A stretch of DNA of 37,300 nt from a bacterium (lineage in GTDB: Bacteria; Actinomycetota; Acidimicrobiia; Acidimicrobiales; CATQHL01), in the NCBI GenBank assembly GCA_026706565.1, contig JAPOYM010000075.1, forward strand, positions 1 through 37,300, read 5' to 3'. Each line of letters opens with the position of its first letter. Position 1 is the first letter of the stretch. Positions 1 through 37,300 of this stretch are shown here, piece by piece. A model generated the notes under the pieces. It saw only the letters and a program-made list of their open reading frames with translations. It did no database searches and was not told where the DNA came from. The position numbers and the translations under genes were made by a program.

Positions 1-250
1 TCAGCTTCTCGAGGTGCTCGTCGCCGGGGAAGAAGGGCTGGCTGTCGGCGGGGATGGTGTTGACGTAGGGGGTGGTGACGGTGGCGGGGATCCCGACGTC
101 GAGCTGCTGTGCCCGCTCCAGCATCCGGGCCACCACCAGCCGGGCGCGCTCGGGGCCCCGTTCGTGGACCAGGGCGTCGAAGGAGTCGATCCACTCGCCG
201 GTCTCGGTGGGGTCGGTGTCGGGAAGCTGATGGCTGAAGTGGCCGCGCAT
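1..250 (-). CDS. aceE: Pyruvate dehydrogenase E1 component, homodimeric AceE type (N-terminal part, runs off window)
   Basis: Reverse-strand translation from ATG at 250: MRGHFSHQLPDTDPTETGEWIDSFDALVHERGPERARLVVARMLERAQQLDVGIPATVTTPYVNTIPADSQPFFPGDEHLEKL, typical AceE N-terminus; not in the ORF track (open at edge). Confidence 0.85.
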   Translation of the reverse strand, partial: MRGHFSHQLPDTDPTETGEWIDSFDALVHERGPERARLVVARMLERAQQLDVGIPATVTTPYVNTIPADSQPFFPGDEHLEKL

Positions 251-398
251 GGCCGTCCAGTCTCGCACGCTCCGGCGCGATTCCGGCCCGGTCCCCCGGC
301 ACCGGCCGGCACCGACCGCGTCCTCGTCGGGACTCGGGCCGTGGGGCGCGCCGCCGCCGGCAGGCGGATCGGCGGCTGTCACCGCTGGGCGTGCGATG

Positions 399-893
399 AT
401 GAGCGCCGTGGAATCGCTGGGGGACGGCGGCGGACGGCGCACCGTCGTGTACACCGACGGGGCCTGCCGCGGCAATCCCGGCCCCGGCGGCTGGGGCTGG
501 GTGGTGCCCGACGGCCCGTGGGCGGCCGGCGCCGCGCCCGAGACCACCAACAACCGCATGGAACTGCAGGCCGTCCTGGAGGCTCTGGCGGCCCTCGAGG
601 GCGGCGACCCGCTGGAGGTGGTCACCGACTCCGCCTACATCGTGAACTGCTTCGAGCAGGGCTGGTGGGAGGGATGGCAGCGGCGCAACTGGCGTACAGC
701 CGACCGCAAGCCGGTCAAGAACCAGGACCTCTGGGCGCCGTTGATCGGGCTGGCCTTGGCGCGGGGTGTGACGTTCCGCTGGGTGAAGGGACACGCCGGC
801 GACCCCTGGAACGACGTCGCCGACCTGCTGGCCACCCAGGCAGCCGACACACAGAGAGGCGCCCGGGGCGACGCGTACCGCTCGGACCGCTGA
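399..893 (+). CDS. rnhA: Ribonuclease HI
   Basis: VYTDGACRGNPGPGGWGWV...NNRMELQAVLEAL...VVTDSAYIVNCFEQGWWEGWQRRNWRTADRKPVKNQDLW...WVKGHAGDPWND; start ATG at 396 or 399. Confidence 0.95.
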   Translation: MSAVESLGDGGGRRTVVYTDGACRGNPGPGGWGWVVPDGPWAAGAAPETTNNRMELQAVLEALAALEGGDPLEVVTDSAYIVNCFEQGWWEGWQRRNWRTADRKPVKNQDLWAPLIGLALARGVTFRWVKGHAGDPWNDVADLLATQAADTQRGARGDAYRSDR

Positions 894-1021
894 GGGAGAT
901 ATTTCTTCGGGGACCTGTCAACCGAACCGGCGACTGAGGCGTCTGTGGATAAAAGATCGCCGGGATCTTCCGGACGCCGCGGCCCGAGCGGTTGGAGCAG
1001 CAGGGTTGCGGCAGGTGGAGA

Positions 1022-1061
1022 AGGCGGGTTTGGATCTTTGGAGCGAGGTCCGAACCCGCCT
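1022..1061 (+). terminator. Candidate hairpin/terminator between rnhA and acyl-CoA synthetase gene
   Basis: Arms aggcgggtttgga (1022-1034) and tccgaacccgcct (1049-1061), 13 bp with one G-U, 14-nt loop; no strong T-tract. Confidence 0.4.
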
Positions 1062-1139
1062 CGACCTCCCTCTCGGCTTTCTCGTTTCGACTTTCTCTCC
1101 GGGACGCGGGACCGGGCCCCCGTCTGCGACACTGAGGCT

Positions 1140-2726
1140 ATGCCCGAGCCCTCCTCGCCGCCTGCCGGCGGTCCGGCCTTCGGCGCCGAACCGCTGACGC
1201 CGACGCTGTTCCTGGACCGCAGCGCGCTCGTCTTCGGCGACCGGACGGCGGTGATCGACGGCGAGCGCTGCTTCACCTACCGGGAGCTGCGGGAGCGCTG
1301 CATGCGGCTGGCGGGGGCGCTGGCCGAGGCGGGGGTGAGGCCCGGCGACCGGGTCTCGACGCTGGTTCCGAACACGCACGCAGCGCTGGAGTCGCACTTC
1401 GGCGTGGCCTGGGCCGGGGCCGTTCTGAACGCACTGAACACGCGCCTGTCGCCCGGCGAGCTGACCTGGATCGTGAACCACGCCGGCTCCCGGGTGCTCG
1501 TCTGTGACCACTCCCTGGCGGAGGTCGGCGAGGCGATCGTGGCGGGGGCCGACCACCCGGTGCAGCTGATCCTCTGCGGCGAGCCGGAAGACGACTACGA
1601 GCAGCGGCTCGCCGCCGCCGCGCCCCTGCGCCGCGACGTCGACGACGAGTGGGCGATGCTGAGCCTCAACTACACCTCGGGCACCACCGGGCGCCCCAAG
1701 GGCGTGATGTACTCCCACCGCGGTGCCTACCTGCAGGCGCTGGCCATGGTCGCCCAGGGAGGCCTCGACGCCGCCGGCGTGTTCCTGTGGACCCTGCCGA
1801 TGTTCCACTGCAACGGGTGGTGCTACCCGTGGGCGGTCACCGCCGCCGGCGGCATGCATGTGGCGCTGCGCCGCCTCGACGCCGAGGCGGTCTGGTCGGA
1901 GATCCACCGCCGGGGCGTCACCCACCTCAACGCCGCTCCCACTGTGCTGACGATGCTGGCCGCCCACGCCGCCGCCCCGGCCCCCTCGCCGGTGCATGTG
2001 GCCGTGGGCGGGGCGCCGCCGTCCCCCAGCCTGCTGGCCCGCCTCGCCGGCCTGAACCTGCAGGTGACCCATCTCTACGGGCTGACCGAGAGCTACGGCC
2101 CCGCGGTGATCTGCGACTGGCGTCCCGAGTGGGGCGCCCTCGGGCCCGCCGAGCAGGCCCGGCGCAAGGCGCGCCAGGGCGTGGCCAACATCGCCTGCTC
2201 GCCGCTGCGGATCGTGGACGCCGAGGGCCGCGACGTGCCCCCCGACGGCGCCACCGCCGGCGAGGTGGTCCTGCGGGGCAACGTCGTGATGCTCGGCTAC
2301 TACCGCGACCCCGGAGCTACGGCCGCGGCGACCCTGCAGCGTCCCGACGGCGCCTGGTTCCGCACCGGCGACGTGGGTGTGGTGCACCCCGACGGCTACA
2401 TGGAGGTGCGCGACCGGGCCAAGGACGTGATCATCAGCGGCGGCGAGAACATCGCCTCCATAGAGGTGGAGCAGGCCCTGGCCCGCCACCCCGGAGTGCT
2501 CGAGGCGGCCGTGGTGGGCGCCCCCGACGAGACTTGGGGCGAGGTGCCGGTGGCGTTCGTGGTGCCGCGCCCGGGAACCGAGGTGACTCCCGAGGAGCTG
2601 ATCGAGTTCGTCCGCGACTCCATCGCCCGCTTCAAGGCGCCCAGACGGGTGATCTTCGGCGAGCTCCCCAAGACCAGCACCGGCAAGATCCAGAAGTTCG
2701 CCTTGCGGGAGCGGCTGCGGGCCTAG
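1140..2726 (+). CDS. Acyl-CoA synthetase (AMP-forming), FadD/medium-chain-like
   Basis: MPEPSS... start; NYTSGTTGRPKGVMYSHRGAY AMP-binding motif, FRTGDVGVVHPDGYMEVRDRAKDVIISGGENI, C-terminal PKTSTGKIQKF. Confidence 0.93.
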   Translation: MPEPSSPPAGGPAFGAEPLTPTLFLDRSALVFGDRTAVIDGERCFTYRELRERCMRLAGALAEAGVRPGDRVSTLVPNTHAALESHFGVAWAGAVLNALNTRLSPGELTWIVNHAGSRVLVCDHSLAEVGEAIVAGADHPVQLILCGEPEDDYEQRLAAAAPLRRDVDDEWAMLSLNYTSGTTGRPKGVMYSHRGAYLQALAMVAQGGLDAAGVFLWTLPMFHCNGWCYPWAVTAAGGMHVALRRLDAEAVWSEIHRRGVTHLNAAPTVLTMLAAHAAAPAPSPVHVAVGGAPPSPSLLARLAGLNLQVTHLYGLTESYGPAVICDWRPEWGALGPAEQARRKARQGVANIACSPLRIVDAEGRDVPPDGATAGEVVLRGNVVMLGYYRDPGATAAATLQRPDGAWFRTGDVGVVHPDGYMEVRDRAKDVIISGGENIASIEVEQALARHPGVLEAAVVGAPDETWGEVPVAFVVPRPGTEVTPEELIEFVRDSIARFKAPRRVIFGELPKTSTGKIQKFALRERLRA

Positions 2727-2739
2727 GGGCGGGCCGCCT

Positions 2740-3750
2740 TCATCCGATCTCTTCGACGGCGACGGGGCGGCGCTCGCGTACCGAGCGCCAAGCGGCCAGA
2801 GCCAGCGCCAGCGAGGCCCGCCCGTCGGCGAGCGTACACGGCGACGGAGCGCCGCCCAGCATGGCGACGAAGGCGGACCATCCGGCGACGTAGGCCGGGA
2901 TGTAGCGCTCGATGAAGAAGTAGGGCAGCCCCGGGCCGCGCGCCCCGTCGGGGCCGCGGCTGGCGGCGGACGCGACGGGCGGATTGTCCGAGGCGGCCAT
3001 GCCCGCCGAGCCGAAGGCCTCCACCCGCTGGTCGTAGCCGTAGACCGCCCGGCGGCTGTTGTCGATCGTGCTGATGGCGCCGTTGGCGTGGCGGCAGACC
3101 ACCACGGCGGTGTCCAAGTCGCCAGCCGCGCCGATCGCCTCGTCTATCAGCACCGCGCCCGCGGCGTACACCTCGGTCACCTCGCTGCCGGCAATGAAGC
3201 GGACCATGTCGAAGTCGTGGATGGTCATGTCGCAGAACAGCCCGCCCGAGGCTTCCAGGGACAGGACGGCCGGCGGGGGCGCCGGGTCGCGGCTAGTGAC
3301 GCGGACGAGGTGTACGTCGCCGATGTCGCCGGCCGCCACGCGGTCGCGCACATAGCGGTGGCTCGGATCGAAGCGCCGGTTGAACCCCACCTGCACGGCG
3401 ATGCCGGCGGCCTCGGCGGCGGCGATCCCGCGGTCTGCCTCGCCGAGGTCCAGCGCCAGCGGCTTCTCCACGAAGACGGGTTTGCCGGCCGCAGCGGCGG
3501 CCACGAGCAGGTCGGCGTGGGTGTCCGTCGAGGTGCAGACCGCCACCGCGTCGCTGTCGGCCGAGCAGATGAGGTCTTCGGCGCTGGCGGCGCGGCGTGT
3601 GCCGAATTCACCGGCGAGCGCCTCGGCGGCGCCCTCGGCCACGTCGTAGACGGCCGCCAGTCCGGCGCCGGGCACCTGCCGGGCGAGCAGCTCGGCGTGC
3701 ATCCGACCGATCCGGCCGCACCCCAACAGCCCGATGCGGACGCCGCTCAC
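2740..3750 (-). CDS. iolG: Inositol 2-dehydrogenase-like Gfo/Idh/MocA oxidoreductase
   Basis: GLLGCGRIGRMHAELLA Rossmann motif; VFVEKPLALD; GFNRRFDPSHRYVRDRV; GGLFCDMTIHDFDMVRFI as in IolG. Confidence 0.85.
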   Translation of the reverse strand: MSGVRIGLLGCGRIGRMHAELLARQVPGAGLAAVYDVAEGAAEALAGEFGTRRAASAEDLICSADSDAVAVCTSTDTHADLLVAAAAAGKPVFVEKPLALDLGEADRGIAAAEAAGIAVQVGFNRRFDPSHRYVRDRVAAGDIGDVHLVRVTSRDPAPPPAVLSLEASGGLFCDMTIHDFDMVRFIAGSEVTEVYAAGAVLIDEAIGAAGDLDTAVVVCRHANGAISTIDNSRRAVYGYDQRVEAFGSAGMAASDNPPVASAASRGPDGARGPGLPYFFIERYIPAYVAGWSAFVAMLGGAPSPCTLADGRASLALALAAWRSVRERRPVAVEEIG

Positions 3751-3808
3751 GGAGTGGTCGCTTCCCTGGGCGGCCGCGGGGCGGAGGCCCGACCGGGCGG
3801 CCCGGCGC

Positions 3809-5665
3809 CTACCATCCCACCCTCTGGCGAGCCTTGCTGGCTTCCATTGCCTCTCGTGCCTCGCGGACCTCTGGCCGGCTGCTCACCTCGGGCACCCCCA
3901 CCTCCCACCAGGCGCCGCCTGTGGTCCAGCGGTGGGGGTGGGTCCGCACGGCGATGACGTAGGTGCCGGCAGCGGCGCGGGCCCGCTCGAAGGCGCCGGC
4001 CAGTTCGGCGACGGTGGTGACGGTCTCGGCCTCGCAGCCCATTGCGGCGGCGTGGGCGGCGAAGTCCACCGCCACGAGGTTCTCCACCCGGGCGTCGCTC
4101 AGGAGGTTGTTGAACGGGGCGCCTCCCTGGGCGACCTGCAGCCGGTTGATGACGGCGAAACCCCCGTTGTCGCAGACGATGACGATGAGTTTGTGCCCCG
4201 ACAGGACCGTGCTGTAGAGGTCGCTGTTCATCATGAGGTACGAGCCGTCGCCTACCAGCACCACGACCTCGCGGTCCGGCATCGCCATCTTGGCCCCCCA
4301 ACCCCCGGAGATCTCATAGCCCATGCAGGAGTAGCCGTACTCGGAGTCGAAGGAATGCACGGCTTGGCCCCGCCAGCCGTTCACGGCCTCGCCCGGCAGG
4401 CCGCCGGCGGCGGTCACGACGTAGGTCGACGGCCGCGCGGCCCGGTCCACGACGCCCACCACCTGTGCGTAGGAGGGGGGCTCGTCCCCGTCGCCCACGG
4501 CCGTCTCGGCGGCGGCGATCTTGTCGATGTAGGCGTGGTACTGCGATGTCTCCGCGGCGGCGCGCGCCGACCACTCCTCGCCGGCCCTGTAGTCGCCGAC
4601 GGCCCTGCTGAGTGCGGCCAAGCCCTCGCGGGCATCGGCCACGAGCGGCAGCGACAGGTGCTTCGTGGCGTCGAAGCGGGCGGCGTTCAGGCCGATGATG
4701 CGCACGTCGCCCCCGAACACCGTCCAAGAGCCGGTGGCGAAGTCGCCGAGACGCGTTCCGACTGCCAGCACCACGTCGGCCGCGGCGGCCATGGCGTTGG
4801 CCGAGGTGCAGCCGGTCACGCCGATCGGGCCGCAGTTCAGCCGATGGTGCGCCACTAGGGACGTCCGCCCGGCGACTGTCTCGGCGACGGGGATGTTGTG
4901 CTGCTCGGCGAAGCTCGCCAATTCGGCCTCGGCGAGTGACCAGTGGACTCCGCCGCCCGCGATTATCAGGGGCCGCTCGGCGGCGGCGAGGGCGGCGGCC
5001 GCCCGGCGCAGCTCGGCGGCGTCGGCGGGGGGCCGGCGGATCTCGTGCACCGTCTCGTCGAAGAAGCGGGCCGGGAAGTCGTAGGCGTCCGCCTGGACGT
5101 CCTGGGGCAGCCCGATGAACGCCGGACCGCAGTCGCCGGGGTCGAGCATGGTAGCCACCGCGTTGGGCAGCGACTGGACCACCTGGGCGGCGGCGGTGAT
5201 GCGGTCCCAGTAGCGCACGACCGACCGGAAGGAGTCGTTGACCGTCTCCGAGGGCGCCCCGAAGTGCTCCACCTGCTGCAGCACGGGGTCGGGGATGCGG
5301 CTGTTGAACGTGTCGCCGGCGAGCAGCAGCAGCGGCATCCTGTTGGCCATGGCCACCGCGGCCGCCGTCACCATGTTCGTGGCGCCGGGCCCGATGGAGC
5401 TGGCCGCCGCCATGATCCGACGCCGCCTGCAGGCTTTGGCGTAGGCGACGGCGGCTAAGGCCATGCCCTGCTCGTTCTGGCCGCGCCACGTGGGCAGCGC
5501 CTCGCCGGCCTGCTCGAGTTCGTGACCGAGGCAGGTCACGTTCCCGTGGCCGAAGATTGCGAACACGCCGGGAAACAGCGGCGCCGTCTGGCCGTCGGCC
5601 TCGATGCGCTGCGCGGCCAAGTAACGGACGATGGCCCCTGCGGTGGTCAGCCGGATGGTCTCCAC
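3809..5665 (-). CDS. iolD: 3D-(3,5/4)-trihydroxycyclohexane-1,2-dione acylhydrolase (ThDP enzyme)
   Basis: TTAGAIVRYLAAQRIE...PGVFAIFGHGNVTCLGHELEQ...RGQNEQGMALAAVAYAKACRRRRIMAAASSIGPGATNMVTAAA; ThDP GDGSYLMMNSDL. Confidence 0.92.
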   Translation of the reverse strand: METIRLTTAGAIVRYLAAQRIEADGQTAPLFPGVFAIFGHGNVTCLGHELEQAGEALPTWRGQNEQGMALAAVAYAKACRRRRIMAAASSIGPGATNMVTAAAVAMANRMPLLLLAGDTFNSRIPDPVLQQVEHFGAPSETVNDSFRSVVRYWDRITAAAQVVQSLPNAVATMLDPGDCGPAFIGLPQDVQADAYDFPARFFDETVHEIRRPPADAAELRRAAAALAAAERPLIIAGGGVHWSLAEAELASFAEQHNIPVAETVAGRTSLVAHHRLNCGPIGVTGCTSANAMAAAADVVLAVGTRLGDFATGSWTVFGGDVRIIGLNAARFDATKHLSLPLVADAREGLAALSRAVGDYRAGEEWSARAAAETSQYHAYIDKIAAAETAVGDGDEPPSYAQVVGVVDRAARPSTYVVTAAGGLPGEAVNGWRGQAVHSFDSEYGYSCMGYEISGGWGAKMAMPDREVVVLVGDGSYLMMNSDLYSTVLSGHKLIVIVCDNGGFAVINRLQVAQGGAPFNNLLSDARVENLVAVDFAAHAAAMGCEAETVTTVAELAGAFERARAAAGTYVIAVRTHPHRWTTGGAWWEVGVPEVSSRPEVREAREAMEASKARQRVGW

Positions 5666-5681
5666 GGTCGCTCCTCCTGTC

Positions 5682-5748
5682 GCTCGGTGCTGTTCGCTCG
5701 GTGCTGTTCGGTCGCCCTGTTCGCTCGCCCTGTTCGGTCGCCCTGTTC
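5682..5748. repeat. Short tandem repeat, 5 units of 13-14 bp, just upstream of iolD
   Basis: gctcggtgctgttc x2 then ggtcgccctgttc / gctcgccctgttc / ggtcgccctgttc. Confidence 0.9.
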
Positions 5749-5762
5749 GGTGGCGGCTGCTC

Positions 5763-6938
5763 TCAGTCCATGCGGAGCGACACCACGTCCTCCCAGGCGC
5801 CGCTGCGGTCGCTGCGCAGCAGGGCGTCCTGCACGCTCACGCAGGCGAGCGCCTCGGCCATGCCCGCCGAGTGGGGCCGGTCCTCGGCCACCGCCGTCAG
5901 GAACTCGTGGTCCTCGATGGCTACTAGGTCCTCGAAGCCGATGGCGTTGGCGTCGCCGGGAACGAAGTTGGCCTGGTAGGGATGGCGCTCGCCGGCGCGC
6001 ACCGTCGTGTAGCCCCCCAGCGGATCCGCCGCCCGGAAGACCTGCATCTCGTTCATGGTCTCGAGGTTCCAGCTCAGCGCCCCGCCGCTGCCGTAGACGT
6101 CGAAGGCCATCTGGCTCTGGGGTCCGACCATCGTGCGGCTGGCCTCGAAGCTGCCGCGGCTGCCGTTGGCGAAGACTGCGAGGCATCCGGCGTAGTCCTC
6201 GTTCGTGACCGCCGCGGTGGCGTCCTCGGGCGCTCCGCGGTCGTAGTGGGTGCCTGCGCCCGACGGCAGCGGGCGCTCAGCGATGAACGTCGCCGTGGTC
6301 CCCATCACCCTGGTGATGGGACCGTTCAGCATCATGGCGAGATCCACGGCGTGGCTGAGAATGTCCGTCGAGACGCCGTAGCCGGCCCGGTCTCGCAGGA
6401 AACGCCACGTCAGCAGGCCGAGCGGATCGGCGCCGTACATGGAGAAGAAGCGCCCCCGGTAGTTGGTGACTGCCCCCAACTCGCCCGCCTCGAGGAGCTG
6501 CCGGGCGTGGACCACCAGCGGCGCGAAGCGGTAGTTGTAGCCGACGCCGGTCACCGCGCCGGCCTGCCGGCAGGCCCGCTCGATGCGGGCGGTCCCCTCC
6601 GGCGTGCCGCCGGCGGGCTTCTCGCAGAAGACGTGCTTCCCGGCCGCCGCCGCGGCCACAGCTACCGGCTCGTGCAGCATGTTGGGCGCGCAGATCACCA
6701 CTGCGTCCACGTCGGCACGCTCCACGGCAGCGCGCCAGTCCTCCTCGGCCCCGCGGAATCCGAAGGCGTCGACGGCGCGGCGGCGGCGCGCCGCCACGGT
6801 GTCCGAGCACACTGCCAAGTCGGGCTCGTAGCAGCGGTCGGCGAACAGCGTCGGCAGTCGCAGGTACGAGCGGGCGTGCGCCTGCCCCATCCAGCCGAAC
6901 CCCACGACCGCCAGACCGATGCGCCGCCGCGCGGTCAT
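5763..6938 (-). CDS. Gfo/Idh/MocA family oxidoreductase (second dehydrogenase of the inositol operon)
   Basis: MTARRRIGLAVVGFGWMGQAHARSY; VVICAPNMLHEPVAVAAAAAGKHVFCEKPAGG; 4-bp overlap with upstream gene. Confidence 0.85.
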   Translation of the reverse strand: MTARRRIGLAVVGFGWMGQAHARSYLRLPTLFADRCYEPDLAVCSDTVAARRRRAVDAFGFRGAEEDWRAAVERADVDAVVICAPNMLHEPVAVAAAAAGKHVFCEKPAGGTPEGTARIERACRQAGAVTGVGYNYRFAPLVVHARQLLEAGELGAVTNYRGRFFSMYGADPLGLLTWRFLRDRAGYGVSTDILSHAVDLAMMLNGPITRVMGTTATFIAERPLPSGAGTHYDRGAPEDATAAVTNEDYAGCLAVFANGSRGSFEASRTMVGPQSQMAFDVYGSGGALSWNLETMNEMQVFRAADPLGGYTTVRAGERHPYQANFVPGDANAIGFEDLVAIEDHEFLTAVAEDRPHSAGMAEALACVSVQDALLRSDRSGAWEDVVSLRMD

Positions 6939-7903
6939 GGCGCGGCTTCGCCGGCGCGCAAGCGGCGGTCGACGGCGGGATGGGCCGCGTCCGCGTCGAG
7001 GAGGTGCTCCGGGATGCCGCCGCGCAGCCACCTCAGCGCTTCCGTGAGCGCGGCGGTAACCAGCCGGATGTGCCCCACGGTGGTCGTCGAGGCGACGTGC
7101 GGGGTGACGATGACGTCGTCGCGGGCGAGCAGCGGGTGGTCGGGCGGCAGAGGCTCGGGGTCGGTGACGTCCAGCCCGGCCCCGGCGAGCGGCCCGGACT
7201 CGAGGGCGGCGACCAGCGCGTCGTGGTCGACCAGCGACCCGCGGGCGCAGTTCACGAGGACGGCGCCGGGCCGCATGGCCGCCAGTGACCGCGCGTCGAC
7301 TATGTGGCGGGTCTCCGGCGTGGCCGGCGCGTGCAGCGAGACGACGTCCGCGGTCTGCCAGAGCTGCTCGAGTTCGACGGCTTCGCCCACCGGCGCCGCA
7401 CCGATGTGGGGATCGAAGGTGGCCACGCGCATGCCCAGCGCCTCGGCGTAGCGACCGACGCGGCTGCCGATGCGCCCGCAGCCGACGAGTCCGAGCGTGC
7501 GGCCGTCGAGTTCGAGGGCGCCGCGCTCCCGCAGGCCGCGGAGGTCGTCGCGGGCGCCGCGCAGGCGCCGCTCAGCGGCCTTGAGCCGCTTGGCCACGGC
7601 GAGGATCAGCGCCAGGGTGTGCTCGGCCGTGGAGACCGTCGGGGCGTCGGGGGCGTTGCAGACGGCGACGCCGTTCGCCGCGCAGCCCGCCACGTCGACG
7701 TTCTCGTAGCCGATCCCCGGTCGGGCGACGATCTTCAGGCGGGGCAGCCGGCGGCACGCGGCGGCGTCCCACGACTCGCCGGACCCCACGATCACGGCGT
7801 CGGCGCCCGTCGGGCCGTCGCAGAGTTCGACGTCGCCGGGAATCTCCACTCCCGGCGCGGGACGGTCGATCCAGACGCGGTGCAGGCGACGGGAACCGCT
7901 CAC
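6935..7903 (-). CDS. D-isomer-specific 2-hydroxyacid dehydrogenase, NAD-binding
   Basis: GRTLGLVGCGRIGSRVGRYAEALGMRVATFDP; ADVVSLHAPATPETRHIV; AVLVNCARGSLVDHDALVAAL; VIVTPHVAS. Confidence 0.92.
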   Translation of the reverse strand: MSGSRRLHRVWIDRPAPGVEIPGDVELCDGPTGADAVIVGSGESWDAAACRRLPRLKIVARPGIGYENVDVAGCAANGVAVCNAPDAPTVSTAEHTLALILAVAKRLKAAERRLRGARDDLRGLRERGALELDGRTLGLVGCGRIGSRVGRYAEALGMRVATFDPHIGAAPVGEAVELEQLWQTADVVSLHAPATPETRHIVDARSLAAMRPGAVLVNCARGSLVDHDALVAALESGPLAGAGLDVTDPEPLPPDHPLLARDDVIVTPHVASTTTVGHIRLVTAALTEALRWLRGGIPEHLLDADAAHPAVDRRLRAGEAAP

Positions 7904-7924
7904 GGAGCCGACTCTGACGCCTCC

Positions 7925-8707
7925 TCAGGCGCTGGCTTGGGCCAGCTCGTGCTGAAGCTGCTCCAACTCGGCGCCGCCTGCCATGAGTTGGGTGAGTTCG
8001 GCCTGCGAGAGCTCTTCCTTGGCCCAGTTGCCGAGCGACCTGCCGCGGTTGAGGATCACGAACCGGTCGCCGACGGGGTAGGCGTGGTTGGGGTTGTGGG
8101 TGATGAAGATGACGGCTAGCCCCTGGTTGCGGGCCTCCACGATGCGCCGCAGCACCACGCCCGACTGCTTCACGCCGAGCGCGGAGGTGGGCTCGTCGAG
8201 GATCAGCACCTTGGCGCCGAAGTAGCCGGCGCGGGCGATGGCCACCGACTGCCGCTCGCCGCCGGAGAGCGTGCCGACGCTCTGCTCGGTGTCGCGGATG
8301 TCGATGCCCATCTTGGCCATCTCTTCCTTCGAGATGCGCTTGGCGCGCTGGATGTCGATCTGGCGGAACGGCCAGACGCCCGTCTTTGGCTCGGCGCCCA
8401 GGAAGAAGTTCCGCCACACCGACATGAGCGGCACCATCGCCAGGTCTTGGTAGACGGTGGCGATGCCGCGTGCGAGGGCCTCGCGCGGCGACTCGAACTT
8501 CACATGCTCGCCCTCGAGGACCAGTTCGCCCTCGTCGTGCTGGTGTACGCCGGCGAGGATCTTGATGAAGGTGGACTTCCCTGCGCCGTTGTCGCCCAGC
8601 ACGCAGGTCACCTCGCCGGGGTTGACGGTGGTGCTCACCCCGGTGAGGGCGATGATGTTGCCGTAGAACTTCGAGATGTTCTTCAGTTCCAGGAATACGT
8701 CGCTCAT
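7925..8707 (-). CDS. Sugar ABC transporter ATP-binding protein (single-domain, XylG/FrcA-like)
   Basis: [14 protein letters not shown] Walker [14 protein letters not shown] signature, [12 protein letters not shown] Walker B. Confidence 0.95.
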
Positions 8708-8756
8708 TGGGCGCCCTCCTCGTCGTGTGCCCCGACCGCTCCGAGGGCCGTGGGCG

Positions 8757-10982
8757 TCATCGCGCCTTCTCCGCCCGGCCTCGTACGTAGTTGTTGGCCA
8801 GCACTGCGATCAGCAGCAGCGCGCCGAGCACCAGGAACCGCCAGTCGCTGTTCCAGGTGGCGAAACCGATGCCCTGCTGGATCATGCCCCAGATGAGCGC
8901 CCCGATGGCCGCCCCGATAGCCGATCCGTAGCCCCCGGTCAGCAGGTTGCCGCCCACGACCGCGACGATGATGTAGCGGAACTCGTTGCCGTCGCCCACG
9001 TTCGCCTGCACCGAGTTCAGCCTGAAGGCGATCACCATGCCCGTGATCCAGGCTGCGGCCGAGACCATCATGAACAGCGTGGTCTTCGTGCGGGCCGCGG
9101 GCACACCCACCGACCGGGCCGCGTCCTTGTTGCCGCCGACGGCGAATATCCAGCTGCCGAACTGCGTCCGCGCCAGCACCCAGGCGGCGACCACCGCGAA
9201 GATCAAGAAGATCAGCACGCCCGCGCCGTACTCGGTGACGCCGCGCAGCGTCTCGAGTTCGCTGCTCTTGACGAACAGCAGCTTGGCGGCGATACCGAGC
9301 GCCACCGAGCCGAGGCCGACGCTGACTAGGGCGCGTCCCATCCCGTCGTCGTCCGTGAACAGGGTGCGGACGACGGTGCCCACCGCGTAGATGGCGAAGA
9401 CTGTGATGAGGCCCTTCACGACGCCCGTGAAGAGGCTGTAGAGGATGCCGTCGCCGTCGACGAGCTCGATGATGGCGAAGACGACCGCGGCCACGACTCC
9501 CGCTGCGCTGCCGGTCCTCGTCCACCAGCCCATCCCGGGCGCGCTGGGAGCGGCGGTGCGCCGAGCCGAGATGAGCCCGGCCACGGCGCCGGCCGCGATC
9601 ACCAGCGCGACCAGCAGGAGCGCAGTGAACAGCTCCACCCGGAGCTTCCGGGACGACGCCTCGCTCCGCACGAAGAAGGCGAGTGCCACGATGCCGACGG
9701 AGATCAGCAGGGAGAACACGACTTTCAGGCGGCCCCTGCCGGCGGCGGCGAGGAGGCTCACGCCGGCCATCGCCAGGGCGGCGAAGAGGATGGCCCTGAA
9801 GGCCTGCACGGTCATCATGAAGCTCACGGCGGGGATCATGGCGATGATCGCGCCGATGGCCGGGTAGCTGGGGCTGACGCGGCCGAGCGCGGCGAGCACG
9901 GCCAGAATCCCCGTCAGGGCGATACCGAGGGCGAGCAGGGCGCGGCCCGCGGCGCCGCCGACGAAGTCGAGTTGTCCCGAGTCGAACGGGTCCAAGATCG
10001 CCGCCAGCGCGATGGCGAGGGCGATCGCCAGGGTCCCGCCGCCGAGCCGCTGCATCAGGCGGCGCCGGTCGGCCTGCGGCTCGTCGTCGGGGGCCGCCGG
10101 CTGGTAGCGGGCCAGGCACCAGCCGGCGACTCCGACGAGCACTCCGGCGCCCAGCAGGATCCCCAGTCCGAGGTTCCCGCCGTCGGAGCGGAGCATCAGG
10201 AAGAAGGCGACCAGCCCGGCGGCCGCGCCGATCGCGGCCACGCCGTAGCCGGTCGGGTCGACCTTCTCCCGCCGGGCGTAGGTGAGTTCCAGGATCCCCA
10301 GCAGCAGCACCAGACCGCCGATGATGAGCAGCCCCGCCCACGCCCAGTCGCGCTGGTCCCATATGTGGGTGTTGCGGTTCCAGGTTGCGCCGAAGATGTT
10401 GTCCCAGAACTCGTAGCCGCTCGACTGATCGAGGCCCTCGACGATCACTTTGTTGGTGAACAGCTTGGCGAAGCCGAGTTTGGCGCCGATGAGGATGAAG
10501 AACGTGCCGAGCGTGACGATGAAACTGGGCAGCGATGTCTTCTCCACCATCGTGCCGTTGAACCAGCCGATGGCGAGGGCGAAGGCCAACGACAGCGGCA
10601 CGGCGAGGTGGAGGCTCAATCCGGCGCCGCCGAGCGTGGCCGTGTCGCTGCTCAGCAGGATGACGATGATGGCGGTGGCGCCGGTCATGGCGCCCGAGGA
10701 GAGGTCGAACTCGCCGCCGATCATCAGCAGCGCCACCGGGATGGCCATCAGTCCGATGATCGAGGCCACGTCTAGGTAGTTGGCGGTGCCGGCGACGGTG
10801 CCGAAAGGCCCCGACACCAGCCAGAAGACCAGCCAGACGCCGACGGCGCCGAGCAGGGCGCCGATCTCGGGCCGGGTCAGCAGCTGCTGGATGGGCCCCC
10901 GGTGCGCCAGCCGTTCATCGGCCGCGGCGGGTTTGTCCTCCCTCTCGGTCGGCGGGTTGGCGGGAGCGGATGCATCGGCCAC
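8757..10982 (-). CDS. Sugar ABC transporter permease (XylH/RbsC-like) with large central hydrophobic insertion
   Basis: N-terminal [18 protein letters not shown]...[23 protein letters not shown] and C-terminal [29 protein letters not shown]...[18 protein letters not shown] permease halves separated by about 350 aa of hydrophobic segments. Confidence 0.9.
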
Positions 10983-11071
10983 TGGAGCCCCCTTCGGTCA
11001 GACGATGACTCCGAACAATAGATGATCGACGGGCGGCGAGCAGGCGTTGCCTCGTCGCTGGCAGGGACCCG

Positions 11072-11119
11072 AAGAGGGGTTGTCCGGGCCGCGGTGCGCC
11101 GCTCCGGACAACCCCTCTT
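11072..11119 (-). promoter_or_regulatory. Perfect 16-bp-arm stem-loop between substrate-binding protein and permease genes
   Basis: aagaggggttgtccgg (11072-11087) / ccggacaacccctctt (11104-11119), 16-nt loop, 8 bp 3' of the SBP stop. Confidence 0.8.
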
Positions 11120-11126
11120 GGAGGGA

Positions 11127-12185
11127 CTACCGCGTGCCCTGGGAGACCAGCGCCTTGACCGCCGAGGCGTTGGCCGTGTCGACGAAGCCCGGTCCGGTGA
11201 GGATGGGCAGGCCGCCGCCGGCGGTGTTCTGGTTGGTGGCCTGCAGGTGCATCAGGATCACCGGGAGATAGCCCTGCAAGTACTGCTGCTGGTCGACGGT
11301 GAAGGCGACGTTGCCTGCCTCGATCTCGTTGATGAGGTCGCTCGACAGGTCGAAGCCGCCGATGACGAGGTCGCGCCCGGCCTGCTCGCCGGCGGCCAGC
11401 GCCCGCAGCGGCAGGTTGGGTCCGACGCCGAGCACCGCGTCGATCGACTCGTCGGCCTGCAGCCTGGCGGCGATGGTGTTCTGCTGCTCGTCGGGGTTGG
11501 CGTCCAATCCCACGAACTCCGAGCTGACCTGGCCGCTGAAGGTGTCCTCGAGTCCCGCGCAGCGCTCCTCGAGACCGATGTTGGACTGCTCCTGGCGGGC
11601 GCACAGCACATGGCTGGCGCCGAGGGAGTCGAAGCGCTCGCCCGCGCCCTGGCCGGCCACGAACTCGGTCTGGCCGATGTGGGTGACGGCGCCGAGCGCC
11701 TTGTAGTCGTTCACGCCCGAGTTGAGGGTGTAGAGGGGGATGCCCGCGGCGACCACCGCTTCGGCGGCGGCGGTCACACCCGCCGGGTCGGCGAGGGAGA
11801 TGGCGATGCCGTCGGAGCCGGCGGCGATGGCCGCCTGGATCTCCTGGGACTGCGCGAGGGCGTCGTTGTTGGACCCGAAGTACACGACCTCGCAGCCGAT
11901 GGCGGCGGCGGCGTCGTCGACGGCCACCTCGACCACCGACCAGAACGTGCCGGCGTCGCCGTGGGTTATCACGTGGTACGTCTTGTCGCAGTCGCCCTGC
12001 GTGAGTTCGACGGCGTCCTCGGCCGGCGCCGTCGTGGCCGGGGCCGCCTCCTCGGCGGGCGGCGGGGCCGGCGAGTCAGCGGGCGGTGCCGCCGGCGCAT
12101 CGGCGCCCTCGTCGTCGCCGCCGCACGCGGCTGCAACGAGTGCCACCGCCATTAGGACGGTCAGCAGTTTCCATATTCTCCTCAT
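11127..12185 (-). CDS. Sugar ABC transporter substrate-binding lipoprotein
   Basis: MRRIWKLLTVLMAVALVAAACGGDDEG lipoprotein signal and lipobox, Pro/Ala-rich linker, periplasmic-binding protein body (DKTYHVITHGDAGTFWSVVEVAVDDAAAAIG...). Confidence 0.92.
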   Translation of the reverse strand: MRRIWKLLTVLMAVALVAAACGGDDEGADAPAAPPADSPAPPPAEEAAPATTAPAEDAVELTQGDCDKTYHVITHGDAGTFWSVVEVAVDDAAAAIGCEVVYFGSNNDALAQSQEIQAAIAAGSDGIAISLADPAGVTAAAEAVVAAGIPLYTLNSGVNDYKALGAVTHIGQTEFVAGQGAGERFDSLGASHVLCARQEQSNIGLEERCAGLEDTFSGQVSSEFVGLDANPDEQQNTIAARLQADESIDAVLGVGPNLPLRALAAGEQAGRDLVIGGFDLSSDLINEIEAGNVAFTVDQQQYLQGYLPVILMHLQATNQNTAGGGLPILTGPGFVDTANASAVKALVSQGTR

Positions 12186-13126
12186 GGGGAGTCTCTCCTC
12201 TCCGGGTTGCTGTTGTGTGGGGTTCGGGCGCCCGCGGGTGCGGACGCCAGATCGCGCAGGAACTCGAGGTTCGACCGGGCGTCCCGGCGAAGTCGCTCCA
12301 CGGCGCCGGGGTCGCCCTCCTCGATCGCCGCGTCCTGCTCTAGAACGTACCAGAGGCACCTGTCGGTGGATTCGAGCAGGGAAACTACCTCAGCGATCGG
12401 CAGTCCCCCTCGTCCCAGCGGCGGGAACAGGCCGCGCTGTGCTCCTTCCATCAAGCTCAGCCGGCCGCCGGCCACCTCGGCGGCGCATCTGAGATCCAGG
12501 TCCTTGATGTGTACGAGCGCGATCCGGTCCAAGTAGAGGCGTGCCGCCTCGAGCACGTCGGCGCCGCCGAGGAGCAGGTGGGCGGTGTCGAAGACGAGGG
12601 CCACGTCGCTGGCCTCGAGGATCTGCGCGGTCTCGGCACCGCTCTCGACGAGCGAGCCGAGGTGCGGATGGATCGCCTGCGTCAGCCCGAAGTCTGCGGC
12701 GACCTTCTCCACACGGGCGAGGGTCTCCGCCACTACCGGCCACTGCGAGGGGTTGAGCGCGTCCCGGCGCCAGACAGCCTGGTCGCTCACGACGCAGGTC
12801 ACGAAGAAGCGGCCGCCGCCGCCGGCGATGACGGCCGCCGCGTACGCCGCCTCGTCGAGGGTTGCGGAGAGGTGCTCGGGGTCGTGCAGGACGAGCGGCA
12901 CGAACCCGCCGAGAAGCGAGAGGCCGTGACGGTCGAGCGCGGCGCGCAGCTCGCCCGGGCGGGTGGGGAGGTAGCCGAGCTGCCCCAACTCGGTGTGCCT
13001 GAACCCCGCGGCGCGCATCTCCGCGAGCACGGCCTCGACGGGGAGCTGGTGCCCCCATTCGGGCATGTCGCAGATCCCCCAGCTGATGGGAGCGGTGGCG
13101 ACACGATCCATGAGGGCTGTCGTCAC
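12182..13126 (-). CDS. iolE: Inosose dehydratase IolE-like / xylose isomerase-like TIM barrel
   Basis: APISWGICDMPEWGHQLPVEAVLAEMRAAGFRHTELGQLGYLPTRPGELRAALDRHGLSLLGGFVPLVLHD; HPHLGSLVES; FDTAHLLLGGAD; IALVHIKDLD. Confidence 0.82.
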   Translation of the reverse strand: MTTALMDRVATAPISWGICDMPEWGHQLPVEAVLAEMRAAGFRHTELGQLGYLPTRPGELRAALDRHGLSLLGGFVPLVLHDPEHLSATLDEAAYAAAVIAGGGGRFFVTCVVSDQAVWRRDALNPSQWPVVAETLARVEKVAADFGLTQAIHPHLGSLVESGAETAQILEASDVALVFDTAHLLLGGADVLEAARLYLDRIALVHIKDLDLRCAAEVAGGRLSLMEGAQRGLFPPLGRGGLPIAEVVSLLESTDRCLWYVLEQDAAIEEGDPGAVERLRRDARSNLEFLRDLASAPAGARTPHNSNPERRDSP

Positions 13127-13235
13127 CGGCCTGGGTCCCCTCTAGTCGCCCGTCGAGCTGCACCGGACCTCTGCGCGGGCCTCGCCTCTGGCGTGGGCTC
13201 GGGCGCGGGCGTGCGCAGCGGCTCTTGCGGTGACT

Positions 13236-13259
13236 CTTCTTGCAGCGCTTCTTGCAGCG
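13236..13259. repeat. Exact 2 x 12-bp tandem repeat in leader of the inositol operon
   Basis: cttcttgcagcg at 13236-13247 and 13248-13259, flanked by degenerate copies. Confidence 0.8.
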
Positions 13260-13284
13260 ACTCTTAAGGTAACGATTATCAGTA

Positions 13285-13312
13285 CGGTAGTTGATCTTTA
13301 CCGATTGGTCAA
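13285..13312 (-). promoter_or_regulatory. Candidate operator/promoter region of the inositol operon
   Basis: CGGTA-N9-TACCG (13285-13303) overlapping TTGATC-N10-GGTCAA (13291-13312) in a locally AT-richer gap. Confidence 0.4.
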
Positions 13313-13358
13313 CGCGCCGAGCCGGAGGGTCCGCCTTCGGACTCCCCCCTCGGCGCGT
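13312..13358 (-). terminator. Candidate terminator hairpin of the PEBP gene
   Basis: acgcgccgag (13312-13321) / ctcggcgcgt (13349-13358) 10-bp arms at the end of the minus-strand gene. Confidence 0.5.
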
Positions 13359-14002
13359 CAGGGAGCGGGGACCGCAACGAGCCCGCTGACGGTGGCCACG
13401 CCCAGCGCCTCGGTGCAGAGGTTCGCGGCGTCGGAGGCGACCGCATGGGGCGGCAGCGGCGCCGCCAGCGCGCACAGCGAGAACACCATCCGGGTGCCGG
13501 GCGCCGGGTAGCCGGGCCAGTCGCCGGACCCGTCGGCTCGCAGCAGCGGGCGCACGCCCGGGGGCAGCGGTTCTCCGAACAGCCCGGCGCTGGAGGGCCC
13601 GAGCCCGGCGACCGCCCAAAGGATCGGGGGATCCTCGGGGTCGAAGGCGGTGACGAGGACCACCAGCTCGCTGGTGCCGGCGGGGATGTTCCACCAGATC
13701 AGCGTCGGCGGTCCGTCCGCCTCGACGGCGGCTCGGGGGAGGTCCCCTCCGGGCTCGAACTCGGCGCCCTCTATCAGCATCCCGTCGGGTCCCTGGCTCT
13801 GGTTGACCGGCACGAACCGGACCTGTGACTCGGTGAACCCCGGCGGCGTCCGCAGTTCCCGCCCCGACGAGCCGCACGCGCCCGCCGCGACGGCGAGGAT
13901 CAGGCAGGCCGACAGGGCAGCTCGGCCGGCCGCGCACCGCAGCGACGGCCGTTCGGGCCGGGTGGCGCGCCGGATATTTCGCCGCGCCCAGCGAAGGTCC
14001 AT
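13358..14002 (-). CDS. PEBP/YbhB-YbcL (Raf-kinase-inhibitor-like) family lipoprotein
   Basis: ALSACLILAVAAGACGSS lipobox; PPTLIWWNIPAGTSELVVLVTAFDPEDPPILWAVAGL; YPAPGTRMVFSLCAL. Confidence 0.7.
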   Translation of the reverse strand: MDLRWARRNIRRATRPERPSLRCAAGRAALSACLILAVAAGACGSSGRELRTPPGFTESQVRFVPVNQSQGPDGMLIEGAEFEPGGDLPRAAVEADGPPTLIWWNIPAGTSELVVLVTAFDPEDPPILWAVAGLGPSSAGLFGEPLPPGVRPLLRADGSGDWPGYPAPGTRMVFSLCALAAPLPPHAVASDAANLCTEALGVATVSGLVAVPAP

Positions 14003-14115
14003 TCCGCCAGCGTAGGAATCCTCCGCGGCAGCGCCGGGGATTACGGGCGGAAATTCCCTTCCGGCCCTGCACGCTGGGGGAGACTTGACCCTCAGTCGGC
14101 CCCGGGGAGCGTGGC

Positions 14116-15375
14116 ATGGCCCGAACCTTCCCGCTGCTGGAGAGCCTTCGCCTGCGGCGCACACCAGAGCGGGGCCGCGGCGCGCCCGAGGAGAGGCACT
14201 GGACCGGGGCGCAGAGCCTGGTAGCGCTGGGACTGCTGGCGCTGGTCAGCGTGGTGGTGGGGATACTGCTGGGGGCCAGCGCCGACCGCTTGGAGAAGCT
14301 GGGCGGGCTGCTCCTGATGGTGCCGGCCGCCATAGCCCTGCAGGGCAAGATCTTCGGGGCGCTGGGATCGCGCCTGGGCACGGCGATCCACGCGGGCACG
14401 TTCCGCCTGAGCCTGCGCCCCGCCACGGTCGTCGGCCAGAACATCCTGGCCGGGCTGGCGCTGAGCGTCGTGACCTCGGCGGTGCTGGCGATGCTGGCGA
14501 AGGCGACGGCGGAGCTCTTCAACATCGCCGAGTCCATGAGCCTGGCGGCCTTCGTGGTCATCAGCACCCTCGGCGGCGTCGTCTCGTCCCTGTTCGTGGT
14601 GGTCGTGGCGCTGGGCATGGCCGCCGGTTCGGCGCGCTTCGGCTGGGACCCCGACAACGTCACCGCCCCGCTCGTGACCGCCGCGGCCGACGTCATCACG
14701 CTGCCGGTGCTGCTGCTGGTGGTCCCCCTCGCCGAGTCCGCCGCGGTGACCGGCGCCGTGGCGATCGTCTGCGGCGCGGCGGCCGCGGTGACCGCTGCCG
14801 GCGCCTGGCGCCTGGGACCGCCGTCGCTGCGGTCGATCCTCCGGGAGTCCTTCGGCGTTCTGGTGGTCGCCATCCTCTTCGACCTCGTAGCAGGCGTGAT
14901 CGTCGAGCAGCAGGAGGCGTTCCTGGGCCGCCTGCCGAGCCTGCTGGTGCTGCTGCCGGGCTATCTGGCCGTCGGCGGCGCCCTCGGCGGCATCCTCTCG
15001 AGCCGGCTGGCCTCCGAGTTGCACCTCGGTCTCATCGAACCGGCGGCGCTGCCGGGCCGCGACGCCCGCCGCGAGGTGCGCAACACCTTCCTCATGGGTC
15101 TCCCCGTGCTGGCGGGCACCGCGGCGCTGGCGCACGGGGCCGCCCGGATCGCCGGACTGGCGGGCCCCGGCGCCGGCGGCATGATCGGCTCGGCGCTCCT
15201 CGGCGGCGTCGCGGCGGTGGCGGTCGCGTCGTTCGTGGCCTACTACGGCACGATCCTGGCCGAGCGCGTGGGGCTGGACCCCGACACCTACGGCATCCCT
15301 CTGGTCACCTCGGCGATGGACTTGGTCGGAGCGCTCACCCTCGTGGCGGCGCTGGCAGTGCTGGGGATCCTGTGA
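14116..15375 (+). CDS. SLC41/MgtE-like divalent cation transporter (membrane domain duplicated)
   Basis: Multi-TM protein; GLLLMVPAAIALQGKIFGALGSRLGTAIHAG and DNVTAPLVTAAADVITLPVLLLV, second half LLVLLPGYLAVGGALGGILSSRLASELHLG and DTYGIPLVTSAMDLVGALTLV. Confidence 0.8.
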   Translation: MARTFPLLESLRLRRTPERGRGAPEERHWTGAQSLVALGLLALVSVVVGILLGASADRLEKLGGLLLMVPAAIALQGKIFGALGSRLGTAIHAGTFRLSLRPATVVGQNILAGLALSVVTSAVLAMLAKATAELFNIAESMSLAAFVVISTLGGVVSSLFVVVVALGMAAGSARFGWDPDNVTAPLVTAAADVITLPVLLLVVPLAESAAVTGAVAIVCGAAAAVTAAGAWRLGPPSLRSILRESFGVLVVAILFDLVAGVIVEQQEAFLGRLPSLLVLLPGYLAVGGALGGILSSRLASELHLGLIEPAALPGRDARREVRNTFLMGLPVLAGTAALAHGAARIAGLAGPGAGGMIGSALLGGVAAVAVASFVAYYGTILAERVGLDPDTYGIPLVTSAMDLVGALTLVAALAVLGIL

Positions 15376-15449
15376 CGGTCCCCCGGAGGCCCCCCGCCTC
15401 GACGATGAGGGCGCCGCGGCGCCGGCGCGATAGCCTCCCGGCGACACCG

Positions 15450-16694
15450 ATGGACGATCGCCCCCGGAATCTGCGCTCGATGCTCGCCGAGGCCAAGGAC
15501 CTCAGCGAGTTGATGGTCGACTTGGCGTATGCCTCGGTCTGCTTCGGTCACCCCGAGTTGGCCACCGAGGTGCGCGACCTCGAGGAGCGCATGAGCGACC
15601 TGGTACACGGAATGCGCGCCGTGTGCGTCAAGGCGGCGCGCCGCCCCCGCGACGCCGAGGGCATGTCGTCGGTGCTGCAGGTGGTCAGCGCCATCGAGCG
15701 GATCGCCAACGACGCGGTCGACATCGCCCGGGTGGTCTCGCACCGCCTGGGGATCCCCGCCGAGCTGGTGGTGGCGCTGTCGGCGGCCGAGGAGGTCTCG
15801 CACCGGGTGCAGGTCCGGGACGCCTCCGAGGCGGCGCACTGTCCCGTCGCCGCCCTGGAACTGCCCGTGGCTACTGGCATGCGCATCATGGCGGTCCGCC
15901 GGGGCCGGGAGTGGATCACCGGCGTGGACGGCGGCACTGTGCTGCTGCCGGGCGACGCGCTGTTCATGCGCGGCTCGCCCGACGGCATCGGTCGCCTGCG
16001 GGAACTCGCCGGCGACGAGCCCTGGGTCCCCCCGGCGCCCCCGGAGGACCCCTGGATCACCGATCTGGACCGGGCCATGGACACCCTCGTGGAGATGAAG
16101 AACCTCTCCGAGGTGGCGGTGGATCTGGCGTACTCCACGCTGGTGCTCGGCGACCCCGGACTGGCCGCGCAGGTGCGGCACCTCGAGGGGCGCCTCGACG
16201 ACATGAACGACCGGCTGGAGCTGTGGGTGCTGCGGGCCGCCGCCGACACTCCCGACCCCGGTCCCCTGCGCGGGCTGCTGCACATCTCGAAGGCCGCGGA
16301 GGACCTCGGCGACCAAGCCAACCAGATGGTCTGGCTCGTCGAGAAGGGCGAGGACGTACACCCCATCTTGGAGATCGCCCTCGGCGACTCCGACGAAGTA
16401 GTGGTCAACTACCCGGTGGCTGAGGGTTCGGCCGCCGACGGGCGCTCCTTGGCGACCCTGGGCCTGAACATCGAGCCCGGCTTCACCGTGCTGACGCTGG
16501 TGCGCGGCCGGCGGTACGTGTACCGGCCGCGGGGGCGCACGGTGCTTCAGGCGGGCGACGACGTAGTCGCTTCGGGGCCTGACGAGGGCTGCGAGGCGCT
16601 GGCCGCCCTGCTGGGGTGGGAGCTGGAGCGAGACGACGAGGCCGGCACGGAGCGCTTGGCGCCCCGGGCCGGACTGGTCGGGGCGCGGGCCTGA
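15450..16694 (+). CDS. Tandem PhoU-TrkA_C module protein (two copies)
   Basis: AEAKDLSELMVDLAYASVCFGHPELATEVRDLEERMSDL repeated as VEMKNLSEVAVDLAYSTLVLGDPGLAAQVRHLEGRLDDM, each followed by a TrkA_C/RCK-C-like segment (GMRIMAVRRGREWITGVDGGTVLLPGDALFMRGSPDGI and GFTVLTLVRGRRYVYRPRGRTVLQAGDDVVASGPDEG). Confidence 0.8.
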   Translation: MDDRPRNLRSMLAEAKDLSELMVDLAYASVCFGHPELATEVRDLEERMSDLVHGMRAVCVKAARRPRDAEGMSSVLQVVSAIERIANDAVDIARVVSHRLGIPAELVVALSAAEEVSHRVQVRDASEAAHCPVAALELPVATGMRIMAVRRGREWITGVDGGTVLLPGDALFMRGSPDGIGRLRELAGDEPWVPPAPPEDPWITDLDRAMDTLVEMKNLSEVAVDLAYSTLVLGDPGLAAQVRHLEGRLDDMNDRLELWVLRAAADTPDPGPLRGLLHISKAAEDLGDQANQMVWLVEKGEDVHPILEIALGDSDEVVVNYPVAEGSAADGRSLATLGLNIEPGFTVLTLVRGRRYVYRPRGRTVLQAGDDVVASGPDEGCEALAALLGWELERDDEAGTERLAPRAGLVGARA

Positions 16695-16713
16695 GACCGC
16701 CGGCCCGGCGACC

Positions 16714-17628
16714 GTGAATCGCCCCGCGCCCGCCGCCGACGCCCCGCTGCGGCTGCTCACGGTGCATGCGCACCCCGACGACGAGTCCTCCAAGGGGGCT
16801 GCGACGGTGGCCCGCTACGTGGACGAGGGCGTCCGGGCAGTGCTGGTGTGCTGCACGGGCGGCGAGGAGGGCGACATCTTGAACCCCGCCGCGGACGGGC
16901 CCGGGGTGAGAGAACGCCTCGCGGAGGTGCGCCGCGCCGAACTCCACCGCGCGGCGGCGATCATCGGCTATCACGAGGTGGTGTGGTTGGGCTACCGCGA
17001 CTCGGGATACCCCGAGGCGCCCGACGCTGACGGGCCGGAGGCGCCGCTCGACCTGCCGGCCGGGTCGTTCGGCGGCGCTCCCCTCGAGGAGGCGACGGAG
17101 CGTCTGGTGCGGATCCTGAGAGCCGAGCGCCCGCACGTTCTGGTGATCTACCCCGACGACCAGCAGGGCTACCGCCACCCCGATCATCTGCGCGTACACG
17201 ACGTGGGCCTCGCCGCCTACGAGGCGGCCGGCGACCCGCAGGCGTTCGCCGCCGCGGGACCGCCGTGGCGGCCGCCCAAGCTCTACTACTCGCTCTGGTC
17301 TAAGGCCCGCATGCTGGCTGTCCACGAGGCGTTCGGCGAGTCGGGCCTGCAGTCGCCGTATGAGCAGTGGTGGTTCGAGCGCGACTGGCAGGACCATCGC
17401 ATCACGACCCGCGTCGAGGTCGCGAAATGGTACGACCGGCGCTGCGACGCCCTGCTCGCCCACGCCACCCAGGTGGACCCCGACTCGCCGTTCTGGTTCG
17501 GGCTGCCGCGCCGGGTCGCAGCCGAGGCGTACCCGTGGGACGACTACATCCTGGCCCGCTCCGACGTGGCGACGACGCTCCCCGAGGACGACCTGTTCGC
17601 GGGGCTGCGCACGCCGGCGGCCGGCTGA
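16714..17628 (+). CDS. mca: Mycothiol S-conjugate amidase (LmbE/PIG-L family)
   Basis: LLTVHAHPDDESSKGAATVARYVDEGVRAVLVCCTGGEEGDILNP; YRHPDHLRVHDVGLAAYEAAG; YSLWSKARMLAVHEAFGE. Confidence 0.88.
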   Translation: MNRPAPAADAPLRLLTVHAHPDDESSKGAATVARYVDEGVRAVLVCCTGGEEGDILNPAADGPGVRERLAEVRRAELHRAAAIIGYHEVVWLGYRDSGYPEAPDADGPEAPLDLPAGSFGGAPLEEATERLVRILRAERPHVLVIYPDDQQGYRHPDHLRVHDVGLAAYEAAGDPQAFAAAGPPWRPPKLYYSLWSKARMLAVHEAFGESGLQSPYEQWWFERDWQDHRITTRVEVAKWYDRRCDALLAHATQVDPDSPFWFGLPRRVAAEAYPWDDYILARSDVATTLPEDDLFAGLRTPAAG

Positions 17629-17639
17629 GCCCACGCGGC

Positions 17640-18026
17640 GTGGACTCGTTCCTGAGCGACGATTGGCTCGGGGCCGTCCGGGCCGCGGCCGGCGGGCTCC
17701 CGGAGGTCCCGGGCGTCGGCGCGGCTGTGAGCATCGAGGTTCCGGGCGGACCGGCGGGGACGAGCCGCTTCGGGGTCGTGGTGACCGACGGGCGGCTCGT
17801 CGAGTTGAGCCCCGGACGGCTCGCCGAGGCCGACTGCAGGGTCTCATGCTCCTACGGCGACGCCTGTGACATTCTCGCTGGACGCCTCGACCCCGCGGTG
17901 GCCTACATGCAGGGCCGCCTCAAAATCGACGGCGCCTACGAGGCGGTCCTGTTCGGCCTTCGCCCGCTCCTGGCCGCCGACGCTTTCGGCGCCTTCGCCG
18001 CCGAGGTGGCGGCCCTCACCGGATAG
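17640..18026 (+). CDS. SCP2 sterol-transfer domain protein
   Basis: GTG start; DGRLVELSPGRLAEADCRVSCSYGDACDILAGRLDPAVAYMQGRLKIDGAYEAVLFGLRPLL. Confidence 0.75.
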   Translation: MDSFLSDDWLGAVRAAAGGLPEVPGVGAAVSIEVPGGPAGTSRFGVVVTDGRLVELSPGRLAEADCRVSCSYGDACDILAGRLDPAVAYMQGRLKIDGAYEAVLFGLRPLLAADAFGAFAAEVAALTG

Positions 18027-18030
18027 CTAG

Positions 18031-18053
18031 GGCGGGGCGTTCGCCCCCCCGCC
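18031..18053. terminator. Candidate hairpin between convergent SCP2 and xsc genes
   Basis: ggcgggg / ccccgcc, 9-nt loop. Confidence 0.35.
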
Positions 18054-18091
18054 GCGCCGGGTCGTGCTCGTTGCCGGCGCCGCAGAGGCGG

Positions 18092-19858
18092 TCATGTGTA
18101 GTCGGCGTACTTCTCCAGGTGGCGGACGGGGCGGCTGAGGGCGTCCTTGCGGAACGGGTCGCCCAGCTCCTTGGTACACATGACCTCCAGCACTGTGGTG
18201 CGGCCGGCGTTCATCTGGGCGTCGATCGCCGCGGTCAGCGCCGGCCCCACGTCCTCGAGGCAGCGGACCCGCACGCCGTCGGCGCCCATGGCCCGGGCCA
18301 CCTCGGACCAGTCCTCGCCGCCGTCGAGTTCGCCGGCCACGAAGCGACGGCCGTAGAAGTCCACCTGGTTCTTCTTCTCGGCGCCCCACTGGCGGTTGTG
18401 GAACACCACCGCGGTGACCGGGATGTCGTGGCGCACCGCCGTCATGGTCTCCACCATGCTCATGGCCCACGCCCCGTCGCCCACGTAGGCCACCGCGGGG
18501 CGGTCCGGCGCGGCCTTCTTGGCGCCGATGATGGTGGGCAGCGCGTAGCCGCAGTTGCCCCAGCTCATGGCGGCGAAGAACGACCGGGGCTCCTCGAAGC
18601 GCAGGTAGCTGTTGGCCACCGAGTTGATGTTGCCGATGTCGGTGGACACCATCACCCGCTCGGGCATCGCCCGCTCCAGCTCGCGCAGCACCTGGCGGGG
18701 GTGCATCCAGTCGTCGGCCTCCGCCGCGGCCTGCTTGATCGCCTCGACGCTGAAATCGTCGGTCTCCTCGGTCCAGTCGTCGAGTTCGGCCTCCCAGTCG
18801 GCCACCTCCGCGGCGATGCCGGCGGCCCGCTGGGCCTTGGTGGCGTCGCAGGCCAGTTCCCGGCTGGCCAGGCGCCGGGTGAGTGCGCTCGCCGCGGCGC
18901 CGGCGTCGCCGCATACGCCCACGTCGATGCGCTTGACGAGCCCGAGCATCTTGGAGTCGGCGTCCACCTGGATGACCTTGGCGCCGCTGGGCCAGTAGTC
19001 CAGGCCGTGCTGGGGCAGCGTGCCGAACGGACCCAGCCGGGTGCCCAGCGCCAGCACCGCGTCGGCTCGTGAGATCAGGCGCATCGCTGCCTTCGAGCCC
19101 TGGTAGCCCAGCGGCCCGCACCGCAGAGGGTGCGACGCCGGGAAGGAGTCGTTGTGCAGGTAGCTGTTCACCACCGGGCAGCCCAGGCGCTCGGCCAGCG
19201 CCACCGTCTCGGCCATGGCGTCGCCCATCACAACCCCGCCGCCGGCGATCATCACCGGGAACGAGGCCCCGGCCAGCAGGTCGGCCGCTGCGGCCAGGCT
19301 GCGGTCGCCTCCCGGACCCCGGTCGAGGCGCTGCGGCGCCGGTATCTCCACGTCGATGTCGCCGTAGAAGCGGTCGCGGGGGATGTTGAGCTGCGTGGGT
19401 CCCATCTCCGACAGCGCCCGGTCGAAGCAGCGGGCCGTCAGCTCGGCCATGCGGCGCTCGTTGTTGACGTGGCCCTGGTACTTGGTGAACTCCTGGAACA
19501 TCGGCAGCTGGTTGGCCTCCTGGAACCCGCCGAGACCGATGCCCATCGTCCCCGCCTCGGGCGTGACGATCACGACGGGGCTGTGGGCCCAGAACGCCGC
19601 GGCGACGGCGGTCACGCAGTTGGAGATGCCCGGGCCGTTCTGGCCGATCACGACGCCGTGGCGGCCGCTCACGCGGCTGAAGCCGTCTGCCATGTGGGCC
19701 GCGCCCTGCTCGTGCACCACCGGCACCAGCTCGATGCCGGCCGGCTCGAAGATGTCCATGGCGTCCATGAAGGCGCTGCCCATGATGCCGAAGATGGTGT
19801 CGACGCCGTGGGCGACCATCGTCTCCACGAACGCCTCGCTGGGGGTCATGCGGGTCAT
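18092..19858 (-). CDS. xsc: Sulfoacetaldehyde acetyltransferase
   Basis: MTPSEAFVETMVAHGVDTIFGIMGSAFMDAMDIFEPAGIELVPVVHEQGAAHMADGFSRVSGRHGVVIGQNGPGISNCVTAVAAAFWAHSPVVIVTPEAGTMGIGLGGFQEANQLPMFQEFTKYQGHVNN, highly characteristic of Xsc. Confidence 0.95.
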   Translation of the reverse strand: MTRMTPSEAFVETMVAHGVDTIFGIMGSAFMDAMDIFEPAGIELVPVVHEQGAAHMADGFSRVSGRHGVVIGQNGPGISNCVTAVAAAFWAHSPVVIVTPEAGTMGIGLGGFQEANQLPMFQEFTKYQGHVNNERRMAELTARCFDRALSEMGPTQLNIPRDRFYGDIDVEIPAPQRLDRGPGGDRSLAAAADLLAGASFPVMIAGGGVVMGDAMAETVALAERLGCPVVNSYLHNDSFPASHPLRCGPLGYQGSKAAMRLISRADAVLALGTRLGPFGTLPQHGLDYWPSGAKVIQVDADSKMLGLVKRIDVGVCGDAGAAASALTRRLASRELACDATKAQRAAGIAAEVADWEAELDDWTEETDDFSVEAIKQAAAEADDWMHPRQVLRELERAMPERVMVSTDIGNINSVANSYLRFEEPRSFFAAMSWGNCGYALPTIIGAKKAAPDRPAVAYVGDGAWAMSMVETMTAVRHDIPVTAVVFHNRQWGAEKKNQVDFYGRRFVAGELDGGEDWSEVARAMGADGVRVRCLEDVGPALTAAIDAQMNAGRTTVLEVMCTKELGDPFRKDALSRPVRHLEKYADYT

Positions 19859-19882
19859 GTCCTCATCCTCCGTTGAACAAGA

Positions 19883-22696
19883 TCACAGCGCGTAGGCGGC
19901 GGGGGCGGGCTTGAGCGGGCGGGCGTACCACAGGGGCCGGCGCAGACCGCCGGGGCCCGGCGCGGGGCGGGTCATGGCCAGCCACTCCCGGTAGGCCGCC
20001 CTGGCCTCGGCGGTGTCCACGACCACGTCGCCGTAGTCGTCGCCGGGCTGGGCGGGCGAAACCCGCACCCGCTGGTGCCAGCACTGCATGCCCGAGACAG
20101 GGTCGGGCTGCACGCAGAAGGTGAGGTTCTGGTGCACGCCGGTGTCGCTCCACCAGATCCGTTCGGTGTCGTCGTCGGCGCTGGCGTGGCTCTGGGGGCG
20201 GCCCCGGCGCCTCAGCCGCCAGACCGTGCCGTCGTTGCTGATGTCGGCGTCGCCGCCCGCCCAGGACCCGCCGGTCGACGGATCCAGGCGCCAGCGGCCC
20301 ATGTGGTGCGACGCCGCCACCACGCCGGGGCGGATCCCCTCGGTGCGCCAGGCGCCGATCACGAAGTGGCCGATGCGGGTGGTGATCCGCACCAGGCCGC
20401 CCACCTCGATGCCGAGCGCCTCGGCGTCGGAGGGGTGGATCCACAACGGGTGGCGGTGGCTCAGTTCCGACAGCCACTTGCTGTTGGCCGAGCGGGTATG
20501 GATCAGCGTCGGGATGCGGAACGTCGGCAGCAGGATCCGCTCGTCGCCGGCCAGGTCCAGGTCCTCCCAGTGCACGTGCGACGGGATCCAGGTCGGCGTG
20601 GCGTACTCGGGCCAGCCCCAGTCCGCCAGCGTCTCGGAGTACAGCTCCAGCTTGCGCGACGGGGTCGGGAAGCCCTCCCGGGCTGTGCCGTCCACCTGCA
20701 CCGCCGGCGAGCCGTCGCCGAGGCCCGGCAGGTGCAGGCCGGCCAGGTCCTCCGGCGAGCCCGACCAGGCGCCGGGGGTGCCGGAGCGGCGGAAGACGCC
20801 GGCTTCGTCGAGGTCGCAGTCCTGCAACTCCGACGGATCGACTTGGCGCTCGTACGGCAGGTACATGTCGCCCTCGAGGGCGTAGGCCCCCCGGTCGCGC
20901 ATGAACTCCAGCGGCGTCTGACCTGCCGCCGCGGCGTCGTCGGCGAGCCCCGGAACCGCTGCGAACATGGCCCCGTAGTACTCGTCGGTGCTCAGGCGCG
21001 TTCCGGGTTCGGCGGGGCTCTCGAACCAGCGGCGGATGCCCAGGGCGCCGTCGGGGTCGATGCGCCACGACAGCTCGATCCAGAACTCGTTCTCCTCCCA
21101 CACCTCGCCGGGGTTGAACTCGTGCGTGCGCGACTCGTGGGTCACGGCGTCGCCGCGGATCTCGGCGTAGCGGCGCAGCACCGGCTGGCGGAAGCCGATC
21201 CAGCGCCCGGCGTGGGTCTCGAAGCTGGCCACGTCATGGCGCTCCGCCCCGACCCCCATGGGCAGCACGTAGTCCGCGAATACGGCCGTCTCCGACCAGG
21301 TCGGCGTGAGGGCCACGTGGCAGGCGACCTTGTCGGGGTCGGTGAGGGCCTCCAGCCAGCTGAACCCGTCGGGATTGGTCCACACCGGGTTGTAGACCCG
21401 GCTGAAGTACACCTCCAGGCGGCCCCGGCCCTCCGCCAGGAAGTGCGGCAGCAGGATCGACATCTCGTGGTAGGCCAGCGGGTACTCCTGCGGCCAGCTG
21501 AGCTCGTTCCACTGCTCGGGGGGCGGGGCCGACGGCGGGTGCGGCGCCTTGTACTTGTTCCAGCCGTTGCCGGTGGTGCCCCCGACGGTGCCCACCGAGC
21601 CGGTGAGCACGTTCAAGAAGAACAGGCATCGGGCCGTCTGCCAGCCGCCCAGGTTGCCGGCGCCCGCCGCCCGCCAGTTGTGGGAGGCGAACCTGGTGGG
21701 ATGGGCGCCGATGATCCCGGCGATCTCGCTGATCTGCGACGCCGCCACGCCGCAGACCCGCTCGGCCTCCTCGGGCGTGCAGGCGGCGTAGTCGTCGAGC
21801 AGGGCGGGGCCCACCGAGTCGAACTCCACCGGGCGGTGCGGGTGGCGCTGTCGCAGGTAGACCTCCCAGTTGCACCAGCGTCGCACGAAGTCGCGCTCCC
21901 AGGCGCCGTTGAGCAGCAGCAGCCGGGCGATGGCCAGCAGCAGGAACGGCTCGGTGCCGGGCCACGCCGGCAGCCAGTGGTCGGCCTTGGCGCCGGTGTT
22001 GGAGAGCCGGGGATCCACGCAAATGACCGTCGCCCCCTTGGCTTGCGCCTCGATGATCCGCTGGGCGTGCGGGTTGAAGTAGTGGCCCGACTCCAGGTGC
22101 GAGGAGATGAGGAAAATCACCTCGGCGTTGGCGAAATCCGACGACGGCCGGTCGTGGCCCATCCAGCTCTGGTAGCCGATGCGGGCGTTGGAGCTGCAGA
22201 TGTTGGTGTGGCTGTTGTGGCCGTCCACCCCCCAGCATTGGAGCACCCGCTCGGCGTAACCGTCCTCGCCGGGGCGCCCGACGTGGTACATCACCTCGTT
22301 CCGGCGGCCCTCGGCGATGGCGGTGCGGATGCGGCCACCGATGTCGTTGAGGGCCTCGTCCCAGCTCACGCGTTCCCATTGCCCCGAGCCCCGCTCCCCG
22401 GCCCGCCGCAGCGGGTAGAGGATCCGCTCGTGGTCGTCGATCTGGTTGAGCGTGGCCGGGCCCTTGGCGCAGTTCCGCCCCCGGCTGGCCGGATGCAGGG
22501 GATTGCCCTCGATGCGGTCGATGCGCCCGGTGGCCTGATTGACGTGGCACAGCAGGCCGCAAGCGGCCTCGCAGTTGAAGCAGGTGGTGGGCACCAAGGT
22601 GTGACGGTGCTCCAGCCGGCGGGGCCAGGCCTTGGCGTCGAGCGAGGTGACGTCGTGCCAGGTCTCGTGCGGGGGATAGCCGGACAACTCGGGCAC
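19883..22696 (-). CDS. soeA: Molybdopterin oxidoreductase large subunit, SoeA-like (candidate cytoplasmic sulfite dehydrogenase)
   Basis: GTG start, no Tat signal; CFNCEAACGLLCHV...GRNCAKG FeS motif; ICSSNARIGYQSWMG; SHLESGHYFNPHAQRI; adjacent to FeS-NrfD fusion and xsc. Specific SoeA call rests on context. Confidence 0.7.
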   Translation of the reverse strand: MPELSGYPPHETWHDVTSLDAKAWPRRLEHRHTLVPTTCFNCEAACGLLCHVNQATGRIDRIEGNPLHPASRGRNCAKGPATLNQIDDHERILYPLRRAGERGSGQWERVSWDEALNDIGGRIRTAIAEGRRNEVMYHVGRPGEDGYAERVLQCWGVDGHNSHTNICSSNARIGYQSWMGHDRPSSDFANAEVIFLISSHLESGHYFNPHAQRIIEAQAKGATVICVDPRLSNTGAKADHWLPAWPGTEPFLLLAIARLLLLNGAWERDFVRRWCNWEVYLRQRHPHRPVEFDSVGPALLDDYAACTPEEAERVCGVAASQISEIAGIIGAHPTRFASHNWRAAGAGNLGGWQTARCLFFLNVLTGSVGTVGGTTGNGWNKYKAPHPPSAPPPEQWNELSWPQEYPLAYHEMSILLPHFLAEGRGRLEVYFSRVYNPVWTNPDGFSWLEALTDPDKVACHVALTPTWSETAVFADYVLPMGVGAERHDVASFETHAGRWIGFRQPVLRRYAEIRGDAVTHESRTHEFNPGEVWEENEFWIELSWRIDPDGALGIRRWFESPAEPGTRLSTDEYYGAMFAAVPGLADDAAAAGQTPLEFMRDRGAYALEGDMYLPYERQVDPSELQDCDLDEAGVFRRSGTPGAWSGSPEDLAGLHLPGLGDGSPAVQVDGTAREGFPTPSRKLELYSETLADWGWPEYATPTWIPSHVHWEDLDLAGDERILLPTFRIPTLIHTRSANSKWLSELSHRHPLWIHPSDAEALGIEVGGLVRITTRIGHFVIGAWRTEGIRPGVVAASHHMGRWRLDPSTGGSWAGGDADISNDGTVWRLRRRGRPQSHASADDDTERIWWSDTGVHQNLTFCVQPDPVSGMQCWHQRVRVSPAQPGDDYGDVVVDTAEARAAYREWLAMTRPAPGPGGLRRPLWYARPLKPAPAAYAL

Positions 22697-22710
22697 GGCG
22701 CGATCTCCGT

Positions 22711-24225
22711 CTAGGAGAGCGGGACGGACTGGCCCGCCTGCACGAAGCTGTCCTCGTAGAACCACATGCCGGCGACGGCACAGATCCCAGCCGCGGCGGC
22801 CGGCCAGGGGCCTGTACCGGTTGCAAGGCCGGCAGAAACGAGTGCGGCCGGGACGGCCAGGCCCAGCACGACCCCGCCTGCCCAGAACCGGCGGGCGTAG
22901 CGGCCGCGGGTCATCGCCGCCACCGCAGCGGAGACGTGGGCCGTGCGGTGCGGAGCCAGCTCGACCGCCACGAGCACCGCCGTGGCTGCCAACCCCGCCA
23001 GCAGCACCCACTGCACCGTGTCGGCGCTGGGCACGTCCGCGGCCAGGTCCAGCACGGCGTAGCCGGCGCTGCCCGCCACCGCGGCCTGCGCCAGCAGCGT
23101 CGGCAGCACCAGGTGCGACTGCCAGAGGTCGCGACCCTCGCACTGGGCGAACAGGAAGGCGGTGTAGCCCGCCGTGGCCGCGGCCAGCAGCGCAGCCGGG
23201 GCGGCGAGCGCCTGCAGCGCCCCAACCGAGCCGACCACGCCGGCACCGAACCAGGCCGCGCAGACCGCGGCGAAGGCCCCGAGGACCACGGCGCCCTTCA
23301 CCAGCCAGGACCGGCGGTTGGCCCGGGTTATCAGGTAGTAGAAGCGGTCGGGCCGGCGCAGGTCCCACACCAGCAGGACTCCCGTGATCGCCAGGAACAC
23401 GCCGGCGACCACCGCCGGCACCACGCCCGCCACGGCCTGCTCGCCGCCGTGGCCGAGCAGCACCAGCAACGCAGCCACGGCCATCGTGCCCGCGGCGACC
23501 GCTTTGGTGACCAAGTAGCCGGCCACCTTCGCCTTCCAGGTCATCTGGTGCGCGGTGGTGTAGGTCGTGCGGGCCTCTACGCCGGCGCTGCGGGCATCGG
23601 GGGTCGGGTGCTGGGGGGTGGTGTCGGCCCAGATCATCCCGTCGCCGGCGATCGCTGTGCGCAGCGGATCCAGCGACGCCGGGTTGGCGCCCAGGTAGTG
23701 GACCTTGGGCAGGGTCCCCTGCTCGGGAGCCCGCACCGCGGTGTCGCTGCGTGCGATGAGACTGGTGGTCTCGTCATCGGGGTCGTCGAGATCGGCCACC
23801 TTGATGGCGTGCGTTGGGCACACCACGACGCAACTCGGCTCGAGACCTTGCTCGATGCGATGGTTGCAGAAATTGCACTTGTTCGCGGTGTTCGTGTCCG
23901 GGTTGATGTAGATGGCGTCGTAGGGGCAGGCGTTCATGCACCCCTTGCAGCCGATGCAGTTCTCGTCGTCGAAGTCCACGACGCCGTTGGGTGCCCGGAA
24001 CAGCGCGTTCGTGGGGCAGATGGCGATGCACGGCGCGTCGTCGCAGTGATTGCAGCGCATCACCGAGAAGTGCCGGTCGACGTCGGGGAACGAGCCCGTC
24101 TCGATGTACTTGACCCAGGTCCGGTTCACGCCGAGGGGGATGTCGTGCTCGCTCTTGCACGCCACCGTGCAGGCGTGACAGCCGATGCAGCTCTCGCTGT
24201 CGAGCAGGAAGCCGAGCCGGGTCAC
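22711..24225 (-). CDS. Fused 4x[4Fe-4S] ferredoxin subunit and NrfD/DmsC-like membrane anchor (SoeB-SoeC-like fusion)
   Basis: GTG start; CIGCHACTVACKSEHDIPLGVNRTWVK, CNHCDDAPCIAICP, CIGCKGCMNACPYDAIYI, CNFCNHRIEQGLEPSCVVVCP followed in frame by multi-TM segment with WDLRRPDRFYYLITRANRRSWLVKGA and LWQSHLVLPTLLAQ. Confidence 0.88.
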   Translation of the reverse strand: MTRLGFLLDSESCIGCHACTVACKSEHDIPLGVNRTWVKYIETGSFPDVDRHFSVMRCNHCDDAPCIAICPTNALFRAPNGVVDFDDENCIGCKGCMNACPYDAIYINPDTNTANKCNFCNHRIEQGLEPSCVVVCPTHAIKVADLDDPDDETTSLIARSDTAVRAPEQGTLPKVHYLGANPASLDPLRTAIAGDGMIWADTTPQHPTPDARSAGVEARTTYTTAHQMTWKAKVAGYLVTKAVAAGTMAVAALLVLLGHGGEQAVAGVVPAVVAGVFLAITGVLLVWDLRRPDRFYYLITRANRRSWLVKGAVVLGAFAAVCAAWFGAGVVGSVGALQALAAPAALLAAATAGYTAFLFAQCEGRDLWQSHLVLPTLLAQAAVAGSAGYAVLDLAADVPSADTVQWVLLAGLAATAVLVAVELAPHRTAHVSAAVAAMTRGRYARRFWAGGVVLGLAVPAALVSAGLATGTGPWPAAAAGICAVAGMWFYEDSFVQAGQSVPLS

Positions 24226-24833
24226 CCGACGCCTCCCGCGCTCACAGCCGCGCTGGGGGAGAGCCGGTGGATCCCCGCGCACAGCAACTCCACCAGGTGA
24301 CCGAACGTGTCCTCGGGGTCGTGCGGCAGCGGATGGCCGTCGCCCGACTCGAGGTGGCTGAAGCCGTGGAACGCGCTGCGCAGCGTGCGCGCCGCATGGA
24401 CGCGGTCTGTCTCGCCGAGGTCGTAGTCGCGCAGCACCTGGCCCAGAACGGCCAGCACCTTCTCCACCGCGGCTTCGAGTTCGGCGTCCCCGGCGCACGG
24501 GTAGCGGTCGGTGGCCGCATAGATGCCCGGGTGGTCGCGGACCATCTGCCGCCAGGCACGGCCCACCGCGGCCACGGCGTCGTCGCCGGAAAGCCCGACG
24601 GCGGCGTCGGCCAGCCTCCGAGCCAAGATCACGCGACCCAGGAGGCTGAGGCTGCGGAGCAGATCGTCGTAGCCATCGACGTGGCGGTACAGCGCCGGCT
24701 GGCGAACGCCGAGCATGCCGGCGACCCGGGTGAGGGTCAGCTTGTCGAGGCCCTCGGCATCGGAGATCTGCGCCGCCGCCGACACCACCCTGTCGCGGTC
24801 GAGCGGCCGGCGCGCGTTCGGGGCGCGCGTCAA
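24222..24833 (-). CDS. TetR/AcrR family transcriptional regulator
   Basis: LDRDRVVSAAAQISDAEGLDKLTLTRVAGMLGVRQPALYRHVDGYDDLLRSL HTH; overlaps next gene by 4 bp. Confidence 0.92.
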   Translation of the reverse strand: MTRAPNARRPLDRDRVVSAAAQISDAEGLDKLTLTRVAGMLGVRQPALYRHVDGYDDLLRSLSLLGRVILARRLADAAVGLSGDDAVAAVGRAWRQMVRDHPGIYAATDRYPCAGDAELEAAVEKVLAVLGQVLRDYDLGETDRVHAARTLRSAFHGFSHLESGDGHPLPHDPEDTFGHLVELLCAGIHRLSPSAAVSAGGVG

Positions 24834-24908
24834 CGCTCGCCTCGCCAGGGGATCAGCCGCTTCCCCGCTGCCCGCATCGCGCCGTCCGTGCTGACACCCA
24901 GATCGCGC

Positions 24909-26276
24909 TCACCGCTGCAGCCAACCGTCCAAGCGGTCGAGCGCACCGTCGAGGCGGCTCAGCAGGTCGTCGATCACGGCGGCGTCGGCCACTAGGGGCG
25001 GCGAGACCGACAGCATCACCGCGCCCCGGCCGTCGGGGCGCACCAGCACGCGGGCCTCGCGCACCAGCCGGCCCAGCACGCCTCCCGGCAGCAGCTCAGC
25101 ACTCTCGGCGTCGCTGAGTTCGGTGCCGGAGCCGCGGTCGCGCATCAGCTCCAGGGCGTAGAAGTAGCCGGTGCCGCGTACGTCCTTGACGCAGGAATGG
25201 GCTTGCATCAGCGCCCGCAGACCGTCGCCGAGCCGAGCCTCGTTGTCCAGCACGCCGCCGAGGATGTCCTCGTCGCGCAGCGCGGCCATGTTGGCGACTG
25301 CCACGGCGGTGGCCACCGGGTGGCCGCCGAAGGTGGCGCCGTGCAGGAACGTGCCCGCCGGCGAGTCCCACACCCGCTCCAGCAGGGGGCCGCGCACCAC
25401 GACCCCGGCTAGGGGCTGGTAGGCGCTGGTCACGCCCTTGGCGAACGTGATCATGTCGGGGCGGGCGCCGAAGCGCTGGCTGCCGAACCAGTGCCCGAGG
25501 CGCCCGAAGGCGTTGATGACCTCATCGGCGCACAGCAGCACTCCGTAGTCGTCGCAGATGCGGCGCAGCTCCTGCCAGTAGCCCGCCGGCGGCACGAGCG
25601 CGCCGCGGCCGTTCTGGACCGGCTCGGCGATCAGCATGGCCACCGTCTCGGGGCCCTCGGCGGTGATCGCCTCCTCGACGGCGGTCACACAGGGCAACTC
25701 CCGGGCGCTCGTGGCGGCATCGAGACGGCAGCCCAGCGTGTTCGGCACGTGCCGCACGCCGTCTACGAGCATCGGCGCGTACGGTTCTCGCAGGTTGGGA
25801 ACGCCCGTCAGCGTGAGGGCGCCGAGCGTGGTGCCGTGGTACGCCCAGTGTCGGGCGATCACCTTGTGGCGCTGCTCCTCGCCGTTGGCCAGGTGGTAGC
25901 AGCGGGCGAACTTGAGCGCCGACTCCACCGCCTCGGAGCCCGAGTTGACGAAGAACACCCGGTCGAGGTCGCCGGGCGCTACGGCGGCGATCATCGAAGC
26001 GGCCTCCACGGCCGACGGGTGGGCGAAGCCCCAGTTCGGATAGAAGGCCAGCTTGTCCATCTGCTTCGCCGCGGCGGCCGTCAGGTCGCCTCGACCGTGC
26101 CCCAGGTTGGTGCAGAACAAGCCCGCGAGACCGTCGAGGTACTCGTTGCCTTCGGTGTCCCAGACGTAGCAACCCTCGCCGCGCTCGATTACCACCAGAT
26201 CGCCCGCGCTCCAAGCGTCGCCCCGTGTGAAATGAGGGAGTAGATGGCGGCTAGCCCGCTCGCGGTAGTCCGGCAT
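24909..26276 (-). CDS. Class III PLP aminotransferase (candidate taurine:pyruvate or taurine:2-oxoglutarate aminotransferase)
   Basis: VWDTEGNEYLDGLAGLFCTNLGHGR; FVNSGSEAVESALKFARCYH; LLCADEVINAFGRLGHWFGSQ; ITFAKGVTSAYQPLAGV (PLP Lys). Taurine specificity inferred from xsc in the same operon. Confidence 0.85.
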   Translation of the reverse strand: MPDYRERASRHLLPHFTRGDAWSAGDLVVIERGEGCYVWDTEGNEYLDGLAGLFCTNLGHGRGDLTAAAAKQMDKLAFYPNWGFAHPSAVEAASMIAAVAPGDLDRVFFVNSGSEAVESALKFARCYHLANGEEQRHKVIARHWAYHGTTLGALTLTGVPNLREPYAPMLVDGVRHVPNTLGCRLDAATSARELPCVTAVEEAITAEGPETVAMLIAEPVQNGRGALVPPAGYWQELRRICDDYGVLLCADEVINAFGRLGHWFGSQRFGARPDMITFAKGVTSAYQPLAGVVVRGPLLERVWDSPAGTFLHGATFGGHPVATAVAVANMAALRDEDILGGVLDNEARLGDGLRALMQAHSCVKDVRGTGYFYALELMRDRGSGTELSDAESAELLPGGVLGRLVREARVLVRPDGRGAVMLSVSPPLVADAAVIDDLLSRLDGALDRLDGWLQR

Positions 26277-26281
26277 TCGAT

Positions 26282-26314
26282 GGTCCCTGGTCGGTCCCTG
26301 GTCGGTCCCTGGTC
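26282..26314. repeat. Exact 3 x 11-bp tandem repeat immediately 5' of the aminotransferase start
   Basis: ggtccctggtc at 26282, 26293 and 26304. Confidence 0.9.
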
Positions 26315-26340
26315 CTGTGGGGGTGGTTCCTCCGCCCTGT

Positions 26341-26402
26341 TCGGTTAGATACTGCCACACTTCCATGATGTTGTCTAACCGATGAGGGTCGGCATCTAAT
26401 CG
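26341..26402 (-). promoter_or_regulatory. Candidate operator with repeated TCTAACCGA half-sites upstream of sulfonate operon
   Basis: tcggttagata (26341-26351) / tgtctaaccga (26372-26382), one mismatch; third half-site tctaatcg at 26395-26402. Confidence 0.45.
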
Positions 26403-26544
26403 TTGAGCGGGCGGTCGCCCGTCGGCCCATCGCACAGGCGCAGCCCGTCTTGGGGCGCTGGCCGGGACCGACTGCGGCCCGCCCTCGGTTGTTGCTCGGG
26501 GCGCTCGGCGGAATCCGGGCGCGCTGCGGGGCAGACTCAGCCCC

Positions 26545-27582
26545 GTGAGCGGATCGCCGCCCGCCCGGTTCGCCGGCGTGGGGTTGTCGCTGTCGAACGA
26601 GGAACCGGCGGCTGTAACCCTGGCGCAGGGAGTGCAGGCCGATGCCCTGGGGTATGACGAGGTGTCGATCCCCGAGAGCCGGTTGCATCGCTCCGCGACG
26701 TCGCTCGCGGCGGCGGTCCTGGCTCGGACTCGGCGGGTCACGGTGCGCGTCGGGGTGGCCAATCCCGTGACCCGGCATCCGCTGCTGCTCGCCTTGGAGG
26801 CCGCAACGCTCGCTGACATCGGGTCGGGTCGGGTGCGGTTCGGCGTCGGCGCCTGCGAGTGGACGATGCGGGCCTTCGGGTGCGAGCCGGAGGGCTGGTT
26901 GCCGTACAGCAACACCGTGGAGGCCGTGCGGGCGGTGCGGGCGCTGCTGGCAGGCGGGCCGCTGGGATTCGAGCCGGAGACGTTCGCCGCCGACGCCGAC
27001 CTGCGCCTCGACCTGGCACCTCCGTCGCCGGTTCCGGTCGATGTGGGGGCCGTCAACGTCCGGATGCTGACCGCGGCAGGCCGTTGGGCCGACGGGGTGC
27101 AACTCGGCGCGCTCATGAGCCCCTCCTACGTGGCCTGGGCCGCCGAGCGGATCGCCGAGGGCGCCCGGGCCGAGGGGCGCGACCCTGCTGAAGTGCTGAT
27201 CTCCGGGAACGTGCTCACGAGTCTGGACCGTGATCGGGCCGCGGCTCGCCGGGAGGTTTGCGAGGTTCTGGCCTACTACCTCGCTCGGGTGGAGGGCGTG
27301 GTCGTGGACCGCTCGGGCGCAGATCCCGAAGCGGTGGCGGCCGTGCGGGCCGCCGTGCGGCGGGACGGGCCGGCCGCCGGCGCCGCGGCCGTCAGCGGGC
27401 AGCTGATCGACACGTTCGCCGTGACGGGCGACACTGATGAGGTGATCGAGCGCCTGATGCCCTTCGGCGCCGCCGGAATGGCGATGCCGCTGCTTTGGTA
27501 CACGCTGGGGCCCGATCCCGCCTGGGCGGTGGAGGCGCTGGCCGCCGAGGTGCTGCCCGCCGTGCGCCCGGAGTCGTCGTGA
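26545..27582 (+). CDS. LLM-class (F420-dependent type) oxidoreductase
   Basis: GVGLSLSNEEPAAVTLAQGVQADALGYDEVSIPESRLHRS; ARTRRVTVRVGVANPVTRHPLLLALEAATLADIGSGRVRFGVGACEW; GTG start. Confidence 0.82.
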   Translation: MSGSPPARFAGVGLSLSNEEPAAVTLAQGVQADALGYDEVSIPESRLHRSATSLAAAVLARTRRVTVRVGVANPVTRHPLLLALEAATLADIGSGRVRFGVGACEWTMRAFGCEPEGWLPYSNTVEAVRAVRALLAGGPLGFEPETFAADADLRLDLAPPSPVPVDVGAVNVRMLTAAGRWADGVQLGALMSPSYVAWAAERIAEGARAEGRDPAEVLISGNVLTSLDRDRAAARREVCEVLAYYLARVEGVVVDRSGADPEAVAAVRAAVRRDGPAAGAAAVSGQLIDTFAVTGDTDEVIERLMPFGAAGMAMPLLWYTLGPDPAWAVEALAAEVLPAVRPESS

Positions 27583-27652
27583 GCGGTGTCGTGGCCCACT
27601 GCGGTCGATGGGTGCCGCCGGCTCCGGTTGTACCGGAGTGTGGGGAGCGGTC

Positions 27653-28501
27653 GTGAACGGCGACGCGCTGGCTGCGGGCGGCCCTCTGGTGAGCACCGCC
27701 TGGCTGGCGGAACGGCTGGATGCTGGCGGCGACGACGTGCGGGTCGTGGACTGCCGCTGGTACTTGAAGCCGTTCGACATGCGGGATCCCGACGCTGAGT
27801 ACGCCGCCGGCCACATCCCCGGCGCCGTGCAGCTGCGCTGGGACACCCACTGGGCCGACCCCGACCATCCGATCCCGGGGATGCTGGCGCAGCCCGAGGC
27901 GTTCGCCGGGACGATGGCGGCGGCGGGCATCGGTGACAGCACCACGGTTGTGGCCTACGACGACGGTCACGTCACCGTGGCGGCCCGCTTGTGGTGGGCG
28001 CTGCGGGTCTACGGCCATGGTGCCGTGGCCGTCCTCGACGGCGGCATCGTCCGCTGGACCGCCGAGGGTCGCCCGCTGAGCACAGAGGCGCCGTCCTGGC
28101 CGCGCGGCGACTTCACGGCCCGGCCGCGCTCGGCGGCCTACGCCACGCACCTTGACGTGGCGGCCGCGCTCGACGACCCGTCGGTCGGTCTCGTGGACTG
28201 CCGCATGGCGGCGGCCCGAGCCGAGGACGGCGCCATGATCCCCGGCAGCGCCTACCTGCCGGGCATCGAGTTCCTCGACGACGAGGGGCTCATGCGCTCC
28301 CCGGAGAGTTGCCGAGAGACCATCCTGGCGACCGCTGGCACCTCCCCCCGCACGATCCTCTACTGCCGGGGCGGCGTCGGCGCCTGCGGCACCGCCCTGG
28401 CCTACGAGGTGGCCGGCCTCGGCGACGGCGTCTCGGTCTACGACGGCTCCTGGAGCGAGTGGGCCACCATCGCCCACGACACCCAGCGCGAGCCTCTCTG
28501 A
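27653..28501 (+). CDS. Thiosulfate/3-mercaptopyruvate sulfurtransferase (tandem rhodanese)
   Basis: GTG start near 27653; LVSTAWLAERL...VDCRWYLKPFDMRDPDAEYAAGHIPGAVQLRWDTHWADP; second domain active-site loop YCRGGVGACGTAL. Confidence 0.88.
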   Translation: MNGDALAAGGPLVSTAWLAERLDAGGDDVRVVDCRWYLKPFDMRDPDAEYAAGHIPGAVQLRWDTHWADPDHPIPGMLAQPEAFAGTMAAAGIGDSTTVVAYDDGHVTVAARLWWALRVYGHGAVAVLDGGIVRWTAEGRPLSTEAPSWPRGDFTARPRSAAYATHLDVAAALDDPSVGLVDCRMAAARAEDGAMIPGSAYLPGIEFLDDEGLMRSPESCRETILATAGTSPRTILYCRGGVGACGTALAYEVAGLGDGVSVYDGSWSEWATIAHDTQREPL

Positions 28502-28517
28502 GCCGGCGCATCACCGT

Positions 28518-28558
28518 CCGTTCCGGGAACGGCGACTGAGCCTCGCGGACGCTCAGTC
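28518..28558 (+). terminator. Candidate hairpins after the sulfurtransferase gene
   Basis: Palindrome ccgttccGggaacgg (28518-28532) then gactgagc (28534-28541) / gctcagtc (28551-28558). Confidence 0.45.
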
Positions 28559-28681
28559 CAAGAATGCCGCTGCGCCCATGTCGGAGATCGCTGTCGGCCC
28601 GCAGGTGGCTGGCCGCCGGCCGATCGACTGCATGAACCGCTTCTTGGAACCCCCGTTCTTCGGTCAGAAGGTTTCTCGTAA

Positions 28682-28699
28682 ACGAAAATTAGTTTTCGT
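28682..28699. repeat. AT-rich perfect inverted repeat in intergenic gap
   Basis: acgaaaa-ttag-ttttcgt, 7-bp arms with 4-nt loop. Confidence 0.7.
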
Positions 28700-28762
28700 C
28701 TTTGAGATCTCGGAAGAAAAGCTAAAACTGCAATAACCCAACACCAATACTCGGAACGGGTG

Positions 28763-29605
28763 TCAACTTGTCGTACTCAGCCGGGCATGCCCGGACCGGG
28801 ACCGTACTCGACCGCCGGTCCCCGCCTCGCCTCTGCGGTCGAAGGCGACGATGACGGGCGGGCTGAACCGTTCATTCGCATCGGGTGGGCGCCCGGCGGT
28901 GGGACGATGCTGATAGCTGACGACTTCGCTGTCCACGGTGCAGAAGAGTTGCTCCCCGGCGACGAGGAGCTCTCCGTCGGGCATTGCCACGCCCATTCTC
29001 TGGCACAGTTCGCCGTCGGGCAGATCGGCCCATCGGGAGCGATCGTCGGTGAGTTGCCGCAGGTAGCGACGGGTGAGACCCACCGCGACGGAGTCGAGAT
29101 CTCCTACCGACCGACCACTGCGCCCTTCGGAAGGGTCCCGGCCGTCCCGTTCTGCGTGGAGCGCCGCGACCTCATCGGGTGTCAGCGGGAGGCAGGTTCG
29201 CCCTATGCGCCGTGTGACTTTGCCCGCCACGGCATGCACTGCCGCACTGACCGGAACGCCGACGAGTAGGAGCCTCGAGTCGCGGTACACATGCTCGGCC
29301 ACCGACACGGTGAGGCGGGGGCTGGCGGTATCGAAGACATAGCGACGGACCTCCAGAATGTCGAGGTCAGTGCCGGAGTACGCATCGAGCCCGGCAGGCG
29401 TGTTCTCCACGCCCACCACCACGGTGCCTCCTTGGCCGTTCGCCAGGCAGGCGGCGGCCTCCACCACAGCGAGCAGCGTCTTCCTGCGGCCACCCCGAGC
29501 CGACTTGAACTCCAGCGTCTCGGATTCGAGGTCGCCGGGCGATTCCCCGTGATCGATCCGCGCCAGCGCGTCGGAGACCTCGTTGGGGATCGGGAACGCC
29601 ACCAC
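28763..29605 (-). CDS. AlbA_2 (Schlafen-type) putative DNA-binding domain protein, probably C-terminally truncated
   Basis: ESETLEFKSARGGRRKTLLAVVEAAACLANGQGGTVVVGVENTPAGLDAY; VPVSAAVHAVAGKVTRRIGRTCLPLTPDEVAAL; C-terminus ends in low-complexity RRGEAGTGGRVRSRSGHARLSTTS. Confidence 0.7.
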   Translation of the reverse strand: MVAFPIPNEVSDALARIDHGESPGDLESETLEFKSARGGRRKTLLAVVEAAACLANGQGGTVVVGVENTPAGLDAYSGTDLDILEVRRYVFDTASPRLTVSVAEHVYRDSRLLLVGVPVSAAVHAVAGKVTRRIGRTCLPLTPDEVAALHAERDGRDPSEGRSGRSVGDLDSVAVGLTRRYLRQLTDDRSRWADLPDGELCQRMGVAMPDGELLVAGEQLFCTVDSEVVSYQHRPTAGRPPDANERFSPPVIVAFDRRGEAGTGGRVRSRSGHARLSTTS

Positions 29606-29615
29606 AAATTTTAGT

Positions 29616-29980
29616 CTAGTGGCCGAGACGCAGCAAGACGAAAACTATTCCGGCCAACTCCTGTACGTCGTGGCCGAGGCCGGGGAGGGTCTCGCCGCTG
29701 ACGAAGCGCTTCGGGGCTGCCTCCAGGGTCTGCCCGGTGCTGTGGGTGACGATCCATGGCGCCCGCTTCCGCACGATTCCTCGCAACTCGTCGCTCGATG
29801 TCGTTGCGGGAGAAGCGACCTCCACGCCGTTTCCGTCCACGGTGATCTGGACGGTCTTCTTGCGACGCTCGCTGCGGCGGATGCGGTAGTCGATGGTCGT
29901 GTCACCGAAGCGGACGGAATCCCGTTCGGTGATGGAGAGGCGCACCGCGCCGACGTCGAGGTCGGCGCCTTCGGGCAGCC
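29616..29980 (-). pseudogene. Fragment of YgjP/DUF45-type (SprT-like) metallopeptidase; HExxH part missing. Upstream limit uncertain (ORF extends to 30134)
   Basis: FGDTTIDYRIRRSERRKKTVQITVDGNGVEVASPATTSSDELRGIVRKRAPWIV...PKRFVSGETLPGLGH matches the N-terminal part of YgjP-like hydrolases, then stops. Confidence 0.65.
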
Positions 29981-30185
29981 AGCGGCGCAGTTGCTCGTTG
30001 GTCTGTCCCGTTGGTGGGGCGCTGCTGCGGAGACCGCGGTTCGCAGAAGCACACCTCAATGCCAAGGGCCTCCTCGAAGCTGACTCGCTGTGCCATGCTG
30101 GACACCCCCATCGGCCGGTTGCGGTTGCTTCCAATCAGCCGTCATGGCCGATCAGTCTCAACCACCGATGGAGTTCGCCCTCTTG

Positions 30186-31046
30186 TCAGTCATGGGGTTC
30201 TCCTATCGGGAGTGGCGTGAGTTTGGATCGGAGCGTGTCCTCGAACTCTGCGCGCGTGACTGGGGCGGCGGCTAGAAGCTTGTCGCAGGTCTGCTCCAAG
30301 GTCAGCACTTCCCAGTGTCGCCGCAGCAGTTGCCCGTCGCGGGCCTCGGACACCAACCAGATCACGTCGCCGCTGTCCAAGTCGTTGGAGGGCGATGGCG
30401 ACGGGCCGCCGATTGAGTCGTGGAACGGCAGGTCCACGGCGACGGCGATCTTTGATCCCCACCGCCGCAGAGTCGGCCCCTTCACCTGTAACTGGGGCAT
30501 GAGCCGCTTCGCGCTGGATGATCGCCAGTCGGGGCGACGGTGCCCGACCGGGAACGGCGCGTCTCCGCCGCCGTCAACCCCGAGCGCCGCGAACTCACGG
30601 CCCATGCCATCACCGGAGAAGTACACGGACTGGATCTCCAGCCCGTACCAGCGCAGTCCGTGATCCTCAGCGGCGACCACGAGGTCGATCATGCCCGCCG
30701 CCGCGCCGGCCGGGCCGACCATGAACGGCACCTCGCGGGCCGTCATCGCGTTAGAACCGAATCCGACGATCTCCGCAAGCCACCCCAACAGCATCTGCTG
30801 TTGCTCAAAGCGGTTGGGGCAGGTCACCACGTTGGGGCCGACACTGGCCGCTATGCGGTCGCCGCGGGCGATGTAGGGGCGTATGGAGCACACACCGCCG
30901 GGTTTCGTGCAGTCACCGGTCGTGAACGGGCAGGGCCGCCGCTCGCGGCGCTGAGCGGACTCCGCTAACCGTTGACGCTCAGACGCGGGCAGCGCCGTGA
31001 GTTCGTGGCCGTACCATTCCGCGATCCCGTAGCGGACGGCCGTCAT
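30186..31046 (-). CDS. NotI-family type II restriction endonuclease
   Basis: RYGIAEWYGHELTALPASERQRLAE; Cys motif CPFTTGDCTKPGGVCSIRPY (NotI-type Cys4 metal site); NVVTCPNRFEQQQMLLGWLAEIVGF; LEIQSVYFSGDGMGREF. Confidence 0.85.
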   Translation of the reverse strand: MTAVRYGIAEWYGHELTALPASERQRLAESAQRRERRPCPFTTGDCTKPGGVCSIRPYIARGDRIAASVGPNVVTCPNRFEQQQMLLGWLAEIVGFGSNAMTAREVPFMVGPAGAAAGMIDLVVAAEDHGLRWYGLEIQSVYFSGDGMGREFAALGVDGGGDAPFPVGHRRPDWRSSSAKRLMPQLQVKGPTLRRWGSKIAVAVDLPFHDSIGGPSPSPSNDLDSGDVIWLVSEARDGQLLRRHWEVLTLEQTCDKLLAAAPVTRAEFEDTLRSKLTPLPIGEPHD

Positions 31047-31900
31047 GCGAAGAGCCGGTCGCGGGTGATGACCAACTCCACAGCGCGGCGGTTGTGTCCG
31101 TTACGCATTTCCACGGTCACCGCGTGGAATCCGTGCTCGGCCGCCAAGCCGAGCACTTCGTCGCAACAGTCGTAGGTCATCAGAAAGTCTGCGCCCGTCT
31201 CTGCGAGCACCCCGAAGATGCGGTCATGGTCCACTGTGCTGTGGGCGTACAGACGGGTCCCCGCACGTTTGCCGCCCGCGGTGTACGGCGGGTCCACGAA
31301 CAATCGCACGCCCGCAATCCTGGCAGTCACGGCGAGCACTGCTTCACCGTCGCCTTCGCAGAACGTGATCCGGTCGGCGTGCTCACCGATGGCGCGCAAC
31401 CGGCCAGCGAGCGTGGCGGGATACCAGCGTGACGCGACGCCGTTGCCGTTCTCGCCGTTGCGGGTCAGCGACGCGCCCGGGGCGAGAACCCCGCCCCGCC
31501 GCGTGCGGTTCAGGACCAGCGTGCGGAACCCGTGATCCAACACCGTGACCGGCGGCGTCACCTCTAACTCCGACACGCCGTCCCGCGTCGCCTCAAACGC
31601 CAAGATCCGGTCGGTCAGCTCGTCGCCGTGCATCAGCGCTGCTCGCCAGAACGCCGCCACATCACGGTCCAAATCAACCATCAACGCCCGTTTCGACGAC
31701 CCCTCCATGACCGCCGTGAGGGACACGATCCCGCCGCCAGCGAACGGCTCCACCAGAAGATCGCAACCGCCGGCAAGCCAATGCCGCACATGAGGCACCA
31801 GCCACGTCTTGCCTCCGGGATAGCGCAGAAGGCTGCGCTGAGGCACCGTGGCGACGTTCACCGCCGCGATCCGCGATGTCGGCGCGAGCAGCGCAACCAT
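31043..31900 (-). CDS. D12-class (Dam-like) DNA adenine N6-methyltransferase
   Basis: RYPGGKTWLVPHVRHWL, LLVEPFAGGGIVSLTAV, catalytic FVDPPYTAGGKRAGTRLYAHSTVDHDRIFGVLAETGADFLMTYD; 4-bp overlap with the endonuclease gene. Confidence 0.88.
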   Translation of the reverse strand: MVALLAPTSRIAAVNVATVPQRSLLRYPGGKTWLVPHVRHWLAGGCDLLVEPFAGGGIVSLTAVMEGSSKRALMVDLDRDVAAFWRAALMHGDELTDRILAFEATRDGVSELEVTPPVTVLDHGFRTLVLNRTRRGGVLAPGASLTRNGENGNGVASRWYPATLAGRLRAIGEHADRITFCEGDGEAVLAVTARIAGVRLFVDPPYTAGGKRAGTRLYAHSTVDHDRIFGVLAETGADFLMTYDCCDEVLGLAAEHGFHAVTVEMRNGHNRRAVELVITRDRLFA

Positions 31901-32210
31901 CAGAACCGGCGGCCGGGCGGGATGCCCGCCACATACCGATCAAAGTGCTCAGCGGAGACGTGGTGGACCGTCCCGTGACAGCCGCGCTTGAGCCCAGCCC
32001 AGAACGACTCGATACCGTTCACAAGCGGGGACACTGCGGCCCGTCGGGCCAGCGAATGCTCGCGACCCACGCCTCAGCGGTCGCGTCGTCGGGGAACTCG
32101 CGGATCAGGTCCACCAGCGTGAGGCCCTTGCGCTCGTACCTACCGGGAGCGCTGTGGCGACTGGCGGGCGGCGGGGTCTTTGATGTTGTGATCATACTCT
32201 CAGTGTGCAC
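31900..32210 (-). mobile_element. IS1595-family transposase remnant with internal deletion
   Basis: N-terminal LTLVDLIREFPDDATAEAWVASIRWPDGPQCPRL(stop at 32019) followed directly, in another frame, by C-terminal VNGIESFWAGLKRGCHGTVHHVSAEHFDRYVAGIPPGRRF(stop at 31900); zinc finger and most of the catalytic core missing. Confidence 0.8.
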
Positions 32211-32334
32211 GAGGGGTGTGACACTGCACGGCCGTCGGCTGTGGTGCCTCGGTGGCTTTGGCAGAGGATGGTGCGCTCGACGGTGCGGAGTGTGAACGGG
32301 CCGGGATCCTCCGTCATCCAGTCCTCGGCGGCGG

Positions 32335-33105
32335 TCAGTCGATGAGGAAGCCGCCGTTGATGTCCATCACCTCGCCGGTGATGAACCCCGCCTCCTCGCT
32401 GGCCAGGAACACGACGGCGGCGGCGATGTCGGCGGGCTCGCCGAGGCGACCCACGGGAATCCGCCCGGCCAGGTCGGCTATGCCGGCCACCATGTCGGTG
32501 TTGATGAGGGCGGGCGCCAGCGCGTTGGAGGTGATGCCGTCGGCGGCGTACTCGGAGGCGATGGACTTGGCCAGCGCCATGATGGCCGCCTTGGAGGCGC
32601 CGTAGGCCGCCGTCTCCTTGGCGCCGCCGGTCTTGCCGGCCGACGAGCCCAGGGCGATCAGGCGCCCGTAGCCCTGGGCTCGCATCCCCTCCAGCACCCG
32701 CCGGGCGCACAGGAAGGCGCCCGTGGTGTTGACGGCCATCATCTGGTTCCATGCCTCGAGGGTCGTCTCGGCCAGCGGCCGGATCCAGAAGATCCCGGCG
32801 TTGTTGACGAGGATGGAGATCGTCCCCCAGGCTTCCTCGACGGTCGTGAAGGCGGCGTCCACGGAGGCCTCGTCGGTCACGTCGCAGTGGACGAACATGC
32901 TGCGCTCGCCGCCTTCGAGAGGCGGCTCGGGGGCGTGTACGTCGAGGTACGCCGTGCAGGCGCCCTTGGCGGCGAGAGCGTCGGCGGCGGCTCGGCCGAT
33001 GCCCCTGCCGGCGCCGGTGACCACCGCCACGCGCCCTTCGAACCCGCCGAAGGAGGGCGCCGCCGGTCCACTCGTCGCTGCGGCGTCTGTGCTGTCGGTG
33101 CTCAT
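32335..33105 (-). CDS. Short-chain dehydrogenase/reductase
   Basis: VAVVTGAGRGIGRAAADAL; ILVNNAGIFW; YGASKAAIMALAKSIASEYAADGITSNALAP; DINGGFLID. Confidence 0.94.
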   Translation of the reverse strand: MSTDSTDAAATSGPAAPSFGGFEGRVAVVTGAGRGIGRAAADALAAKGACTAYLDVHAPEPPLEGGERSMFVHCDVTDEASVDAAFTTVEEAWGTISILVNNAGIFWIRPLAETTLEAWNQMMAVNTTGAFLCARRVLEGMRAQGYGRLIALGSSAGKTGGAKETAAYGASKAAIMALAKSIASEYAADGITSNALAPALINTDMVAGIADLAGRIPVGRLGEPADIAAAVVFLASEEAGFITGEVMDINGGFLID

Positions 33106-33260
33106 GGGTACCGTCCGGGGCCGGCTGCCGGTCGGGGGCACGTTATCCCCGGATGTCCCGTCACGGCCTACTCTGTGCCGCCGGGGCGAGGCGGTGTCCG
33201 GCCCCTGGTAGCGGTACCGGAGTCATCGAGGCTCCGGCGAAGGAAACGGGAGGTTCCCTC

Positions 33261-34358
33261 ATGGGCGGTTCGGGCAAGGTGCGGGTCGGCGTCATCGGTG
33301 CAGGATCGTGGGCGGTCAGCAACCACATCCCCGTCCTGGCGGGACGCGACGACGTCGAGCTGGTGTCGGTGGTGCGCAAGGGCGCCGAGGCGTTGCGGTT
33401 CGTGCAGGACCGGTTCGGGTTCGCCCATGCCAGCGAGGACTACCGGGACGCCCTCGAGCAGGGGCTCGACGCCGTCGTCGTGGCGGGACCCTCGGTCCTC
33501 CATCACGAGCACGCCAAGGCTGCCCTGGAAGCCGGGGCGAATGTGCTGTGCGAGAAGCCGGTCACGATCGCCCCCGCCGACGCCTGGGACCTGCACGACA
33601 CCGCCGAGCGGCTCGGCCGTCACTACCTCATCTCCTTCGGCTGGCACTACGGCCCGCTGGGGGTCGAGGCGAAGCGCCTGATGACCGAGGCCGGCGGCGT
33701 CGGCGACATCGAGCATGTCATGGTGCAGATGGCCTCGGGCACGCGGGAACTGCTGCGGGCCACGGGGGCCTACGAAGGCTCGGCCGCCGACATCATGCCG
33801 GACTGGGACACTTGGACCGATCCGAAGATCTCCGGGGGCGGCTATGCGCCGGCGCAGCTCAGCCACGCTATGGGGATGGCTCTGTGGCTCACCGGCGACC
33901 GGGCGGCGCAGGTGTTCGCCTTCATGAACAACGTGGGCGCCCGGGTGGATCTGCACGACGCCATCGCCATCCGCTACGCCTCGGGCGCTACCGGAACCCT
34001 CAGCGGCGCCAGTTGCCCCGGTCCGGCCAACGCCGACGACACCCTCGACGAGATCTGGCCGCGCCACCAGTTGTTGATCCGCATCTACGGCAGCGCCGGG
34101 CAGCTGATCCTTGACTTCGAGCGGGACTTCCTGTGGCACTACGCCGACGGCAATGACAACAAGGTGGATCTGCCCCCCTCGGCGGGGCTGTACACCTGCG
34201 AGGGGCCGCCCCACACGCTCGTGGACCTGACGCTCGGCCGGGACGTCCCGAACCGCTCGCCGGGTGATGTGGGCGCCCGCTCGGTGGAGGTGGTCCACGC
34301 CGCCTACGAGAGCGTGCGCCTGGGAGCGCCCGCCTCGGTGGAGGGCGCGGGCGCCTGA
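33261..34358 (+). CDS. Gfo/Idh/MocA family oxidoreductase
   Basis: VRVGVIGAGSWAVSNHIPVLAG; VVVAGPSVLHHEHAKAALEAGANVLCEKPVTI. Confidence 0.88.
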   Translation: MGGSGKVRVGVIGAGSWAVSNHIPVLAGRDDVELVSVVRKGAEALRFVQDRFGFAHASEDYRDALEQGLDAVVVAGPSVLHHEHAKAALEAGANVLCEKPVTIAPADAWDLHDTAERLGRHYLISFGWHYGPLGVEAKRLMTEAGGVGDIEHVMVQMASGTRELLRATGAYEGSAADIMPDWDTWTDPKISGGGYAPAQLSHAMGMALWLTGDRAAQVFAFMNNVGARVDLHDAIAIRYASGATGTLSGASCPGPANADDTLDEIWPRHQLLIRIYGSAGQLILDFERDFLWHYADGNDNKVDLPPSAGLYTCEGPPHTLVDLTLGRDVPNRSPGDVGARSVEVVHAAYESVRLGAPASVEGAGA

Positions 34359-34501
34359 GGCGGGCGAGACCCGGAGGCTCCGCTGCGGGGGCGCCGCGGG
34401 ACGCGCCTCGGGCTCGACAGCGCTGGGCGGCGGAACCGGGTTGGGGGCTTGTCGGCGGGCGCGGCTAGCCTTCCAGCGATCTAGCGACAGGGGAGTGTGC
34501 C

Positions 34502-35521
34502 GTGGCACGAATGCGCATGAACCAGGCCATCGCGGCCGCCATCGCGGACGAGATGCGGGAGAACCCCGACGTCGTCGTCTTCGGCGAGGACGTGGCGGTC
34601 GCCGAGGGGCCGTTCAAGACCTCCGCGGGCCTGCTGGCGGAGTTCGGCCCCTTGCGGGTGCGGGACACGCCGATCGCGGAGATGGGCTTCATGGGCGCCG
34701 CGGTCGGGGCCGCGGCCACCGGGCTGCGACCCGTGACCGAGATCATGTTCGTGGAGTTCCTCGGAGTGGCGCTCGACCAGCTGGTCACCGAGGCCGCCAA
34801 GTTCAGCTACCTGTCCGGCGGCGCGGTCAACGTGCCGATGGTGATGCGCGCCTCGGTCGGTGCCGGGCTGGGCTTCGGCTGCCAGCACTCGCAGGTCATG
34901 GAGTCCTGGATCGTCGGGGCGCCGGGGCTGAAGATCGCCGTCGTGTCGGGGCCGCACAACGCCTACGGCCTCACCCGGGCCGCAATCCGCGACGACAACC
35001 CCGTAGCGGTGCTCGAGCCCCGCGTCCTCTACGCCGGCCGCGGCGACGTGACCACCGGCCCCGAGGGCATCATCCCGCTCGGTCGGGCGGCGCAGCCGGC
35101 GGGCGGCGACGACGTAACCCTGGTGTGCTGCGGTTCCACGGTGCGGACCGCCCTGGAGGCGGCCTCCGGCGCCGAGGGCTGGTCGGCCGACGTCATCGAC
35201 CTGCAGACCCTGCAGCCCTGGGACGCCGAGGCGGTGCTGGACTCGGTGCGGCGCACCGGGCGCCTCGCGACGGTGGAGGAGTGCCCGTACTCCGGCGGCT
35301 GGGGCGCCGACATCGTCTCGACGGTGGCGACCGAGGCCTTCGGCGACCTGAGCGCCCCTCCCATCCGGCTCACCGCCCCCGACGTGCATGTGCCGTTCGG
35401 CAAGGAATTGGAGCAGCGCTATCTGCCCAACGCGGGTTACGTGGCGGCGCAGGTGGGTGAGTTGCTGGCAACCGGGGAGAGTCCTCCGCACTGGTGGGAA
35501 CGCGACGGGGCGCTCGCCTAG
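34502..35521 (+). CDS. 2-oxoacid/acetoin dehydrogenase E1 component, beta subunit
   Basis: MNQAIAAAIADEMRENPDVVVFGEDVAVAEGPFKTSAGL...PIAEMGFMGAAVGAAATGLRPVTEIMFVEFLG; LQPWDAEAVLDSVRRTGRLATVEE. Confidence 0.92.
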   Translation: MARMRMNQAIAAAIADEMRENPDVVVFGEDVAVAEGPFKTSAGLLAEFGPLRVRDTPIAEMGFMGAAVGAAATGLRPVTEIMFVEFLGVALDQLVTEAAKFSYLSGGAVNVPMVMRASVGAGLGFGCQHSQVMESWIVGAPGLKIAVVSGPHNAYGLTRAAIRDDNPVAVLEPRVLYAGRGDVTTGPEGIIPLGRAAQPAGGDDVTLVCCGSTVRTALEAASGAEGWSADVIDLQTLQPWDAEAVLDSVRRTGRLATVEECPYSGGWGADIVSTVATEAFGDLSAPPIRLTAPDVHVPFGKELEQRYLPNAGYVAAQVGELLATGESPPHWWERDGALA

Positions 35522-35600
35522 GGCGGCCTCCGATCGCCGCCGAGCCGCCGGCCGGACCGGAGCGAGGGGATCCCGAACCGGCCGAGGGCGCCGGCCCCGG

Positions 35601-35652
35601 CCCGAGACGCCAGCCCGAGACACCGGCCCGAGACGCCAGCCCGAGACGCAAC
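35601..35652. repeat. 4 x 13-bp tandem repeat between E1-beta and E1-alpha genes
   Basis: cccgagacgccag / cccgagacaccgg / cccgagacgccag / cccgagacgcaac, ending 14 bp before the E1-alpha ATG. Confidence 0.9.
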
Positions 35653-35666
35653 GAAAGGGTGATCGT

Positions 35667-36650
35667 ATGAGCAGCGAGGCATTGGAGCGGCGAGAGGCCG
35701 TGCGCACCGATCGCCGGGCGCGCTACGAGCGCATGGTGGAGATCAGAGCGGTCGAGGACAAGATCCGGGGACTGTTCGCCGAGGGTCTGGTACACGGCAC
35801 CACCCACACCTGCCAGGGTCAGGAGGCCGTGGCCGTGGGGGTGGCCTCGGCGCTGCGGCCGACCGATGTGGTGTGCTGCACCTACCGCGGCCACGGCCAC
35901 GCCTTGGCCTTGGGCCTGACCCCGCTGCAGGTCTGCGGGGAGATCATGGGCCGCGTGGTCGGGTCCATCGGCGGCGTGGGCGGTTCGATGCATCTCTGCG
36001 ACATGTCGGTCGGCCTGATGCCCACGTTCGCCATCGTGGGCGCGGGCGTGCCGGTGGCGGCGGGAGCGGCGCTGACGGCGCAGGTGCGGGGCACTGACGA
36101 CGTGGCGGTGTCGCTGTTCGGCGACGGTGCCGCCAACATCGGTGCCTTCCATGAGGGGATCAACCTGGCGGCCATATGGAAGCTGCCCGCCGTGTTCATC
36201 TGCGAGAACAACCAGTACGGCGAGTACAGCCCCATCGCCGCGACCACTCCCATCGAGAACATCGCGGAGCGGGCCGGCGCCTACGGGATTCCCGGCGAGG
36301 TTGTGGACGGCCAAGACGTCGACGCGGTCTGCGCAGCCGTCGAGGCGGCGGCGGCCAGGGCCCGTGCCGGCGAGGGCCCGAGCCTGCTGGAGATGAAGAC
36401 CTACCGCTATGCGGGGCATTCCCGCTCCGACACCGCCCCGTACCGCCCCGAGGGGGAACTCGAGGAGTGGTACGAGCGCGACCCCATCGACACCTTCGGC
36501 GCCCGCCTGGTGGCCGAGGAGCTGCTCGCCGTCGAGGAGATAGTCGAGATCGAGGCGTCGGCCAAGGCGCTCGCCGCCGAGGTGGCCGAGCAGTGCATGG
36601 CCGCGCCGGCGCCCGGCGTCGGCAGCATGTTCGAGAACGTCCTGGTCTGA
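35667..36650 (+). CDS. 2-oxoacid/acetoin dehydrogenase E1 component, alpha subunit
   Basis: CCTYRGHGHALALG; VGGSMHLCDMSVGLMPTFAIVGAGVPVAAGAAL; ThDP motif FGDGAANIGAFHEGINLAAIWKLPAVFICENNQYGEYSP. Confidence 0.93.
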   Translation: MSSEALERREAVRTDRRARYERMVEIRAVEDKIRGLFAEGLVHGTTHTCQGQEAVAVGVASALRPTDVVCCTYRGHGHALALGLTPLQVCGEIMGRVVGSIGGVGGSMHLCDMSVGLMPTFAIVGAGVPVAAGAALTAQVRGTDDVAVSLFGDGAANIGAFHEGINLAAIWKLPAVFICENNQYGEYSPIAATTPIENIAERAGAYGIPGEVVDGQDVDAVCAAVEAAAARARAGEGPSLLEMKTYRYAGHSRSDTAPYRPEGELEEWYERDPIDTFGARLVAEELLAVEEIVEIEASAKALAAEVAEQCMAAPAPGVGSMFENVLV

Positions 36651-36666
36651 ACGGGGAGGTCACAGG

Positions 36667-36903
36667 ATGCGCCAGATCGTGAAGCTGCCGAAGCTCGGCG
36701 ACACCGCCAATGAGGTGCTGGTCTTGGAATGGAACGTGAGCCCCGGCGACGCGGTGGCCCCCGGCGATGCGCTGATGCGGGTGGAGACCGACAAGGTGGA
36801 GGCCGACGTGCCTTCGCCGGTGGGCGGCACTGTGGCCGAACTGCGGGTGGAGGTGGAGGACGAGGTCCCTGTCGGCGCCGCCATCTGCGTGATCGAGTCC
36901 TGA
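36667..36903 (+). CDS. Free-standing lipoyl (biotin/lipoyl attachment) domain protein
   Basis: 78 aa; KLPKLGDTANEVLVLEWNVSPGDAVAPGDALMRVETDKVEADVPSPVGGTVAEL with lipoylation ETDKVE motif; stop right after the domain. Confidence 0.92.
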   Translation: MRQIVKLPKLGDTANEVLVLEWNVSPGDAVAPGDALMRVETDKVEADVPSPVGGTVAELRVEVEDEVPVGAAICVIES

Positions 36904-36988
36904 ACCTCGCCGGGCGCCGAATCCGGGCGAGCCGACATCTGGATCGATCCGTCTATCCGACCCCGAATCCGGACACTGCGAGGACACC

Positions 36989-37300
36989 GTGAAGATCGAA
37001 CGAATCGAGGTCGTGCCCTTGGTGGCGCCCTTGGCCGAGACGTTCCGGGGCGCCAACTACTCGATGTCCGAGCGGGCGACCCTCATCACCCGCGTCCACA
37101 CCGACGAGGGCATCATCGGTGAGATCTACAACGGCGACGAGGTACACACCCAGCACGAGATAGCCCGCATCATCACCGAGGAGCTGCAGCCGATGCTGGT
37201 CGGCCGCGACCCGCTGCTGGTGGAGGACTGCTGGGAGGCCATGGCGCCGCTCACCTTCGACATCCTGCGCGACCGCAAGCTGGTCATCATGGCCATCGCC
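36989..37300 (+). CDS. Mandelate racemase/muconate-lactonizing (enolase) superfamily protein, 5' part
   Basis: GTG start; (M)KIERIEVVPLVAPLAETFRGANYSMSERATLITRVHTDEGIIGEIYNGDEVHTQHEIARIITEELQPMLVGRDPLLVEDCWEAM; continues off window and absent from ORF track. Confidence 0.8.
   Translation, partial: MKIERIEVVPLVAPLAETFRGANYSMSERATLITRVHTDEGIIGEIYNGDEVHTQHEIARIITEELQPMLVGRDPLLVEDCWEAMAPLTFDILRDRKLVIMAIA

Follow-up and report, generated by a model that had tools for sequence, protein, structure and literature searches.

A NotI-superfamily endonuclease and a D12 methyltransferase in a mobile restriction-modification cassette of Acidimicrobiia: a specificity mismatch that is most likely one of labels

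How can an endonuclease resembling NotI, whose site GCGGCCGC contains no adenine, be protected by a methyltransferase of a class known for methylating adenine? The question is raised by two overlapping genes in a stretch of 37,300 nucleotides (hereafter the window) from contig JAPOYM010000075.1 of an Acidimicrobiales genome. The D12 enzymes characterised so far, among them Dam and DpnM, mostly make N6-methyladenine (m6A). Our analysis suggests that the apparent mismatch most likely lies in the labelling and not in any new chemistry: the NotI-like endonuclease probably cuts an adenine-free, GGCC-centred site that the D12 enzyme would protect by N4-cytosine methylation (m4C).

The cassette and its surroundings

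Direct reading of the window agrees with the coordinates, strand and 4-bp overlap that an earlier note had given for the two genes. The features are the following:

30181..31931, minus strand: mobile cassette, the stretch common to L008, a contig of another Acidimicrobiia MAG (blastn, 90% identity)
30186..31046, minus strand: NotI-superfamily Type II restriction endonuclease, 286 aa (PF12183 match, residues aligned to NotI 3bvq, hhalign)
31043..31046, minus strand: 4-bp ATGA overlap of methyltransferase stop and endonuclease start (direct reading)
31043..31900, minus strand: D12 (alpha-class) DNA methyltransferase, predicted N4-cytosine, 285 aa (FAGGG and DPPY; PF02086)
31921..32215, minus strand: remnant of an IS1595/ISXO2-type transposase (Zn_ribbon_IS1595 E 2e-4 and DDE_Tnp_IS1595 E 2e-7, one per half)

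Both genes lie on the minus strand and are transcribed in the order methyltransferase, endonuclease; translational coupling across the ATGA overlap, methyltransferase first, is likely. Against the 90%-identical L008 cassette, dN/dS is 0.14 for the endonuclease and 0.13 for the methyltransferase, values indicating that both genes are under purifying selection and are kept functional. A single Type II restriction-modification (R-M) system is the best explanation for the two genes.

The pair recurs as a conserved Type II R-M cassette that moves horizontally. Similarity with L008 ends just past the endonuclease stop codon (blastn), and the transposase remnant, which has lost its middle part, lies directly upstream of the pair. 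In L008, a longer transposase copy (a 246-aa ORF, 1409–2149) ends where the methyltransferase starts, and the R-M pair looks as if it were the passenger of an IS1595-type element. Among the flanking window genes covered by the Pfam scan, most have ordinary metabolic functions. Beyond the part common to L008, on the downstream side of the cassette, are an AlbA_2/Schlafen-domain gene (28763–29605, minus strand) and a partial YgjP-like metallopeptidase ORF below the Pfam cut-off (29616–30134, minus strand).

The transposase remnant abutting the cassette, together with the plasmids and viral contigs that carry its relatives, might indicate a chiefly selfish or orphan-methylation element, the lasting effect of which is the marking of host DNA and not restriction. 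The endonuclease is also the part lost in broken copies (see below), and the PADLOC matches include orphan methyltransferases and PD-Lambda-5_B. However, the window endonuclease retains all catalytic and cluster residues in addition to its low dN/dS, and we regard this as the least probable of the readings considered here.

The endonuclease and its kinship with NotI

The earlier note had assigned the endonuclease to the NotI family and pointed to a cysteine cluster. This holds: the product of 30186–31046 matches the Pfam family NotI (PF12183) with E 3e-39, and the four cysteines and the catalytic residues are all kept. In the alignment with the reference NotI sequence (PDB 3bvq), C39, C46, C53 and C76 correspond to NotI C42, C55, C65 and C81 and are invariant in 26 of 26 rows, and E105, D121, E137 and Q139 of the PD-(D/E)XQ active site correspond to NotI E145, D160, E182 and Q184. 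In the nuclease core of NotI, Q replaces the K of PD-(D/E)XK (PMC4081073).

PF12183, named after NotI, misses both true NotI (3bvq) and the protein of G043, a 41–43% relative of NotI, in searches up to E 1. Since NotI itself goes unmatched, the Pfam label alone carries no GCGGCCGC specificity; the NotI naming stands at the superfamily level, and the specificity is not transferable with it. Profile comparisons lead to the same level of kinship. The window-family profile against NotI alone gave a weak result (hhalign probability 47, E 2e-4), and against NotI together with bridging families, composed of plasmid-encoded proteins from Xanthomonas, Pantoea and Sphingobium, a probability of 99 and E 2e-18. 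Through these bridging families, sequence comparison solidly supports membership in the NotI superfamily, by a kinship that appears remote but firm. A PDB search with the NotI-like profile returned no match because NotI is too distant. The AF2 model of the endonuclease (pLDDT 84.5) had no significant Foldseek match in the PDB, the best weak ones including PD-(D/E)XK nucleases.

A cutter of GCGGCCGC had also been thought a heavy burden in this GC-rich genome. We counted every palindrome of 4, 6 or 8 bp in a 184-kb sample of the own genome and in 1.2 Mb of G681, a complete relative carrying the NotI-like/D12 pair. GCGGCCGC was observed 63 times (72 expected) in the own-genome sample and 163 times (172 expected) in G681; for GCGATCGC the corresponding values were 13 (17) and 41 (41). 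None of the candidate 8-mers is avoided in these 184 kb and 1.2 Mb, and the counts say nothing about an 8-bp site here; the method does detect strong cases, such as CTGCAG in G681 (24 observed, 292 expected). The burden thus carries little weight as an argument, as GCGGCCGC sites are common, are not avoided and, once methylated, impose none. The CTGCAG deficit in G681, about 12-fold, points to PstI-type R-M pressure there. GGCC is mildly under-represented in the own-genome sample (2683 observed, 3067 expected in 184 kb) and not in G681, a small effect.

The methyltransferase, its partners and the methylated base

The D12 class and DPPY motif noted earlier were confirmed for the methyltransferase: the product of 31043–31900 matches PF02086 (MethyltransfD12) with E 7e-11 and contains FAGGG (the F-x-G-G SAM motif) as well as DPPY. 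By contrast, the premise that such an enzyme acts on adenine fails, as M.CbeI, annotated as a D12 N6-adenine enzyme with DPPY, yields N4-methylcytosine in GGCC and adjoins the HaeIII isoschizomer CbeI (PMC3425538). M.CbeI, solved as 7m6b (PMC8616854), is also the closest solved relative of the window enzyme by sequence (E 4e-9, residues 22–252), whereas Escherichia coli Dam matches with E 0.003 and at the N-terminus only. For the D12 partners of Thermus and Variovorax, M.CbeI is the sole PDB match. The AF2 model of the window D12 has a predicted Dam-like fold, with 7m6b as its best PDB match (E 9e-14, identity about 22%) ahead of DpnM and Dam; its loops 144–157 and 208–220, which could contact DNA, have pLDDT below 50. 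On Nostoc plasmids, D12 genes that closely resemble M.CbeI (E 2e-92) overlap genes of the HaeIII family (GGCC), so D12 enzymes do protect adenine-free sites. Comparison with these relatives suggests that the window enzyme marks cytosine. In PADLOC, the best model for the D12 protein was PD-Lambda-5_B, which belongs to a phage-defence system that PMC9519451 describes as an RM+Abi system compacted in its prophage version.

In the D12 tree, the clade of NotI partners that includes the window enzyme forms a separate branch (support 100/100). This tree is unrooted; a split supported at 100/99 places M.CbeI on the side of Dam, and the window clade does not join M.CbeI and the D12 partners of HaeIII-type enzymes in a group that excludes Dam. 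With an unknown root and long branches, the methylated base is unreadable from it.

More can be learned from the partners of the endonuclease. Among NotI-like genes gathered from plasmids, viral contigs and actinobacterial genomes, 18 loci carry a D12 partner of the window clade, 42–91% identical to the window D12, and 10 further ones a C5 cytosine methyltransferase; none of these 18 and 10 loci was without a methyltransferase partner. The 18 loci belong to Acidimicrobiia, Thermus, proteobacterial plasmids and viral contigs, and answer the earlier suggestion to look for other neighbours of this kind. As they all carry the same D12 clade, the NotI-like/D12 association is not due to chance. Two more members of the clade occur on plasmids without a NotI-like neighbour, in Deinococcus (L018) and Bdellovibrio (L019); next to them are, respectively, a 174-aa ORF without Pfam match and a 453-aa PHP/DNA-pol-III-alpha-like ORF.

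In two Actinobacteria the D12 gene is intact and the endonuclease broken, by a frameshift (L010/L047, genome G099) or an internal deletion (L012/L046, genome G264), which may reflect decay or, for the L010 frameshift, a sequencing error; intact relatives exist. One could imagine from such copies that the D12 enzyme is not a functional protector, or that the pair is decaying, and that protection of the NotI-like site falls to a cytosine methyltransferase encoded elsewhere. The own genome (75.6% complete) indeed contains genes for further C5 enzymes and for N6/N4 enzymes, as well as a second D12 gene. Nevertheless, a NotI-type recognition region is found in none of the C5 genes of this 75.6%-complete genome, which leaves unsupported the earlier idea that the real partner is some other cytosine enzyme; moreover, purifying selection acts on the window endonuclease, which is intact, and the D12 partner is adjacent at all 18 loci. 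We consider a distant protector very unlikely.

The type of partner has changed during the evolution of these endonucleases. The NotI-like enzymes of Variovorax and Paraburkholderia, the former with a D12 partner and the latter with a C5 enzyme plus Vsr, are 82% identical, and the endonuclease tree contains 4 changes of partner type, at least 2 of them on strongly supported branches. At this identity, the two enzymes very probably share one site, which would then be open to protection by cytosine methylation. The region between motifs VIII and IX of C5 enzymes sets their target. In the NotI-associated C5 enzymes, including that of G043, whose gene directly precedes the one for the 41–43% relative of true NotI, this region is 33–48% identical between groups, and the argument built on it runs through homologs at that level; in control C5 enzymes with catalytic identity of 38–47% it is mostly 20–25% identical, with one control at 32%. 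The 82% pair, the partner swaps and the common C5 recognition region together point to a NotI-type, GGCC-centred site as the likely one in this family; being free of adenine, such a site would leave the D12 enzyme with the N4 of cytosine as its only target.

Alternatively, the NotI-like enzyme might have shifted to a palindrome containing adenine, for instance a GATC-centred 6–8-mer, where the D12 enzyme would make m6A. This would accord with the chemistry of most characterised D12 enzymes, with the fold matches of the window D12 to both Dam and DpnM, with the remoteness of the window endonuclease from NotI and with a D12 tree that does not favour an m4C clade; in principle, either type of enzyme could protect a site in which A and C both occur. 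It is harder to reconcile with endonucleases 82% identical being protected by C5 or D12 enzymes, with the recognition region common to the C5 partners and the C5 enzyme found beside a relative of true NotI, and with the greater closeness of the window, Thermus and Variovorax D12 sequences to M.CbeI than to Dam. An adenine-containing site therefore seems unlikely to us. Of the two ways out that the earlier note had left, a D12 enzyme making m4C is the better supported, by kinship with M.CbeI and by the C5/D12 swap at 82% identity, and an A-containing site is less so.

In the m4C reading that we favour, the NotI-like endonuclease, with its Cys4 metal knuckle and PD-(D/E)XQ nuclease, would cut an adenine-free, NotI-type palindrome around GGCC, and the D12 enzyme would methylate the exocyclic N4 of a cytosine within that palindrome, in the manner of M.CbeI at GGCC. 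Related systems would rely on a C5 methyltransferase and m5C instead, and the two kinds of protector have been exchanged several times. Here we infer the site and the methylated base, starting from a pairing, a partner swap, homologies and conserved residues that the comparisons show. The apparent mismatch would most likely be explained by a property of D12 enzymes that is known but has drawn little notice. More speculatively, and with some doubt on our part, the NotI-partner D12 clade may be a second, separate alpha-class lineage of N4-cytosine enzymes acting on a 6–8-bp GGCC-centred site, repeatedly exchanged with m5C enzymes at one NotI-type endonuclease, such that one site would have different chemistry depending on the host.

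Implications and comparison with known systems

If the m4C reading is true, the automatic label “DNA adenine methylase” is a misnomer for the NotI-partner D12 clade, and m4C extends among D12 enzymes beyond M.CbeI and DmtB, the two compared in PMC3425538. The swap between m5C and D12 protectors at endonucleases 82% identical would constitute a natural experiment on the re-partnering of R-M systems. The system also offers cheap, testable candidates for rare-cutter endonucleases and protective methylases, and a 4-kb Aeromonas plasmid carries it whole. In the literature we found no report of an m4C methylome at GCGGCCGC for NotI, nor of a characterised pair of NotI-family and D12 enzymes. As far as the literature examined shows, reading the clade as m4C is new, and so is the swapping between m5C and D12 protectors at NotI-like enzymes; annotations of the NotI-like/D12 pairs already exist in public records.

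Such annotated pairs, NotI-family plus “DNA adenine methylase”, on pEST4011 and on Variovorax, Aeromonas and Thermus plasmids represent the same two-gene system, where “adenine” comes from automatic annotation. In them the endonuclease comes first, whereas in the window the methyltransferase does, with the 4-bp overlap. With NotI itself (PDB 3bvq/3c25, GCGGCCGC), the window endonuclease shares an IAE-x-x-GH start, the four-cysteine cluster, the E/D/ExQ site and a KR-x3-Q-x3-K stretch, but identity is about 24% over 182 columns, its length is 286 aa versus 383 aa, and its partner is a D12 enzyme whereas the nearest NotI relative found has a C5 one. The NotI-family plus C5 systems of Xanthomonas, Pantoea, Cronobacter, Sphingobium, Paraburkholderia and Sedimenticola, all plasmid-borne, resemble the window pair in endonuclease superfamily and adjacent methyltransferase, and differ from it in their m5C-type protector. 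One of them, on Paraburkholderia plasmid pBN5 (L004), is flanked by a Vsr repair nuclease (3509–3913). Going by their host genera, EagI and XmaIII may belong to this C5-paired plasmid branch, but we draw no evidence from that possibility. E. coli Dam and DpnM (GATC, m6A) have the D12 fold and DPPY in common with the window methyltransferase, but the sequence match of Dam is weak and confined to the N-terminus, and the region after DPPY reads LYAHSTVDHDRIF ... MTYD in the window enzyme and AYHTNSFTLEQQ ... LISNHDT in Dam. D12 fold and DPPY are likewise found in M.CbeI of the CbeI system of Caldicellulosiruptor bescii and in DmtB of Anabaena variabilis. M.CbeI is the best match of the window D12 in both sequence and fold and is itself a D12 enzyme protecting an adenine-free site, although its partner is of HaeIII type with a 4-bp site, its identity to the window enzyme is about 22% and it lies on a separate branch of the tree from the window clade.
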